Source of the DNA: Acidobacteriota bacterium
Lineage (GTDB): Bacteria; Acidobacteriota; Blastocatellia; Chloracidobacteriales; JADJPF01
Length of the DNA: 64,000 nt
Direction: 5' to 3'
NCBI GenBank assembly: GCA_016213785.1
Contig: JACQZQ010000056.1
Span: forward strand, 62,001 to 126,000
Both the position numbers and the translations under genes were made by a program. Shown piece by piece: positions 1 to 64,000 of the stretch. Below the pieces are notes generated by a model, which made no database searches, was not told where the DNA came from, and saw nothing but the letters and a program-made list of their open reading frames with translations. Each line of letters opens with the position of its first letter. The first letter of the stretch is position 1.

Positions 1-1
1 T

Positions 2-1417
2 GTAGCGGCTGTATCTCGCCCAGGTGTAGAACTTAGTCAAGCCTTAGGTGTTCAACAAGTTGGTGAAGCAAGCGCTCAAGCTACTCGCCGAATAATTGCT
101 GCTACTGCTAAAACAGGCCCAGAAGCCATAGTAGAATCAGCAGATAAACTAGTTGATAAAGGTGATAGAGATAGTATTGAAAAGGCTATTGATAAATATA
201 GAGGTGTTATTAAAGAAACTCCAAATCTTGCTAGTGCTTATGCTGGCTTAGGTTATGCCTATATCCAAATAGAGGAATTTGACTTGGCTGTAGAAAATCT
301 AAAAATAGCCCTAGAAAAAAATAATAAAGATCAAGAAACACAACTTAACTTAGGTGTTGCTCTTTATCGTGGCGGCAATATTACTGAGGCTATTGAACAG
401 TATAAAAATCTTACTGATACCAAATCTGCAAGTGCAGAAGTCCATTATAATCTGGGTATTGCCTATGCCCACGAAGGCGAGTTTGAAAAAGCAATAGATG
501 AAATAAATACAGCTATTACTAAACGTAAAAATAAATACCCTGAGGCTTATAATAACTTAGGCTTAATTTATGAAGCAAAAGGAGATGTTGCAAAAGCTAT
601 AGAACTATTTGAAGCTTCTGTTTTACAACAAAATGGTAATAACCCACTTGCTAGCTATAATTTAGCTAGACTCTACCTTAATAAAGCTAATAGTAAAGAA
701 AGTAAACTTAGTGCAATAGATCAATATAAAAAAGCCATTAAACAAAAAACAAGTTTTGCTGAAGCTTACTTAGATATGGGTAATGCCTATATTTATCTTA
801 CTATTCATAGCGTAGAAAGTCTTCCTGATGCATTAAAAGCCTATCAAGATGCTCTTAAACTAAGAGGAGGTATTTATCCATTAGCACATGAAAATATTGC
901 TATAACCTATAGCAAAATGGGAAAACTCGAAGAAGCCTTAAAACATTACTATCTTGCTTTTGAGCAATATGATGGGCGCTGCCCAGAAGCTTTACATAAT
1001 CTTACTACTACACTTAGTGAAGGGACTTTTACTATTAGTAATGAACTACTGCAAGCTAATAATGCAGCTAGTCTAAAAAATAAACAGCTAAAAAAAGAAA
1101 GTGAAAAAAATAAAGGAAATACAGAAAAAATAGATGAAGTATTTTTCCGTACAATGAAAAATTTACTTTTTTATGAAGAAATAGATGATAAGAAAAAAGA
1201 TGATCCTCTAGTTCGTTATTGTGGAGGAAGGGCTTATGCTTTTGTTGGAGATTGGTATTCTGCTACTAATGAATTTATTAGCGCTATAGAACTGGCTAAA
1301 AAAGACCCTAAATCTAGTAATATAACTGTAGGGGCTGAAAAGATAAATGTAGTAAATGATGCTGAAAGAGCATTAATAACAATAACTTCTAATAACTTGG
1401 TAGCTATGTTGCCATAG
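2..1417 (+). CDS. TPR-repeat protein, 5' truncated by window edge
   Basis: The reading frame is open from base 2 without a stop, so the gene begins upstream of the window; an internal TTG at 284 is not a real start. About 471 residues are visible. From residue ~65 on, the protein is a run of tetratricopeptide repeats with typical spacing (for example NLGVALYRGGNITEAIEQY and NLGLIYEAKGDVAKAIELF). TPR arrays form helical scaffolds for protein-protein interaction. A less regular Lys/Glu-rich stretch (~residues 345-385) separates a last TPR-like segment. Its partner is unknown. The next gene starts about 20 bases downstream on the same strand, so the two may be cotranscribed. The missing N-terminus may carry another domain. 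Confidence 0.85.
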   Translation, partial: VAAVSRPGVELSQALGVQQVGEASAQATRRIIAATAKTGPEAIVESADKLVDKGDRDSIEKAIDKYRGVIKETPNLASAYAGLGYAYIQIEEFDLAVENLKIALEKNNKDQETQLNLGVALYRGGNITEAIEQYKNLTDTKSASAEVHYNLGIAYAHEGEFEKAIDEINTAITKRKNKYPEAYNNLGLIYEAKGDVAKAIELFEASVLQQNGNNPLASYNLARLYLNKANSKESKLSAIDQYKKAIKQKTSFAEAYLDMGNAYIYLTIHSVESLPDALKAYQDALKLRGGIYPLAHENIAITYSKMGKLEEALKHYYLAFEQYDGRCPEALHNLTTTLSEGTFTISNELLQANNAASLKNKQLKKESEKNKGNTEKIDEVFFRTMKNLLFYEEIDDKKKDDPLVRYCGGRAYAFVGDWYSATNEFISAIELAKKDPKSSNITVGAEKINVVNDAERALITITSNNLVAMLP

Positions 1418-1438
1418 ATTTTTGTTTTGGAGGAAATA

Positions 1439-2335
1439 GTGAAAGGGCAGTTACTTAATTTAATAGGCAATACTCCTTTAGTTGAGTTAAAAAGCTTTAG
1501 TAAATCTGATGTAAAAATATTTGCTAAGCTAGAAATGATGAACCCTAGCGGCTCACTAAAAGATCGTATTGCTAAATATATGATTGAAGAAGCAGAAAGA
1601 ACAGGTAAACTTACTCCTGGTAAAACTATTATTGAAGCTTCTAGCGGTAATACAGGGATTTCTCTCTCTATGGTAGGCTCATTAAAGGGCTACCGTACTA
1701 AAATTTTTATGCCTGAGTCTAAAAGTATAGAGCGTCGTATAATGATGCGTATGTGGGGGGCAGATCTGGTTTTAACTTCACGTAATAATCCTCATAGCCA
1801 TATTGAAGCAGCAAAAGAGCTTGCTGCTAGCGGAGATGCTTATTTTTATATTGATCAAAATGAAAACCAAGATAATGTCTTAGCACATTATCATCATACG
1901 GCTGGAGAGATTTTAGAGCAAATGACAGGCACAATAGATGCTTTTCTTGCTGGTATTGGGACAGGTGGAACCATTATGGGTGTTGGTAGAAGGCTAAAAG
2001 AAGCAAATCCTAATACTTGTGTAATTTCAATACAACCTGCCGAGCCAATTAGCAAAATTGAGGGTCTATTACATCTTGATGGAAGCTATCTTCCTGGTAT
2101 TTGCGATCTATCTTTAGTAAATGAAACTATGTATGTATCAGATCCTAATGCAATAGAGATGTCTCGACAATTAGCTTTACAAGAAGGCATCTTTGCAGGT
2201 ATTAGCTCTGGTGCTGTACTTTGGGGAGCAATAAAACTTGCTGAAAAAATGGAAAAAGGACAAATAGTTATTATTTTAGGTGATCGTGGGGAACGTTACT
2301 TAAGCACAGATTTATGTTCTCATGCTAGGAATTAA
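1439..2335 (+). CDS. cysteine synthase family PLP enzyme (CysK/CysM type)
   Basis: A fold-type II PLP enzyme of 298 residues, expected to make L-cysteine from O-acetylserine (or O-phosphoserine) and sulfide in the cytoplasm. Visible motifs: N-terminal IGNTPLVEL, the PLP lysine in SGSLKDR (K41), SSGNTG (residues ~69-73) and GIGTGGT, which bind cofactor and substrate, and the GISSGA serine near the C-terminus. The GTG start at 1439 was chosen because GGAGG at 1429-1433 sits 5 bases upstream; a longer frame from TTG 1427 would begin on top of that Shine-Dalgarno. It lies directly behind the TPR gene and ends before a strong hairpin. CysK and CysM cannot be told apart with certainty here. Confidence 0.9.
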   Translation: MKGQLLNLIGNTPLVELKSFSKSDVKIFAKLEMMNPSGSLKDRIAKYMIEEAERTGKLTPGKTIIEASSGNTGISLSMVGSLKGYRTKIFMPESKSIERRIMMRMWGADLVLTSRNNPHSHIEAAKELAASGDAYFYIDQNENQDNVLAHYHHTAGEILEQMTGTIDAFLAGIGTGGTIMGVGRRLKEANPNTCVISIQPAEPISKIEGLLHLDGSYLPGICDLSLVNETMYVSDPNAIEMSRQLALQEGIFAGISSGAVLWGAIKLAEKMEKGQIVIILGDRGERYLSTDLCSHARN

Positions 2336-2383
2336 TAATTTTAGACCTAAAAAATAGTTTTAATAATTTATTTTAGTTAAAGA

Positions 2384-2410
2384 AAAAGGGGTGTTTTTAC
2401 CACCCCTTTT
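2384..2410. terminator. bidirectional Rho-independent terminator
   Basis: AAAAGGGGTG (2384-2393) pairs with CACCCCTTTT (2401-2410) around a 7-base loop, followed by a T-rich tail. It ends the cysteine synthase transcript. It also overlaps the stop codon of the convergent small gene, so it probably serves both strands. Confidence 0.8.
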
Positions 2411-2669
2411 GTCTTTTTGATTCTGGTGGAAGTGTTACATCTTCAGGCCAGTCTCTTTCATGAGAAACTACACTTATAATCACACTTGGGGTTAAATACC
2501 CATAGGCAGGCCGAAAAGAATAAACATATTGGACATCTTGAACTGTCCACATATTTCTGTTTTCTCCTCTTACAATTGTAATTGTCTCTCCCACTCGAGG
2601 AATACAATTAGTATGTTGACTAAAGATTTCTTTATCAAAATGTAAAAACTTTACTAAAGGAATATCCAT
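2397..2669 (-). CDS. small hypothetical protein (90 aa)
   Basis: A 90-residue protein with an ATG start, no signal peptide and no membrane segment. I do not recognise a family. The sequence is mixed beta-like, with an early PRVGETITIV stretch and a later Tyr/Pro-rich centre (YVYSFRPAYGYLTP), ending in a charged tail. The gene points away from the ABC exporter and its stop codon lies inside the shared terminator with the cysteine synthase gene. Coding is supported by its length in an AT-rich background, the lack of a competing frame and the tidy terminator, but the function is unknown. Confidence 0.55.
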   Translation of the reverse strand: MDIPLVKFLHFDKEIFSQHTNCIPRVGETITIVRGENRNMWTVQDVQYVYSFRPAYGYLTPSVIISVVSHERDWPEDVTLPPESKRQKGW

Positions 2670-2912
2670 TGCTTATAGTTTATCTCCCACATATTACTTA
2701 AGCTATTAAATTGAGCTATTACAAGAAGTTCTCTATATTGTCTATAGACTTAGAAAATTTAGCAAGTACTAAAATAATTAATATCTTTTTATAGATATCC
2801 TAAGTCTACTGCGACATTTGGCTAGAATAAGATCTGAAAAATTTTGAGAAGTTTTTTCTTTTTTTATCGCCATGTCTTGGCAAAAGAAATTTTCTATTTT
2901 GGAGAAATTAAA

Positions 2913-3842
2913 ATGAGTCAGCAAATGGCTATAGTAACTAAAAATTTAACTAAGCAATATAAGAATGTTATTGCAGTAAATAACTTAGACTTAAATATCC
3001 CTAAAGGCACAATCTATGGTTTTTTAGGCCCAAATGGTGCTGGCAAAACTACGACCATTAGAATGCTACTGGGTTTAGTTGCTCCTAGCAAAGGAACTCT
3101 CTCTGTACTCGGTTATGATGTAGAAAAACATCGTGACAAAATTGTACAAAAAATCGGAGCTATTGTAGAAACACCTGCTTTTTATAATTATTTATCAGCA
3201 GAAGAAAACCTTAAAGTATTAGCCTACTCTTCAAACCTATCTCTTAGCTCTAAGCAAATAAATAAGTTAATTGATCGAGTTGGATTAACTAAACGAGGTA
3301 GAGATAAAGTAAAAACCTATTCCCTCGGTATGAAACAACGCCTTGGAATTGCCGCTACTTTACTTTCTAATCCAGAAGTCCTTTTTTTAGATGAGCCAAC
3401 TAATGGACTTGATCCTGCTGGGACAGTTGAAATACGTAATCTAATTTCAGAGCTTGGTGCAGAAAATCGGACTATTTTTCTATCCAGTCACTTACTTAAT
3501 GAAGTTGAACAGATTTGCAGTGATGTGATTATTGTTAAACAAGGAGAAAAAAAATTAGAAGGTAAAATGTCCAGCTTACTTGCTCAAACCAAAGGCTTTT
3601 TAATTAAAGCTGATCCTCTTGGTCAAGCTTTATCTGTTCTAAAACAATATCCAAAATTCCAAGCTCAGTCTGATAATGAAGGTTGGTTAAAAGTGCAAGC
3701 AGAGCCTAATGATATTCCTTCAGTAATAAACCTATTAGTTTATGCAAAAATAGGTATTTATCAAGTTATAGAACATCGTAACACTTTAGAAAATATATTT
3801 TTAGAGTTAACAGGCCAACCTCAAACATTAGCCCATAGCTAA
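2913..3842 (+). CDS. ABC transporter ATP-binding protein
   Basis: A 309-residue ATPase of an ABC-2-type exporter. Walker A is GPNGAGKTTT, the signature is YSLGMKQRLG, Walker B is VLFLDEPTNGLDP, and the H-loop is SSHLL. About 90 C-terminal residues follow the nucleotide-binding domain, as in drug and bacitracin-type exporters. The ATG at 2913 has GGAGA at 2901-2905; a longer frame from 2844 would add 23 unlikely residues (MRSFFFFYRH...) ahead of it. It pairs with the permease gene 54 bases downstream. The substrate cannot be told from the sequence. Confidence 0.92.
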   Translation: MSQQMAIVTKNLTKQYKNVIAVNNLDLNIPKGTIYGFLGPNGAGKTTTIRMLLGLVAPSKGTLSVLGYDVEKHRDKIVQKIGAIVETPAFYNYLSAEENLKVLAYSSNLSLSSKQINKLIDRVGLTKRGRDKVKTYSLGMKQRLGIAATLLSNPEVLFLDEPTNGLDPAGTVEIRNLISELGAENRTIFLSSHLLNEVEQICSDVIIVKQGEKKLEGKMSSLLAQTKGFLIKADPLGQALSVLKQYPKFQAQSDNEGWLKVQAEPNDIPSVINLLVYAKIGIYQVIEHRNTLENIFLELTGQPQTLAHS

Positions 3843-3865
3843 AAATTAAAAATTAAAAATTAAAA
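3841..3865. repeat. AAAAATT tandem repeat in intergenic spacer
   Basis: Three head-to-tail copies of the heptamer AAAAATT plus a partial fourth fill the gap between the ATPase and permease genes. It is a simple low-complexity repeat with no obvious role. Confidence 0.7.
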
Positions 3866-3896
3866 ATAATTAAAAGATTATAGAGAGGATTAAATT

Positions 3897-4736
3897 ATGT
3901 TAGTTTGGAATTTATTTAAAGCAGAGATCTTAAAAGCCCATAAAATGTCTATTAATCAAATTTTAATGATTATTATGAGTATTATGGGGGCTTTTTTCTA
4001 TATAGCAATGGTTGGTATGGCTAAAATCTATGGAGGTGGTTACTTACGTGAAGCAGAAATAATGTTAGCTCTTCCTAGAAGCCTAGAGCTTTGTGTAATG
4101 GAGATTGGTTCTTTGGGAATAGTAATATCAATTATTTATATGGCTAATAGTATTGGTAGCGAATATGGAAGAGATACTTGGAAAATGATATTACCTCGTT
4201 ATGGTAGCAGGGTATCTTTTTTAGGTACTAAATTAGCAACAGCCTTTTTGGCAATGATAGTACTATTTGCTTTTACCATAGGCTTTTGGGCTGTATGTAG
4301 TCTTTTAGGGACAGTTATTTTGCAAATAACAACCGTAAATGAAGTTTTAGCAGGAGAAAGAGGAACAGTCTATTCACTAAAAATTTTAGCTATAACTGCA
4401 TTAAAGATGTCTTTTTATGGTTTACTAACAGTACTTGCAACAATAATTGCACGTTCTGTTGTAGGTGGAATAGTTGCAGGTATGGCACTTTCTTTAACGC
4501 TTGCTTCTGCTACTTCTGTTCCTGTGCAAAGCTTTGTTCGTGCTATGCCTAGCATTCATATTAATAATCTTGAAATGCACTGGACTAAAAACACTAAAGG
4601 CTTAGAAGAATTATCTTATGCATTTGGTACTACAATTTCCCCTGAGACTAGTTTATGTGTAGTTTTTGGATCTATTCTTCTTATCATTGGGTTGGCGTTT
4701 TATCTATTTAGTAAACGCGATATGGCTGGTTTATAA
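3897..4736 (+). CDS. ABC-2 type transporter permease
   Basis: A 279-residue integral membrane protein with about six hydrophobic segments (near residues 20-42, 70-90, 110-140, 165-185, 190-210 and 250-272), ending in a short basic tail. This matches single-chain ABC-2 permeases that form a dimer with a GPNGAGKTTT-type ATPase, here encoded directly upstream. An internal SEYGRDTWKMILPR segment, a charged loop after a membrane segment, is typical of this family. The Shine-Dalgarno GAGAGGA lies before ATG 3897. Likely an efflux or export system; the cargo is unknown. Confidence 0.85.
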   Translation: MLVWNLFKAEILKAHKMSINQILMIIMSIMGAFFYIAMVGMAKIYGGGYLREAEIMLALPRSLELCVMEIGSLGIVISIIYMANSIGSEYGRDTWKMILPRYGSRVSFLGTKLATAFLAMIVLFAFTIGFWAVCSLLGTVILQITTVNEVLAGERGTVYSLKILAITALKMSFYGLLTVLATIIARSVVGGIVAGMALSLTLASATSVPVQSFVRAMPSIHINNLEMHWTKNTKGLEELSYAFGTTISPETSLCVVFGSILLIIGLAFYLFSKRDMAGL

Positions 4737-4762
4737 CAACTTATAGCAACTTATAATATAAT

Positions 4763-4795
4763 AAATAGACCAGTTTTTTTATAGCTAGTCTATTT
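4763..4795. terminator. hairpin between convergent genes
   Basis: AAATAGAC (4763-4770) pairs with GTCTATTT (4788-4795) around a T-rich loop, followed by ATTGTATTTTT. It is placed between the permease stop and the convergent P460 gene, so it is probably a shared terminator. Confidence 0.5.
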
Positions 4796-4805
4796 TATTG
4801 TATTT

Positions 4806-5444
4806 TTACTTAATACTAGCTTTTGCACTTCGAAGTACTGGATAAAATTGAGTAAATACATGATCCGTTTCCGCTTTTTTATCATGGCAATCAAAACAAG
4901 ACTTTGATTCAAAGGCTTTGGCTTTAGTCAAAAATCCTCCACCTTCTTTATCAAAACTAAAATATGCCCAACCATCCTTAAAACGCTTACTGTTTTTTAC
5001 TGATGCCTCTATTGCTATAACATCTTTTTCATATGAGCCTTGAAGGCTAGGTTCTTTTTTCTTTTCTTGGGTTAAAATCTCTAAAATAAGCATTGTCCCT
5101 TCAGGAAACTTACCTGTGCGTGAAAATTCATGATAGGCATCAGGGTAAATATAGGTATTATGGTAAAATTGCTCTGTTATTTGGCTTGGATCAACTAAGT
5201 TTTGCTGGTAATTAAGACCTAGAGAACTACCTACAAAAACCCATTCTCGATAATTTTCAGGTCTTATTAAATTGTTCTCATTATCAAACTTGGCTACGTT
5301 GATAGATTTATTGTTTGTAGTAGTTGGCTGAGGTTGAGTTATTTTATCTTTGCTATCATTACTAAGTAGATTTTTAGAGCTATTAGTAATAGCTAAGCCA
5401 ATAATAATAAGGAAAATAACTATAATTAAAATAAAGTTTTTCAT
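4806..5444 (-). CDS. cytochrome P460-like secreted or anchored protein
   Basis: A 212-residue protein with an N-terminal hydrophobic anchor or signal segment, a Ser/Asn/Gln-rich linker, and a domain resembling the cytochrome P460 family (RPENYREWVFVGSS; EGTMLILEI; KDGWAYFSF). One c-type heme site, CFDCH, lies near the C-terminus. Family members handle hydroxylamine or NO or act as periplasmic c-hemes; the substrate here is unknown. The start was set at the second Met (5444) because GGAG lies 7 bases upstream of it; the first in-frame ATG (5456) overlaps that Shine-Dalgarno. No c-type biogenesis genes are nearby. Confidence 0.75.
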   Translation of the reverse strand: MKNFILIIVIFLIIIGLAITNSSKNLLSNDSKDKITQPQPTTTNNKSINVAKFDNENNLIRPENYREWVFVGSSLGLNYQQNLVDPSQITEQFYHNTYIYPDAYHEFSRTGKFPEGTMLILEILTQEKKKEPSLQGSYEKDVIAIEASVKNSKRFKDGWAYFSFDKEGGGFLTKAKAFESKSCFDCHDKKAETDHVFTQFYPVLRSAKASIK

Positions 5445-5551
5445 AAATTTCTCCATTTTTATATTTAAGTAGAGTCAAAAGCAAACATTTTATCTATAAG
5501 AAATACAGATAAAATGTTAATGTAATATCTGAAGTTCAAAGCTTTGAAAAA

Positions 5552-8206
5552 TTATTCTTTTAAGACCTTCATTGGATCAGTAAGTGAAGCACGATGAGCA
5601 GGCACAAAACATGCTAAGATTGCAAAAATGATTAATAAAAATGAGACAGTGAAAAATGTTATTGGATCTGTAGGTTCAATAGCAAAAAGCAAACTAGACA
5701 TTAACCTTGTTAAAACTACTGATACAGCAACACCAATAGATAGCCCAATAGCAACTAGAAAGATTCCTTTTCTTAAAATTAGCCAAAGAATATTATGTTG
5801 AGTTGCACCAAGAGCCATTCGTATAGCGATTTCTTGCTTACGTTGAGTAACCATTAGTGCCATTACCCCCACAATACCTGTAATAGTTATAAGTAAAGCT
5901 AGAGAGGCAAAGATAGCTAAAAGTATAGTAGTTAAGCGAGGAGAGGCCATTGACTCGCTTACTACAGCTTGCATTGTTTCTATTTCTGGAATAGCCATTT
6001 CTGGTTCTAACTCATAAAGGGCTTTTTGTAGCTCTCTTTTTAGGTTTGCAGGCTCTATTCTGGTACGCACAAGCAAGTTTCCAGCCCCGCTATATTGCAT
6101 TAAGGGTAAATAAAGCTCATCTACGTAATCTTTATTAAGGCCATATTGCTTAACATTGCCAACAATTCCAACAATTGTTATCCACGTTTTTCCATCATCA
6201 AGTGATAGACGTTTGCCTATTGGGTCTTGTGTTTGCCAACGATGTTGGGCTAGTGAGCGATTAATAATTGCTACTTTAGGAGAATCAAGATTATCTGAAT
6301 CTGCAAAGACTCTACCAGTTACTAAAAGTAGTTCTATGGTCTGAAAATAATCTGTACTTACTAGGCGAGTATCTACTTGAGGAATAGCTTCTGTTGTTGA
6401 AGTAGGGTGATTTTCTATAGAAAAAGTTTGATTTGCTGGGCCAAAGTTTATTGATATTTTATCTAGTGGATAAGTACTAGCCAGCGCAGCAGAACTTATT
6501 CCAGGCTGATTTTTTACTTTATCAAGTATTCTTTGATAAAGTAGGTGATAATCTGGAGTAGTAGTATATTTTGACCAATTTGGTCTAATTCTTATTGCTA
6601 GGACATTTTCAGGATTAAACCCTGGGCTTACCTGCTGAAGTTTTACTAGGCTATGAATCATTAATCCTGCTCCAATAAGCAAAACAAAACAAAAAGATAC
6701 TTGAGCAACTAGTAAAGCGCCTCTTAGTTTTTGCCACCTTATTGCACTATTAGCAGCACTCCCATCTTTTAAGGCTTTCATAAGGCTATTTTCTGGCAAA
6801 AAGGCAGGTAATAAACCAAATAAAATACCTGTTACTAAAGAAACTACAAAAGTAAATATAAGTACAGAACTATCTAATTGTATTTCACTAGCACGACTAG
6901 TAAACCTACTAGCAAAATCTATTAGAAGATGTAGCCCAGATGAAGCTAAAACTAAGCCCAAAAGACCAGCAAGGGTTGTTAAAATAATACTCTCAGTTAT
7001 TAACTGTCTGATTAATCGGCTTTTACTTGCCCCTAAAGCTTTACGCACAGCAATTTCTTTTTCACGGCTCATTAATCTTGCTAAAGCAAGATTAGCTACA
7101 TTTGCACAGGCAATTAATAAAACAAATCCTGTTGTAGTAAGTAATATTAATAGTGTAGGTCTTGCTTGTTCAGTTAACTCTTGATGAAGTTCAGTTAATG
7201 AAGTGGTAAAGCCGCTGTTTTTAGGATAAGCCTCTGGATATTCTTTTTCTAGATTTGCTGCAATGGTCTTAAATTCACTATTTGCTTGCTTAACTGTTAT
7301 GTCAGATTTTAATCTACCAAATAAATTTACCATTCTTGCAGAACGGTTCTCTATAGTGTTTTTTGAAGAACGAGTAGGACAGGCTGAGGTTGGCATATAA
7401 ACATCGCACTCTACAGGATATTCTGGAATTGATGGCAACACCCCTATAACTCTATGTGGCCTATCATTCATCTGAAAAACTTTCCCTATAATGTTTTTGT
7501 CTTTATTATGGTTTTTTTGCCAATAATTATAAGAAAGAATTAATACTGCTTCTGCGCCATGTTTTTCATCATCAGGCAGGAAAGTCCTCCCCATAAGAGG
7601 TTTAACCCCTAATAAATCAAAAAAATTTGCTGATACAACACTAGTGCGAACTTGCTCAGCTTGCTCTCTACCTAATAAAATAAACGTCATACTATGATGC
7701 TCAGCAATATCTATTAAACTATGATTAGTCTTACGGTAATCTTCTAAGTCTTTAACTGAAAATCCTATGTTATCTATTTGTAGAAGTGGAGCTTGTTGTT
7801 TAAGATAAATTAAATCATTGCTTTTTTCATAAGGTAAAGGTCTTAGTAATACACCATAAATAACACTAAAAATAGCACTATTGGCCCCAATGCCTAAAGC
7901 TAGGGTTAGAATTACTATTAAAGAATAAATATAGTTTTTCTTTAACAGCTTAAAACCATAACATATGTCTTGCCAAAGATCTTCAAACAAACTAATTCCC
8001 CGTATTTCTCTACATTTTTCTTTAACACTAGTTATATTACCAAAGGTTTTTTTTGCAGCTAATTCAGCTTCTGTTCTATTCATTCCCTTACGTATATTTT
8101 CTTCTATTTGGCATTCTAAGTGAAAGCGTAGCTCAGCATCTAACTCACGCTCTTGATTTTCTTTGTAGAAAAGTGAGCGCAAGCCACTAATTAAACTATT
8201 AAGCAT
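5552..8206 (-). CDS. ADOP-family ABC permease (MacB/FtsX type, duplicated)
   Basis: An 884-residue permease. The first ~60 residues are the cytoplasmic prefix helix region (ELDAELRFHLECQIEE, then AELAAKKTFGN) typical of acidobacterial duplicated orphan permeases. Two copies of the MacB periplasmic plus FtsX three-helix unit follow: membrane segments near residues 95-120, 350-375, 405-430 and 445-470, then a second set at ~500-520, 765-790, 815-840 and 855-875. The AREKEIAVRKALGAS and TQRKQEIAIRMALGAT loops mark the two halves. No ATPase is adjacent, hence orphan. It is cotranscribed with the PadR gene 43 bases upstream and has a GGAGG ribosome site. The function is probably export or envelope-related; the substrate is unknown. 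Confidence 0.92.
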   Translation of the reverse strand: MLNSLISGLRSLFYKENQERELDAELRFHLECQIEENIRKGMNRTEAELAAKKTFGNITSVKEKCREIRGISLFEDLWQDICYGFKLLKKNYIYSLIVILTLALGIGANSAIFSVIYGVLLRPLPYEKSNDLIYLKQQAPLLQIDNIGFSVKDLEDYRKTNHSLIDIAEHHSMTFILLGREQAEQVRTSVVSANFFDLLGVKPLMGRTFLPDDEKHGAEAVLILSYNYWQKNHNKDKNIIGKVFQMNDRPHRVIGVLPSIPEYPVECDVYMPTSACPTRSSKNTIENRSARMVNLFGRLKSDITVKQANSEFKTIAANLEKEYPEAYPKNSGFTTSLTELHQELTEQARPTLLILLTTTGFVLLIACANVANLALARLMSREKEIAVRKALGASKSRLIRQLITESIILTTLAGLLGLVLASSGLHLLIDFASRFTSRASEIQLDSSVLIFTFVVSLVTGILFGLLPAFLPENSLMKALKDGSAANSAIRWQKLRGALLVAQVSFCFVLLIGAGLMIHSLVKLQQVSPGFNPENVLAIRIRPNWSKYTTTPDYHLLYQRILDKVKNQPGISSAALASTYPLDKISINFGPANQTFSIENHPTSTTEAIPQVDTRLVSTDYFQTIELLLVTGRVFADSDNLDSPKVAIINRSLAQHRWQTQDPIGKRLSLDDGKTWITIVGIVGNVKQYGLNKDYVDELYLPLMQYSGAGNLLVRTRIEPANLKRELQKALYELEPEMAIPEIETMQAVVSESMASPRLTTILLAIFASLALLITITGIVGVMALMVTQRKQEIAIRMALGATQHNILWLILRKGIFLVAIGLSIGVAVSVVLTRLMSSLLFAIEPTDPITFFTVSFLLIIFAILACFVPAHRASLTDPMKVLKE

Positions 8207-8249
8207 GTGGCCTCCGAGTTAAAATTCTAATGATTGATTTATTATATAA

Positions 8250-8582
8250 CTAGTTTGTTTGCAATATTAAGGTAACTGCGGTAGCAATTTGTTCCCAATT
8301 TTCAGTTTCTTCTGCTAATTGTTCTTTGCCTGTAAGAGTTAATTGGTAATATTTTGCTTGTCTATTATTTTCTGAACTACCCCACTCTGAACTTATCCAA
8401 CCTTGTTTTTCTAAACGATGTAGTGCAGGATAAAGCGAACCCTGATTTATACTTAATATACCTTTAGAGACTTGTTCTATTCTTTGGGATATTCCCCAAC
8501 CATGCATTGGTTCTAGTGCTAGGGTTTTAAGTATAAGTAGGTCTAATGTGCCTTGTAGTAGCTCTCTTTTTTGTTTAGACAT
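8250..8582 (-). CDS. PadR family transcriptional regulator
   Basis: A 110-residue winged-helix protein of the PadR family: LLQGTLDLLILKTL, then GWGISQRIEQVS, then NQGSLYPALHRLEKQGWI and the wing YYQLTLTGKEQL. PadR proteins are small dimeric repressors. This short form is the usual companion of ADOP permeases and lies first in the two-gene operon. AGGAGAG precedes the ATG. A near-perfect promoter with an inverted repeat sits just upstream and is the likely autoregulatory target; the inducer is unknown. Confidence 0.92.
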   Translation of the reverse strand: MSKQKRELLQGTLDLLILKTLALEPMHGWGISQRIEQVSKGILSINQGSLYPALHRLEKQGWISSEWGSSENNRQAKYYQLTLTGKEQLAEETENWEQIATAVTLILQTN

Positions 8583-8599
8583 TTTTTCTCTCCTAGATT

Positions 8600-8641
8600 A
8601 TCTACAGGAGCAATATTAAATTCTCTCTTGTAGATTGTCAA
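8600..8641 (-). promoter_or_regulatory. promoter and candidate PadR operator
   Basis: On the minus strand TTGACA (8641-8636), a 17-base spacer and TAATAT (8618-8613) form a near-consensus sigma-70 promoter for the padR-permease operon. ATCTACA (8635-8629), directly after the -35 box, and TGTAGAT (8606-8600) form an inverted repeat that flanks the -10 box, as expected for a repressor site. Confidence 0.75.
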
Positions 8642-8695
8642 GAGGAAAAAATACTCTATTGTTATTCTTAGGGCTTAATTAAAAGAATTTATTAT

Positions 8696-9262
8696 TTAGG
8701 GTTGGTTTCTAGGAAAATTAGTTAGTTTATAAACTCTAAGTGCTTGTTCAAAATGACGGTTATCATGGGTTGTTAAAATATTATAAGCGTGTAGTAGGCT
8801 ATAAGTTACTATTGGGCTAACAGGGGAAGTAATAATGGTTTTATCAAGTTCTAGGTGAGAAGTTTTTTGAATTAGTTTTTCTAGTTTAGTTTGAGATTCT
8901 CTAAGTTTACTTATAACATCTGTATCTACTGAGCTTTGGCTAGGTTCAAAGGCCTTAGGGGCTTTTAATTTTTTTTTGTCATCTTCTAGAAATCCTAGTA
9001 GCATATTTCCAAAAAAATTAGGTAAAAATGGGAGCTTTTCCCAAAAAGTTTTTTTTTCGCCATTTAGTACTTTTTCTAGAACAGGAAAATAACAGCTATT
9101 AGTAACAATTAAGTGATCTATACATTGGCCTACACTCCATTCATTAGCACTAGGTTTCCAATTTATTTGATTTGGTGTTAAGTTTTGAAAAGAGCTAACT
9201 ACTTGATTTGTGGTATTTTGGAATTTTGCTAAAAGTTCAGAAAAATTTTTATTCATAGGCAT
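8696..9262 (-). CDS. DinB family protein
   Basis: A 188-residue four-helix-bundle protein of the DinB/YfiT-like superfamily. The candidate metal ligands are His in CIDHLIVT and the pair in THDNRHFEQAL near the C-terminus. NWKPSANEWSVGQ is a typical N-terminal family segment. Members include metal-dependent thiol transferases and many proteins of unknown role. It lies alone on the minus strand with AGGAAAG upstream. A second, diverged DinB protein is at 54.7 kb. Confidence 0.8.
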   Translation of the reverse strand: MPMNKNFSELLAKFQNTTNQVVSSFQNLTPNQINWKPSANEWSVGQCIDHLIVTNSCYFPVLEKVLNGEKKTFWEKLPFLPNFFGNMLLGFLEDDKKKLKAPKAFEPSQSSVDTDVISKLRESQTKLEKLIQKTSHLELDKTIITSPVSPIVTYSLLHAYNILTTHDNRHFEQALRVYKLTNFPRNQP

Positions 9263-9486
9263 AAATCTACTTTCCTATTTTATTGAAAAATAACTATTTA
9301 ATAAACTTTGACTATTAATAAAGTTATTATATCTGCGGCTAAGATTTGCTATATTGATAAGAAAACTCATATTATTTTTTCTAAATAATTTGTTAAATTT
9401 TTAATAACTATAAAATTTTTGTACTACCAAAACAAATCTAATTTTATCTAAAAGCAAAAATCTATACATTTTTAGGAAGGTTGATG

Positions 9487-10107
9487 ATGAAAAGCTGGAT
9501 ATTACTTTTTTTGCTTATGTCTTTAAGCTATGTTCAAGTCTTTGCCCAAAATGAGGATGAAATTTATAAGGATATAATTGTTCCAGGTACAGGAGTTGCA
9601 GAAATTACTATTAACACTGCTTCTCAAAAAGTTTTTGATATTCTAGGCCAACCTATTAGAAAAAGTACTTTTGAAGAAGAAAAAGAATCACTTCTTAAAA
9701 GAAAATTAACCCCTAGTACTGAACTTGTGTTTTTTTTAGGATTTGATTATGTAGTAGAATATAGTAGGTCTGCTAATAAAACTTATTATCCTATTTATAC
9801 TCTATATTTTAAGGATGAAAAATTAATCTATATGATTTTATCGTCCTATGGGTATGATGATCAAAAATGTAAGAAATTTGGGATTTCATCAAGTATGTTT
9901 TTTAGTAATGGTAAAGACCAAATGCAAAAAACTCTTGGTAGATCTTACATAAGCACTAATCCAAATACAGGAAATTTTTTATATGATTATTTTGCTAAAG
10001 GAATTAGTTTATTTTTAACTAAAAATGAAATTAAGACTATGCATATTTATGCACCTTTAGATAAAAGAACTCAGCGAAAATTCCTCTCAACAGCCGGAGT
10101 TAGATAA
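9487..10107 (+). CDS. secreted protein of unknown function
   Basis: A 206-residue protein with a clear signal peptide (KSWILLFLLMSLSYVQVFAQ, cleavage probably after VFA). The mature part is mixed and Tyr/Lys-rich with no family I recognise. A segment with ITINTASQKVFDILGQP recalls SmpA/BamE-like small lipoproteins in pattern, but no lipobox is present. AGGAAGG at 9474-9480 favours ATG 9487 (or the adjacent ATG 9484); a TTG at 9481 abuts the Shine-Dalgarno and is unlikely. The next gene begins 29 bases downstream, so they may be cotranscribed. Confidence 0.7.
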   Translation: MKSWILLFLLMSLSYVQVFAQNEDEIYKDIIVPGTGVAEITINTASQKVFDILGQPIRKSTFEEEKESLLKRKLTPSTELVFFLGFDYVVEYSRSANKTYYPIYTLYFKDEKLIYMILSSYGYDDQKCKKFGISSSMFFSNGKDQMQKTLGRSYISTNPNTGNFLYDYFAKGISLFLTKNEIKTMHIYAPLDKRTQRKFLSTAGVR

Positions 10108-10136
10108 TAATTCTTCTTAAAAATAGGTAACATCAA

Positions 10137-10589
10137 GTGAATAAAGGGGATATATTACCAGCTAAATTAGAAGATATAGACATTTTAATAAATTTAATGT
10201 CTGAATATTACAAGGAAGATGGTTATAAATTTACTAGAGAAACTACTAGGGAAAATCTTAAGGAATTTATTAATAATCCTTATTTAGGGATAATTTTTGT
10301 TTTGATTTTTGAAAAAATAATTTGTGGGTATGTTGTTATTACGTATGGCTTTAGCTTTGAATATGGTGGTAGAGATGCTTTTGTTGATGAGCTTTTTGTA
10401 ACGCTTAATTATCGTGGAAAAGGTTTTGGAAAATTATTATTAAATAAAGCCATCAATCATTCTAAAACTGAAAAAATCAAAGCACTACATCTTGAAGTAG
10501 AAAAATATAAGATTTCTACAAGAGAAATGTATGAAAAATCAGGTTTTATTCTTCATAATAGAAACTTAATGACATTAGACTTAGGTTGA
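10137..10589 (+). CDS. GNAT family N-acetyltransferase
   Basis: A 150-residue acetyl-CoA-dependent N-acetyltransferase. The acetyl-CoA site motif A is present as DELFVTLNYRGKGFGKLLL, followed by a beta strand ALHLEVEKYK and a C-terminal REMYEKSGFI segment typical of the fold. It starts at GTG 10137 after AGGTAAC and follows the secreted orphan with a short gap. The acceptor substrate cannot be predicted. Confidence 0.85.
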   Translation: MNKGDILPAKLEDIDILINLMSEYYKEDGYKFTRETTRENLKEFINNPYLGIIFVLIFEKIICGYVVITYGFSFEYGGRDAFVDELFVTLNYRGKGFGKLLLNKAINHSKTEKIKALHLEVEKYKISTREMYEKSGFILHNRNLMTLDLG

Positions 10590-10625
10590 AAATATCTAGT
10601 AAATTATGATTAGTTTAAGTAATAG

Positions 10626-11654
10626 TTAAGATAGCCAAAACCCTGAAGACATTTTGCAACTAAGCATTTGACAAGCCCCATTAATAACAGCATGCATAGG
10701 ATTTGCTACAGATCTAACATCTAAACAAGTTTTGCTTGCTATTAAGTCTTTCATTCCTGGTAAACAAGCTCCTCCACCTGTTAAAGAAATACCGCTTTCT
10801 ATTACTTCACAACTAGTTTTAACTGGTAGGTCACGAATTATTCCGCAAATTGTAGTAATAATTCTATTAATTACAGGAGACATTGCTTTAGAAATTTCTT
10901 CTGTATTAATTTGTGTTGTTAAGTTATAGCCTGTAGTGAGGTTAGTAGCTAATACTTCTTGTAAAGAGGTAAACTTATGTGTAGGTAAAACACCAATTTT
11001 TTGTGCTAGTTTCTCAGCCTCGCTTATAGATATTGAAAGGTTATATTGAGCTAAAACCATATCTTGTATTGCTTTATGAAGATCGCTACATGCAATACGA
11101 GTTGCAGCAGTAGTTACTAGAGTACTATCACGAATTACTGCAATATCTGTAACACCATCCCCAATATCTACTAGCATTTGTGCGTAAGGTGAAGATATAT
11201 CTAGACCTACTCCAATTGCTGCTGCTAAAGGTTCTGGGGCAATTTTTACTGTTGCTGCGCCTGCACGAATAGTAGCCTCAACTAATGCTTCTCTTTCTTC
11301 GCTAGTTGCATCGGTAGGGGCACAGGCTAGAACCCTAGGTTTTATTAGGCCAAAGCGCCGAACACGTCTTAGAAGGGGAGTTAATAAATAAGCTGCTCCT
11401 TCTATGTCTTTGATAACGCCAGAACGCAAAGGTAATATTGAATCGATTGAGGAATTATTTTTGTCAGAAGCAAGAGCAGATCTACCTACAGCTTCTATTG
11501 AGCCTTTTTCCCGGTTTACTTTAACTGCTGAGGGAATATCAGCAATTATTCCTTTTCCATGTGCATATAGACGAGTATTTGCAGTTCCTAAATCTATTGC
11601 TACATCTGGATCTGCTACTACTTTACGTAGATTAGAGAAAACAGAATCTAACAC
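10626..11654 (-). CDS. MreB-like bacterial actin
   Basis: A 342-residue actin-fold ATPase. Phosphate-1 loop IDLGTANTRLY, phosphate-2 loop VDIGDGVTDIAVI and the adenosine motif LTGGGACLPGM match MreB, where the second loop usually reads VDIGGGTTE. MreB polymers guide cell-wall synthesis and rod shape. The gene is not followed by mreC/mreD, so it is a solitary copy and may be a diverged paralogue. It starts at GTG 11654 with GAGGT 7 bases upstream and is divergent from a 3D-domain cell-wall gene across a 373-base region that contains a perfect palindrome. Confidence 0.85.
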   Translation of the reverse strand: MLDSVFSNLRKVVADPDVAIDLGTANTRLYAHGKGIIADIPSAVKVNREKGSIEAVGRSALASDKNNSSIDSILPLRSGVIKDIEGAAYLLTPLLRRVRRFGLIKPRVLACAPTDATSEEREALVEATIRAGAATVKIAPEPLAAAIGVGLDISSPYAQMLVDIGDGVTDIAVIRDSTLVTTAATRIACSDLHKAIQDMVLAQYNLSISISEAEKLAQKIGVLPTHKFTSLQEVLATNLTTGYNLTTQINTEEISKAMSPVINRIITTICGIIRDLPVKTSCEVIESGISLTGGGACLPGMKDLIASKTCLDVRSVANPMHAVINGACQMLSCKMSSGFWLS

Positions 11655-12027
11655 GCTTTTTACCTCAGGTTTGATGCTTGTAGACGGGGGGCTAAAACTC
11701 CAACTATCATAAACAATTGAGCCTTATTTTGTCGATCAAAAGATCCTTTTGTTTTGCAGAAAAAACATAAGCTTAATAGCTCTAATAAATACACAAGATT
11801 ATCCTTTAATTAATCACTATAACCACTTTATTCTAGAATAAATAGCGATTTTAGGTTGTTCTACTGTTTTCTATCTGCTATAGTCGCAAACTCTTGTCAA
11901 TATAGTTCACCTATACTTCGATAAGACATATAAAACCTTGTTTATCTGTAAATTAAAAAGGAGAAACTAAATTATAGAGTAATAAGCTTAGGGAAAATTT
12001 GAAGATCTATTTTTAAGGAGATGTAAA
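11655..12027. other. divergent intergenic region with 16-bp palindrome
   Basis: The 373-base gap between the MreB-like gene (minus) and the 3D-domain gene (plus) holds no reading frame I would support. A perfect 16-bp palindrome TTTATTCTAGAATAAA at 11827-11842 is the clearest structure and could be an operator for either gene. An isolated AAAGGAG near 11958 has no start codon behind it. Confidence 0.5.
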
Positions 12028-12735
12028 ATGGCTTTTTATAATTCACGGTTTAGACTAATAAGAATAGTGCTAATGACTTTAGCTGTTCCTGCTGCAATAA
12101 TGAGTTGGGGACATAATAAGGTTCTTGGATGGCAAAACTTAGCTGTGCAAGGCAAAAAAGCAATTTCTACTAACAGAGAAAACTCTCTATCACCAGATTC
12201 ACAACAAGGTCTTTATTTTCGTAATGTTGGCAAAGTCCCTAATTTATTACTTAATGAATCCACTTTCTTAAATGACTCTTCAAGATCTATAAGAGATTTG
12301 CCTAAGTTACCTGACTTGCGTAAGTCAGTGATTAATGAACTTCCTGAGCTTTTATCAAAAAGTGATGAAATACGTAAACTCACAAGTGATTCTTTACTTG
12401 AGCGGCCTTTTAGTAGTTTAGGGCAAGCTTTTGTTGCTACAGCCTATTCACTAAAAGGAAAAACCGCTTGTGGTGTACCTGTTGGCGTTGGTGTAGTTGC
12501 TGCTGATACAAAAGTTTTGCCTTTAGGGTCTATTGTAAAAATAGAAGCAGGCAAATACTCTGGGCTTTATCGAGTGCTTGATAAAGGTTCAGCCGTAAGA
12601 GGTAATCATATAGATATTTATATGCCTTGTCGTAGCGAAGCAAGGCTTTTTGGCCGACGTAAAATTCAAGTTGAAGTAGTACGTTATGGTTGGGGTAACT
12701 CCAATAAAATAGATGAGTTATCAATAGGCCAATAA
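12028..12735 (+). CDS. 3D domain protein (cell-wall hydrolase-like)
   Basis: A 235-residue protein with an N-terminal hydrophobic signal or anchor (residues ~10-28), a ~100-residue linker of low complexity, and a C-terminal 3D domain (residues ~135-228). The three family aspartates are visible in VVAADTKVLPLG, RVLDKGSA and HIDIYMP. This double-psi barrel is shared with MltA and the resuscitation-promoting YabE/YocH proteins and acts on peptidoglycan. AAGGAG precedes the ATG. It is divergent from the MreB-like gene, which fits a cell-wall theme. Confidence 0.85.
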   Translation: MAFYNSRFRLIRIVLMTLAVPAAIMSWGHNKVLGWQNLAVQGKKAISTNRENSLSPDSQQGLYFRNVGKVPNLLLNESTFLNDSSRSIRDLPKLPDLRKSVINELPELLSKSDEIRKLTSDSLLERPFSSLGQAFVATAYSLKGKTACGVPVGVGVVAADTKVLPLGSIVKIEAGKYSGLYRVLDKGSAVRGNHIDIYMPCRSEARLFGRRKIQVEVVRYGWGNSNKIDELSIGQ

Positions 12736-12749
12736 ACTATAGAATTTTA

Positions 12750-12794
12750 TTAGGGTGTTATTTTGTAATTAAAAACTACAAGATAAAACCCTAA
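12750..12794. terminator. long hairpin after 3D-domain gene
   Basis: TTAGGGT (12750-12756) pairs with ACCCTAA (12788-12794), and inside it TTATTTTGTA pairs with TACAAGATAA (12777-12786) with one G-T wobble. The stem is about 18 positions with a 9-base loop. There is no T-run, so it may end or stabilise the transcript. Confidence 0.55.
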
Positions 12795-12932
12795 ATCTTA
12801 CTTAACTTTCTGATTAGTTTCCTTCCTTTAATAAACATAAGAAAATCTTTGTGCTATCCTAAGAAAATTTCAAGCAAGTAAATATAAAAATACTCAAACA
12901 AATAAAGCCTTACTACCTAGGAGAATACTAGA

Positions 12933-15824
12933 ATGTTAGATTCTGGTTCTATTTTGCAAAATCGCTACATGATTGTTAATAAAATTGGTCAAGGTGGTAT
13001 GGGTGCGGTCTATGAGGCCAAAGATCAACGTCTAGGAGTTAAAGTTGCTCTAAAAGAAACCATTGTTAGTGGTGATAGCTTAGAAAAGGCTTTTGAACGG
13101 GAGGCAAAACTTCTTGCTAAATTAAGACATCCAGTACTACCAGTAGTAAGTGACTATTTTTTTGAAAATAATGGTCAATATTTAGTAATGCAATATATTG
13201 AAGGCAAAGACTTAGGACAATTGCTTTCAGAAAGAGGGGCTTTTTCATTAATAGAAGTTTTAACTTGGACTGAACGTCTTTTAGACGCTCTTGATTATCT
13301 GCATAATCAACAACCCCCTATAATTCATAGAGATATAAAACCGAATAATCTAAAATTAACCAATCGGGGTGAAATTATTCTCTTAGATTTTGGACTAGCA
13401 AAGGGCAGTGCTACTTTAGTTCAAAATACTAATAGCTCTAGTGTCTATGGCTATACCCCTCATTATGCTCCAATAGAACAAATAGAGGGAACAGGAACGG
13501 ATGCTCGTAGTGATATTTATGCTTTAGCAGCAACACTTTATCATTTATTAACAGGAGTAAAGCCTATTGATGCAATGCCAAGAGTTCTTGGTTTAATAAA
13601 TGGTCAAGGCGATCCACTACGCCCTGCACATGAAATAAACTATAAAATTCCTCTACCCATTTCTCAGCTATTAACCAGTGCACTATCTCAGAAACGAGAC
13701 GAGCGCCCAAGTAGTGCTACTGATATGAAAATTGCTTTACAAACAGCAATAAAAGCTACAAATGACCCTAATATTTTAGCTCTACTAAACTCAACGCTTA
13801 AATTAAATGCACCTCAAACTAGTGATGGCTGGCCCCTAGCTACAAAACCAGTTGATGGCTCTAATGAACTATCAACATTAATTCAAACAGAAAAAGTCCT
13901 TAGCTCTAACTCCAGTAATAAAACGGAAAAAATAGAAAAAACTGATAGAGTTGATGGACTTAGTAAAATTAATAGTGTTAATGGGGTTAAAGAAAAAGAA
14001 CCTATAACTAAACCTCAAATAAGTACACAAGAAACACAACTCGCTACTCAAGCAAATGCTACCGTTATTAAAGCTAAGGAAAAAAACAGTAGAATGCCTT
14101 TTGTTTTGGCTATTGGGAGTGTTTTTGTTTTAGCTTGTGTTTTAGTAACAGCACTATTTTTTTTATTTAATCCTAGAAAAGAACATACAACCATTGTTGC
14201 TGTAGATGCTTTTAATGCTTCTAGAGATCAAAATAAGCCTACTCTGCTTTCTGCAAAAGAAATTCTAAGTAAAGGATTAAACGAACCTCGATATTATGAA
14301 TTTATTGCTGAAGCAGGAGAAATAAAGCTTACTCTTAATGTTGTATCTAATGGTTCTACTGTTAATGTCGAGGTTTTTGATAAAGACTCTAAAGCGCTTA
14401 GATATAAAGATAATAGCACTACTCTTTATACTACTAGTAGTAACTATGCTAATGAACAAGTTGGAGGGATTATTCTTAATCCAACTAAACAGAAAATAAT
14501 ATTAAAGCTCTCTAGTACCTATCCAAATGAGGTAAAAGCCTGTAGGTTGCGTATAAAAGGAGAAATAGAGCTAGCCAAAGCAACTAAAGAAAATAGTGCT
14601 GTTTTAGAAGCACTCTCAGCAGAGTTTAAGGATAGAGATAATCCAATTGCTTTAGCAACAAATGAGATTCTTCGCCCTGGAAGCGAAAAAGCTCTTTACT
14701 ATAGTATTTTAGCTGATGTAGGAGAAATAAAATTAACGCTTGATGTTATTTCTAATGGTGCAACTGTTGGGGTAAATGTGTTTGATAGTGAATCTAAGTT
14801 GATACGCTATAGTAATGGCTCAACAGAGTTTTCTTTAAGTTCAACAGCTTATAAACATGAAAAAGATAGTATTGTTATTCAAAATCAAACAAAACAAAAT
14901 TTTCTAATTAGAATTTATAATGTCTATCCAAATGACTTAAAAGCTTATAGGTTAAGCCTAAAAGGGCCTATAAAATTTAGTAAAGATAGTAAAAAAGACA
15001 ATAGCTTTTCATCTTTATTAAGTGAGTTTAAGGATAGAGATAACCCTACTATTTTAGGTAGCAATGAAATTATAAATCGAGGTAATGCAAAAGATCTTTA
15101 CTATACTTTTAGGCTAGAACCAGGGAACTTAAATCTAGTATTAGACCTAATAGCTAATGGTAGCACTCTATCAGTACAGTTTTTTGATGATAAAGATGAG
15201 CTAATGAAATTTGATGATAATAGTACTAACTTTTCTATTACTTCAAATAATCATAATGAAAGAACGGCTATTAGCCTAACTAATGAGCATAATCAATCTG
15301 TCTTAATGCGTATTAGTAATGTATATCCAGATAGCATAATGGCTTATCGTATTAAATTAGATGGAGATCTTCAGATAATTAAGCCAGACCAAAATGCTAA
15401 TAAGGCTTTTGAATCATTAACTAAACTTTTTGATGCTCGTGATAACCCTACAGAACTAACATTAAGTGAAATAACAGGCTCAGGTAATGAAAAAGATTTA
15501 TACTATACATTTTTTGCTAATGAGGGTGAGTTAAAATTAAATGTTGAGCTAGTAGCATCTGGAGGGACTCTTAATATAGAACTTTTTGATGAAAATAATA
15601 ATCCAATTATTTGCAAAGACAAAAATAGGATCTTTTCAATTACTAGTAAGATTTTTTCAATTACTACTACTGATAATAAAACCATTCAACAAAGCGTTGT
15701 AGCTCAAATTAATAAAGAACAACATCTGATAATGCGAATTTCTAATGTTTATCCAAATAGCATTAAGGATTATAAACTTCAATTAAGCGGTGATCTAGAT
15801 TTACCTTCAAGCGAAGAACCCTAA
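12933..15824 (+). CDS. membrane Ser/Thr protein kinase with four-repeat ectodomain
   Basis: A 963-residue Hanks-type kinase. The catalytic domain is at residues ~12-275: glycine loop GQGGMGAVYEA, ATP-binding K41 in VALKE, catalytic HRDIKPNN (D134), and DFG at 152-154. A Ser/Asn-rich linker follows, then one membrane segment (~388-410). The outer part (~425-960) consists of four tandem copies of a ~135-residue unit, each opening with a form of FKDRDNP and NEI, continuing GE(I/L)KL.L and closing with a form of NVYPN...YRL. The units resemble bacterial pre-peptidase (PPC-like) beta-sandwiches, which is an inference. It probably senses an external ligand and phosphorylates cytoplasmic targets. 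The asparaginase gene follows after 29 bases. Confidence 0.9.
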   Translation: MLDSGSILQNRYMIVNKIGQGGMGAVYEAKDQRLGVKVALKETIVSGDSLEKAFEREAKLLAKLRHPVLPVVSDYFFENNGQYLVMQYIEGKDLGQLLSERGAFSLIEVLTWTERLLDALDYLHNQQPPIIHRDIKPNNLKLTNRGEIILLDFGLAKGSATLVQNTNSSSVYGYTPHYAPIEQIEGTGTDARSDIYALAATLYHLLTGVKPIDAMPRVLGLINGQGDPLRPAHEINYKIPLPISQLLTSALSQKRDERPSSATDMKIALQTAIKATNDPNILALLNSTLKLNAPQTSDGWPLATKPVDGSNELSTLIQTEKVLSSNSSNKTEKIEKTDRVDGLSKINSVNGVKEKEPITKPQISTQETQLATQANATVIKAKEKNSRMPFVLAIGSVFVLACVLVTALFFLFNPRKEHTTIVAVDAFNASRDQNKPTLLSAKEILSKGLNEPRYYEFIAEAGEIKLTLNVVSNGSTVNVEVFDKDSKALRYKDNSTTLYTTSSNYANEQVGGIILNPTKQKIILKLSSTYPNEVKACRLRIKGEIELAKATKENSAVLEALSAEFKDRDNPIALATNEILRPGSEKALYYSILADVGEIKLTLDVISNGATVGVNVFDSESKLIRYSNGSTEFSLSSTAYKHEKDSIVIQNQTKQNFLIRIYNVYPNDLKAYRLSLKGPIKFSKDSKKDNSFSSLLSEFKDRDNPTILGSNEIINRGNAKDLYYTFRLEPGNLNLVLDLIANGSTLSVQFFDDKDELMKFDDNSTNFSITSNNHNERTAISLTNEHNQSVLMRISNVYPDSIMAYRIKLDGDLQIIKPDQNANKAFESLTKLFDARDNPTELTLSEITGSGNEKDLYYTFFANEGELKLNVELVASGGTLNIELFDENNNPIICKDKNRIFSITSKIFSITTTDNKTIQQSVVAQINKEQHLIMRISNVYPNSIKDYKLQLSGDLDLPSSEEP

Positions 15825-15853
15825 AAAATAATTTAACAGGTAGGTAAAAGAAA

Positions 15854-16885
15854 GTGTTAGATAAAGATAATGTAGTGCTAGTAGAAATAACTAGAGGAAG
15901 TATTGTTGAGTCTCGCCATCGTGGTGCAATAGCAATAGTTGATGGCAATAACCAACTAGTTGCATCTGTTGGAGATATAGATTTTGTTACTTATTTAAGA
16001 TCTTCTGCTAAACCACATCAAGCTATTTCTGTTATAACAAGTGGAGCAACAAAGCATTTTGACTTTACTAAACAGGAAATTGCTTTAATGGCAGGTTCTC
16101 ATAGTGGAGAATCTTACCATGCAGATTGTGCTTTAAGGATTTTAGAGAAAATAAAACTTCCTGTTAATGCTCTCTGTTGCGGTATCCATAAACCTTTTAG
16201 CCATAAAGCCGTTAAAGAATTAGGTAAAAATACTAGTGAATTACATAATAATTGTTCTGGTAAACATGCAGGAATGCTTGCAAGTGCTTTAGTTGGAGAC
16301 TATAGCCTAGAAGATTACTATAAAATAGATCATCCTGTTCAAAAGGCTATTGCTAAAATAATTGCTGAATTTGCCAATGTTGATGTAAATGCTTTAATTG
16401 CCAGTATTGATGGTTGTAGCGCAGCAACTTTTGCAATAACCATAGCGCAAATGGCTTTAATTTATGCTCGTTTAATAAATCCTAAAGACCTAAGAACAGA
16501 ACTCCAAGAAGCAGCAAAATTAGTTACTCAAGCAATGCTAGAGTTTCCAGAAATGGTTGCATCAAAAAGTGAAAGAATAGATACAGATTTAATGTGTGCT
16601 TTGCCAGGCAAGTTAGTTGCTAAAGCAGGTGCAGAAGGTGTTTACACAATAGGACTACTGCCTAGCACAAAATATCCATCAGGTTTAGGAATAGCTATAA
16701 AAATAGAAGATGGGGATATTGGAAGGGCACGAAACGCCGCTATTTTAGGCACAATTGAGCAATTAGGAGTTTTAGATAGTCTAGCAATAGAGCAACTTAA
16801 AACTAATTATCTTCCACCAATAAAAAATCATAGAGGGTTATTTGTTGGAGAAGTTAGACCATCATTTAATCTAGATTTGAGTTAA
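15854..16885 (+). CDS. L-asparaginase II family protein
   Basis: A 343-residue protein of the rhizobial-type asparaginase II family (thermolabile, unrelated to the E. coli enzymes), predicted to hydrolyse L-asparagine to aspartate and ammonia. Family landmarks are RSSAKPHQA, MAGSHSGE, HNNCSGKHAGML and IDGCSAATFA. It starts at GTG 15854 with AGGTAAAAG upstream. It follows the kinase gene by 29 bases, so the two are likely cotranscribed. An inverted repeat lies just after it. Confidence 0.88.
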   Translation: MLDKDNVVLVEITRGSIVESRHRGAIAIVDGNNQLVASVGDIDFVTYLRSSAKPHQAISVITSGATKHFDFTKQEIALMAGSHSGESYHADCALRILEKIKLPVNALCCGIHKPFSHKAVKELGKNTSELHNNCSGKHAGMLASALVGDYSLEDYYKIDHPVQKAIAKIIAEFANVDVNALIASIDGCSAATFAITIAQMALIYARLINPKDLRTELQEAAKLVTQAMLEFPEMVASKSERIDTDLMCALPGKLVAKAGAEGVYTIGLLPSTKYPSGLGIAIKIEDGDIGRARNAAILGTIEQLGVLDSLAIEQLKTNYLPPIKNHRGLFVGEVRPSFNLDLS

Positions 16886-16928
16886 AAATCATATGAACTA
16901 ATCTTAAATCATTGTGTTTATTCAAATA

Positions 16929-16961
16929 AAGAGTTCTTTTAAGTTAAATCTAAGAACTCTT
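16929..16961. terminator. 10-bp inverted repeat between asparaginase and yvcK
   Basis: AAGAGTTCTT (16929-16938) and AAGAACTCTT (16952-16961) are perfect complements around a 13-base loop. It could terminate the asparaginase transcript or act as an operator in front of yvcK; the following bases are A-rich rather than T-rich. Confidence 0.5.
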
Positions 16962-16987
16962 AAAATAATTTCGCTAGGAAGATGTTT

Positions 16988-18070
16988 ATGCAAGAAATAC
17001 CAGACCAAATAAATTTAGTTGCTATTGGAGGTGGAACAGGGCTGTCAAGTCTTCTTTCAGGACTTAAACATTATGTTAATGATGGTAGGAGTTATGATAA
17101 CTTTTGGGGAATTGCACTAAATCAACTAACTGCTGTGGTTACAGTAACAGATGATGGTGGCTCATCAGGTCGAATTAGAGAAGAATTTCATATTTTACCA
17201 CCAGGTGATATACGTAATTGTATGGCTGCATTGTCAGAAGATGGACAATTATTAACAAAGCTTTTTCAATATAGATTTTCTGGTGATGGTAACTTAAATG
17301 GTCATAGCTTTGGTAATTTATTTCTAACAGCCTTAACGGGTGTAACAGGAGATTTTCTACAAGCAATTAAGGTTTCTAGCGATGTTTTAGCCATTCGTGG
17401 ACGGATCTTTCCCGCCACTACAACCGATGTAGTTTTAGTTGCAGAACTTGATAATGGACAAATTGTTAGAGGTGAAACTACTATATCTAAGTTTGGCCCA
17501 AGAATTAAAAGAATGAGTCTTTCACCTGAGTATTGCTTACCTTTAGAAGAAACCCTACAAGCCATTAAACAAGCTGATATTATTACTTTAGGCCCAGGAT
17601 CACTTTTTACTAGTATTATCCCTAATCTACTTGTTGCTGGTATTCCTTCAGCCATTAGAGAATCATCTGCAATTAAAGTTTATATCTTAAATATTATGAC
17701 TCAGCCTGGAGAGACTTCTGGGCTTGGTGTAAAAGAACATCTAGCTGCACTCTTTGATGCTGCTCCAGAACTTCCCCTTGATTATATAATTATTAATTGT
17801 CAAACCATTCCTAATGAATTACAAAAAGTCTATTTAGCAGATGGAGCCGTGCAAATAGGCTTAAATGAAGCTCTTTTATCTGAATTGTCTTTTTATGAGC
17901 GTAAAATAAATGTAATTGCTAGAAATTTATTAGATGAAATGTCTGATAAGGTAAGACATTGCCCTGAAAAACTAGCAAAAGCAGTATTTCAGAGCTATCA
18001 AGATAAACTAGGGAGAGATTCTAGTAAATGTATAGCAATTAACTTAAACAGAATAGAGTCAAACACATAG
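16988..18070 (+). CDS. yvcK: YvcK/CofD-like protein (gluconeogenesis factor family)
   Basis: A 360-residue Rossmann-like protein of the YvcK family, which binds UDP-sugars and is needed for growth on gluconeogenic carbon sources and for cell-wall homeostasis. Characteristic segments are VAIGGGTGLSSLL, TVTDDGGSSGRIR, PPGDIRNCMAAL, GHSFGNLFLTAL and TLGPGSLFTSIIPNLLV. ATG 16988 was preferred over ATG 16982 because AGGAAG (16976-16981) directly abuts the first. It ends 18 bases from the convergent ankyrin gene. The usual whiA neighbour is absent. Confidence 0.9.
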   Translation: MQEIPDQINLVAIGGGTGLSSLLSGLKHYVNDGRSYDNFWGIALNQLTAVVTVTDDGGSSGRIREEFHILPPGDIRNCMAALSEDGQLLTKLFQYRFSGDGNLNGHSFGNLFLTALTGVTGDFLQAIKVSSDVLAIRGRIFPATTTDVVLVAELDNGQIVRGETTISKFGPRIKRMSLSPEYCLPLEETLQAIKQADIITLGPGSLFTSIIPNLLVAGIPSAIRESSAIKVYILNIMTQPGETSGLGVKEHLAALFDAAPELPLDYIIINCQTIPNELQKVYLADGAVQIGLNEALLSELSFYERKINVIARNLLDEMSDKVRHCPEKLAKAVFQSYQDKLGRDSSKCIAINLNRIESNT

Positions 18071-18088
18071 ACTAATTTTAGAGCATAA

Positions 18089-19375
18089 TTAATCTTTCAT
18101 AGCCCCTAATTTTATTAGCAAAGCGCTTAGCTCTTTATCTTGACGAGCCTTAGCTATTTCTAGGGGAGTCTCTTTAAGATCTTCGCGAAAATAAAATTTA
18201 AGATTAATATCAGCACCATTTTTAACTAAAAAAGAAATGGTTTCAAAAACCCTAACTTTAAGTTGCTCGCGATGCTTTTTTTGGATTTCTTCATAATCTT
18301 TTTCATACCTTAAATGCTGAATTTCATAATCTAAAGGCCGAAAATAGGCATGTAGGGTATTTTTCAATACTTCATTGGCTACAGTTGCTTGATCTTCATC
18401 TAAGAAAAAACGATTTTCTACGCTAGAATAAGGGTAAGGGTATTTAGCCTTAGTGTTTAGCCCGTTTTCTACAAGTAATTTCATTAGCTCAAGATTTGGC
18501 GAAGCCATAGCCAAATATCTAGGATCTAAATTTACATCTGCTCCTGCATTAACAAGCATTTTAACTATTTTTATACGTTCTAAATTACGTTGGCTTGAAT
18601 TAGAAATAGCTCTACCTAAAGGGCTTTCTCCTCCATAACTATAATCTGTAGGAAAGCTAAAGTTAACTTTTCCATCTACTAAGAGTTGAAGGCTAGTTTC
18701 ATCGCCTGAATCACAAATTTCTATAACCGTTTTTTGAGGTATTAGTTTAGCTTCAGCGCCTAACTCTTTTAGTAATGGTACTAAATTGTGATTATTGTAA
18801 ATTAGAGCTTGTCCTAAAGCTATATTGTAGTCAAGCTTACTTTTATCAAAATTTTCTAAAACAAAGAGAAAGTTTTTTGTATTACCTGTATAACAAACCC
18901 AGTTAAGCGCTTCTTGGGCATCTAATTTATTAAAACTAGGAGTTTTATTTGATACATAAAGCAAATTTAATATAGGTATTTTATCTGTAGGTTTAATATT
19001 AGATGTTCTACTATTTTTGTCTAATTCAAAAACACCTGGCCTAAAAATAATTTGTGATGAAAATGAGTTTTCAGAGAAAGAGCTATCAACAATTTTCATA
19101 ACCCTGCCACTATAAATTAGGGTTAGGTCTATTTGATGAGAACCTAAAGATAGTGAGCCTCCATCAGAAAATTCATTGACTTCTACATGGTAAACCCCAT
19201 TACCTTTTAGAATGATAAAATCTTTAGGGTTTAATACATTTGTATTTTCATCTTTTATTTGAACCCTATTTCTTGGTAGTCCAGGCTGACTGTAAGCTGT
19301 ATTAGGTAAGAATAATATATAGTAACTAACTACTAAGAAAATAAAAATAATCAGTTTGTCCAAAGTAAGTTTCAT
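18089..19375 (-). CDS. secreted ankyrin-repeat protein
   Basis: A 428-residue protein with a signal peptide (residues ~1-30, ending in NTAYSQ). The first ~130 residues are beta-like (PRNRVQIKDENTNVLNPKDF...), and the rest is a degenerate ankyrin array with recognisable units such as KIVKMLVNAGADVNLDP, LELMKLLVENGLN and ISFLVKNGADINLK. Ankyrin repeats bind proteins; the target is unknown. AGAGGG precedes the ATG. The long intergenic region upstream carries several palindromes and faces the small gene at 19.7 kb. Confidence 0.82.
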   Translation of the reverse strand: MKLTLDKLIIFIFLVVSYYILFLPNTAYSQPGLPRNRVQIKDENTNVLNPKDFIILKGNGVYHVEVNEFSDGGSLSLGSHQIDLTLIYSGRVMKIVDSSFSENSFSSQIIFRPGVFELDKNSRTSNIKPTDKIPILNLLYVSNKTPSFNKLDAQEALNWVCYTGNTKNFLFVLENFDKSKLDYNIALGQALIYNNHNLVPLLKELGAEAKLIPQKTVIEICDSGDETSLQLLVDGKVNFSFPTDYSYGGESPLGRAISNSSQRNLERIKIVKMLVNAGADVNLDPRYLAMASPNLELMKLLVENGLNTKAKYPYPYSSVENRFFLDEDQATVANEVLKNTLHAYFRPLDYEIQHLRYEKDYEEIQKKHREQLKVRVFETISFLVKNGADINLKFYFREDLKETPLEIAKARQDKELSALLIKLGAMKD

Positions 19376-19730
19376 AAAAACCCTCTTTTTGCTAGTTTAG
19401 TTCTTATAGTATTAATTACTTTGTTAAAACAAAATCTGTTTAAAAAACTTTGATAAAAAACATTACAATTTTCCACCTTTTAACGCTAATTTATAGCATA
19501 TACGCTATTTAGCGTTAATCTACACTACGTAGTTTTTTAAACTCGGAAAAACTAACAGCAAAATGAAAAATTTTTATAGAAAAAACTTATTCTGTGTAGT
19601 AAGCTGTTGACAGTAGTAATCTCCTACTACTAAAAAGAACTAAATTTTGCTTATTTGTTTTTCTTTACCTATTTTCTAGTAATTCAAGAAGTAAATCTTA
19701 TAGCGAAATTGCTAGCGGACAGAGGATTTT
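19376..19730. other. divergent regulatory region with nested palindromes
   Basis: This 355-base gap between divergent genes shows TTAACGCTAA (19480-19489) and TTAGCGTTAA (19509-19518) as perfect complements, with a smaller ATAGC/GCTAT arm inside. Further on, TTGACA (19607-19612) is followed by AGTAGTA (19612-19618) and TACTACT (19625-19631), an inverted repeat in the expected promoter spacer, with an A/T-rich -10-like stretch at 19631-19636. This looks like a regulated promoter for the plus-strand gene, though the -10 box is poor. No coding frame is seen. Confidence 0.45.
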
Positions 19731-20012
19731 ATGTTTCATTTTGTTGAAAAGAATCTAAACAATCGAAAGCAAAAATCACAAAAGCATGTTTTGTTACTTG
19801 AAAATGCTTTAGCAAAAAAAGATTTTCAACAATTAAAAGCATTAAGTCAAGAGCTGTACCTTGAAAACAACAGTGGTTTTGCCTTAATTAGCGTTTTTGG
19901 AAAAATGATTGAGCGTACTGCTATAGACAAAGATGTTGTTGCTATGGAATCTTTGTTAACTTCTTTTAAGCTTTACCTTAAAAATACTGTAAACCCTTCT
20001 ATTAAAATCTAA
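19731..20012 (+). CDS. small HPt-like protein lacking the phospho-histidine
   Basis: A 93-residue, all-helical protein. The pattern ALAKKDFQQLKALSQEL, then FALISVFGKMIE and a final leucine-rich helix ME.LLTSFKLYL resembles a histidine phosphotransfer domain, but the HxxKG histidine position reads SQELYLEN, with no histidine. This is inference from the pattern of hydrophobic and acidic residues, not a firm match. AGAGGA lies upstream of the ATG. It is a single-gene unit behind a palindrome-rich region. If the fold is right, it could be a pseudo-HPt acting by binding rather than phosphotransfer. Confidence 0.55.
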   Translation: MFHFVEKNLNNRKQKSQKHVLLLENALAKKDFQQLKALSQELYLENNSGFALISVFGKMIERTAIDKDVVAMESLLTSFKLYLKNTVNPSIKI

Positions 20013-20044
20013 CCGGAATAAATATAAAATAAGCGATGTATTAG

Positions 20045-20067
20045 GCTATTTTGTTTATTAAAATAGC
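20045..20067. repeat. 8-bp inverted repeat, possible weak terminator
   Basis: GCTATTTT (20045-20052) and AAAATAGC (20060-20067) are perfect complements around a 7-base loop, just after the small HPt-like gene. There is no T-run on the plus strand. Confidence 0.4.
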
Positions 20068-20132
20068 ATGGCAAATAATATGGCTGTAATTTAAGCCTTA
20101 ACCCGCTAAAACAAATGCAGTTATCTTCTTTT

Positions 20133-20150
20133 TTAGACTGTTTAGTCTAA
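20133..20150. promoter_or_regulatory. palindrome upstream of TonB receptor
   Basis: TTAGACT (20133-20139) and AGTCTAA (20144-20150) form a 7-bp inverted repeat with a 4-base gap, about 75 bases before the receptor start. It is a candidate operator or leader hairpin. Confidence 0.4.
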
Positions 20151-20225
20151 TCTACGTTTTTACCCTTTTTATAATTATTACAAATTAGTTCAGAAACTAT
20201 ATTTAATTTAATGGGAGATCTCACA

Positions 20226-23200
20226 ATGTGGCGAACTAAAAAACATTATGCTTTATTAGCTTTGCTGTTATATTTTTTTATTATAAACAACCCTCAGCCA
20301 ATTTTTGCTCAGAGTGGAGCAACTACAGCTAATGCTAGTGGTGTTGTTACGGATGAAGAAGGTAGAGTAATAGTTAGCGCTTCAGTAACAGCCGTAAACT
20401 TAGAGACCAATCAAACTAGAGAAATACAAACAAATGAAAAAGGTTTATTTTTGCTTAATGAATTACCTCCAGGTAATTATGAAATTTCTGCTTATGCTCA
20501 AGGTTTTAGTAAACGCTCAGGAAAATTTACTCTAACTTTAGGGACAAGTAGTTACTACAATTTTATTTTGGCAGTAGAAGCAGATCAAAGAGAAATAATA
20601 GAAATTATTGCAAGTGATATCATAGATGAAAATAAAACTGCAAGTAGTTCAAATAATGATCGTGGCAGAATAGACTCTCTTCCTATTAATCGTCGTAATT
20701 TTTTAGATTTTTCCCTCACTTCTCCTAGGGTTACTCCAGATCGTACTCCTCAACAAGGTGTAGCGGCTACTTCAGGGCTTTCATTTAATGGCTTACCTGC
20801 ACGCAATAACTCTATTACTATTGATGGTCTAGATAATAATGATGCTGCTCCAGGAGGGGTACGCTCAACATTTAGCCAAGAAGCTGTTCAGGAATTCCAA
20901 GTAGTTAGTGATAGCTATTCTGCTGAATTTGGTAAGGCTTTAGGTGGAGTAATTAATATTATTACTCGTGGGGGCAGTAATGAACTACGAGGTTCACTAT
21001 TTTTCCTTAATCGTAATGAATCTATAGCAGCTCGTAGTGCATTTTCTCTTATTAAGCCAGAGTTTAAACAATATCAATTTGGTGCAACTTTAGGAGGTGC
21101 GATCAAGAAAAATAAAGCCTTCTTTTTTACCTCTTTTGAACGCCTATCAGTAAAACAAAATAGTATAGTAGGCATTACTGATGACACAGTACGGTCAGTT
21201 AATAGCCAAGGATTTTCAATTCGCAATGGCCCTATAGGTTTTGGTGTTGGCACTTCAACATTCTTAGCACGAACAGATTTTCAACTAGCTCCTAATGATA
21301 GATTTTATATCCGTTATAATTATGGACACACTTTTAACGGGGCAGGTGAGCCTTTTGGAGATTTAATTGCTGGTTTACGCGTGGCAGATACCAACGCTGG
21401 CCGTCAATCCTTAGATGATAACTCTATTGCTTTTAATAATAGTTATATCAATACTAAACTGAATTTAGTCAATGAAACCCGCTTTCTCTATAGCCGTAGA
21501 AACCAAACAATCGTGCCTATAGATCCTAATGGCCCTCAAGTAAATATTGTTGCTCCAGAAGGATTAGTAGTTTTTGGTGCAGGGACATTGCTACCACAAC
21601 CACGAATACAAAACCTCTACCAAATAGTGAATATTACTAGTCTTAGTCGAGGCTCTCAACAAATTAAATTTGGCGTAGATTATGTTAGGGATGGTATTGC
21701 TTCTGGGTTTGTTCCTATATTTAGAGCTGGTTTTGCTTTTTTCCAACCACTGGATTTAGGTGCGCTTGGTGGCCCAACTTTTACTGGGTTACAAGCCTTT
21801 GATCCTTCCTTACGTACTCCTCAGCAAAAAGTGTTTTTAATGAATTTGTCCCAACAATTACCAAATTTAATTCCTGGTTTTCCTCGTTTAGATCTAGCCA
21901 ATTCAGGATTACCCGCCGCTTTTATCCAAGGTTTTACACGTACTTCTGGAGGAACCACAGATGTTACTAGAAATACTTTTTCTGCCTTCTTGCAAGATGA
22001 TATAAGAATAAACTCTAATTTATTAGTAAAATTAGGGGTACGTTATGATATTAGCCGTGTTGATGTATTAGGTAGTAATAATGGCAATGTTTCTCCACGT
22101 GTAGCATTTTCTTACCGCCCAGGGCTTTTACCTAAAATGCAAATTCATGGGGGCTATGGTTTGTTTTTTGCTCCTACTATTTATGGGCCAGCCCTTGTTG
22201 GTAATGAAGGCGAACAAGGAGCATTACAAATACTATCATTGCAATTTCCCTTATCAATTCCTCTATATAACTTGCCCAATAGACGTTTACCTATTGGGGA
22301 GACATTACCCGCAGGTGTTAATCTAATTCCACAACTTAGCTTGGGATTTGTTAATCAACCTAACCCACGTGCCAGTTACACACAACAAGCTAACTTAGGG
22401 GTAGATTACTTTATAGACAATAATACAATTTTTTCTCTAAGCTACGCTTTTGTTAGAGGACTAAGAATTCTATCACAGCGTAATATAAACCCTATTGTTA
22501 GACCAATTGTTGGCGACCCTACAGGAAGTGCACTGACTGGAAGAATTGATACTACTCGAGGAGATGTTTTGGAATTTACTAATGCTTATGATAGTTATTA
22601 CAATTCCTTTACAGTGTCCATAAATCGTAGACTAAGCAAAAGGTTTGGTTTTTTAAGTAGCTATACTTTTGCTAAATCAATAGATAATTTCATTGATATA
22701 CGTAATGAACTACAACAGTCCGTTGATCCAACCAACCCAAGAGGAGAACGTGGTCTATCTTTACAAGATGTACGTAGCCGCTTTGTTTTTTCTGGTGTTT
22801 GGGACTTAACCTATACAAAAAACCCCTTCTTAAGGGATTTTCAATTATCTAGCATAGTTAATTTAGAAGCAGGTCGCCCTTACAATTTATTAGCTGGGGT
22901 AGATCTAAACTTAAACGGTGATAACCCTCCAGGTGATCGTCCTTTAGTAGGAGGTACTAGTATTGCTCGTAATAGTGGTCTAACACCAGGATTTGCTAAT
23001 GTTGATCTAAGACTATCACGCACTATCGCTTTTAAGGAGAAATATCGTTTACAGTTACAAATAGAAGCCTTTAACTTGTTTAACCGCACTAATATTAGTG
23101 ACGTTAATCCAATTTTCTCACCTGATGCCAATGGGAATTTTAATTTACCTGCCAAAGATGGAAACCGATTTATTGCTACTCGTGATCGTTTTCGAGCTTC

Positions 23201-23246
23201 TTTTGCACCTCGTCAGTTTCAAGTGGGAGTTAAGTTCTACTTTTAA
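20226..23246 (+). CDS. TonB-dependent receptor with N-terminal carboxypeptidase-like domain
   Basis: A 1006-residue outer-membrane protein. A signal peptide (residues ~1-30, ending IFAQ) is followed by a carboxypeptidase regulatory-like beta-sandwich (~35-120, ASGVVTDEEGRVI... LPPGNYEISAYAQGF), a plug domain (~150-260, ITIDGLDNNDAAPGG; QEFQVVSDSYSAEFG; GGVINIITRGGSN) and a long barrel ending in the aromatic residues KFYF. This OAR-like architecture is expanded in Acidobacteriota and related phyla. The ligand is unknown. ATG 20226 was preferred because GGGAG (20213-20217) precedes it; ATG 20211 overlaps that site. Confidence 0.92.
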   Translation: MWRTKKHYALLALLLYFFIINNPQPIFAQSGATTANASGVVTDEEGRVIVSASVTAVNLETNQTREIQTNEKGLFLLNELPPGNYEISAYAQGFSKRSGKFTLTLGTSSYYNFILAVEADQREIIEIIASDIIDENKTASSSNNDRGRIDSLPINRRNFLDFSLTSPRVTPDRTPQQGVAATSGLSFNGLPARNNSITIDGLDNNDAAPGGVRSTFSQEAVQEFQVVSDSYSAEFGKALGGVINIITRGGSNELRGSLFFLNRNESIAARSAFSLIKPEFKQYQFGATLGGAIKKNKAFFFTSFERLSVKQNSIVGITDDTVRSVNSQGFSIRNGPIGFGVGTSTFLARTDFQLAPNDRFYIRYNYGHTFNGAGEPFGDLIAGLRVADTNAGRQSLDDNSIAFNNSYINTKLNLVNETRFLYSRRNQTIVPIDPNGPQVNIVAPEGLVVFGAGTLLPQPRIQNLYQIVNITSLSRGSQQIKFGVDYVRDGIASGFVPIFRAGFAFFQPLDLGALGGPTFTGLQAFDPSLRTPQQKVFLMNLSQQLPNLIPGFPRLDLANSGLPAAFIQGFTRTSGGTTDVTRNTFSAFLQDDIRINSNLLVKLGVRYDISRVDVLGSNNGNVSPRVAFSYRPGLLPKMQIHGGYGLFFAPTIYGPALVGNEGEQGALQILSLQFPLSIPLYNLPNRRLPIGETLPAGVNLIPQLSLGFVNQPNPRASYTQQANLGVDYFIDNNTIFSLSYAFVRGLRILSQRNINPIVRPIVGDPTGSALTGRIDTTRGDVLEFTNAYDSYYNSFTVSINRRLSKRFGFLSSYTFAKSIDNFIDIRNELQQSVDPTNPRGERGLSLQDVRSRFVFSGVWDLTYTKNPFLRDFQLSSIVNLEAGRPYNLLAGVDLNLNGDNPPGDRPLVGGTSIARNSGLTPGFANVDLRLSRTIAFKEKYRLQLQIEAFNLFNRTNISDVNPIFSPDANGNFNLPAKDGNRFIATRDRFRASFAPRQFQVGVKFYF

Positions 23247-23343
23247 GTATCTTAAATATAGATAGAAACATAGTAGCGGAATGTAATAAGTCTAAACCTT
23301 TAATAATGTTTATCTTATTTCCTTCCGCTATAAAAATTTTAAG

Positions 23344-23363
23344 CCCTAGGATAAATCCTAGGG
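23344..23363 (+). terminator. terminator after TonB receptor
   Basis: CCCTAGGA (23344-23351) and TCCTAGGG (23356-23363) pair around TAAA, followed by TTATTATTA. Confidence 0.65.
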
Positions 23364-23464
23364 TTATTATTAATACTATAAAGTTTAAGTATTATCTGCC
23401 CCAAAAAACTCAAATTCTGTCAACAATTTTAAGTTTAAGAGAAAGGATTAGTTAGTAATAAGTT

Positions 23465-24079
23465 ATGAATCAAGTTGTTGCTAGTAAAGAGCTTTCAGGA
23501 TTAGTAAAAGGCAGTGTTTTACTTAGTTTGCTAAAATATATATTCAAAGAATTAGATCAAGTGCAAAAAGAAAAGTTTATTTCACAAATAGATTTAGAAT
23601 ACAAAGACAAAATTATTGCAAACCGAATTCTTCCAACAGATAAAGTACCTGTATCAATGTTAAACAGATTAACTTTTATAGCTTCTTCTGCAAAAGGAGA
23701 CTCTGTAAAAAATTTTGCAAGAAATATAGGTAGATTTAGTGCAGAAGAAGGAATGAAAAGCACTTATGGAATCTATTCAAGAATACGTACACCTAATGCT
23801 CAATTATTAAAAGCTACGGTTATATGGTCTAACTTGTATGATAAAGGAAAAATGGAAACAGTTAGAATAGATAAGGAAAAAGCTATTGTAAAACTAGTAG
23901 ATATGCCTACAGAAGCGATTATGTGTGAGAGAATATATGGTTGGTTAGAAAGAACAAACCAATTATCAGGGCTGCAAGATGTTAGAGTTGCTCATACAAA
24001 ATGTTATTCCTTTGGACACCCCTATTGTGAATGGGAAATCAACTGGAAAAAACAGTTAAACAAAATAAGTAATGGCTAG
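23465..24079 (+). CDS. V4R/heme-NO-binding-like sensor domain protein
   Basis: A 204-residue soluble protein. The C-terminal part (AIMCERIYGWLERTNQL, then HTKCYSFGHPYCEWEINW) resembles V4R or small-ligand-binding domains, which end in a GxPYCEW-type strand with conserved cysteines. The N-terminal ~60 residues form helices that could be a dimer or signalling element. No output domain is present. It is convergent with the histidine kinase gene 130 bases away, so a functional link is possible but unproven. The call rests on a short pattern. Confidence 0.5.
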   Translation: MNQVVASKELSGLVKGSVLLSLLKYIFKELDQVQKEKFISQIDLEYKDKIIANRILPTDKVPVSMLNRLTFIASSAKGDSVKNFARNIGRFSAEEGMKSTYGIYSRIRTPNAQLLKATVIWSNLYDKGKMETVRIDKEKAIVKLVDMPTEAIMCERIYGWLERTNQLSGLQDVRVAHTKCYSFGHPYCEWEINWKKQLNKISNG

Positions 24080-24210
24080 CGAAAATAAACCTAAAGCTGA
24101 TAAGAATCGCGTTAAGCTGTGTTCTACTCTTAATCAAAATATTGTTGCTCTAATGTGAGAGATTGCACAGATAAAATATTTAAGATCCCTTACCATTTGA
24201 TAGAAGATTT

Positions 24211-24963
24211 TTAACTACTAGGTAGAGCTATTATAAATTCTGTTTCCTCATCGCTTGAGGTGAAAGTTAGTTGGGCTGAATGTGCTAGGACTAGCTCTCT
24301 AACAATTGTTAAACCCATTCCTAATTGGCCTTTGGTTGAAAATAATGGCTCAAACATTCGCCTTGCTACTTCATCCTCTATTTTTGGGCCAGTATTACTT
24401 ATTTTTATTAATATTTGATTTGTATCTGATAAAGATGTGCTAAGTGTAACTTTAGGGCTAGATGTAGATGTAGTTGTAGTTGTAGATTTAGATAATGAAC
24501 TGTCTATTGCATTATCTAGTAACATAAGTATTGCCTGAGCAAGTTGATTAGGGTTTCCTATAGAAGTTAAAGCGTTGCTACTTAGGTTAAGAACAATAGG
24601 CAACTTAAAGGGTTTAGGTAAATATTCAGCTACTCGGGCTGTTTCCTGGCAAATATCATTAATATCAAGAATTACATCTGTACGGCCTTCTTTAGTAAAA
24701 AGCTGCATATCACGCATTTTATTTGCTAGTCGTTTAGTAGCTTGATTAACTGTTTCTATTCGTTTTTTTAGTTTTGGATCATTTGTTACAACAGGATTAA
24801 TTAAAAGTAACTCAATATTGCCATTAATTGATGTCAAAGGGTTATTTAGATCATGTATTAAATTACCCATCATTGAACCAGTTAACCACAATCTTTGATT
24901 TTTACTAATAACACTTTGTAACTTCTCTATTTCTAATTGTAATTTTTCTATTTCTGAGGGCAT
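24211..24963 (-). CDS. soluble sensor histidine kinase
   Basis: A 250-residue kinase with an N-terminal coiled coil (IEKLQLEIEKLQ), an H-box with the phospho-acceptor His in GNLIHDLNNPLTSI, and a HATPase domain: N-box LMLLDNAIDS, a G1-like SNTGPKI, F-box FEPLFSTK and G2 GMGLTIVREL. There is no membrane or sensor domain, so input probably comes from a partner, perhaps the protein encoded 50 bases upstream. AAAGGAAA precedes the ATG. No response regulator is adjacent. Confidence 0.88.
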   Translation of the reverse strand: MPSEIEKLQLEIEKLQSVISKNQRLWLTGSMMGNLIHDLNNPLTSINGNIELLLINPVVTNDPKLKKRIETVNQATKRLANKMRDMQLFTKEGRTDVILDINDICQETARVAEYLPKPFKLPIVLNLSSNALTSIGNPNQLAQAILMLLDNAIDSSLSKSTTTTTSTSSPKVTLSTSLSDTNQILIKISNTGPKIEDEVARRMFEPLFSTKGQLGMGLTIVRELVLAHSAQLTFTSSDEETEFIIALPSS

Positions 24964-25013
24964 TTATTTTCCTTTAGATATAGCAGTTAGTTATACTTAA
25001 GATTGCTTTTAGG

Positions 25014-26495
25014 TTAAATTTTAATTTTCCAACAAGTGTCTAATAGCTTATGTCTTGTGGCTGAAAGATCACAAGCTTTTTCTATACGGCCTAACTCACG
25101 CATTCGATTAGTTAATTTTTCTAGCTCATCTGCGGTTTGATGCGCTTGCATAATAAAATAATTTATTGTCATTAATTGAGTATCTAACATATTTGGCGTA
25201 GTTGATGATTGTGCAGAACGATAAGCTACGTAAGATTCATTTATTTCTGCAATAATTGCAGCAGAACGCCCTAAGAGATCAATACTAAGACGTGTATCAG
25301 GATCTCCAGTTTCATTATTTTGCATTAATGCTTCTTTTTCCCAATTAGAAAGAATTAGACGTGAACTCTCTAGGTCTATAACCTGCACAGATGCATTAGG
25401 TCTTTCAGGTAAAGATCTAATAACATCTCTTAGGGTGTTACACCTCTCCATTACTTTAGTTGCTAGTCGTTGCTCATTTAATAGATCTCGGTCAATGATA
25501 TTTCCAGAAGAGTGTTGAGGGTCAAGACCATAAAAGGCTATGGTCTTATCTAGTGTGTCACGAATTTTCACAAATGTACGTAAGCGTTCAGCATTACCGC
25601 TATATTCTGATTGCATCATTTGATCGGTTTTATTGCTAAACTCCATAGCACTTTCTGCTGTAATTTCCCCGCCTTGTTCTGTTTGTACTAGATCCATACC
25701 TGTATTAACCAGTATTTGGCTAAATTGTCGAATTTTTTCATTTTCTGCTTTATAAAGCTGGGAGAATTTTTGTCTAAGTACTGTATTTACTTGGACACAT
25801 TTAGCTAAAACATTTGCATTATAAAAATGAGCACCAAAAGAACTTTTTAATTGGCGGCCTTTATTAATATAATCACCTGAAATTAAAGAATCAAAATCAT
25901 TAACTCCCATTAATTCACGAATAAAAGCGTCACATTGCTCTAGATTTGCAGCTAGGTTAGGGTGGTCATATCTTAAATAATCAGGTAAAAGCTTTAAGAT
26001 TTCTTCTTTTAGGCTTTGTTCTGAAGCTACACGTAATCTAGGTAGTCCATCAGTTTCTATACAGAAAGATTGAGTAAGTAAATAATCTATTTTACCTTGA
26101 TCAATTTCAAGCCTTTCATTTTTATTAAGTAAAAATTGGGCTATTAGTAAAATATGCTCAACAGCTAATTCTTTATTTTGTTCAGAATAACTTCTAAGTA
26201 AAAAAGGTGTTAGTTTACGATCAATAAGCTCAAACCATTGCCAAGCGCTATTTATGGCATAGTCTATTTCATCAAGTAGACTAATGGCTTGATTTGTTGG
26301 AGTTGGTTGCTCCATCATTTTTCTAATTATATTAAGTTTTCCATATACTTGGTTTAGGTCTGTTGGGGGATTACTTTCTTCAGGACTTAATTCTATTCCC
26401 ATAGAGAAATAATGTTTACTTAAAGCATAGATTATCTTAAAACGTCTTGCATAATCATTATAACGTTTTACTAAAGTTTGAGGATTTGTTTCCAT
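25014..26495 (-). CDS. large helical protein of unknown function next to histidine kinase
   Basis: A 493-residue protein with no signal peptide or membrane segment. It is almost entirely helical and rich in Gln, Glu, Arg and Leu, with a Met-Gln-Ser-rich region around residue 295. I recognise no domain. The helix-rich profile and lack of a catalytic motif suggest a scaffold, sensor or coiled-coil protein. It is transcribed just before the soluble histidine kinase (50-base gap), so the two probably form an operon and may interact. The Shine-Dalgarno is weak. Confidence 0.7.
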   Translation of the reverse strand: METNPQTLVKRYNDYARRFKIIYALSKHYFSMGIELSPEESNPPTDLNQVYGKLNIIRKMMEQPTPTNQAISLLDEIDYAINSAWQWFELIDRKLTPFLLRSYSEQNKELAVEHILLIAQFLLNKNERLEIDQGKIDYLLTQSFCIETDGLPRLRVASEQSLKEEILKLLPDYLRYDHPNLAANLEQCDAFIRELMGVNDFDSLISGDYINKGRQLKSSFGAHFYNANVLAKCVQVNTVLRQKFSQLYKAENEKIRQFSQILVNTGMDLVQTEQGGEITAESAMEFSNKTDQMMQSEYSGNAERLRTFVKIRDTLDKTIAFYGLDPQHSSGNIIDRDLLNEQRLATKVMERCNTLRDVIRSLPERPNASVQVIDLESSRLILSNWEKEALMQNNETGDPDTRLSIDLLGRSAAIIAEINESYVAYRSAQSSTTPNMLDTQLMTINYFIMQAHQTADELEKLTNRMRELGRIEKACDLSATRHKLLDTCWKIKI

Positions 26496-26527
26496 AATTG
26501 TTATTTATCAGAAAATATTAGATTTAT

Positions 26528-26554
26528 AGATTATTTAGATTATTTAGATTATTT
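26528..26554. repeat. AGATTATTT x3 tandem repeat
   Basis: Three exact copies of the 9-mer AGATTATTT lie between the orphan gene and mltG. It is a simple repeat. A similar 9-mer pattern, AGAAAATTT, appears twice near 44,568. Confidence 0.7.
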
Positions 26555-26672
26555 ACTTTTTATTATGGTGACGATTATAAAAGGATTTGCTTACTATTGC
26601 AGCAAATTTTTCTTCTTATCATCTAATAGTATTTAAGTAATACATTAATATTCTTAGCATAATATATTGATA

Positions 26673-27710
26673 TTATTGATTTTGTTGTTGTTTTTTATTT
26701 CGTCGATAAGCTGCTACTGCTGCAAGGTGCTCTGATTCTGTACGGGAAAAGTTATGGCGGCCATCTCTACCAGTAGCAACAAAATATAAATAATCAACTT
26801 CTGTTGGGGAAAGAGCAGCATCTATGGATTTAAGTCCTGGTGAGGCGATCGGGCCAGCAGGTAGCCCAGTAATATAGTAAGTGTTATAGAGAGACTCTCT
26901 TTTTCGATGGATAGGGTTATTTACTTGGTTATCCCAAACATTTTCAAGTTTAGCTGCATAAATAAAAGTAGGATCACAATCTAAGCGCATCTCTTTTTTT
27001 AGTCGATTATAAAAAACAGCAGCGACTAAACCCCTCTCTTCATCGGCCTTTGCTTCCTTTTCAACAAGAGAAGCCATAGTTATTAGTTCATGAAGGGTTA
27101 AATTCTTTTCTTGAAGCTTTTTTTGTCTTTCTGGAGTAAGAACTTGGCGAAAGCGCTTTACCATAGCGGCAATAATTTGAGGGGCTTTTTGTTGACGAGT
27201 ATAAGTATAAGTATCTGGAAATAAATAGCCTTCTAGACTTCTTGCTTTAGGGTCAAGGTCTCTGATTAAGGAAGTATCATTAATTGCTTTTTCAATAGCT
27301 TCTTGGCTATCTATTTCTGCTGCTACAAGTGCTTGGACTACATCATATTTATCATAGCCCTCAGGAATAGTTATTTGTTGGGTAACTACTAAACCTTGGC
27401 GTAATTTAGCCACTACTTCTAAAGGTGTAATAGGTGATGAAAAAATATATTCACCTGCTTGTAATTTACCTTCTTCAGATTTTAAGCTTAAGTAGACTAG
27501 TATAGGCCAAGGATTAGAAATAATATCTTTTTCAACTAATCTATCAATTATAGCGCGTTTTCCCATTCCAGATTCTATGGTGATTAAATCACTCTCTTTA
27601 TTATGTTTATAAGGTTTATGGAGTTGTTGATAACCCCAAAAGAAAACACATAACCCTATAATTGCTAAAATAATTAGTAATAGTCCTAGTATTTTAATTA
27701 GTTGTTTCAT
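26673..27710 (-). CDS. mltG: endolytic murein transglycosylase MltG
   Basis: A 345-residue inner-membrane protein with one N-terminal membrane helix (residues ~5-28), a LysM-like subdomain and the YceG catalytic domain. The catalytic glutamate lies in ASLVEKEAKADEERGLVAAV. Other family segments are GYLFPDTYTY, FYNRLKKEMRLDCDPT, GLPAGPIASPG and YLYFVATGRDGRHNFS. It cleaves nascent glycan strands in peptidoglycan. It follows ruvX by 26 bases in the same operon, as in many bacteria. Confidence 0.93.
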   Translation of the reverse strand: MKQLIKILGLLLIILAIIGLCVFFWGYQQLHKPYKHNKESDLITIESGMGKRAIIDRLVEKDIISNPWPILVYLSLKSEEGKLQAGEYIFSSPITPLEVVAKLRQGLVVTQQITIPEGYDKYDVVQALVAAEIDSQEAIEKAINDTSLIRDLDPKARSLEGYLFPDTYTYTRQQKAPQIIAAMVKRFRQVLTPERQKKLQEKNLTLHELITMASLVEKEAKADEERGLVAAVFYNRLKKEMRLDCDPTFIYAAKLENVWDNQVNNPIHRKRESLYNTYYITGLPAGPIASPGLKSIDAALSPTEVDYLYFVATGRDGRHNFSRTESEHLAAVAAYRRNKKQQQNQ

Positions 27711-27736
27711 TCTTTTATATGTTTCTAAAATAGCTC

Positions 27737-28147
27737 TTAATTTTGATTTATTAAGTAATCTTCTAAGATAATTAATGCAGCAAATTCATCAATACGTAAA
27801 CGCCGCTCAGATAAACTTAAGCCAGAGTTCCTCATTCTTTCTTCGGCTTGATAAGAAGTAAGTTTTTCATCCCAAGTTACTATTGGACAAGTAAGGATTT
27901 CTTTTAGATGAGAAACAAATTTCTCTACTCTTAAAGCAGCATCTCCAATAGTTCCATCTAATTTAATTGGTAATCCAACTACAATTTGGGAGACATTGAG
28001 TTCTTCAACATAATGTTTTATTTTAGAAAAGCTTTTTTCTTTAGGCACTCGCATTATAGTTATAAGTGGGCGAGCCGTCATTTTTAGTTCATCACTAATG
28101 GCTAGTCCTAAACGCTTTTCTCCATAATCAATTGCTAAGATTCGCAT
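27737..28147 (-). CDS. ruvX: RuvX/YqgF Holliday-junction-resolvase-like nuclease
   Basis: A 136-residue RNase H-fold protein. Visible: RILAIDYGEKRLGLAISD with the first catalytic Asp, VGLPIKLDGTIGD, TWDEKLTSYQAEERM and the C-terminal RIDEFAALIILEDYL. Family members take part in recombination or 16S rRNA processing. The ATG at 28147 has no Shine-Dalgarno, and a promoter placed only a few bases upstream suggests a leaderless or nearly leaderless mRNA. Confidence 0.92.
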   Translation of the reverse strand: MRILAIDYGEKRLGLAISDELKMTARPLITIMRVPKEKSFSKIKHYVEELNVSQIVVGLPIKLDGTIGDAALRVEKFVSHLKEILTCPIVTWDEKLTSYQAEERMRNSGLSLSERRLRIDEFAALIILEDYLINQN

Positions 28148-28448
28148 TGTTTTAAGAGTATATTAGTCAATAAAAATACCTGTCAAGCAAACATTCATTA
28201 GCCATATTTGCTTAAACGCTTGGCTTTAACGGTTAAAATTTTGTTATTTGACCTTTTGATTTCTTGCAGGCTTGCTAGTAAGTATTGTATCATCAAAAAA
28301 CACTCTACCAGCTTATTTTAACTTTTAATTATTTAATTGAACTAGGTTAAAACTAGACTTAAACATAAGCTTGATGGATATCGCAGTGGTTTTTTGATTT
28401 CTTAGGTTGCCTCAACCTTGATTAAATGTATCTTCTTGAGGGGGATGA
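28148..28448. other. divergent intergenic region, ruvX to S41 gene
   Basis: Besides the ruvX promoter, the region has a palindrome TTTAACGGTTAAA (28225-28237) and a small hairpin AGGTTG-CCT-CAACCT (28404-28418) 30 bases before the S41 start. No gene is seen. Confidence 0.45.
28157..28186 (-). promoter_or_regulatory. promoter of ruvX-mltG operon, leaderless mRNA likely
   Basis: On the minus strand TTGACA (28186-28181), an 18-base spacer and TATACT (28162-28157) predict transcription starting near 28150, about 3 bases before the ruvX ATG at 28147. No ribosome site precedes that ATG. Confidence 0.6.
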
Positions 28449-29777
28449 ATGTCGCTAAAAGGAAAACTAATTATTGTTGCTTTATCAACTGCAATAGCTT
28501 TTTATGCTGTTGTTGGTGGTTTTCTTTCTGTACATAAGGATGTGTTTGCTAAAGGAGATCCTTATGTTCAAATGCGTATATTTGGCGAAGTATTACGTCA
28601 TATTGTGCGCGATTATGTAGATGAACCAGATCTAGAAAAGGTTAAAGTAGGAGCCTTACGAGGCTTAGCAGAAGGGCTTGACCCTTATAGCGCTTATCTT
28701 AGCCCTGAACAAGCAAAAAAATATAATTCTTCTCGCAGTGAACTAGCTACAACAGGAATGATTCTTTCTAGATATTCTGGTTATATTTACGTGCTTGCAG
28801 TAGTAAAAGACTCTCCAGCAGAAAAAGTTGGGCTTCGAGCAGGTGATATTATTGAATATATTGATACTTTACCAACAAGAGATATTAGCTTGTATGATGC
28901 AGAAGAGTTACTTTCTGGACAAACTGGTTCAGAAATTGAAATAAAAGTTTTTCGTCGAGGTCGTCCCTATAAAACTAAAATTAAACGTGCCGTTGTTTCC
29001 CAACCTGCTATTGAAATTTCTACAATTGAGACAGGAATTGGTTACTTAAAAATAACCTCTTTAGCAGACGGTAAAGCCGAAGAAGTGAAAAAACAATTAG
29101 CAGATTTACAGAAAAAAGGCGTACAAAAACTAATTTTAGATTTACGTGGCGCTGCTAATGGTTCTTTAGAAACAGGTGTTGAGATTGCTAATTTATTTGT
29201 AAAATCAGGTACTTTAGCCAAATCTCTTGGTCATAAAAATATTGTTGAGAAAACCTTTGAAGCAGATCCAAGCAAAGCTATTTTTACTGGACAATTGGCT
29301 TTAGTTATTGATCGTAGCACAGCAAGCGCTGGTGAAGTTATTGCTGCTGCTATTCTTAATAATAAACGTGGTGAATTAGTAGGAGAGAAAACCTTTGGCG
29401 CAGGCTCAGTTCAAAAACTTTTTGAGCTTAAAGGCGGCTCTGCTATGTTAATTACCACTAGTAAATATGCTGATTCTACTGGTGTTCCTTTTATGAGAGA
29501 AAACTCAGGTATTACTCCAAGTGTTGAAGTAAAAAATGCTAATGTTGTTGCTAATGATGATAGCTTGCCAGAAGATAATGACCAACAAAATGACCAAGTA
29601 AAAACAGAAGATCCTCAACTACCTATAGAAGCAGCGGGTGAGGATTTACAGTTAAAGAAAGCTATTGAAGTTTTAAAAGGCAACCAAGCTGAAAAGCGAA
29701 GTGCTCAAGTTGATCAACCTAATAAACAAACAGAAGAAAAGCCAGCAAAAAGTAAATCTGCTGGTGCTGGTTTCTAA
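28449..29777 (+). CDS. S41 (C-terminal processing) peptidase homologue lacking catalytic Lys
   Basis: A 442-residue protein with an N-terminal membrane helix or signal (~5-28), a pre-PDZ region (LRGLAEGLDPYSAYLSP), a PDZ domain (~100-180) and an S41 catalytic domain. The nucleophile is present (STASAGE, S293), but the lysine 25 residues later, normally in a TFGKG motif, is alanine (TFGAGSVQ, A318). S41 proteases use a Ser-Lys dyad, so this one may be inactive or use another base. A Gln/Lys/Pro-rich tail follows. GAGGGGG lies before the ATG, and a strong terminator lies after it. Confidence 0.88.
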   Translation: MSLKGKLIIVALSTAIAFYAVVGGFLSVHKDVFAKGDPYVQMRIFGEVLRHIVRDYVDEPDLEKVKVGALRGLAEGLDPYSAYLSPEQAKKYNSSRSELATTGMILSRYSGYIYVLAVVKDSPAEKVGLRAGDIIEYIDTLPTRDISLYDAEELLSGQTGSEIEIKVFRRGRPYKTKIKRAVVSQPAIEISTIETGIGYLKITSLADGKAEEVKKQLADLQKKGVQKLILDLRGAANGSLETGVEIANLFVKSGTLAKSLGHKNIVEKTFEADPSKAIFTGQLALVIDRSTASAGEVIAAAILNNKRGELVGEKTFGAGSVQKLFELKGGSAMLITTSKYADSTGVPFMRENSGITPSVEVKNANVVANDDSLPEDNDQQNDQVKTEDPQLPIEAAGEDLQLKKAIEVLKGNQAEKRSAQVDQPNKQTEEKPAKSKSAGAGF

Positions 29778-29804
29778 AAAGATAAACTTTTTATTATAAA
29801 AAAT

Positions 29805-29826
29805 AAGGGCAGAAATTTCTGCCCTT
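29805..29826 (+). terminator. strong terminator after S41 gene
   Basis: AAGGGCAGAAA (29805-29815) and TTTCTGCCCTT (29816-29826) form a perfect palindrome, followed by GTTTTTTTT. Confidence 0.88.
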
Positions 29827-29862
29827 GTTTTTTTTAAGCTAGATTTCAAATAGGTGTTATTT

Positions 29863-30894
29863 TTAGGTCAGTTGTAAGCAAGAAATTTGGTTAGTTTCTA
29901 AAAGCTTGATTAAAGCTGAGTAAAAATAGAAATGTGACCGAGGTGATTTATCCCTAAGTTCTAAAGTGTCACATTGTTTTTCTTTAAGCATTCTCCAGAT
30001 AGTTTTAGCCACAGAATAATTAGCATCTATTTCATTCCAATTTAATTCATTGGTTAAAGTGAAAAATATGTCTTTATCACCAATCTGGTTTTTCATTTCT
30101 ACAAGCTCATCTTGAAGTCTTACCGCTTCCATAAGTAAATTCATTGTAGGAAAATTAATTTCAAACATTGGGTCGCCTATTTCTTGAATTGGGGCTGACT
30201 TAAAATCAAAAGAGCCATTTTGTGGAGGTGGTTGAAAAAGCTGCAAAAATGCTTCTAGTCCAAAGAGTTCCCCTAAAAAAGCACTCCGAACTTCTCCATG
30301 TTCAAAGTTAATTTCTGAAATAGGTAATTGTTGCTCGTTAGTTATTACTAAAGTTCCAGTTAATTTAGAAGCAATAATAGTTTGAACTACTGTAGGTAAA
30401 TCAAAAAACTGTAAATTCCCTTGTAAATTGCGTTTAGCTATACGCTGATCTTTTACTCTAGATTGTAGTCTATAAGCAAAAACCATCATAAGCGCTTTAG
30501 TAAAACCTGGAAAGTCATCCAATAAGCGTAAAAACTCTGGTTTAGAAATATAAAAAATTTCTCCGCCTTCAGGCATACGAGCCATAGAGCCATGATGACT
30601 TCCAGTAAGTAGAGTCATCTCTCCCATTGAATCTGATGTACCTAAATAAGCTACAGGTCGCATTTCATCAGGATTTTCTGCTGAAGGACGGCATATTTCA
30701 ACTAACCCTTTTTTGACTATATAAAAATTACTAACAGGCTGACCAATTTCAAAAAGCTTAGCCCCAGGTTCAAATCTAACTATCTCTCCGCGACTAAAAA
30801 TCAGTTGGGTTAATTCAAAATCTAAATTAAGAAATACATCTGATTCTCTAATAAATTCTAACTCTTCATATAAAGCATTTGTAGTAACATCCAT
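29863..30894 (-). CDS. cyclic-nucleotide-binding plus DUF4388 regulatory protein
   Basis: A 343-residue protein. Residues ~15-135 form a CRP-like cNMP-binding beta-roll (FEPGAKLFEIGQPVSNFYIV; MGEMTLLTGSHHGSMARM). Residues ~150-235 match DUF4388/PATAN (LQGNLQFFDLPTVVQTI, KLTGTLVI, INFEHGEVRSAFLGE). There is no DNA-binding helix-turn-helix, so it probably relays a ligand or redox signal by protein contact. The C-terminal ~100 residues are helical. It is divergent from the acyl-CoA ligase gene. Confidence 0.8.
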   Translation of the reverse strand: MDVTTNALYEELEFIRESDVFLNLDFELTQLIFSRGEIVRFEPGAKLFEIGQPVSNFYIVKKGLVEICRPSAENPDEMRPVAYLGTSDSMGEMTLLTGSHHGSMARMPEGGEIFYISKPEFLRLLDDFPGFTKALMMVFAYRLQSRVKDQRIAKRNLQGNLQFFDLPTVVQTIIASKLTGTLVITNEQQLPISEINFEHGEVRSAFLGELFGLEAFLQLFQPPPQNGSFDFKSAPIQEIGDPMFEINFPTMNLLMEAVRLQDELVEMKNQIGDKDIFFTLTNELNWNEIDANYSVAKTIWRMLKEKQCDTLELRDKSPRSHFYFYSALIKLLETNQISCLQLT

Positions 30895-30954
30895 AAATAT
30901 AGTACCTAGGTTGTTTTAATTAGATAAACTTTTATTCTTAGAAGATTTATCACT

Positions 30955-32991
30955 GTGCCATTTAACAAATCTATTGTCAACACTCTTAATTCTGCGATAG
31001 CCTTAATAGCATTTTTTATCCCATTATTAAGTATTTTAAATAGTAAATTAAATCAATTAACTTTTATGACAAAAACATCTACTTCTAATAACTCTCTAAG
31101 TTCTACAAACGCTAAAAAAAGTCAGAAAAAAATAAAGCCAGTTAGGACAAAAAACTTAGTGCCAAAAGCCTTAGAATTAATTCCTTCAATTCTTTTACAA
31201 AGAGCTAAGAAACACCCTGAAAAAATCGCCTTAAAAGTAAAGAAATTCGCACGTTATAAAGATATTACTTGGCAAGAATATGGCAGAAAAGTTAGTGAAA
31301 TAGTAGTTGGACTCTTAGCCTTAGGTTTAGAAAAAGGTGAAAGAGTTGCTATTCTTTCTACTAATTCTCCTGAATTTGCTTACTTTGATCTAGCTATATT
31401 AATTTCTGGAGCAATCACTGTAGCAATTTATCCAAATACTACCCCAAAAGCTATTGCTTATATTCTAAATCACTCAGAAGCCCGCTTTCTTATTGTTGAT
31501 ACAAAAGAACGATTTTCTAGAGTTTGCGAGGTTATTGATGATTTGGAATATTTGGAAAAAATTATTTTAATAGAGTCAGATAATAAAATTAAATCGCCTA
31601 AAAAAAGTATTAAGTTGCAAAGTTTTATGGGCATTATAGGTCAACAAGGGCTGGAGATGGATGAGAGTATAATAGAGGATTCTATTTCTAAGCTTAAATT
31701 AGATGATACCGCAATTATTATTTATACCTCTGGCACAACAGGACATCCAAAAGGTGCAATGCTTACACATCGCAATATAAGCTTTATTTGTAGCACAATG
31801 AATAATGTTGCTACAGATATTAAAGAACATGAGACTTTTATTTCATTTCTACCTTTAGCACATGCTTTAGAGCGAATAGGTTGTTTATATTTTTCTATTT
31901 ATAACGGCGGGACAATAGGTTTTGCTGAAAAACTAGAAACCGTTGCAAAAGATATTCTAGATATTCGTCCTACAATTCTTTATGGTGTCCCTCGTTTTTT
32001 TGAAAAAATTTATAACTCCGTTATGGCATCAGTTGAAGGAGGGAATTGGATAAAGCGAAGGGTTTTTCGTTGGGCTGTTGGTGTTGGTCGCCAAGTTGGG
32101 AAACGAAAAATGAAAGCTCATCCAATCAGTTTAGTTTTAGAATTAAAATACTGGATGGCTGAGAAACTAGTATTTCAAAAATTAAAAGATCTTTTAGGTG
32201 GAAAAATAAAATTTATTGTCTCTGGTGGTGCACCTCTAGCACCTGCAATATCAGAGTTTTTCTATAACATTGGACTCCCAATAATGGAAGCTTATGGAGC
32301 AACAGAAACTTCTGCCCCTGCTACAATAACTCGCCCAGAAAGTCTTCGTATTGGCACAGTCGGCACTCCTATTCCAGATGTAGAGGTGAAAATTGCTGAA
32401 GATGGAGAAATTTTAATTCGTGGAGAAGGTGTTTGTAAGGGCTATTATAAAGACTTAGAGACTACTCAAAATACATTTATTGATGGTTGGTATTATTCAG
32501 GCGATATCGGCCATTTTGATGATGAAGGTAATTTAATTATTACTGATCGCAAAAAAGATATTATTGTTACCTCATCAGGGAAAAATATCCCTCCTCAAAA
32601 TATAGAAAATGTATTAAAAACCTCTACCTATATTAATCAAGTTATGGTCTATGGGGATAAACGTAAGTACCTAACAGCTTTAATTACAGTTAATACTGAA
32701 GCCATTCAAGCATTTGCTTCTAAAGAGGGAATTCCTAACAAAGATATAAAGGATCTAGTTCTTGATCGCAGAGTTTATCATCTTATTGAACAAGAAATTA
32801 CAAATAAAAACCGAGAATTAGCAAGTTATGAGAGAATCAAAAAATTTAAGATTCTTTCAGAAGATTTTTCTGTTGAAACCGGAGAATTAACCCCAACATT
32901 AAAGGTAAAACGTAAAGTTGTAGAAGAAAAATATAAAGATTTACTTGATAGTATGTATGAAAGAGATTTTGCTGATAGGCTAGGAGAGTAA
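30955..32991 (+). CDS. long-chain acyl-CoA ligase (AMP-forming)
   Basis: A 678-residue ANL-superfamily enzyme expected to adenylate a fatty acid and form acyl-CoA. Core motifs: P-loop IIYTSGTTGHPKGAML, the GAPLAPAISEF and EAYGATETSAPAT segments, YYSGDIGHFDDEGNLIITDR, and the C-terminal lysine region GELTPTLKVKRK. The N-terminus from GTG 30955 includes a hydrophobic stretch (residues ~14-28) that may be a membrane anchor; an alternative ATG at 31066 lacks a ribosome site. Likely role: fatty acid activation at the membrane. Confidence 0.9.
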   Translation: MPFNKSIVNTLNSAIALIAFFIPLLSILNSKLNQLTFMTKTSTSNNSLSSTNAKKSQKKIKPVRTKNLVPKALELIPSILLQRAKKHPEKIALKVKKFARYKDITWQEYGRKVSEIVVGLLALGLEKGERVAILSTNSPEFAYFDLAILISGAITVAIYPNTTPKAIAYILNHSEARFLIVDTKERFSRVCEVIDDLEYLEKIILIESDNKIKSPKKSIKLQSFMGIIGQQGLEMDESIIEDSISKLKLDDTAIIIYTSGTTGHPKGAMLTHRNISFICSTMNNVATDIKEHETFISFLPLAHALERIGCLYFSIYNGGTIGFAEKLETVAKDILDIRPTILYGVPRFFEKIYNSVMASVEGGNWIKRRVFRWAVGVGRQVGKRKMKAHPISLVLELKYWMAEKLVFQKLKDLLGGKIKFIVSGGAPLAPAISEFFYNIGLPIMEAYGATETSAPATITRPESLRIGTVGTPIPDVEVKIAEDGEILIRGEGVCKGYYKDLETTQNTFIDGWYYSGDIGHFDDEGNLIITDRKKDIIVTSSGKNIPPQNIENVLKTSTYINQVMVYGDKRKYLTALITVNTEAIQAFASKEGIPNKDIKDLVLDRRVYHLIEQEITNKNRELASYERIKKFKILSEDFSVETGELTPTLKVKRKVVEEKYKDLLDSMYERDFADRLGE

Positions 32992-33308
32992 TATTTTTGC
33001 GGAATAATGGATTGACTCAACTACCCTAGTTGCATAGACTAAGCAGCGTCATCTTTCTTTACTACTAAATAATCCTAAGCAACAAATCTAAATAGAAAAA
33101 TATCTATTTTATAAGCTTAGTGTTTGCTGATATTTGCGGTTGTTTGAGAAGATAAAAAATTTTCCGCATAAAATTTTTTTATTAAGCAATCCGATTTTAA
33201 ATCTCTCGCGTAGTAATAGATAGAAAATCAAATCTTGCTAATCTAATCCAAAACAAATTTAGCATATGCCCGATGGCCGTAGGCCAGGGTTAAAGTTAAG
33301 GAGGAATA
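32992..33308. other. intergenic region and 5' leader of ferritin-like gene
   Basis: No gene is seen. A small hairpin CAACTA/TAGTTG lies at 33018-33032. At 33269-33289, a GC-rich element has TGGCC-GTA-GGCCA inside CCC/GGG arms, about 20 bases before the ferritin-like ATG and next to its AAGGAGG (33298-33304). Confidence 0.5.
33269..33289 (+). promoter_or_regulatory. GC-rich leader hairpin before ferritin-like gene
   Basis: TGGCC (33274-33278) and GGCCA (33282-33286) pair around GTA, extended by CCC (33269-33271) and GGG (33287-33289) across a two-base bulge. It is unusually GC-rich for this window and could stabilise or regulate the mRNA. Confidence 0.45.
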
Positions 33309-33875
33309 ATGTCCGCTAACAAATTTTTTGAATCTTTAGATATTACATCTCGTCGTAACTTCTTGAAATTAGCCGCTATGGCTGGTGTTTCCAGTTCTGT
33401 ACTCTTTGCTCCTACTAGCTCTTTTGCCTACGGTAAAGCTACAGATACTTTAAACGTTGCTCTTAACCTTGAATTTGAAGCCATTTCTGCTTATAGCGCA
33501 GGCGCTGCTCTTCTTTCTGGTGATGTTCTTGAATTAGCCAAAAAATTCTTAGGCAACCACCAAGAACACAGAGATGCTTTGATTGCTACCATTAACAAAT
33601 TAGGTGGCAAACCAATTTCAGAGCCAAAATTTGACGCAGGCAAAACACTTGCCAAAACCAGTGTTAAAGAATTAAAAGACGCTGGCAATGTTCTTAATTT
33701 AGCTGCTGAATTAGAGCGTCAAGCTACCAAAGCTTACTTAGGCGTAATTCCACAATTAGAAAAATTAGAAATCGCCCAAGCTGCTGCTAGGATTGCTGCT
33801 GATGAAGCTACTCACACAGCTATTTTAGAAACTGCTCTTAAGACCTACAAAGGCGCTTCTTTCTTAAAAGGCTAG
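33309..33875 (+). CDS. Tat-exported ferritin-like domain protein
   Basis: A 188-residue protein with a twin-arginine signal (SRRNFLKLAAMAGVSSSV..., cleavage near SSFA) and a four-helix ferritin-like domain. Candidate diiron ligands are all present: E in NLEFEAI, E/H in NHQEHRD, E in AELERQATKA and E/H in ADEATHTA. The family is often called ferritin-like or DUF4439-like; roles include oxidative-stress or metal handling in the periplasm. Codons are less AT-rich than in neighbours and the ribosome site is strong, which suggests high expression. A strong terminator follows. Confidence 0.88.
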   Translation: MSANKFFESLDITSRRNFLKLAAMAGVSSSVLFAPTSSFAYGKATDTLNVALNLEFEAISAYSAGAALLSGDVLELAKKFLGNHQEHRDALIATINKLGGKPISEPKFDAGKTLAKTSVKELKDAGNVLNLAAELERQATKAYLGVIPQLEKLEIAQAAARIAADEATHTAILETALKTYKGASFLKG

Positions 33876-33902
33876 TTTTTACGAACGAGTTTTGTAAGTT
33901 AA

Positions 33903-33935
33903 AAAAAGCACTAAAGTTTAACTTTAGTGCTTTTT
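33903..33935. terminator. strong terminator after ferritin-like gene
   Basis: AAAGCACTAAAG (33905-33916) and CTTTAGTGCTTT (33922-33933) form a perfect 12-bp stem flanked by A and T runs; it can work on both strands between convergent genes. Confidence 0.88.
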
Positions 33936-33964
33936 GTTTTATAACTTAAAAAGTTTAGAAGCTT

Positions 33965-34010
33965 GTAGTCTATTAATTTATTTATAAGTAGTCTATTAAT
34001 TTATTTATAA
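33965..34010. repeat. perfect 23-bp tandem duplication over a stop codon
   Basis: The 23 bases at 33965-33987 are repeated exactly at 33988-34010 (each starts GTAGTCTATTAA). The second copy overlaps the stop codon of the minus-strand double ferritin-like gene. A recent slippage duplication is likely. Confidence 0.9.
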
Positions 34011-35177
34011 ATAGCTTACTTCTTTATACCTATCTAATGTTGCATCCCAAATACTATTCATCTGCCCAGCTGTAGCTGATATATAAGCAAAAGTGTAGAG
34101 ATAAGATCTTACGCTTAAGTTCTCTACATTAGACATAATAACTCTGCAAATTTGTTCTTCTATTTTATCTAATAAAATCATTAAGTCTTTTTCGCTTGAT
34201 ATGCTATTGACTCCTAAGCCTTTAGCAATTGTTGCTAGATCATAATTTCTATTCTTTAACTCTAATTTGATCCCTAAACTTTGTAATTTAGAAATATTTT
34301 CTTTATGTATCTCTCGAAATTTAGCAGCTGTTTTCCATCCATTAGCGGCTAATAATTTAGTAGCAATAACAGCCTCATAAACAAAAAGAGCGCGATTTTC
34401 TAAACTAAAAAGCATGTTAATAGTCTTAATATCTTTGTTAGAAGGTTTATTATTAGGCTTAGAAAAATTAAATATGTCCTTAGGATATTTTATAAATTCT
34501 TGTCCTGCTAAAGTATAAAGCATTGCACTATGTCTACCTGCCATAGACATTATTGCTGTAGTAAGCTTAAGAGCTTCTTTACTATTAAGATATAAAATAG
34601 AGCTATTATAAATATTTATTCCATATTCTTCAATTTTAGCAGTTAATGTTAATATGTCTTTTTCTGTAGTAAGAGTGTTAAGACCAAAGAATTTATATAC
34701 TGCCTCTAAATCATAATTATTATTTATTTTAACAGGCTTTCCTCCTAACTTTTTGATTGAATTTATTAGCATTTCTTTGTAATCTTGATGTCTTTTTAGG
34801 TGAGTACTAATGATTTTTGAGACAGGATCAGACATTAATTCAGTATTAGTACAATTAGTGTAAAGGACTATAGTTAAATACTCGTATTGTAGTAAAGAGT
34901 TTAGTAAAGAAATATCAGTGGCCTTACTGGTTTTCTCTATTTTAGGTTTTGTTATTACATTAGGAGATACAACTTCAAAATTAACACTAGAGTCACTATT
35001 AGATATGTTAGTTTTATTTTCTTTATTGGAGCTATGTTCTTGGCTTAAAAAGTAGGTGTTATTAAATTTTTCTAAGGCTTTAACTTCTATTACATATCTT
35101 GATTGACTAAACTGATCAGTAGGTAAGTTTGGCATCAAAACAGTTAAGGAAGTTAAAAAACAAAGTGTTGCTTTCAT
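34005..35177 (-). CDS. secreted tandem ferritin-like protein with degenerate metal sites
   Basis: A 390-residue protein with a signal peptide and two copies of a ferritin-like bundle (residues ~95-245 and ~250-385), each containing the family turn KLGGKPVKINNNYDL or LGIKLELKNRNYDL. Compared with the Tat-exported neighbour, first-helix and third-helix Glu are kept in both copies. The helix-2 E-x-x-H site reads HQDYKE in copy 1 and HKENIS in copy 2, and the helix-4 E-x-x-H is AGRH in copy 1 and lost in copy 2. It is convergent with the intact homologue, so gene duplication, fusion and loss of diiron centres is a likely history. The role may be structural or in binding a partner. Confidence 0.7.
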   Translation of the reverse strand: MKATLCFLTSLTVLMPNLPTDQFSQSRYVIEVKALEKFNNTYFLSQEHSSNKENKTNISNSDSSVNFEVVSPNVITKPKIEKTSKATDISLLNSLLQYEYLTIVLYTNCTNTELMSDPVSKIISTHLKRHQDYKEMLINSIKKLGGKPVKINNNYDLEAVYKFFGLNTLTTEKDILTLTAKIEEYGINIYNSSILYLNSKEALKLTTAIMSMAGRHSAMLYTLAGQEFIKYPKDIFNFSKPNNKPSNKDIKTINMLFSLENRALFVYEAVIATKLLAANGWKTAAKFREIHKENISKLQSLGIKLELKNRNYDLATIAKGLGVNSISSEKDLMILLDKIEEQICRVIMSNVENLSVRSYLYTFAYISATAGQMNSIWDATLDRYKEVSYL

Positions 35178-35443
35178 TTGTCGCCCTCAGCACTTAATAC
35201 ATTGCTATTATATAAAGAAAATAAACGATTAAAATCAGTTTATCTCGATAGATTTATCCTGTCAACTACTAGGTTAATAATATTTAACACATAGATTTTG
35301 CAACAGTTATAAACTATAGTTTTTAATAGAAAGTATTAATATTTTTAACCTTAGTTTTTTAATTGCAGAGAAAATTTTTTGATATTTTTCTAAATACTTA
35401 GTTAAATATTTTCTTAGAACTTATTGATTACTTAATAAAAGTT

Positions 35444-36352
35444 ATGAGCATATTTGATGGTAAAAACAGACCTCTTATTGAATCTAAAATTTATTTACCA
35501 AGATTAGAGACAAAAGTAAAAACTATATTTGAATATTTAGTAATTAGATTTCCTTACTTAGAAAAAAATACTTTAGCTAAGCGAGTAGAGCAGGGCAAAA
35601 TATTTTTTTCTGATAAAACACCTATATTGCTCTCAAGCGCCTATCAAGAGGGGATAACGCTTTTTTATTATAGAGAAAACGATCAAGAAGTAGAAATACC
35701 TTTTAAGGAAAATATCATTTTTGAAAATAAGGAAATAATAGTAGTAGATAAACCACACTTTATTCCTGTTACTCCATCAGGAAAATATACATATGAGAGT
35801 TTACTTTTTAGGTTAGTGAAAAAATATGAAAATAAAGATTTAACCCCAGTACATAGACTAGATAAAGACACAGCAGGGTTAGTTATTTTCTCTAAAAACC
35901 CTAAAACACGCTATCTTTATCATAATTTATTTCAAAATAGAGAGATAAGTAAAATTTATTATGCTGTTTGTAATATTAAGAACAAAATAGAAAGAACTCT
36001 ATGGACTGTAGAAAATAGGATAGTTAAGGGTGAGCCTTGGTATAAAATGAAGATAGAAGATGGTCAAATTAATTCTAGTACTTATGTTAAATTACTTTAT
36101 ATTAAAGAAAATAAAGGGCTTTTTCTTTTAGAGCCTAAAACTGGAAAAAAACATCAATTAAGGCTACATCTTTCTAGTTTAGGTTTTAATATAGTTAATG
36201 ATCCTTTATACCCAGAAGTACTTAATATAGAAGATTATGCTTTTCCAATGCAATTATTAGCAGCAAAGTTATCTTTTCAAGACCCAGTAACAAAAGAGCC
36301 TTTTAGCTTTTTCTCCCAACAAAGCTTAGATCTCCCTATTCTTAAACCCTAA
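35444..36352 (+). CDS. RluA-family pseudouridine synthase
   Basis: A 302-residue RNA-modifying enzyme. The catalytic aspartate is in PVHRLDKDTAGLVIFSKN (family HRLDxxTxG). Other landmarks are IIVVDKPHFIPVTPSG, ISKIYYAVC and the C-terminal GKKHQLRLHLSSLGFNI. The N-terminal ~80 residues are S4-like (LAKRVEQGKIFFSD). It isomerises uridines in rRNA or tRNA; the target site cannot be told. It starts at ATG 35444 with only a weak ribosome site. Confidence 0.88.
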   Translation: MSIFDGKNRPLIESKIYLPRLETKVKTIFEYLVIRFPYLEKNTLAKRVEQGKIFFSDKTPILLSSAYQEGITLFYYRENDQEVEIPFKENIIFENKEIIVVDKPHFIPVTPSGKYTYESLLFRLVKKYENKDLTPVHRLDKDTAGLVIFSKNPKTRYLYHNLFQNREISKIYYAVCNIKNKIERTLWTVENRIVKGEPWYKMKIEDGQINSSTYVKLLYIKENKGLFLLEPKTGKKHQLRLHLSSLGFNIVNDPLYPEVLNIEDYAFPMQLLAAKLSFQDPVTKEPFSFFSQQSLDLPILKP

Positions 36353-36374
36353 ATAAGATAAAATTAGACTAACT

Positions 36375-36406
36375 TATACTATGATAGTAATATACTATGA
36401 TGGTAA
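36375..36406 (+). promoter_or_regulatory. tandem palindromes, candidate upstream activator sites
   Basis: A 16-bp direct repeat (36375-36390, 36391-36406; one mismatch), each unit containing the palindrome TACTAT-G-ATAGTA or a near copy. It lies about 200 bases before the sigma-54 promoter, a typical enhancer distance. Confidence 0.5.
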
Positions 36407-36604
36407 TCAATTAAGGTGTAAATTTTTTATATATGTATATCTATGGTGTAAATAAAATTGACATCTTAAATCACCTTAAATAAATTATTATTGAGTATTA
36501 ATGTACCAGTTATAAAATACCTACTTAAATAAAACCAAACCTATCTTAATGATTATTAAAGACCTAAGAGAATTTGTATAAAATTTTTATTAAATATATG
36601 TTTG

Positions 36605-36620
36605 TGGCACCCTAATTGCT
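36605..36620 (+). promoter_or_regulatory. sigma-54 (-24/-12) promoter of CxxC operon
   Basis: TGGCACCCTAATTGCT matches TGGCAC-N5-TTGCW with the correct spacing. The start is predicted near 36631, about 105 bases before the ATG at 36736. Confidence 0.75.
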
Positions 36621-36678
36621 AAGGTTCTAAAATAGTAAAATCAACAAATAATTGAAAACTTTTCTGCAAGACTTTTTT

Positions 36679-36715
36679 CTTAATACGTTCTGTAAAGCAA
36701 ATTGGTCGTATTAAG
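36679..36715 (+). promoter_or_regulatory. leader hairpin before CxxC gene
   Basis: CTTAATACG (36679-36687) and CGTATTAAG (36707-36715) are perfect complements around a 19-base loop in the 5' leader, ending just before the AAAGGAG ribosome site (~36721). It could affect ribosome access. Confidence 0.6.
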
Positions 36716-36735
36716 CCTAAAAAAGGAGAAACATT

Positions 36736-36918
36736 ATGTTTTTTGATATTTTACATAAACATTATTGGGGACCTCCTCGACGCTCTACAAACGATGGAGC
36801 ATATTATATGACCTGTTATGAGTGCGGAAAAAAACGCAAACTCAAAGTTAATATTGATGATGAACCTGAAAAACGAATGGTTACTGCTGTACCAGAAAAA
36901 AACCCTCGTGCAGCTTAA
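36736..36918 (+). CDS. small CxxC protein, putative zinc ribbon knuckle
   Basis: A 60-residue protein with one CxxC knuckle (TCYECGKKRKLKV) preceded by HKHYWGPPRR. It resembles half a zinc ribbon, with the two histidines or a second chain possibly completing a metal site, which is inference. The C-terminus is charged and proline-rich. It is backed by AAAGGAG, a consensus sigma-54 promoter and a leader hairpin, so it is very likely expressed. The downstream two-helix membrane protein gene follows after 47 bases, suggesting an operon. Function is unknown. Confidence 0.75.
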   Translation: MFFDILHKHYWGPPRRSTNDGAYYMTCYECGKKRKLKVNIDDEPEKRMVTAVPEKNPRAA

Positions 36919-36965
36919 AAAACTTAGGAATAGTGAATTAATTATTAAGAAAGAGGATTAAAACA

Positions 36966-37238
36966 ATGTCAAACTTCCAGCTAATTTTTATCTGTTTACT
37001 AATAATCGCCCAATGTTCTATAGGCTTAGTTCTTCTCTATCATGGTATTAGTATCTTAATAGAAAATTTTGAAATTAATAGCTGGAAAGATCGCTTATTT
37101 AGAATAAGTAAGCAATTAAAATCAGCTTATTCTTCCCCTTTAGGACAAAAATTAATGTTAGTTGCTTTATTTGTTGTTCCTGGAACAATACCAATGTTAA
37201 TTGCTTTAACAATTTGGCGTAGTATTAAACGCAGTTAG
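36966..37238 (+). CDS. small two-helix membrane protein
   Basis: A 90-residue protein with two predicted membrane segments (residues ~5-32 and ~62-85) joined by a charged loop (ENFEINSWKDRLFRISKQLK), with a basic tail. I do not recognise a family. AAAGAGG lies before the ATG. It is the second gene of the sigma-54-driven CxxC unit and ends at a strong terminator, so its role is probably linked to the small CxxC protein. Confidence 0.65.
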   Translation: MSNFQLIFICLLIIAQCSIGLVLLYHGISILIENFEINSWKDRLFRISKQLKSAYSSPLGQKLMLVALFVVPGTIPMLIALTIWRSIKRS

Positions 37239-37299
37239 TTTTATCTCCCCTCTCTCTCCTTCCTTACCTTTAGCTCCTTACTTACACTTAGAACTTTTT

Positions 37300-37324
37300 A
37301 GCGTGAAGTGAAAAACTTCACGCT
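37300..37324 (+). terminator. terminator after small membrane protein
   Basis: AGCGTGAAGT (37300-37309) pairs with ACTTCACGCT (37315-37324), followed by TTTGCTTTTTT. Confidence 0.82.
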
Positions 37325-37380
37325 TTTGCTTTTTTAAATAAGAAAAATTACACTATTAAAAAAATTATAAGGAAATCTCA

Positions 37381-38871
37381 ATGACGCAACGTGTTGGTGT
37401 AATTGGAGCAGGTTTAGGGGGGCTTTCAGTCGCTGTATGTTTAGCTGCTAAAGGTTATCAAGTAGATGTTTTTGAAAGACATAATCAAGTAGGTGGTAAA
37501 GCCTCTAGTTATAAGCGTGATGGTTTTATTTTTGATGAAGGGCCATCTATTGTGGTAATGATCTGGGTCTATCAGGATCTCTTCCAGAGAGTTGGACGTA
37601 ATTTAAGCGATTATTTAGATTTTAAGCGCTTAGACCCTGCTTTTAGAATATTTTACCAAAATAAATACCTTGATATTCCTGTAGATGAAAAAGAATTACT
37701 TAGTGTTATAGAAACTCTTTCAAAGTATGATGCAAAAGCTTTCAAGGAATTACTGTCACAGTGTGACCTTTTTGTAAAAATCTTTGCAAAAGATTTTTAT
37801 CAGAAAATGTTTTCTAGTCTCCAAGATATTATTTTTTCTCGTTTAATGCCCTCTGCCTTAATACTTCCACCTTTACGCAATTATATGGATGATATAAAGC
37901 GACGTTTTAGTAGTGAACTTGTTAGATCGCTACTAATAGGCTTTCCTATTTATGCAGGTCTTGACCCTCGTAATGCTCCATCTTCTTTATTTTTAATTCC
38001 TTGGACTATTATTCGTGAAGGTGTTTGGTATCCTAAAGGAGGAATTCACCAAATTCCTTTAGCCATAGCGAAATTAGCTAAAGAGCTAGGCGTAAAAATT
38101 CACCTAGAAAAAAATGTAAGTGCAATAGAAATAAGTAATGATTTGAAAGTAAATGGCTTAGTTATTGATGGGTTATCAGAAAAATATGACATAGTTGTTT
38201 CTAATTCAGATTATTTATATACACACCAACTCTTAAAAGGTAAAGAAGATTGGCCTAATACTATCAAATTATTGCAAAAAGAAAATGCTCAGCCTAGTGC
38301 ATCATTTCTTACTCTAGAACTTGCTCTTTCTAGCACTTTTCCTAAGCTAAAACATCATAATTTATTATTAAATGGTGATCCTACCCCTTCCTACCATGAT
38401 ATTTTTGATCTAGGAGTATTACCAAAACAAACACCTATTTATATTAATGCTCCTCTAAGAACCGATCCGCCTTTAGCACCCGCAGGAAAAGACAATTTAT
38501 TTGTAGTTATTTCTGTTCCTCCAAGAGGCGAGACTAAACCAGATCCACTTATTTATGAAGAATATGCAGCTAATTTATTACACCAAATAGAATCATTTGG
38601 ATTTTCTGGTCTAGAGAGTTCTTTACTTTTTCATAATATAAATACTCCATTAACTTTTGAGCAAAAATTTTCTGCTTTTCGAGGCTCTATCTATGGGCTT
38701 GGGCCAAAACATAATATTCTCTATGGTGCTTTTCGTCCACTTAATAAAAGCCAAGAAATTTCAGGACTTTATTTTGTTGGCGGAGGTGTTCAACCTGGTG
38801 CTGGTATGCCTATGGTTGTTCAAAGTGGAAAAATTGTTGCAGATTTAATTGCTAAAAAATCCAAACCTTAG
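37381..38871 (+). CDS. CrtI-like FAD-dependent desaturase/oxidoreductase
   Basis: A 496-residue flavoprotein of the phytoene desaturase superfamily. The FAD-binding fingerprint GVIGAGLGGLSVAVCLAAKG opens the protein, followed by FERHNQVGGKASSY and DEGPSIVVM. The C-terminal FAD motif is GLYFVGGGVQPGAGMPMV. Related enzymes desaturate carotenoids, apolar isoprenoids or diapophytoene, or isomerise retinoids. No other carotenoid genes are near, so the substrate is open. AAGGAAA precedes ATG 37381. Confidence 0.82.
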   Translation: MTQRVGVIGAGLGGLSVAVCLAAKGYQVDVFERHNQVGGKASSYKRDGFIFDEGPSIVVMIWVYQDLFQRVGRNLSDYLDFKRLDPAFRIFYQNKYLDIPVDEKELLSVIETLSKYDAKAFKELLSQCDLFVKIFAKDFYQKMFSSLQDIIFSRLMPSALILPPLRNYMDDIKRRFSSELVRSLLIGFPIYAGLDPRNAPSSLFLIPWTIIREGVWYPKGGIHQIPLAIAKLAKELGVKIHLEKNVSAIEISNDLKVNGLVIDGLSEKYDIVVSNSDYLYTHQLLKGKEDWPNTIKLLQKENAQPSASFLTLELALSSTFPKLKHHNLLLNGDPTPSYHDIFDLGVLPKQTPIYINAPLRTDPPLAPAGKDNLFVVISVPPRGETKPDPLIYEEYAANLLHQIESFGFSGLESSLLFHNINTPLTFEQKFSAFRGSIYGLGPKHNILYGAFRPLNKSQEISGLYFVGGGVQPGAGMPMVVQSGKIVADLIAKKSKP

Positions 38872-38888
38872 CTAAATAGAATAGACTT

Positions 38889-38945
38889 TATACTAAAAAA
38901 ACTACAAAATCGTAGCTTAATTTAACTAATATAACAAAATTGTAG
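38889..38945 (+). promoter_or_regulatory. promoter region with paired CTAC/GTAG palindromes upstream of activator gene
   Basis: CTACAAAATCGTAG (38902-38915) and TAACAAAATTGTAG (38932-38945) lie exactly 30 bp apart, immediately before the enhancer-binding protein ATG at 38961. TATACT at 38889-38894 could be a -10 box with transcription starting at the first site. The same paired layout occurs upstream of glnA. The sites are probably where the activator binds its own promoter. Confidence 0.65.
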
Positions 38946-38960
38946 TTTTTTATTAAAAAT

Positions 38961-40499
38961 ATGGGAAATAAACTTTCAGAAATCAGCAAACTTTCGACTT
39001 TAGTAGAAATTAGCCAAGTTTTAAGCTCAACAATAGACTTAAAAGAAGGTCTAGCCAAATTATTAGAAGCCCTAGAACGACGACAACAAATGGAGCGAGG
39101 TACAATCACTTTGCTAGACCAAAATCGCAAAGAAATTGCTATAGAAGTTGCTCATGACCTTACACCTGCACAAGTTGAACGAGGCCGTTATAAATTAGGT
39201 GAGGGGATTACAGGAACGGTTGTTGCCAGTGGTCGCCCTGTTATTATCCCAAAACTTAGCCGTGAGCCAATGTTTCTTAATCGTACAGGAGCAAGGCGTA
39301 ATCTTCATAAAAGGGAACTTTCCTTTATCTGCGTCCCAATAATTATTAATTCTCAAACCGTTGGTGCCTTAAGTATTGACTTAAAATTTCATAAGGAAAC
39401 AAATTTTAATCAAAAACTAGAATTTTTAACCATTACTGCTTCAATGATAGCAAGAAATGTTGAATTAAATAGACTTTTAGAACTAGAGAAAACTAGGCTT
39501 TTAGATGAAAATACTTACTTAAAACAGGAACTTAAAGAAAAATATAATTTTACTAATATCATAGGTTCTAGTTCTAGTATTCGGGCTGTATACCAGCTTA
39601 TTACTCAAGTAGCAACAACTAATACAACTGTATTAATTCGTGGTGAATCTGGCACAGGCAAAGAATTAGTTGCACATGCAGTACATTACTCTTCTGAACG
39701 CTCTAGCAAGCCTTTTGTTAAAGTAAATTGTGCTGCACTACCTGAAAGCCTTATAGAATCAGAACTATTTGGTTATGAAAAAGGTGCTTTTACTGGTGCT
39801 AATGCTCGCAAAAAAGGACGTTTTGAACTAGCTGAGGGAGGAACTCTATTTTTAGATGAAATAGGAGATCTTTCTTCTTCTACACAAGTAAAACTGCTTC
39901 GCGTTCTTCAAGAAAGGGAGTTTGAGCGAGTTGGTGGTGTTGAAACATTAAAAGCAAATGTTCGCATTATTACAGCTACTAATAAAGACCTAGAAAAAGC
40001 TATTGAAAAAGGGCTTTTTCGTGAAGATCTTTATTATCGCTTAAATGTCTTTACTATATACTTACCTCCTCTTAGAGAAAGACGTACTGACATTTTATTA
40101 CTAACAGATCATTTCTTAGAAAAATATGCTCGTGAGCATAATAAGCCTATTAAAAGAGTCTCAACACCAGCAATAGATATGCTAATGTGTTACCATTGGC
40201 CGGGTAATGTTAGGGAACTGGAAAATTGTATGGAACGAGCGGTGTTAATTTGCGATGGTGGTGTAATTCATGCCCATCACCTACCCCCAACTCTACAAAC
40301 TGCTGAAGCTTCTAATACTGAACCTAGATTAGACCTCATTACTACAGTAGAAAACTATGAAAAAGATCTAATTCTAGATGCCTTAAAATCATCACGCGGT
40401 AATCAAGCAAAAGCTGCTGTTTTACTAGGCTCAACAGAGCGTATTATTAACTATAAAGTAAAAAAATATCAAATTGATTATCGACGCTTTAGAAGCTAA
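38961..40499 (+). CDS. GAF-domain sigma-54 enhancer-binding protein (NifA/NtrC type)
   Basis: A 512-residue sigma-54-dependent activator. N-terminal GAF domain (~10-165; [20 protein letters not shown]), linker, AAA+ domain (~195-430) with Walker [13 protein letters not shown] (~227), the sigma-54-contact loop GAFTGA (275-280), Walker [14 protein letters not shown] and sensor [13 protein letters not shown], then a C-terminal Fis-type helix-turn-helix (~465-505; [19 protein letters not shown]). GAF-AAA-Fis is the NifA and NorR layout. It is followed by a hemerythrin-like gene after 52 bases and by glnA, which has a matching sigma-54 promoter and binding sites. Confidence 0.93.
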
Positions 40500-40551
40500 T
40501 TAAAACTACTTAAAACCACATTATGGCAAGTATCTTTAGTCTGGAGGAATT

Positions 40552-40998
40552 ATGGGTGTTGTAAATGCACATTCTATGGAAATACTTAAAGAGCAACATA
40601 AGGTTGTTACATCAATGACCACAAAAATATTAAGCTCTCTATCTAAAGAACCTTTTGTATCTGAAATAGATAATATTACTATCTCACTAAGAATTTTAGC
40701 TGGCAAAGTTCGTGAACATTTAGCTTTAGAAGATAGAGAAATCTATCCTAGGCTAATTTTATTTAGCGATAATAATATCTCCTCACTTGTTACAAAGTAT
40801 AAAAATGATGTAGGTAACTTATTGCCTCGCTTTAATTTATATATAGAAAATTGGTTAAACAAGACAAAAATTGAAAATAATTCTTTAGAATTTATTAAAG
40901 AAACAGATGAGATATTAAAAGCCCTTTTATATAGAATTGAGGCTGAAGATTGTGAGCTTTACCCTTTAATTGATAAATTAAATACCAAAAACTTATAA
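40552..40998 (+). CDS. hemerythrin-like (HHE) protein with incomplete ligand set
   Basis: A 148-residue four-helix protein of the hemerythrin HHE type: ILKEQHKVV (His 1) and VREHLALEDREIYP (His 2 and acid) match well. The third motif, usually with EH, reads KYKNDVGN, and the last, usually H-x3-E, reads LLYRIEAEDCELYP (Arg in place of His). Diiron or oxygen binding may therefore be altered. It starts at ATG 40552 after CTGGAGG and probably shares an operon with the enhancer-binding protein upstream, suggesting a sensory or modulating role. Confidence 0.75.
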   Translation: MGVVNAHSMEILKEQHKVVTSMTTKILSSLSKEPFVSEIDNITISLRILAGKVREHLALEDREIYPRLILFSDNNISSLVTKYKNDVGNLLPRFNLYIENWLNKTKIENNSLEFIKETDEILKALLYRIEAEDCELYPLIDKLNTKNL

Positions 40999-41026
40999 GC
41001 CTTAAATTTATTTCCAAGATCTTTTT

Positions 41027-41070
41027 CTACAAATTTGTAGTTTATTAGAAAATAAGCTACAAATTTGTAG
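41027..41070 (+). promoter_or_regulatory. two identical 14-bp palindromes, 30 bp apart, upstream of glnA
   Basis: CTACAAATTTGTAG occurs at 41027-41040 and again at 41057-41070, so the centres are exactly 30 bp apart (three helical turns). They lie about 135-165 bases before the predicted sigma-54 start, the usual distance for enhancer sites. Confidence 0.8.
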
Positions 41071-41172
41071 AGGTTCCATCGCATCTAAAACAAACTCCTT
41101 CTCTTTCTGGCAAACCCTAACTTATAGTGAAATAAGCTAAATAAATGAATTTTCTGGGAAATATTTTCTTTT

Positions 41173-41188
41173 TGGCACCTTTCTTGCT
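41173..41188 (+). promoter_or_regulatory. sigma-54 promoter of glnA
   Basis: TGGCACCTTTCTTGCT matches TGGCAC-N5-TTGCW exactly in spacing. The predicted start is near 41199, 66 bases before the glnA ATG. Confidence 0.82.
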
Positions 41189-41264
41189 CAGCAAGCACAA
41201 CAGAAACTAATCATGCACTATTTTAATTAATAGAAAAATTATATTTTTGAGGAGAAGTTTTTTA

Positions 41265-42668
41265 ATGGATAGTAAGACTGTTCTTGAGTACATTAAGGCA
41301 GAAAGTGTTGAATTTGTTGATCTTAGATTTACAGACCTTTTCGGTGCTTGGCACCATGTTGCAGTTCCAGTGGGAGAAATCAGTGAAGATAGTTTAGCAG
41401 AAGGATTTGGTTTTGATGCTTCTAGTTTACGTGGTTGGGCTGCAATCAATGAGTCTGATATGTTATTAATTCCAGATACATACCGTTATTGGCTAGACCC
41501 ATTTACTACACGTAAAACCTTATGTTTAGTTTGTAATGTCAATGATCCTATAACTAAAGAGGGTTATTGGTTAGACCCAAGGGCGATTGCTCAGCATGCA
41601 GAAAGCTACTTATGCTCAACAGGTATTGCTGACACAATTAATTTTGGCCCTGAAGCAGAGTTCTTTATTTTTGATAGCGCAAGTTTTCATGCTGATTCGC
41701 ACTCAGCTTCTTATACTGTCGATAGTTCAGAAGGGCCTTGGAATTCAGCAAATAGTCAAGACGGCTATCATATTCGTTATAAAGAAGGTTATGTTCCTCT
41801 ATCACCACAAGATACCCTAATAGACTTACGCGCAGATATTTGCGCTATTTTAGAAGAATGTGGAATTCCTGTTGAACGTCATCATCATGAAGTTGCTACT
41901 GCTGGACAAGGTGAAATAGATTTTCGTTACTCTACTCTTACACGTACGGCTGATAACTTAATGCTTTTTAAGCACACAGTAAAAAATGTAGCAAAACAAC
42001 ATGGTAAGACTGCTACTTTTATGCCTAAACCACTTTATGGAGATAATGGTAATGGAATGCATTGTCATCAAAGCTTATGGAAAGGCGAAAAGCCTCTTTT
42101 TGCTGGTAGTGAATATGCAGGACTCTCTAAAATAGCGCTTTATTATATAGGTGGGCTACTTAAACATGCTCCAGCTTTAGCCGCTTTTGCTGCACCAACA
42201 ACAAATAGCTATAAACGACTTGTTCCAGGTTTTGAAGCTCCTGTTAATTTAGCTTATTCTGCTCGTAATCGTTCAGCCGCAGTAAGAATTCCAATGTTTT
42301 CACAAAATCCAAAGGCTAAACGCTTAGAATTTAGACCACCTGATCCAAGTTGTAATCCTTATATTGCTTTTGCTGCAATGTTAATGGCTGGTATTGATGG
42401 AATTCAAAATAAGATAGATCCAGGTGATCCACTGGATAAGGATATATATGACTTACCAGCAGAAGAGTTAAAAAATGTTCCAAGCCTTCCAGGCTCTCTT
42501 TCTGCCTCACTTTCGGCTTTAGAAAAAGATTGTGAGTTTTTATTTAAAGGTGATGTTTTTAATGAAAGCTTTATCAATCGTTGGATTAAGTATAAACATG
42601 AAAAAGAAATTAGCCCTGTTAATATGAGACCACATCCATTAGAGTTTTCTCTCTACTATGATGTATAG
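41265..42668 (+). CDS. glnA: glutamine synthetase, type I
   Basis: A 467-residue GSI-type enzyme that joins glutamate and ammonia using ATP. Landmarks are GFGFDASSLRGW, the metal-binding PEAEFFIFD, NGNGMHCHQS, NRSAAVRIP and RLEFRPPDPSCNPYIA. The adenylylation loop IYDLP is present, so control by a GlnE-type enzyme is possible. ATG 41265 is preceded by AGGAG (41250-41254); a longer frame from TTG 41247 is unlikely. A consensus sigma-54 promoter and paired enhancer sites precede it, pointing to nitrogen-type regulation by the nearby activator. Confidence 0.95.
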   Translation: MDSKTVLEYIKAESVEFVDLRFTDLFGAWHHVAVPVGEISEDSLAEGFGFDASSLRGWAAINESDMLLIPDTYRYWLDPFTTRKTLCLVCNVNDPITKEGYWLDPRAIAQHAESYLCSTGIADTINFGPEAEFFIFDSASFHADSHSASYTVDSSEGPWNSANSQDGYHIRYKEGYVPLSPQDTLIDLRADICAILEECGIPVERHHHEVATAGQGEIDFRYSTLTRTADNLMLFKHTVKNVAKQHGKTATFMPKPLYGDNGNGMHCHQSLWKGEKPLFAGSEYAGLSKIALYYIGGLLKHAPALAAFAAPTTNSYKRLVPGFEAPVNLAYSARNRSAAVRIPMFSQNPKAKRLEFRPPDPSCNPYIAFAAMLMAGIDGIQNKIDPGDPLDKDIYDLPAEELKNVPSLPGSLSASLSALEKDCEFLFKGDVFNESFINRWIKYKHEKEISPVNMRPHPLEFSLYYDV

Positions 42669-42694
42669 ACCCTGATTTTTGCTCTTACAATTAT

Positions 42695-42728
42695 AAAAGG
42701 CAGAAAGCAAAATCTTTCTGCCTTTTTT
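42695..42728 (+). terminator. terminator after glnA
   Basis: AAAAGGCAGAAAG (42695-42707) and CTTTCTGCCTTTT (42714-42726) pair around a 6-base loop, followed by more T residues. Confidence 0.9.
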
Positions 42729-42813
42729 GTCGTTTTAGCGACGGTTTGCCAAACCAGAGTAAGTTTACTCTTAAGGTTTTATGTTTACAAGCTTTGTTGC
42801 AACAGCTTATTAA

Positions 42814-43302
42814 TTAATTATTTAGAGGTTGTCGATATTTGGCTACACGGGATTTCCCTATATTTTCATCTGCATCCTCTTCAGTCCATACAGAGAGGGT
42901 AGGGTTTTTTTCAAACCCAAGTTTGCTTAGCTTGCCTGTTTTTTCAAACTCTGCAAGAGTTTGAGCTAGTCCATCTAAAATAATAGAAAGAGCCGTTTTA
43001 ATAGGCTCATAGCTAATTTCATGGTCTTTATAATGGCGAGAAAGTAAAATATGATAATGATCAAACCAGGCAGGAGGTTTTAAGCCTCTAACTTGTTGTT
43101 CATCAAGAGAATAAGGCCATTTTTCTATAGGCTCAGAAGAGTTTTTAGATGAGTCACACAAATAAATATAAAGAGATGCTGCACCGGGATCAATTTCACA
43201 GGCTAAGCCTGTTAATTTTACGTCTTGGTGGTCTTCATAAAAGGAAGCTAAAATAGCTTCAATGACTCTAGTTGCTTCTTGCTTTATGTCTGCAATGTTC
43301 AT
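42814..43302 (-). CDS. conserved-looking hypothetical protein (162 aa)
   Basis: A 162-residue soluble protein with a helical N-terminus and a mixed centre (KLTGLACEIDPGAASLYIYL) followed by W/P-rich segments (LKPPAWFDHYHILLSRHYKD). The layout recalls uncharacterised bacterial immunity- or DUF4303-like proteins, but I do not assign it. Start chosen at MNIADIK (43302), which has GAAGGGG 6 bases upstream; a longer frame would begin with that Shine-Dalgarno. It is cotranscribed after yfiH (43-base gap) on the minus strand. Confidence 0.6.
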   Translation of the reverse strand: MNIADIKQEATRVIEAILASFYEDHQDVKLTGLACEIDPGAASLYIYLCDSSKNSSEPIEKWPYSLDEQQVRGLKPPAWFDHYHILLSRHYKDHEISYEPIKTALSIILDGLAQTLAEFEKTGKLSKLGFEKNPTLSVWTEEDADENIGKSRVAKYRQPLNN

Positions 43303-43344
43303 AAATGACCCCTTCTTAAAAAACACTATAGAAAGATGGAGATT

Positions 43345-44154
43345 TTAAGCTAATCCTATTACTGAAAGCAACCGTCCTACGGCACCTCTTGCTATTTCAC
43401 CACGATAAGAAAAATAAAGATCCACAGAGCAAAGTGTACAATCAGGCCAGACAAAAATATTTTCCTTTTTTAGTCCTGCTTTAAGTAATTGTTCTTGATT
43501 AGCTAGGCGTAAATCCATATGAGATTTTCCATTTTCTTGGTGATTAGAAAAAAGCTTATCTGCATATGGAAATTCTTTTTCAAAGGCTTCTTTAACTTCT
43601 GGCCCTATTTCAAAACAGCATTGTCCAATTGCTGGGCCAGTTGCAGCTAGACAATCACTAGGATTACTTCCATAAATTTCTACTAAACGAGCAATACTTT
43701 TTTCAACAATACGTGAAAGTGTACCACGCCAACCAGCATGAATGCCAACTACGGCTTGATTTTTAGGATCTGCTATAAGTACTGGTAAACAATCGGATGT
43801 TTGTATGCCAAGTAAAATATTTCTATTATTAGTTAGCATTGCATCACAGGATATAGAATTATCAGGTGATAATTTTTCTACTACATAACTATCAGCCGAA
43901 TGTATTTGTTTTACTGTAACTATTTCTCTTTGAGTTTTAGGTTCGGTTGATAGAGTTGATAAAAACCGACGACGGTTTTCTGATACATTTTCTTCAGTGT
44001 CAGAAGAAAAAAGAGCTAAATTTAAGGCATTTTCTGGTAATTTACTTACTCCACCAAGACGAGTGCTAAAAGCTGCTATAAAACCTTTTTCTCTAATTGT
44101 GCTGCACTCAATAACTTTAACACCTTCTTGTTGTTTTATCTTAAAATGTTGCAT
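43345..44154 (-). CDS. yfiH: YfiH/LACC1-family purine nucleoside phosphorylase-like protein
   Basis: A 269-residue protein of the multicopper polyphenol-oxidase-like YfiH family, now known to include purine nucleoside phosphorylase/adenosine deaminase enzymes. Key segments are VKQIHSADSYVV, QTSDCLPVLIAD, GIHAGWRGTLSRIV and TGPAIGQCCFEIG, with the C-terminal CTLCS. Start set at ATG 44154 (MQHFKIK) with GGAG upstream; a 23-residue N-terminal extension would overlap acpS. It is divergent from acpS, with only 40 bases between the starts. Confidence 0.87.
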   Translation of the reverse strand: MQHFKIKQQEGVKVIECSTIREKGFIAAFSTRLGGVSKLPENALNLALFSSDTEENVSENRRRFLSTLSTEPKTQREIVTVKQIHSADSYVVEKLSPDNSISCDAMLTNNRNILLGIQTSDCLPVLIADPKNQAVVGIHAGWRGTLSRIVEKSIARLVEIYGSNPSDCLAATGPAIGQCCFEIGPEVKEAFEKEFPYADKLFSNHQENGKSHMDLRLANQEQLLKAGLKKENIFVWPDCTLCSVDLYFSYRGEIARGAVGRLLSVIGLA

Positions 44155-44194
44155 TGAAAAATGGCTCCAACAATTAATAAAAGAGAGTACTGAT

Positions 44195-44569
44195 ATGGTA
44201 ATTGGAACAGGCATTGATATCATCGAGATTTCGCGGATTCAACAAGCTATAGATCGTAATGGAGAATTGTTCTTGCGTAGAATTTTTAGTCCTTTAGAAC
44301 AAGCTTATTGTCAAGCAAGACATCTAAGCGCAGTACATTATGCAGGACGTTTTGCTGCTAAGGAAGCAGCTTTTAAGGCTTTAGGAACAGGTTGGGCTGG
44401 AAAAATTCGTTGGGTTGATGTAGAGGTTGAATCAGGTTCTGGGCCACCTAAATTAAAATTATCTGGAGTTGCTGCAGAACGTTTTGAATCTATTGGGGCT
44501 ACTAAATCCCATCTCTCTATTTCCCATTCACGGGATTATGCAGTTGCTATGGTGATCTTTGAAGCTTAG
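44195..44569 (+). CDS. acpS: holo-[acyl-carrier-protein] synthase
   Basis: A 124-residue phosphopantetheinyl transferase that activates ACP with coenzyme A. IGTGIDIIEISRI carries the Mg-binding Asp, RFAAKEAAFKALGTG the essential Glu and Lys, and SHLSISHSRDYAVA the C-terminal family motif. The ATG at 44195 follows AGAGAG and gives the usual family length; an upstream frame from 43997 overlaps the yfiH coding strand and is not used. It is divergent from yfiH. Confidence 0.93.
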   Translation: MVIGTGIDIIEISRIQQAIDRNGELFLRRIFSPLEQAYCQARHLSAVHYAGRFAAKEAAFKALGTGWAGKIRWVDVEVESGSGPPKLKLSGVAAERFESIGATKSHLSISHSRDYAVAMVIFEA

Positions 44570-44642
44570 AAAATTTAGAAAATTTAGAAAGTCCAAAACA
44601 AAGATGAAGACAAGCTATATTAAGTTTTAGTAAGGTTAGATA

Positions 44643-47600
44643 ATGATAAGAATTTTTACTAAAAATAAGTTATTAGCGCCACTGGCAATTATTTTATTGC
44701 CAATAGTTTGTTTTGCTTTTGAGCCGACAAAAATAGTTGAAAACTTTGATGTAGCTGATTTAGGTCGTCCTAACTTAAAGATTTTTACCGATAAAGATGG
44801 TTTACCTCAAAATGATATTCTTACAATAACATTTGATCAAAAGGGGTATTTATGGGTTGGCACAGATAATGGTGCTGCTTATTACAATGGCTATAAGTGG
44901 ATAGTTGTTGAAGTCCCAACAAAGTTTTCTAAAAAAGTTGCTTCTATCTTATCAACTGATGATGGAAGTCTTTGGTTTGGTACAAATGACTCTGTTTTTA
45001 GATTAAAAGATGGAAGTTGGCAGGAATTTAATCATTCCAGTGGAAGTAGTAGTCCTGGGCTAAAATTACATAAATTTATTGATAAAGGGCAAGAGATTAT
45101 TTTAGTTGCTTCATCTAGTGGGCTTTTTCAAATTAAAGATAACCAGCTTACTAAATATCATCCATTTTCTGAGATAAAGATCTCAGATCTACTTATTACA
45201 GAATCTATAACTGGTAGCCCTTTACTTTGGATAAGCACATTTAATAAAGGATTAATTTGTTTTGATAGTGGAAAAACTATTATTTATGACATTAGTAATG
45301 GATTGCCGTCTAACAATGTAGGGCCTTTATTAGAAACAAAAACTTCTGATAAAAAAAGCCAAATTTGGGTAGGGACTAATAAAGGGCTTGCTCGTTTAAG
45401 TGAAGGGAATTGGACTGTTTACAATACAGAGAATGGGCTTGTAAGTAATTTTATCTCAGCTTTGGCTGAGACAAAAAAAACAGATGGTAGTTCAATTATT
45501 TGGGTAGGAACAAGTGATAGTGGTCTAGCAAGGTTTGAGCAAAATAAATGGACTGTTTATAACAAATGGCTGCCAGATAACCATATTGTATCTTTAAAAA
45601 CAGATGGGTTCTTAAAAGAGAAATACCTTTGGATAGGCACTTTATTTGGTGGTTTAGTAAGAATGAGTCTAGATGGGTGGCTAAGTTTTGATACTAAAAC
45701 AGGGCTTCCAAGTAACCCAACTTTTGCTTTTTTAGAAACAAAGTCTTTAGAAGGTAACGAACAAATTTGGATTGGAACAGATAATGGAATAGCTTGTTTA
45801 GAAAAAGGTGATGTAAAAATCTATAACACTAAAAATGGCTTACCCAAGAATTGGATATTTGGCTTAGAAGAAATTAACCTATCTACAGGTAAGCGAATTT
45901 GTGCAGGCTTTGATACTTTGGGGATAGCTTGTTTAGAAAATAACAAATGGCAAAGCTATATAACTGAGAATAAAATTGGAGGACATAATTTATTAGAAAC
46001 TAATCTAGTTGATGGAACAAATCTTTTGTTAACTGTAGATTCTTCAGGAAGAGTTTTAGCTTTAAGCAAAGGAAAGTTGGTTGATTATACGGAAAAAATA
46101 GGGTTAAAAGGGAAGGCTGTTTTTTTTCTTACAGAGACAACATCCTTAAATGGAGATAGGACTCTTTGGGCAGGAACATATAAAGGTCTAGGACGCTTAA
46201 AAAATGGAGTTTGGCAATTTTTTGATGTCTCTACAGGGCTTCCTAATAATTTTGTTCTTTGTGTCTTTGAAACTACTGATAAAAATAATAAACCTGTTCT
46301 TTGGGTTGGAACTCCAAAAGGTGCAGCTAGATGTTATTTAAATGAACTAGAATTTGGTAAAGCAAATTGGCAAATTTTTTCTACTAAAAGCCCTATTACT
46401 TTAGCAGATGATTTTATCTATCAAATTCGAGAAGATAAGAAGAAAAGAATTTATTTAGCTACTAATAAAGGTATTGCTCAGTTAACTCCAAGAAATTTAA
46501 CTCCAGAAAATAATTTAGAATATGATGTTTATACTTTTACTATTGAAGATGGGCTTTTAAGTAATGAGTGTAATCGTCGTAGTTCTATGATTGATAGCCA
46601 AGGGCGTATTTGGGTTGGAACTCTACGAGGTGCTGTAATGTATGACCCAAATAATGATTTAATCGATGATGTAAAAAAGCCTTTGGTGATGGAGAAAAAT
46701 ATACTCGCTAGTAAAAATAGACCAATATTTAATGGTGAAATTTTAGCCTATAATGAAAATAGCCTGACTTTTGAATATTCTTTACTTAGTCATTTTCGTT
46801 CTTTTGATAATCTCTACCAGATAAAGCTAGTAGGCTTAGATGAGGAGCCTAGTTTATGGACTCTAGACCATAAAAAAGAATATACAACTTTACCCGCAGG
46901 AGACTACATTTTTCAAGTTTTGGGAAAAGATTATAGAGGTAATATTTCTGGCCCGCTAGAGTTTAGTTTTAGTGTAAGACCTGCTCCTTGGTATAGTTTG
47001 CCTGCATATCTATTTTATTTATTAACTTTAATTGGTTTTATTTATTTAATTTCTAGGTTAAGAGTCCAAACCTTGGAGCGACGTAACCTGCTTTTAGAAG
47101 CTAAGGTTACTGAGCGTACAGTAGAGCTAGATAAAAAGAATGAGGAGTTAAGCAAAGTAATAGAGGAGTTAAAAACAGCAAAACTTCTTACTGAAGAAAA
47201 AGTTGAAGAGTTGGCTAAAAAGAATGAAGAATTAGTAGAATCTCAAAAACGAGCAGACCAGATTTTTTCTGCTTTAGCTAATGCACTTCCTGGAACAATT
47301 TTAGATGGAAAATATAAGTTGGAAGATAAAATAGGAGCAGGTGGTTTTGGTGCTGTATATCGAGCTAGTCATTTAGCCTTAAATCGCTTAGTTGCTGTAA
47401 AAGTTTTTCGACCCTCAGAAAAAAATGCCAGCTCTGAAGCTTTAGAGAGGTTTCGTTTAGAAGGGATTTCTGCTTGTCGTGTTAATCATCCAAATGCAAT
47501 TACAGTTCTTGATTCAGGAGTTTCTTCTGAAGGTATTGCTTATTTAGTAATGGAGCTTTTACAAGGTTGGTCGCTATCTACAGAGCTAAAAAAACGAGGT

Positions 47601-48353
47601 ACTTTATCTTTAGGACGTACTGCACAAATTTTAATTCCTGTTTGCGATGCTTTAGCTAAAGCTCATGCAACAGGAATAATTCATCGTGATATTAAACCTG
47701 ATAATATTTTTTTGCACCAGTCTGAAATAGGAGAAGTGGTAAAAGTTGTAGATTTTGGCATTGCTAAATTAGTAAGTGAAACTAGCGAAGACCAGCATTT
47801 AACGGGGACTGGGGCATTTGTCGGCACGCCGACACATATGGCTCCAGAAAGAATAAATGGCAAAACTTATGATGGTAGGTCTGATGTTTATAGCTTAGGC
47901 ATTACACTTTATCAAATGCTTGCTGGTAGACCTCCATTTGATAGTGATGAATATGAAAATCCTTGGTCTTTGGTTCTTGCTCATTTAATGACAGAAGCTC
48001 CAAAGATAAGAGAATTTAATTCTGAGATTTCAGAAGAAATTGAAAAAATAATAATGAAGACTTTAGAAAAAAATCCAACTCTACGCCCAACAGCTAAAGA
48101 ACTAGCCCAAGAATTTGCTAAAGCCTTAGATATTGAACTAGATGCTAGCACTTCAGGTGTTTATAAATTTTCTATAAGTGATATTTTAATAACAGATTTG
48201 CCTATGACAGCTGAAAATGAGCCTGAAACTATAAGTAATACTGAGGTTACAAAAATTAATAATATTGCTAATGAAGAAACTATTATTGAGGATGATGTAA
48301 CTAAGCCAGTTCCTAAAATACATATTAAGAAACAAAAAGATGAAGAAACATAG
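44643..48353 (+). CDS. beta-propeller (Reg_prop/Y_Y_Y) sensor fused to Ser/Thr protein kinase
   Basis: A 1236-residue membrane protein. Signal peptide (residues ~1-26), then ~12 two-component-regulator-type propeller blades (repeats such as LWVGTDNGAAYYNGYKW and IWVGTNKGLARLSEGNW) to ~residue 690, a Y_Y_Y domain (~700-780), one membrane segment (~786-805), a long coiled coil (~810-880) and a cytoplasmic Hanks kinase (~887-1160): GAGGFGAVYRA, VAVKVF, HRDIKPDN (D1016), DFGIAKL, MAPE. In Bacteroidetes this sensor half is normally joined to a histidine kinase (hybrid two-component systems); here it drives a Ser/Thr kinase. A Glu/Thr-rich tail follows. Confidence 0.88.
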   Translation: MIRIFTKNKLLAPLAIILLPIVCFAFEPTKIVENFDVADLGRPNLKIFTDKDGLPQNDILTITFDQKGYLWVGTDNGAAYYNGYKWIVVEVPTKFSKKVASILSTDDGSLWFGTNDSVFRLKDGSWQEFNHSSGSSSPGLKLHKFIDKGQEIILVASSSGLFQIKDNQLTKYHPFSEIKISDLLITESITGSPLLWISTFNKGLICFDSGKTIIYDISNGLPSNNVGPLLETKTSDKKSQIWVGTNKGLARLSEGNWTVYNTENGLVSNFISALAETKKTDGSSIIWVGTSDSGLARFEQNKWTVYNKWLPDNHIVSLKTDGFLKEKYLWIGTLFGGLVRMSLDGWLSFDTKTGLPSNPTFAFLETKSLEGNEQIWIGTDNGIACLEKGDVKIYNTKNGLPKNWIFGLEEINLSTGKRICAGFDTLGIACLENNKWQSYITENKIGGHNLLETNLVDGTNLLLTVDSSGRVLALSKGKLVDYTEKIGLKGKAVFFLTETTSLNGDRTLWAGTYKGLGRLKNGVWQFFDVSTGLPNNFVLCVFETTDKNNKPVLWVGTPKGAARCYLNELEFGKANWQIFSTKSPITLADDFIYQIREDKKKRIYLATNKGIAQLTPRNLTPENNLEYDVYTFTIEDGLLSNECNRRSSMIDSQGRIWVGTLRGAVMYDPNNDLIDDVKKPLVMEKNILASKNRPIFNGEILAYNENSLTFEYSLLSHFRSFDNLYQIKLVGLDEEPSLWTLDHKKEYTTLPAGDYIFQVLGKDYRGNISGPLEFSFSVRPAPWYSLPAYLFYLLTLIGFIYLISRLRVQTLERRNLLLEAKVTERTVELDKKNEELSKVIEELKTAKLLTEEKVEELAKKNEELVESQKRADQIFSALANALPGTILDGKYKLEDKIGAGGFGAVYRASHLALNRLVAVKVFRPSEKNASSEALERFRLEGISACRVNHPNAITVLDSGVSSEGIAYLVMELLQGWSLSTELKKRGTLSLGRTAQILIPVCDALAKAHATGIIHRDIKPDNIFLHQSEIGEVVKVVDFGIAKLVSETSEDQHLTGTGAFVGTPTHMAPERINGKTYDGRSDVYSLGITLYQMLAGRPPFDSDEYENPWSLVLAHLMTEAPKIREFNSEISEEIEKIIMKTLEKNPTLRPTAKELAQEFAKALDIELDASTSGVYKFSISDILITDLPMTAENEPETISNTEVTKINNIANEETIIEDDVTKPVPKIHIKKQKDEET

Positions 48354-48487
48354 ATATAGGTTTTAATTAAAAAATATTCGTCACTAATATATAAAATTTC
48401 GTACTTAGAGGAAAAATATAGGGCGCTCATCATCATTTTGATCGCTACTAAATTGTATTTACTGCAAGATAAGCACAAGGTTTCAAG

Positions 48488-48532
48488 GGCACGAAAATTT
48501 TGCTAAAGGTCACAAGAATATTTTTTCGTGCC
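48488..48532. repeat. 10-bp inverted repeat
   Basis: GGCACGAAAA and TTTTCGTGCC are perfect complements with a 25-base loop; it could be a terminator for the propeller-kinase gene or an operator. Confidence 0.5.
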
Positions 48533-48718
48533 ACTTGCTAATAATTTTAAGACCCAGACTAATAAATTAAAGTTACTAATGTTTTTATAAGAAGTTTTAA
48601 GCACCTTATCAGGCATTTCAACCGATCAATTAAAAGCAGACTTACAGAAATTGAAGATAGATGCTCAAGTTTGTTTGGGGCAGTAAATTTCCGTAAGTTT
48701 CATGGTGAACAAAATTGA

Positions 48719-48743
48719 TAGCGCGGCTAAGTTAGTCGCGCTA
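48719..48743 (+). promoter_or_regulatory. GC-rich hairpin before membrane kinase gene
   Basis: TAGCGCG/CGCGCTA pairs with CTAA/TTAG continuing inside, followed by TTATTTTATTT. It may be a terminator or leader structure about 24 bases before the ATG. Confidence 0.55.
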
Positions 48744-48766
48744 TTATTTTATTTAGAGGGCTTAAA

Positions 48767-50734
48767 ATGAACATATTAACAGCATTAATAGATAGTGTTA
48801 TTGATAATAAATACCATATTGAAAGACTCTTAGGCCAAGGAGGAATGGGTGCTGTTTATATGGCTACTCACTTAGGGACTACTAGACCTGTTGCTATAAA
48901 AATTATTTCACCTAAATTTATGGAATATGAAGAGTTTGTAGAGCGTTTTAAGCGTGAAGCAGAAGCATCAGGGCGACTACTTCACCCTAATATAGTTAAT
49001 GTTACTGATTTTGGTTTTGCAAGTGTTAGGGGTAGGAATGTTGCTTATTTAGTTATGGAATATTTATCAGGCAACACTTTAGCCGATATGTTAAAAAAAT
49101 ATCAGCGTTTATCTTTAAGTGTTGTTGTAGATTTTACAGAACAAATATGTTTAGCCATTAGTGCTGCTCATCAACAAGGAATAATTCATAGGGACTTAAA
49201 ACCTGATAATATTTGGTTACAATCTGATGGACGCGGAGGTTACACCGTTAAAGTGCTTGATTTTGGTCTTGCTAAATTACACTATAGTCAAGCTAAAAAT
49301 ATAAATTCTTCTAATGGATTAACTCTTAGTCAAAATAGTTTAGAAAATAATAATGAATCTAAAAATTCTTTAATACAAACAGCAAGTATGTCTCAAAAAG
49401 GAGATAATCAAGAAACAGAGAATAACACTTTAATAAATGAGAGTGAGATAAAAACTAAAGTTCAAAATAAAGAGAAAAAAAACTCTATTGAAAGTTTTAA
49501 TTCTGGGGAACTTACACAAGCTGGTGCAATTTTAGGTACTCCTTTATATATGTCGCCTGAGCAATGTCTTGGTAAAACACTTAGCACAGCAACAGATATT
49601 TACAGCTTAGGTATTATTGTTTATCAAATGCTTGCAGGTGAACCTCCTTTTACTGGTAATTTTACAGAGCTAAAAGAACAACATTCTAAAACTCTACCTA
49701 CTTTACTTTCCATAAAACATCCAGATATTCCTAAACCTGTAGCAAGATTAGTTGATTTAGCACTAGCAAAATTACCTGAATCGCGTCCTATAAGTGCTGC
49801 TTCTTTTGCAAGCGCATTAAGAGCTAATTCTGAAGGAGCTGGAAAACTACTACAACAAGCACTTATTGTTTATAGCGAGCATTTCTGGAAATTTATTAGA
49901 ATCTCACTTATATCCTACATCCCGTTTATTATTGTATTAGTACTACATTTAGTAAATGAGTTCCAACCAAAACAGTCTTTGCTCTCTAGCAGAAATACTG
50001 AAGATATTGCTCTTATACTTAGGCTCTTAATGATCTTAAGTGGTCAAATAGCCATTTCTGTTAATAGTGGAATGTTTGTTCCTGTACTAGTACAATTACA
50101 GCTAGCTCCTTTACAAAATATTTATACAAGTGCTGTATTAAAAGAGTTTAAGAAAAGACTATATTCTTTTTCAATAACATCAATATTATTTGCATTCATG
50201 ACATCTCCACTAATTATACTTATGATTATTGTTATTTCTCGTGAGTGGTTAATGCTAATGGTTTCTCCTAGTAGTTTGCAAACTCCTAAGGGGTTTTCTT
50301 TTTTAGCTTTAGTATTTATTCTAGTTAGTGTAGGGATAAAACTTGCTTTGGATTATTCATTATATCCTTCAATTGTTATGTTAGAAGCCAATCAAGGGAT
50401 AGTGGCGTTAAGACGAGCTAAAGAGCTTGCTAGGCGTGTTTGGCCTACAATAATAGCTATTTACTTGCCACTTCTTTTACTTGCTATAGTTAATTTATTT
50501 ATATTGTTTGGGTTATTGGTTGATAGTCAAATAAAAACAGATATTTTGATAAACAATTTAGTTAGTTATCGTATTGATATTCATCTTTATGATTCTCTAC
50601 TAGCTTTAATTATTATATTAGTTGGAGTTGTGGCTAATCCTTTGTTTGCAATTCTTCTTGCTATGATATATTTGAAGTCCCGTCAGGTTGTTGGCGATAC
50701 GCTTGAAAATGTATTAGGTAAATTTAAAGAATAA
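48767..50734 (+). CDS. Ser/Thr protein kinase with expanded activation segment and multi-pass membrane domain
   Basis: A 655-residue protein. The kinase domain is at residues ~15-345: GQGGMGAVYMA, VAIKII, HRDLKPDN and DFGLAKL (D165). Between DFG and the GTPLYMSPE motif (257-265) lies a Ser/Asn/Gln/Lys-rich insertion of about 65-70 residues, so the segment is ~100 residues instead of the usual 20-35. After the kinase come about six membrane segments (~375-400, 410-440, 465-490, 510-535, 570-600 and 610-640). The membrane half looks like a transporter-like or glycerophosphodiester-membrane domain but is not identified. Confidence 0.85.
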   Translation: MNILTALIDSVIDNKYHIERLLGQGGMGAVYMATHLGTTRPVAIKIISPKFMEYEEFVERFKREAEASGRLLHPNIVNVTDFGFASVRGRNVAYLVMEYLSGNTLADMLKKYQRLSLSVVVDFTEQICLAISAAHQQGIIHRDLKPDNIWLQSDGRGGYTVKVLDFGLAKLHYSQAKNINSSNGLTLSQNSLENNNESKNSLIQTASMSQKGDNQETENNTLINESEIKTKVQNKEKKNSIESFNSGELTQAGAILGTPLYMSPEQCLGKTLSTATDIYSLGIIVYQMLAGEPPFTGNFTELKEQHSKTLPTLLSIKHPDIPKPVARLVDLALAKLPESRPISAASFASALRANSEGAGKLLQQALIVYSEHFWKFIRISLISYIPFIIVLVLHLVNEFQPKQSLLSSRNTEDIALILRLLMILSGQIAISVNSGMFVPVLVQLQLAPLQNIYTSAVLKEFKKRLYSFSITSILFAFMTSPLIILMIIVISREWLMLMVSPSSLQTPKGFSFLALVFILVSVGIKLALDYSLYPSIVMLEANQGIVALRRAKELARRVWPTIIAIYLPLLLLAIVNLFILFGLLVDSQIKTDILINNLVSYRIDIHLYDSLLALIIILVGVVANPLFAILLAMIYLKSRQVVGDTLENVLGKFKE

Positions 50735-50870
50735 ATATTAAAGATAAACTGGGATTTTTGCTAAATTAGTCAAATTAATCCATTTTTAAAGTAAAATCGT
50801 CCAGAATAATTAATATTTAGTTACATCTTAGTAATGAAAAATCACACTTTTTACAAGGAGCAAAGAAAAT

Positions 50871-51560
50871 ATGTTTATCTACATATTATTTAGTTTACCA
50901 GCGCTTTTGTTAGCAATAATTGCTCAAATTTGGGTAAAAAGTACTTATACAAAAGCCTCTAACATAGGAAGTTATTTAGGTTTAACAGGTGCTGAGGTTG
51001 CTAAAGCGATTTTAAACCAAAATGCTGTTAGAGATGTTAAGGTAGAAATAACCGAGGGTTGGTTAAGTGATCATTATCATCCTCTAGAAAAAGCCTTAAA
51101 ACTTTCTCCTGAAAACTATCATGGTAAATCCTTAGCTGCTATAGGAGTTGCTGCTCATGAGGCTGGACATGCCTTACAGCATAATAAAAACTACTTGCCA
51201 ATGTATTTACGTAGTGCTTTAGTTCCCGTGACAAGTTTTGGGTCTAATTTTGCTTATGTGATATTTATTCTAGGGCTTTTACTAATGAAGTTTGTTTTTA
51301 TTGGTAAGTTTCTTATGATTGCTGGTATAGTGCTTTTTACTTTAACTTTCCTTTTTACACTAATTACGCTTCCTGTAGAATTTGATGCTTCAAATAGAGC
51401 CATTTCTATTTTAAGGGAGGGTAGGTTTTTATCTGAGCAAGAGTTAGTTCCTGTTAAAAAAGTACTTACAGCCGCAGCACTTACTTATGTGGCTGCCGCT
51501 GCCCAAGCCCTATCTTTACTACTTTGGGCAGTTACAGAGTATAAACGTAGTGATGACTAG
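50871..51560 (+). CDS. YugP-like membrane zinc metallopeptidase
   Basis: A 229-residue membrane protein of the neutral zinc metallopeptidase (YugP) family. The zinc site HEAGHALQH (~residues 95-103) sits between hydrophobic segments, with a second conserved stretch EFDASNRAI, where Glu is a likely third ligand. Four membrane segments are predicted. AAGGAG precedes ATG 50871, and a strong terminator follows. The substrate is unknown; it is probably membrane protein quality control. Confidence 0.87.
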   Translation: MFIYILFSLPALLLAIIAQIWVKSTYTKASNIGSYLGLTGAEVAKAILNQNAVRDVKVEITEGWLSDHYHPLEKALKLSPENYHGKSLAAIGVAAHEAGHALQHNKNYLPMYLRSALVPVTSFGSNFAYVIFILGLLLMKFVFIGKFLMIAGIVLFTLTFLFTLITLPVEFDASNRAISILREGRFLSEQELVPVKKVLTAAALTYVAAAAQALSLLLWAVTEYKRSDD

Positions 51561-51568
51561 AATTCTTA

Positions 51569-51612
51569 GGGATAGAGTTTATTTTCAGTAAACTCTATCC
51601 CCTTTATTTTTA
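51569..51612 (+). terminator. terminator after YugP-like gene
   Basis: GGGATAGAGTTTA (51569-51581) pairs with TAAACTCTATCCC (51589-51601) around a 7-base loop, followed by CTTTATTTTT. Confidence 0.9.
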
Positions 51613-51635
51613 ATAATTAGTATATTGGATATAAA

Positions 51636-51956
51636 ATGGCTATATTAAAAGAAAACCCAACATTACCAGAGTTTCAACATTATATAAAAGAAATATGTAA
51701 AGAAAGAGGATGGGATAAGAATACAGACTTAGAAATATTTTTATTATTTACAGAAGAAGTAGGTGAGTTAGCTAAAGCAATTAGGAAATCTCAAGGTCTA
51801 TACAATGAAAAAGCTAAGAATACAAAACATAACCTTGAAGAAGAATTTGCTGATGTTTTTAGTTATTTATTAGACTTAGCTAATTATTTTAATGTAGATT
51901 TAGAAAAAGCTTTTAGACTTAAAGATAAGTTAAACTCGTCTAGGAAATGGGATTAA
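51636..51956 (+). CDS. MazG-like nucleotide pyrophosphohydrolase
   Basis: A 106-residue all-alpha NTP pyrophosphatase. Metal-binding glutamates are in LFTEEVGELAKAIRK and NLEEEFADVFSYLLDLANYF, the EExxE and ExxD patterns of the MazG/dUTPase-like family. Such proteins clear aberrant nucleoside triphosphates. It is a single gene between two strong terminators. Confidence 0.85.
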   Translation: MAILKENPTLPEFQHYIKEICKERGWDKNTDLEIFLLFTEEVGELAKAIRKSQGLYNEKAKNTKHNLEEEFADVFSYLLDLANYFNVDLEKAFRLKDKLNSSRKWD

Positions 51957-51968
51957 AGTTTTAGAAGT

Positions 51969-51998
51969 AAAAAAGGAGGTTATATAACCTCCTTTTTT
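51969..51998. terminator. bidirectional terminator
   Basis: A perfect palindrome with GGAGGTTA/TAACCTCC arms flanked by A6 and T6, between the convergent mazG-like and NHL genes. Confidence 0.92.
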
Positions 51999-52025
51999 TA
52001 TTTCTAATGATAATATGCTAGTATT

Positions 52026-53621
52026 TTATCTTATGCTGGTAGGTTGATTGGCTTCACCAACGGCTTGACCTGGAGCAGAAACTACGCGTTCATTTCCACC
52101 AATAACAGTTTTTCGTTGAATACGATTATTAAGAGTATCACCGATAAATACGCTACCAGAAGCAGCAAGCGTTATACCTTCAGGGCCATTTACATTACCT
52201 AAATTGCTACCAGGCCCCATAAATAATGACCAACCTTTAAGTGTACCATCTTTATTAATTTGAATACGATTATTACCAGTATCAGCTACATAAACCCGAT
52301 TTAAGGAATCCACAAATATACCTACAGGAGAGTTTAGCCTTCCTAAATCTGAACCAGCCGTAGCACCAGCATAAACAGCCCAACCTCCTGCCATACCAGT
52401 TGTAGAGATTTGAACACGATTATTACCAGTATCAGCTACATAAACTCTACCAATAGAATCTACTGCAATTCCACGAGGTCTATCAAATTGACCTAATGCA
52501 CGGCCAGGTCTAGAGTCAGCAAAAACTGTAAAAGTAGCAATAGCGCTAGCATTAGTTACTTTTACAATTCGGCTATTTCCTGTATCTGCAACATAGAGAA
52601 TATTTTGGGTTTCATCATAAGCAACAGCTTGAGGGAAATTAAGGATATTTATTGTTGTTCCTTGACCAGCTAGAACCCTCCAAGTCTTTCCTCCATCTGT
52701 AGAGCGTTGAACACGGTTATTAAGAGTATCAGCAACAAAAATTATTGAACCATTAGCACTAGTAGCAACACCACGTGGGCCATTAAAATGACCTGTTGCT
52801 TCACCTTGACCCTTACCTACTGTTGTCCAAGTTTGGCCTTCATCACTACTCATTTGAATACGGTTATTAGCTGTATCAGTAAAGAAAACATTTTTATGTT
52901 CTAGAGGCGCGCCTTTTCCACAAGCTAAGTTAAAATCAGGTCTTCCACAATCTGACATTCCATTTATAGCAAAGCTATAGTTTCCACAAGAAACATCGCT
53001 TGAACTAACACTTGAAATTACAACTACAAATTGTGCCCCAGCAGGGATATTAAAGGAAAAACCACGATTAACAGCGCTTGTTCCTGCGTCTGCAATATAA
53101 TTTTGGGCAATATTATTAGGGTTAAAACAATTTAGATATGCTGCTGCAAAAAGGCTGGTATTATTACAAGATACTTTATTTAGATTAACTGTGATACAAC
53201 GATCTTCATCAGTGGTATTTTGGAAACGATAGGCATCATACTTAAAATTACCTGATAGTGTCCCTGGAAATGCTTTACCATTACAGTTTGTTGCTACGCC
53301 ATCACGAAAGACTCTACTATTTTGTGCTCCTGTGCTAAAAGGGATTGACTGTCTAGTTCCTTGGCCTAAAGCTCCGTTTATGGTTAAACAAGTTGAAGCT
53401 AGAGCATCTAGCTCTAGTTGCTCTGGGCTAGCATCATTATTTACAGCGTTTACATCAAAATTACTTTTTTCTGCTATATCTTTATTTAATAAGTGTAAAT
53501 CTGTTAAGTAAATGGGTTCTTCGCTTTGTGCTGAACTAATAGAAGTAGAATTTGATATGCTGATAAAAGATAATGTTAAAATTAAGGTTAAAATAGAAAC
53601 ATAACGCTTATTTTTTGTCAT
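52026..53621 (-). CDS. secreted NHL-repeat beta-propeller protein
   Basis: A 531-residue protein with a signal peptide (~residues 1-32), an N-terminal beta domain (~75-235; PPC-like pattern with paired cysteines) and a C-terminal propeller of about six NHL units, seen as VADTLNNRVQ, VADTGNSRIV, VADTGNNRVQ, VADTGNNRIQ and GDTLNNRIQ repeats. Such proteins are exported sugar- or protein-binding scaffolds. The ATG at 53621 has no adjacent Shine-Dalgarno; AAGGAGG lies 44 bases upstream, beyond a hairpin. An in-frame stop upstream rules out a longer start. Confidence 0.87.
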   Translation of the reverse strand: MTKNKRYVSILTLILTLSFISISNSTSISSAQSEEPIYLTDLHLLNKDIAEKSNFDVNAVNNDASPEQLELDALASTCLTINGALGQGTRQSIPFSTGAQNSRVFRDGVATNCNGKAFPGTLSGNFKYDAYRFQNTTDEDRCITVNLNKVSCNNTSLFAAAYLNCFNPNNIAQNYIADAGTSAVNRGFSFNIPAGAQFVVVISSVSSSDVSCGNYSFAINGMSDCGRPDFNLACGKGAPLEHKNVFFTDTANNRIQMSSDEGQTWTTVGKGQGEATGHFNGPRGVATSANGSIIFVADTLNNRVQRSTDGGKTWRVLAGQGTTINILNFPQAVAYDETQNILYVADTGNSRIVKVTNASAIATFTVFADSRPGRALGQFDRPRGIAVDSIGRVYVADTGNNRVQISTTGMAGGWAVYAGATAGSDLGRLNSPVGIFVDSLNRVYVADTGNNRIQINKDGTLKGWSLFMGPGSNLGNVNGPEGITLAASGSVFIGDTLNNRIQRKTVIGGNERVVSAPGQAVGEANQPTSIR

Positions 53622-53631
53622 AAAATATCTT

Positions 53632-53671
53632 AGTGCTTGGGGCAGTCCCTAAAACTTAAGCACTCCTCCTT
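53632..53671 (-). promoter_or_regulatory. Shine-Dalgarno separated from start by a hairpin
   Basis: On the minus strand, AAGGAGG (53671-53665) is followed by AGTGCTT (53664-53658) ... AAGCACT (53638-53632), a 7-bp stem with an inner GGG/CCC stem, then 10 bases and the ATG. Folding the hairpin would bring the ribosome site to the start codon. No nearer ribosome site exists. Confidence 0.65.
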
Positions 53672-53937
53672 AAAAAACTTTATTATAACAATTTTTATAA
53701 ATTAGCTTTATTTGAAATTTTATATAAAGAACCTGTAATTTAGTGTTTTCTCTCTTAAAAATACTAAATTTAATTATTTTTTAACCAGTAAATATACGTA
53801 AGCAATAATAAAAATGACAACTTAAAGGGAAAGATATAGGAAAATGTATTTAAACACAAGCTTTTTTTATAGGTTTTTACTAATATATTGGAAAACTTTA
53901 GCATACTAATTTTGTTAGGAATGGTGTAGGGTTAAAG

Positions 53938-53976
53938 ATAGCTGTAACTAATTATGGGTAAAGAAGTTACAGCTAT
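53938..53976. terminator. 12-bp inverted repeat after membrane protein gene
   Basis: ATAGCTGTAACT (53938-53949) and AGTTACAGCTAT (53965-53976) are perfect complements with a 15-base loop. There is no clear T-run on the minus strand. Confidence 0.5.
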
Positions 53977-53998
53977 TTATAAGATTTGGTGTAAAAAG

Positions 53999-54619
53999 CT
54001 AATTGCTAGAGTCTAAAGAGGAAAAATTTTGTTTATTTTTTAAGCTTTCCCATAAGGGAATCCGGCTTGAAATATATATACTTATACTTACATCCGCAAC
54101 TAAACAACCAATAGCATACCAGTTTGGAATATAAGTAGAGTTTGAGTAGTGCCAAATATCCCAAGCAAGCCCATGTAAAGCAATTCCAATAACTAAAAAC
54201 CAAGGTGAACGTTTAAGCCCAAGTATTGTAAATAAGAGATATATGGGTAGTCCTATAATTTCTACTGCAAGCCACAAACTAGTCCCATCCTTTGTTAGAC
54301 AACTTAAAATATAAATTACTGGCATTCCAGCAAGAAAAAGAGCCATTGCTATAGGCTCAAAAACTTTAGCTTTTTGTTCAATGAACCTTGTTATAAATAG
54401 AAATAGAACCGTTATTCCGCAAAAAATTGATGCTGCTTTACAAGGATCTGTAAAAGCATTATCCCAAGAAGGAACATTATATAAAGTAATAGCATTAAGA
54501 CTAAGCATTAATATAAGTGTAACTTGCTGATATAACAGGCTATGTGTTGTACCCGCACTCTGTGAATTTTCACTATAGGAAACATTAAACATTTTATGCA
54601 AGTTGTTTAGTGATTTCAT
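53999..54619 (-). CDS. multi-pass membrane protein of unknown function
   Basis: A 206-residue protein with five to six predicted membrane segments (~residues 28-50, 58-78, 88-110, 115-135, 140-162 and 165-187) and a soluble N-terminus. A GIALHGLAWDIWHYSNSTYIPNWY stretch in a late loop is distinctive, but I do not recognise a family. The short gap to the DinB gene upstream on the same strand (43 bases) suggests cotranscription. Confidence 0.65.
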   Translation of the reverse strand: MKSLNNLHKMFNVSYSENSQSAGTTHSLLYQQVTLILMLSLNAITLYNVPSWDNAFTDPCKAASIFCGITVLFLFITRFIEQKAKVFEPIAMALFLAGMPVIYILSCLTKDGTSLWLAVEIIGLPIYLLFTILGLKRSPWFLVIGIALHGLAWDIWHYSNSTYIPNWYAIGCLVADVSISIYISSRIPLWESLKNKQNFSSLDSSN

Positions 54620-54662
54620 AATTTATTTTCTCAATACTAGTTAAACTTAAACATTAATTGGA

Positions 54663-55178
54663 TTAGGCAACACCAAAAGCCCCGCTTCCTGATGGAAGTT
54701 TACGAGTTTTGCGCCATGATGCTAGTTGACCGGCATGATTACCTTCATGAAACAATAAATAATGGAGTAAGTGCCCAATAGTCGGTTGCGTAATAGCAAA
54801 ATGTGGGTCAGGCGTTGGCCTAGATAAGTCCTCCATTGTTAATTTTTCTATAGCTTGTTTGCGTATTTGTTCTGTTCTTATTAATTTTTCCATAAGCTCT
54901 TCTTTAGCGTGATAACGGTTTTTATCAGCACTAGGTGCATTTCCAGGAGCATAGGCCCTCCACCATTCCTTAGGTAATTGTGATAGTTGTGGAGCATCTG
55001 GAACTTGAAGAACCGAAAAAATCATACAATCAGCCAAAAATAAGTGCCCTAAAGTCCAAGCAGGGTGATTTTCTCCTTCAACAGATTGATGGCACATTTG
55101 TTCTTGGTCTAAATCTGCAACCAAATTAAGTGTCTGTTCTCGTGCTTTACTTAGTCCCCATACTAATAAATCGTTCAT
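54663..55178 (-). CDS. DinB family protein
   Basis: A 171-residue DinB/YfiT-like four-helix protein. His in AWTLGHLFLADCM and the C-terminal LFHEGNHAGQLASWRK provide the usual metal ligands. It may be a metal-dependent thiol transferase, but the substrate is not known. The layout and sequence differ from the DinB protein at 8.7 kb. It is followed by a membrane protein gene and is divergent from the GlxA-type regulator. Confidence 0.8.
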   Translation of the reverse strand: MNDLLVWGLSKAREQTLNLVADLDQEQMCHQSVEGENHPAWTLGHLFLADCMIFSVLQVPDAPQLSQLPKEWWRAYAPGNAPSADKNRYHAKEELMEKLIRTEQIRKQAIEKLTMEDLSRPTPDPHFAITQPTIGHLLHYLLFHEGNHAGQLASWRKTRKLPSGSGAFGVA

Positions 55179-55338
55179 AAATAATAAGTTCTCCTAAAAT
55201 AATTTGATCTTACAGTGAGCTAAATAGTAACGTTATTAAATGATGGCGTAAATGACATAAATACAACAATTTCTGCCATTAGTTTTTTGATTATGTTAGA
55301 CTAAAAACTTAAACATATCTTATTTTGGGGTGTTATAA

Positions 55339-56340
55339 ATGACCAATATAGATGTAGAGAAACGTATAGTATTTTTAGCTATTGAACCTATATTAGAACT
55401 GGATTTAGTAGGCACTTTAAGCATATTTCAAACCGCAAATTACTTGCTTAGACCTCAAAAACCTTTTTATCAAGTCGAGGTAATAACATCAGGAAAAGGT
55501 AGTAGTGTTATTGGGGATTGTGGACTATCTATTAATGTAAATAAGAAGTTAGAGGCTTTAGTAAAAGAATCTATAAGCTTAAACCCTATAGACACTTTAC
55601 TTGTTATAGGTGGTTCAGGGAGTCTTAAAATAGAGCCTATAGATACAGTAGCATTATGGATAAAAAAAGAGAGTTCTAAAATACGTCGGGTTGGTTCTAT
55701 ATGTACAGGAGCCTTTGTTTTAGCTGCTGCGGGGCTTTTAGATAACCTTCGTGCTACTACTCATTGGTCATATTGCGCTAATTTACTTGCTAAACACCCC
55801 AAAATACAAGTAGATAATAACTCTATCTTTGTTAAAGATAGAAATATTTATACTTCAGCAGGTGTTACAGCTGGTATGGATTTAGCTTTAGAGCTAGTAG
55901 AAGAGGATTTAGGCTCAACAATGGCATTAGATATTTCTCGCCTTTTAGTAATATTTTTACGCCGTCCAGGAGGGCAAAGCCAATTTAGTGTTACACTTAA
56001 CACCTTAACACCAGAACGCCATAGTCTAAAAATCTTACCAGCTTGGATTTTAGAACATATTTCTGAACCTTTGCCTATAGAGGTTTTAGCTAATCAATCT
56101 GCTATGAGCTTACGTCATTTTGCTAGAGTGTTTACTTCTGAGTTTGGCACAACTCCTGCTCAATATGTTTTAGAACAACGTGTTGAGGCTGCGCGGCGTA
56201 GTTTAATTAAAACTAAATTAGGCCAAAAAGAAATTGCCCTAAAATGTGGGTTTAGTAACGTTGAACATATGCGACGGGCTTTTTTACGTATTACAGGCGT
56301 AACCCCTAATACTTATAGAAAACACTTTAATCAAAATTAA
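55339..56340 (+). CDS. GlxA-type AraC-family regulator with DJ-1/PfpI domain
   Basis: A 333-residue regulator. Residues ~8-185 are a class I glutamine amidotransferase/DJ-1-like domain with the nucleophile-elbow cysteine in GSICTGAFVLAAAGLL and a TTHW motif. Residues ~235-330 are an AraC double helix-turn-helix (ANQSAMSLRHFARVFTSE and KEIALKCGFSNVEHMRRAF). GlxA-like proteins activate transcription in response to small molecules. The start at ATG 55339 follows GGGGTGT. Its target is not clear from the neighbours. Confidence 0.9.
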   Translation: MTNIDVEKRIVFLAIEPILELDLVGTLSIFQTANYLLRPQKPFYQVEVITSGKGSSVIGDCGLSINVNKKLEALVKESISLNPIDTLLVIGGSGSLKIEPIDTVALWIKKESSKIRRVGSICTGAFVLAAAGLLDNLRATTHWSYCANLLAKHPKIQVDNNSIFVKDRNIYTSAGVTAGMDLALELVEEDLGSTMALDISRLLVIFLRRPGGQSQFSVTLNTLTPERHSLKILPAWILEHISEPLPIEVLANQSAMSLRHFARVFTSEFGTTPAQYVLEQRVEAARRSLIKTKLGQKEIALKCGFSNVEHMRRAFLRITGVTPNTYRKHFNQN

Positions 56341-56359
56341 AGGTAAATTATGCTATATG

Positions 56360-56383
56360 TAGCTATAAATGTAGTGATAGCTA
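56360..56383. repeat. 7-bp inverted repeat after AraC-type gene
   Basis: TAGCTAT (56360-56366) and ATAGCTA (56377-56383) are complements with a 10-base loop; a weak terminator or operator. Confidence 0.35.
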
Positions 56384-56561
56384 GAGTACCAGTTTAAAAT
56401 AAACCTGCAAAACATTAAAATTTTCTCTCAACGTTTTTTGCCCTAGCTAAGTAATACTTATTGTAATCTAAAAAATCACCTAACAATCTAAAACAAATAA
56501 ACTCAACATTTTATCACTAAGCCCCTTAGTATAACCTAAGTGTGTTTATTAGGAGGAAATT

Positions 56562-57503
56562 ATGAAAATAATGATGCTATTATCACTACTCTTAGTTTTT
56601 GTTATACCAGAGAGTATTTTTGCACAAGCCGCAGGTAATGTTATTTATTCACAGGAAAAAGGAAATACTGCTACTACGGCTGATAATAAAAAAGCTTATC
56701 AAGAAATGGCTTCAGGCAATGTTTTTATTGCTGCCAACACGCTTTTGTTTGAAAGCAGTGTATTAATGAATGTTAAGGCTGATGAATATGTTACTACTTT
56801 AGCTGTTGAACAAGAATGTCCTACTGTTGAAGAATGTAGCCAGAAACTAGATGACCGTGTAAGTAGTTTTATTAGTGCTTTAGGTTCAATTGGTATTGAA
56901 AAGGAAAGGATTTTTGTAGATTTTGTTGCACAAAACCGTATTTATGATTTTGATGTCTCTAAAACTCTTGCTAAGGAAAAACAAGTAGGTTTTATAATTA
57001 AGAAGAATATTTTGATCTACTACAAAGACAAAGCTTTAACAGATAGAATTGTTACTGTTGGGGCTAAGTTTGGCATTTATGACTTGGTAAAAGTTGATTA
57101 TTTAGTGAAGGATACAGGTGCTATAAAGAAAAAGCTTTTAGATGAAGCTTTAGCTGTAATTAAAGAAAAAGAAGCTAAATATAATAGCACCTTTGGATTT
57201 AGATATCGCTATTATGTAGTAGTCGAAAGAGAAAAGTATAATACCTACTATCCTACTCAAATGTATAATACTTATAATGCTTTTGAGACAGGAAAAATTA
57301 GCCGCAATAGTATTTATGCTAATAACTATACAAACGTAAGTAATAATAATCAGCTTCGTGTTCAAGAAGCTCGTAAAAGTGCTACTTTTTATTATGATCC
57401 ATTAAATGCAGAAGGTTTTGATCAAGTAATTAACCCTGTGGTTAATGAACCTGTTGTTCAGTTTACCTTATATGTAAGAGTAAAGTATGAACTAGATAGA
57501 TAA
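56562..57503 (+). CDS. secreted SIMPL-like (DUF541) protein
   Basis: A 313-residue exported protein with a signal peptide ending IFAQ. Residues ~65-200 follow the SIMPL/DUF541 pattern: ADEYVTTLAVEQ, then KLDDRVSSFISALGSIGIEKERIF, VGFIIKKNILIYY and LLDEALAVIKEKEAKY. SIMPL-domain proteins are periplasmic and of varied role. The C-terminal part is Tyr/Asn-rich with a final beta strand FTLYVRVKYEL. AGGAGG precedes the ATG, and it is convergent with the hydrolase gene, 21 bases apart. Confidence 0.72.
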   Translation: MKIMMLLSLLLVFVIPESIFAQAAGNVIYSQEKGNTATTADNKKAYQEMASGNVFIAANTLLFESSVLMNVKADEYVTTLAVEQECPTVEECSQKLDDRVSSFISALGSIGIEKERIFVDFVAQNRIYDFDVSKTLAKEKQVGFIIKKNILIYYKDKALTDRIVTVGAKFGIYDLVKVDYLVKDTGAIKKKLLDEALAVIKEKEAKYNSTFGFRYRYYVVVEREKYNTYYPTQMYNTYNAFETGKISRNSIYANNYTNVSNNNQLRVQEARKSATFYYDPLNAEGFDQVINPVVNEPVVQFTLYVRVKYELDR

Positions 57504-57524
57504 ATAAGTGTTAGTTTTATTTTT

Positions 57525-58424
57525 CTAATTACTTATTACTAAATGAGTTAATAGAAATTCAGTTTGTCTTTTAACTGCTTCTTGGAAATCTTTTCCCTGA
57601 TAAATTTCAAAATGCCCATAAGGATATTTAACTAATTTTCCTTTGGGCATTTTATTTGCGGCTTTTTCTACTGCTGATATAGGAATTAGAGAATCTTTTT
57701 CTGCTGCCATAACAAGTGCAGGGCAATGGACTTTAGAAGCATATCTAGTAGGGTTATAGCTAGCAAGTATTAGCATTATTCTTGCAGGGCAACGATTAAT
57801 CCAATTAGAGTTTTTTGCAACTATTGCTTGATAACCTTTTTCTGAATCAATGGTGTTTAGTGCAGCAAATTCTGATGGTGAGCCATAAACCTTTATATAA
57901 TGAGGCTCTCGACCTATTAACATGCAAAATAAGTCTATTAGGCCATGAAATGTAGCTTTAAGTATATAACCTAGCCCTAAACTGCTAATTGTCGTAATTG
58001 CATCAACATGAGGAACTTGTGAAACTAGAGCAGCTATATCTGGGTTTTTACTTGCTATAACCATTACATGTCCACCAGAAAATGAACTTCCCCAAAGCCC
58101 AATTTTCCTGTTATTTATCTTAGGTAAGGAACGAGTGTAATCTAATGCTGCTTGCCAGTCCTGAAGATGGCGATAAGGATTTATATAATTTCTTGGAGTT
58201 CCATCACTATCACCAAAACAGCGGTAGTCAAAAAGTAAAACAGCTAGACCATTGCTAGCAAAATATTCTGCAAAGTTTGGTAAACAAAACTTTCTTTCTG
58301 CTCCAAACCCATGTGCCATTATTACAACAGGAGGTTTACTTACTTCTACAGGTAAGTAAAGATCACCTTTGCAAGAAGTTCCTTGACTAAGAAATTCTAC
58401 TGGGCTAATGCTAAATTTGCTCAT
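57525..58424 (-). CDS. alpha/beta hydrolase
   Basis: A 299-residue hydrolase. The oxyanion-hole HGFGAERKF, the nucleophile elbow GLWGSSFSGGHV, the acidic residue in VMAAEKDSLIP and the catalytic His in YPYGHFEIY are all visible, matching dienelactone-hydrolase-like or YqiA-type enzymes. The substrate is unknown. It lies at the end of a minus-strand cluster containing ridA, an AlkD-like gene and a methyltransferase gene (68 bases after ridA). Confidence 0.85.
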   Translation of the reverse strand: MSKFSISPVEFLSQGTSCKGDLYLPVEVSKPPVVIMAHGFGAERKFCLPNFAEYFASNGLAVLLFDYRCFGDSDGTPRNYINPYRHLQDWQAALDYTRSLPKINNRKIGLWGSSFSGGHVMVIASKNPDIAALVSQVPHVDAITTISSLGLGYILKATFHGLIDLFCMLIGREPHYIKVYGSPSEFAALNTIDSEKGYQAIVAKNSNWINRCPARIMLILASYNPTRYASKVHCPALVMAAEKDSLIPISAVEKAANKMPKGKLVKYPYGHFEIYQGKDFQEAVKRQTEFLLTHLVISN

Positions 58425-58492
58425 TGTAGTTTGCTAGTAGGGGAATTTATAAGTCTATGAATTTTTACGAATGTTACATCTACTTAGGTCTA

Positions 58493-58885
58493 TTAGTCAA
58501 TTATAAAGGCATCAGCTTCGATTTCTACTAACATTTCTGGAACAATAAGTTTGCTAATTTCAATCATTGAAGTTGCTGGAAGAATATCCTTAAAAAACTC
58601 GCCATGAGCGCGTCCTATTTCTTGCCAATCCTGAGTAATATTTGTAACAAACATTCGTGTTCTTACTACATCTTTTAAGTTAGCCCCTGCACGAATAAGA
58701 ACTTTTTCAATATTTTTTAAGGTTTGAACAGTTTGAGCATAAGCATCTCCAATTCCTACAACCTCGCCTACTTCATTTGTTGCAGTTGTTCCAGTTACCC
58801 AAATATGGTTTCCTATTCTTACTGCACGAGAATAACCAACAATTGGTTCCCATTTTGTATTAGTAGCAAAATTTTCTCTTTTCAT
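58493..58885 (-). CDS. RidA/YjgF family protein
   Basis: A 130-residue Rid protein, which hydrolyses reactive enamine/imine intermediates. The start [10 protein letters not shown], the central [16 protein letters not shown] and the ligand-contact region [13 protein letters not shown] with [10 protein letters not shown] match the family, including the conserved Arg and Glu. It follows the AlkD-like gene by 7 bases and is clearly part of the same transcript. Confidence 0.88.
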
Positions 58886-58892
58886 TTTTCAA

Positions 58893-59597
58893 TTAAATTT
58901 TTCCTTTTAAGTATTTTTGGCGTATTTCTTCTGGAAATTTTTCTATAGCATAGCGAAGCATTGTTCTTGGCATAGTTTTATAATGCAATGCTAAAAAAGC
59001 TTCTTCAGTTTTTAAGTCTCGCTTTCCAACTTCACGTAACATCCAACCTACAGCTTTATGAATTAGATCATGGGTATCTTTTAGTAAGAGTTCAGAAATT
59101 TTTAATGTATCTATAAAGTCTTTATTTCTAATAAAATGAAATGTTGAAATAATAGAAATCCTTCGCTCCCATAAATCATTGGACTTAACTAATTGATAGA
59201 GAATGCTTCTATCTTTATTAAATAAAAATCTTCCTACAATATGTTCAGCAGAACAGTCTACTAGATCCCAATTATTTATAAATTTTGTATTACTTAGGTA
59301 TAAATCATATATTTGTTGCTGGTCTATCTCATTAGCTCTAGGAAAAATTAATACTAAAATCAAAAGTGCAAGGGTTCTTTGTTCATGAAATTTGGATTTT
59401 AATAATTCTTCTACTCGATTGATTTTAAGAGACTTATACTCTTTTGCTAAGAGTCTTAATTGAGGCGCTCTTATACCTAAAAAAATATCTCCTTCAGCAT
59501 ATTGGCCTGGTTTGGTCTTAAAATATCGCTGGGAATGTTTGGCTATTTCTGGGTTAGCTAAGGATTGGAGCCTATTTTCTATTTCTATAATTTCCAT
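58893..59597 (-). CDS. AlkD-like DNA alkylation repair protein
   Basis: A 234-residue HEAT-like all-alpha protein of the AlkD family (DNA glycosylase for alkylated bases). Typical segments are GVRAPQLRLLA-like (FLGIRAPQLRLLAKEY), WDLVDCSAEHIVGRFL, WERRISIISTFHFIR and HDLIHKAVGWMLREVGKRD. It starts 2 bases after the methyltransferase stop codon and is followed by ridA after 7 bases, so translation is probably coupled. Confidence 0.87.
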   Translation of the reverse strand: MEIIEIENRLQSLANPEIAKHSQRYFKTKPGQYAEGDIFLGIRAPQLRLLAKEYKSLKINRVEELLKSKFHEQRTLALLILVLIFPRANEIDQQQIYDLYLSNTKFINNWDLVDCSAEHIVGRFLFNKDRSILYQLVKSNDLWERRISIISTFHFIRNKDFIDTLKISELLLKDTHDLIHKAVGWMLREVGKRDLKTEEAFLALHYKTMPRTMLRYAIEKFPEEIRQKYLKGKI

Positions 59598-59599
59598 AA

Positions 59600-60430
59600 T
59601 TATTTTTTAGCTTCAAGATAAAGCATAGGAACTGTCATCTTTAATTCACCTAATTTATCTGCTATTTTATTTAGCTTATGTTCCAATAAATTAAAGATAA
59701 TTTCTTGATCTTTTACTTCAACAGTGTTTTTCCAACCACCTAAAAAACCTACTTTTATTAAAGAGTGGTTTAGTAAAGATGTGCCATCGCTAAATCTCAT
59801 AAAGAATTTATCTTCTATGACTTTGGTTACATTAAAATGGTTATTTTCTAGTAGGTTAACAAAAATTTCTTTTGAGCCTCTATGGGTTATATTTTTTTCT
59901 AGGCTTTCTAGGTAAAGTTTATTACCAGAATTTTCTAATATTTCATCAAATACTTGATAAAATTCTTGGAAATGGCCTATAACATTAGTAGTTAAAACAA
60001 TTTTACCATTAGGTTTTAGTACTCTATAGCACTCAGATATAGTTAAATTAGGGTTTGCAAGGTTATTAATCAAAAGGTTTGAGACTATTAGATCAAAGAT
60101 TGAGTCAGGAAAGGGTAAACACTCTCCATTTGCTTCTAATATGTTTAGATTATTGAGTTTATGAACATTTTGTTTAAATTTAGCTCTTTCTAGTCCTGCT
60201 TGCCAAATATCAACAGCAGTTATTTGACAAGTTTGACCAAAAGTTTGTGCTAACTCAAATAGTGGAAAACCATTTCCACAACCTAAATCTAAGATATTTA
60301 AGTTTTTCTTAATTTCCAGGTTGTTAAATAAAAGTATTCCAAAGTGTGCTGCCCAAAAAGATAATTCATCAAGTGCCGATGCTAGATTTGGGTCATTAAT
60401 ATTATAATTATCAGCTAAATATGAAGTCAT
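59600..60430 (-). CDS. class I SAM-dependent methyltransferase
   Basis: A 276-residue Rossmann-fold methyltransferase. The SAM-binding motif I NILDLGCGNGFPL, the acidic end of strand 2 ITAVDIWQ, and motif II/III-like ANGECLPFPDSIFDLIVSN and VLKPNGKIVLTT are visible. The acceptor is unknown; the C-terminal ~90 residues are variable. It leads the tight cluster methyltransferase-AlkD-ridA. Confidence 0.88.
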   Translation of the reverse strand: MTSYLADNYNINDPNLASALDELSFWAAHFGILLFNNLEIKKNLNILDLGCGNGFPLFELAQTFGQTCQITAVDIWQAGLERAKFKQNVHKLNNLNILEANGECLPFPDSIFDLIVSNLLINNLANPNLTISECYRVLKPNGKIVLTTNVIGHFQEFYQVFDEILENSGNKLYLESLEKNITHRGSKEIFVNLLENNHFNVTKVIEDKFFMRFSDGTSLLNHSLIKVGFLGGWKNTVEVKDQEIIFNLLEHKLNKIADKLGELKMTVPMLYLEAKK

Positions 60431-60496
60431 AGTTCAAGTAATAGATTAAAGCATAAAGTTTTAATTTTATACTTTAATCTAAAGATAATTCTTAAG

Positions 60497-61777
60497 TTAG
60501 AGTTGTATTTTTTCTAACCCATCTAAGTAAGGGCGCAAAGCTTGAGGGACTGTTACACTCCCATCAGCATTTTGATAATTTTCTAAAATAGCTAACCAAG
60601 TTCGACCAACTGCTAAACCTGAACCATTAAGCGTATGTACAGGCTCGGGTTTTGCTCCAGGGCTACGACGAAAACGAATTTGAGCACGGCGAGCTTGGAA
60701 GGCATCACAGTTAGAGCAAGAAGAAATTTCTCTATAAGTATTTTGACTAGGCAACCAAACTTCCAAATCATAGGTCTTAGAGGCAGAAAACCCCATATCT
60801 CCTGTAGATAATAAAACTACCCGGTAAGGTAATTCTAAACGTTGGAGAATTACTTCAGCATTTTGTGTAAGAGTTTCTAAGTCTTGATAAGATTGGTCTG
60901 GGTGAGAAATTTTTACTAATTCAACTTTATCAAATTGGTGTTGGCGAATTAGGCCACGAACATCTTTTCCATAGCTGCCAGCTTCTGAACGAAAACACGG
61001 TGTATAAGCAGTTAAGTTTATTGGAAGGATGTCTCCTTCTAAAATCTCATCTCGATAAATATTAGTTAAAGGGACTTCTGCTGTTGGAATTAACCAATAA
61101 TCACTTTTTTCTAACTTAAAGAGATCTTCGGCAAATTTAGGTAATTGTCCTGTTCCTTGGAGCGTAGCACTATTAACTATAAAAGGAGGAAGAACTTCTT
61201 GGTAGCCATGTTCTTTAGTCTGAATATCAAGCATAAAATTAATCAATGCTCGTTCAAGTCTTGCTCCTAAGCCTCGCAATATAGAAAATCTTGCTCCAGT
61301 AATTTTTGTGGCACGTTCTTGGTCTAAAATTCCAAGTTTATTTCCTATATCAATATGATCTTTGATTTCAAAATCAAATTCTCTAGGCTTACCCCATCGA
61401 CGGATTTCTTTATTTGCATGTTCATCAGCACCTAAAGGGACTGATTGATGAGGTAGATTAGGAATTGTAAGTAGAATTGTTGAAAGCTTAGTTTCTGTTT
61501 CTTCAATAAGTTGCTCAAGCTCTTTAATACGAGCTTTAGCTAAAACAACTTCTTGTTGTTTAGGTGCGGCTTCTTCTCTTTGTTTAGCTTTCATTAAAGC
61601 ACCTATTTCTTCGCTTAAACGATTACACTTTGCTTTTAAGTTGTCGCGTTCAGTGATAGCTTGACGACGTTCTTTATCTAAATTTTCAAATGGTTCTAAA
61701 GACACAGTGCTATTACGGGATCCAAGAGCATTTTTAACAGTTTCCAGATTATTACGTACAAAATCAACACTTAGCAT
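60497..61777 (-). CDS. serS: seryl-tRNA synthetase
   Basis: A 426-residue class II aminoacyl-tRNA synthetase. The N-terminal ~100 residues form the long coiled-coil tRNA-binding arm. The catalytic core shows motif 2 [18 protein letters not shown] and motif 3 [16 protein letters not shown], with [10 protein letters not shown] and the C-terminal LRPYL. The length matches the family. It lies alone on the minus strand ahead of the methyltransferase cluster (66-base gap). Confidence 0.96.
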
Positions 61778-61894
61778 TACTTCTCTCCAGGTTATAAACT
61801 AACAAACTAACTTCAAATTAGTGAGGTAGCTAAAATTAGCCATACTGGGATATTCTTGTCAAATGGCTTCAGCATTTAGGCATAAAACTTTTAC

Positions 61895-62293
61895 TTAAAT
61901 AGGTCTATTTTGTGTGTTTTGGCCTGGGGTTATAAAAATCATAGTTGTAGGGGTATGGATTTTAGCGGTATGCCAAGTATTTTTAGGTATGATTATGTAT
62001 AAACTGGGTTTATTTACCTCTAAAGTTTCTATAACGTTCTCTTTTTCTAAGAGTATTTCCGCTCTACCTGATAAAAGATAGACAATTTCATCACCTTCAG
62101 GGTGTATTTCCCAAGTAGGCCAATCTTTATCAAAACTTATACAAGAAACTAATAAGTGATTTTGAAAATTTCCAAAATTTTTCTCTAAATCTTGGAAAAC
62201 GGTGGGGGTTACATCAACGAGTGTTGTTTTTTGGGTGGGTTCTATAACTACATAGGTTGATTGTAAGTCTAAATCCTTAAGCGTATTTGTCAT
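61895..62293 (-). CDS. cupin-domain protein
   Basis: A 132-residue single-cupin protein. Motif 1 is HPEGDEIVYLLSGRAEI and motif 2 is YIIIPKNTWHTAKI, providing two of the usual His and the Glu metal ligands. The N-terminal half has VIEPTQKTTLVDVTP. The function is open (small-molecule binding or isomerase-like). It sits between serS and ssb on the same strand, with gaps of more than 100 bases. Confidence 0.8.
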   Translation of the reverse strand: MTNTLKDLDLQSTYVVIEPTQKTTLVDVTPTVFQDLEKNFGNFQNHLLVSCISFDKDWPTWEIHPEGDEIVYLLSGRAEILLEKENVIETLEVNKPSLYIIIPKNTWHTAKIHTPTTMIFITPGQNTQNRPI

Positions 62294-62349
62294 TTAGAGT
62301 GCCAATAAAATACAAAATAAAATATAAATAAGAAAATTCCTTAAGCCTT

Positions 62350-62394
62350 AAAACCCTTAAAAAGATTTAACCTAATCCCAGGGTTGGAAAAACC
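62350..62394 (-). terminator. terminator after ssb
   Basis: CCTAATCCCAGGGTT and AACCTTAGGATTAGG pair over 15 positions (one mismatch, one G-U) around GGAAA. On the minus strand it is followed by TTAAATCTTTTT, consistent with ending ssb. Confidence 0.7.
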
Positions 62395-62424
62395 TTAGGA
62401 TTAGGCAAGAGGAAATAAATTTTT

Positions 62425-62877
62425 TTAGAAAGGAATGTCGTCTTCTGTTACGTTGTCATCATAGTCATTAACTGGAGCACTACTCTTAGGTGTGGAACGG
62501 TTAGTTGTAGTAGCATTTGAAACTGCTGCACTAGCCATAGAATCTTCACCACGACTACCTAAGAGTTTTAGCTCTGAGCCAAAAACCTCTAAGCTAGTAT
62601 GAGTTTTACCTTCTTTATCAGTCCATTCTCTAGCACGTAAACGGCCTTCAATATAGACTTGACGACCTTTAGCAAGGTATTTACTAGCTACTTCAGCAAG
62701 TTTTCCCCAAAAACTAACACGAAACCATGTGGTTTCATCTTTCATTTCACCGTTGTTATCTTTACGTTTTTCATTGGTAGCAACAGAAAATTCACATACC
62801 TGTTGGCCTTGTGGAGTGTATTTAAGTTCTGGATCTCTTCCAAGATTTCCAACGATAATTATTTTATTGAATGACAT
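62425..62877 (-). CDS. ssb: single-stranded DNA-binding protein
   Basis: A 150-residue SSB with the OB fold (IIVGNLGRDPELKYTPQGQ, then TTWFRVSFWGKLAEVASKYL and GRQVYIEGRLRAREW) and the acidic C-terminal tip DDIPF that recruits repair proteins. The linker is Thr/Ser/Pro-rich. A near-consensus promoter lies 135 bases upstream and a terminator follows. Confidence 0.95.
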   Translation of the reverse strand: MSFNKIIIVGNLGRDPELKYTPQGQQVCEFSVATNEKRKDNNGEMKDETTWFRVSFWGKLAEVASKYLAKGRQVYIEGRLRAREWTDKEGKTHTSLEVFGSELKLLGSRGEDSMASAAVSNATTTNRSTPKSSAPVNDYDDNVTEDDIPF

Positions 62878-63020
62878 ATAAACTCCTTGTTTGATTATTG
62901 CTAATATGTTAATTAAAGTTACAGTATGCGTTTTAAATGAAAATGTTTTTTTTCAATATTGTTTCTTTTAATCTTTTAATATTTAGGTATAGATGCAATA
63001 AATAAAATTTTTATAGCGAA

Positions 63021-63049
63021 ATAATAGCGAAACTTTACAATATTGTCAA
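63021..63049 (-). promoter_or_regulatory. ssb promoter with palindromic spacer
   Basis: TTGACA (63049-63044 minus), 17 bases and TATTAT (63026-63021) form a near-consensus sigma-70 promoter. A 10-bp palindrome ACAATATTGT (63037-63046) overlaps the -35 box, and two TAGCGAAA boxes 11 bp apart flank the -10. Confidence 0.7.
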
Positions 63050-63174
63050 GAATTATTTTTTGCTAGCAAAATTACGGCTAGTATAACTATAAAAATATAG
63101 TATATCTAAATTAGTGTGGTTATGTTGGGCTATTTGGTAAGAACGGCAATGTCACTAATATCAATAGTTTATAG

Positions 63175-64000
63175 ATGAATCAATCTCTTAAAAACTATAA
63201 TAGTATTTTTTATAAAAGATCTGATGGAAACGGTTTTATGAAAAAATATGACTTAAAAGAAAATGTAGATCGTAGCTTATATTTAGAAGAATTATTAAAG
63301 TATAAAGAATTGCAGTTAAAAATACTTAATGATATGAACATAGCTGTAATTAATAGTTTATCAATAGAAGAAGTTATTGTTTTGACCATAAACCAACTTT
63401 ATGAATATTTTTCTAATTTTTATGTTCTATATTCAGTTATTAACGGAAATAAGTTAAAAGTAATTTATTCTCTCTCTCCAAGGGGGATGGCTTCTATAAA
63501 AGGGTTATCCCTTGATTTAACTACTCTACCAAGATATCTGACTGCTTTAAGTTCTAATGGGTTTGTCTTAATAAATGATTTATCTAGAAGCAGTTTACTA
63601 ATTAATTTACCTAGTAACTCTATGTTTCAAGGGGTTAAGGCCATTTTAGATGTTGCTACTGAGCCTATTAAAGGGTTGATAGGAGTTATTTCTTTTTATT
63701 CTTTAAGTGAAAGAGATTGGAATGAACAAGAGTTTAATTTATTAAGAAACATAGCTAATTCTCTAAAGGCAGCTATAAAAGGGCTTTATGCGCAAGAAGA
63801 GAAAAAAGTTTATAATATGGAAATGGAGAAGAATTTTTCTTCTTATTCAAGCATGGTTTGTATTGCTGGTAAAGATGGTTATTTTAAGCGTCTTAGCCCT
63901 GCGTTTGAAAAAGTTTTAGGCTATTCACTTTCTGAACTCTGTTCTATTCCATATATTGATTTTGTGCATCCAGATGATAGAGAAAACTCTCTAAGTGTAG
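63175..64000 (+). CDS. GAF and PAS sensor protein, 3' truncated
   Basis: The frame is open from 63175 to the end of the window (at least 275 residues); no stop is seen. Residues ~55-205 resemble a GAF domain (NSLSIEEVIVLTINQLYEYF, later VATEPIKGLIGVISFYSL and WNEQEFNLLRNIANSL). From ~225 a PAS domain begins (GYFKRLSPAFEKVLGYSLSEL, then FVHPDD). The output domain lies beyond the edge; a histidine kinase or GGDEF protein is likely. The start is uncertain: ATG 63175 lacks a ribosome site, and ATG 63238 has a weak one. Divergent from ssb. Confidence 0.75.
   Translation, partial: MNQSLKNYNSIFYKRSDGNGFMKKYDLKENVDRSLYLEELLKYKELQLKILNDMNIAVINSLSIEEVIVLTINQLYEYFSNFYVLYSVINGNKLKVIYSLSPRGMASIKGLSLDLTTLPRYLTALSSNGFVLINDLSRSSLLINLPSNSMFQGVKAILDVATEPIKGLIGVISFYSLSERDWNEQEFNLLRNIANSLKAAIKGLYAQEEKKVYNMEMEKNFSSYSSMVCIAGKDGYFKRLSPAFEKVLGYSLSELCSIPYIDFVHPDDRENSLSV

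Follow-up and report, generated by a model that had tools for sequence, protein, structure and literature searches.

A predicted sigma-54-dependent operon encoding a lineage-restricted small CxxC protein in Blastocatellia

Downstream of a consensus sigma-54 promoter, the genome G000 carries what comparison with one relative indicates to be a real, conserved two-gene operon specifying a small CxxC protein of 60 residues and a small membrane protein of 90 residues (Table 1). We favor, with a probability of about 0.72, the reading that this bicistronic operon is sigma-54 dependent and switched on by an enhancer-binding protein acting at upstream sites. Such an activator would bind most likely to a GGTRTAA doublet, and perhaps also to the TACTATGATAGTA repeats farther upstream, and would contact RNA polymerase-sigma-54 at the promoter via DNA looping. 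The transcript, with a predicted start near 36631, would extend to the terminator at 37300 and encode a soluble zinc-knuckle-like protein with a degron-like -AA end, together with the membrane protein. Sequence comparison established the promoter, the operon layout, its conservation in one relative, and the protein family; zinc binding, the partnership of the two proteins, rapid turnover, and the inducing signal are proposed.

G000 is an AT-rich genome of 6.4 Mb, of which a 64-kb window, i.e., the whole stretch of DNA analyzed, contains the operon. The relatives named in the scan are metagenome-assembled genomes (MAGs) of Blastocatellia or Acidobacteria. The intergenic region preceding the operon (36353-36735) spans 383 bp with a GC content of 23%, and 1000 dinucleotide shuffles of this region set the chance levels given below.

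Table 1. Positions of the operon, its control elements, and neighboring features in the window
Feature	Position	Strand	Basis or remark
Pseudouridine synthase gene	35444-36352		left neighbor of operon region
Tandem 16-bp palindromic repeat (TATACTATGATAGTAA / TATACTATGATGGTAA)	36375-36406	.	possible activator site; 0.2% of shuffles
GGTGTAAAT box, distal half of candidate enhancer doublet	36415-36423	+	GGTRTAA doublet common to G013
GGTGTAAAT box, proximal half of candidate enhancer doublet	36445-36453	+	GGTRTAA doublet common to G013
Sigma-54 (-24/-12) promoter TGGCACCCTAATTGCT	36605-36620	+	shuffles, genome-wide site excess, orthologous G013 site
Leader hairpin (9-bp stem 36679-36687/36707-36715, 19-nt loop)	36679-36715	+	chance level
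Ribosome-binding site AAGGAG	36723-36728	+	sequence
60-residue HxH...CxxC protein, C terminus -RAA	36736-36918	+	ATG at 36736; homologues, motif alignment
90-residue membrane protein, second gene of operon	36966-37238	+	homologue at same place in G013
Intrinsic terminator of operon	37300-37324	+	G013 terminator at same place; 3' arm at G011 contig end
CrtI-type desaturase gene	37381-38871		right neighbor of operon region
Pair of CTACAAATTTGTAG-like sites upstream of activator gene, spaced by 30 bp	38902-38945	.	weaker copies at 38902, 38932
NifA-like sigma-54 activator (GAF, AAA+, Fis-type HTH)	38961-40499	+	2 kb downstream of operon
Pair of perfect CTACAAATTTGTAG palindromes upstream of glnA, spaced by 30 bp	41027-41070	.	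starts 41027, 41057
Sigma-54 promoter of glnA, TGGCACCTTTCTTGCT	41173-41188	+	site search, genome-wide scan
Glutamine synthetase gene (glnA)	41247-42668	+	one of two in G000; adjoins operon in G013

Promoter and operon layout

The site TGGCACCCTAATTGCT presents the GG and GC of the -24/-12 element at the right spacing and arose in none of the 1000 shuffles. Genome-wide, TGGCACN5TTGC occurs 17 times in G000 versus once for the reversed control, an excess that, along with an RpoN gene and 29 sigma-54 activator domains, makes a consensus promoter meaningful in this bacterium. The related genome G013, which contains only four such perfect sites, has an orthologous consensus sigma-54 promoter, TGGCACGATGATTGCT, before its 60-residue gene, followed in the same order by the membrane-protein gene and the terminator. 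Both the consensus promoter and the CxxC/membrane-protein operon put forward in the original prediction are supported, and the suggested search for the small protein and its promoter layout in related genomes succeeded in one of them, G013. The promoter comparison rests on this relative because an assembly gap takes out the promoter region in G012 and the contig of G011, a member of the same genus as G000, begins inside the operon's terminator, so that absence of the operon from G011 means nothing. The sigma-54 site is mostly absent before homologues in the other Blastocatellia family. By its promoter element and by the RpoN and activator genes of the genome, the operon is a predicted member of the sigma-54 (RpoN) regulon. 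Transcription might instead start at a housekeeping (sigma-70-type) promoter, leaving the sigma-54 site unused; TTGACA-N17-TAAATT at 36458-36486, a 10/12 match to the consensus, would be one such promoter. We regard this as improbable in view of the number of promoter-like sigma-70-type sites, nine versus 5.9 expected by chance, and of the retention of the sigma-54 site in G013.

Candidate activators and the glnA neighborhood

The nearby NifA-like activator might govern the operon and glnA as one nitrogen regulon, a reading that draws on the proximity of its gene, on the sigma-54 promoter likewise present before glnA, and on the gene order in G013, where the operon lies directly upstream of a glnA homologue (73% to the glnA of the window). 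However, the likely sites of this activator are the CTACAAATTTGTAG doublets before its own gene and glnA, whereas the best match before the 60-residue gene has 6/14 mismatches and is no better than in shuffled sequence. Moreover, no orthologue of the activator was found in G012 or G013, although both keep the 60-residue gene. The NifA-like activator is therefore an unlikely regulator of the operon, and a shared nitrogen regulon is quite doubtful. The simplest model for the paired sites is that the activator likely controls itself and glnA as an autoregulated pair (38900-41190). A 61% orthologue in G156 (L044) is divergent from a glnA, with TACAAAATTGTA directly before the activator gene. This activator-glnA pair, with its clear matching sites, would be useful for predicting such sites in Acidobacteriota.

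Besides the NifA-like protein, G000, G012, and G013 have about eight activators in common, none with a matching site doublet upstream that would single it out as the enhancer-binding protein sought in the original prediction.

Linkage to glnA is the sole functional hint that the neighborhood offers and points weakly to nitrogen. From the linkage to this second glutamine synthetase gene, the inducing signal would perhaps be nitrogen. A stress or signaling module, as first suggested, would be one possible role of the operon. Unlike in G000, the operon of G012 and G013 is preceded by a Ser/Thr kinase gene, and a ferritin-like gene upstream of the operon in G012 matches the window's 33309-33875 at 56%. 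The desaturase gene that follows the operon is apparently decayed in G011, where short stretches of DNA match its counterpart in the window but no long open frame is present (L231 1-260).

Upstream elements above and at chance level

GGTGTAA occurs twice in the window, 30 bp apart, and GGTATAA twice in G013, 31 bp apart. Relative to the -24 element, the G013 boxes start 154 and 123 bp upstream, and they extend into inverted repeats, TTGGTA-N8-TACCAA. A joint test of G000 versus G013, open to 7-mer doublets of any sequence provided that their spacing matched and with one mismatch tolerated across the two genomes, gave 0.005. Its recurrence ahead of the orthologous operon of a related genus makes the GGTRTAA doublet the best enhancer candidate, and we consider the GGTGTAAAT doublet a putative enhancer whose support comes through the G013 comparison. 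Local alignment of the upstream regions was not significant between G000 and G013 and borderline between G000 and G012 (0.057).

In its -24/-12 element, its pair of candidate sites separated by about three helical turns at 120-190 bp upstream, and the many activator genes of its genome, this layout resembles glnA/NtrC-type sigma-54 promoters with enhancer doublets. It differs from them in that no NtrC-, NifA-, or NorR-type site was found in the region before the 60-residue gene and in that the product is an uncharacterized small protein.

The control region had been described as heavily structured, and all elements listed at the time are present: palindromes, GGTGTAAAT boxes 30 bp apart, an inverted pair, promoter, hairpin, and ribosome site. 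That description holds for the promoter and the tandem palindrome and was overstated for the hairpin and the inverted TTAAGGTG pair. The tandem 16-mers (36375-36390 and 36391-36406) are alike at 15 of 16 positions and include the palindromes TACTATGATAGTA (36377-36389) and TACTATGATGGTA (36393-36405), an arrangement seen in 0.2% of the 1000 shuffles (0.002). In contrast, the number of short palindromes in the intergenic region was matched by 21% of shuffles, a 12-mer direct repeat like the GGTGTAAAT pair taken alone occurred in 26%, 8-bp inverted pairs such as TTAAGGTG (36411-36418) with CACCTTAA (36472-36479) in 55%, and a leader hairpin in 13.5% (RNA fold z = -0.55). In G013, only about 40 bp separate the promoter from the start codon, which leaves no room there for such a hairpin. 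The shuffles thus set the promoter and the tandem palindrome beyond chance and the other elements, by themselves, within it; part of the supposed heavy regulation is what AT-rich DNA yields by chance. It is nonetheless very improbable that the dense layout as a whole is mostly such a product, because the promoter, the tandem palindrome, the cross-genus doublet, and both proteins exceed chance even though the hairpin, the inverted TTAAGGTG pair, and the GGTGTAAAT pair alone do not.

The palindrome TACTATNATRGTA was considered as the site of a wider activator set and rejected: it occurs at only 5 places in G000, 2 of them within the tandem repeat, and none of the remaining copies lies at a sigma-54 promoter or activator gene. 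On contig C50 (L097), the sigma-54 promoter of a gene for a large secreted protein is preceded by several perfect palindromes, including ATTGGTATAACCAAT.

A small CxxC family and its membrane partner

Close homologues of the 60-residue protein are encoded in G012 (61% over 60 residues) and G013 (60% over 46 residues), whereas paralogues that are more distant occur in G000, G011, G012, G013, and five genomes of another Blastocatellia family; a weak G007 match without CxxC was left out of this count. A scan of one genome per species (84,980 species) recovered the family only in MAGs labeled Blastocatellia, Chloracidobacterium, or Acidobacteria, and 396 drawn genomes of the phylum placed it in two Blastocatellia families only, its absence elsewhere depending on scan sensitivity. 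No Pfam, NCBIfam, or solved-structure family matched the protein above the cut-off, no homologues turned up in phage records or viral contigs, and literature searches returned nothing on the module. The earlier suggestion that it had not been described agrees with the Pfam and NCBIfam libraries searched. By these searches, the protein is a member of a lineage-restricted, uncharacterized family of small CxxC proteins.

Across 16 members, H9, P14, C27, C30, and R34 are invariant and H7 is common. These residues suggest one zinc-knuckle-like site, formed by H7/H9 with C27/C30, that may bind zinc. The AlphaFold2 model, a low-confidence one (mean pLDDT of 67; residues 11-40 better), places two strands on either side of the CxxC turn; the best PDB match to this model in Foldseek is a weak one to the XPA zinc finger (E of 0.04), with NrdR far below. 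In its length of about 60 residues and its modeled CxxC knuckle between two strands, the protein is reminiscent of small prokaryotic zinc-finger/zinc-ribbon proteins, of which the one-domain zinc-finger proteins of Haloferax volcanii provide an example (PMC6562870). Unlike these, it has a single CxxC, with HxH instead of a second one, and no Pfam match above the cut-off.

After a variable linker, 10 of the 11 members of the protein's subfamily end in -AA, compared with 2 of 178 other longer ORFs at the same loci. SsrA-type C-terminal degrons are recognized by ClpXP, and the SsrA tag classically ends in LAA; the tmRNA tag of G000 is ANTQQLALAA. The -AA end is similar to such a degron but is encoded rather than added by tmRNA, and the 60-residue protein ends in RAA. 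By analogy, this degron-like end might confer rapid turnover.

The membrane protein is probably a partner of the CxxC protein. A sigma-54-driven operon for small soluble and membrane proteins recalls the phage-shock (psp) operon; unlike the psp products, neither the 60- nor the 90-residue protein has a Pfam match to PspA/B/C domains. An inducible switch in Blastocatellia, in which a short-lived zinc-knuckle protein and its dedicated membrane partner modulate either the envelope or, through the second glutamine synthetase, nitrogen metabolism, is a speculative and, on present grounds, unlikely extension of the sigma-54-dependent reading.

With this operon, the uncharacterized small proteins of Acidobacteriota gain a family of tiny CxxC proteins that is lineage restricted and has a conserved degron-like end, and the predicted sigma-54 promoter, defined gene layout, and candidate enhancer of the operon provide a testable handle on one family member. 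Another CxxC subfamily adjoins, and converges with, a two-component system comprising an NtrC-type regulator and a histidine kinase in two genomes (L087 4419-7708 and L090 5992-9237). Upstream of several homologues in the other family (L005, L007, L008, and L020), GGAATAAA was noticed by eye and is perhaps part of an ECF-type promoter.
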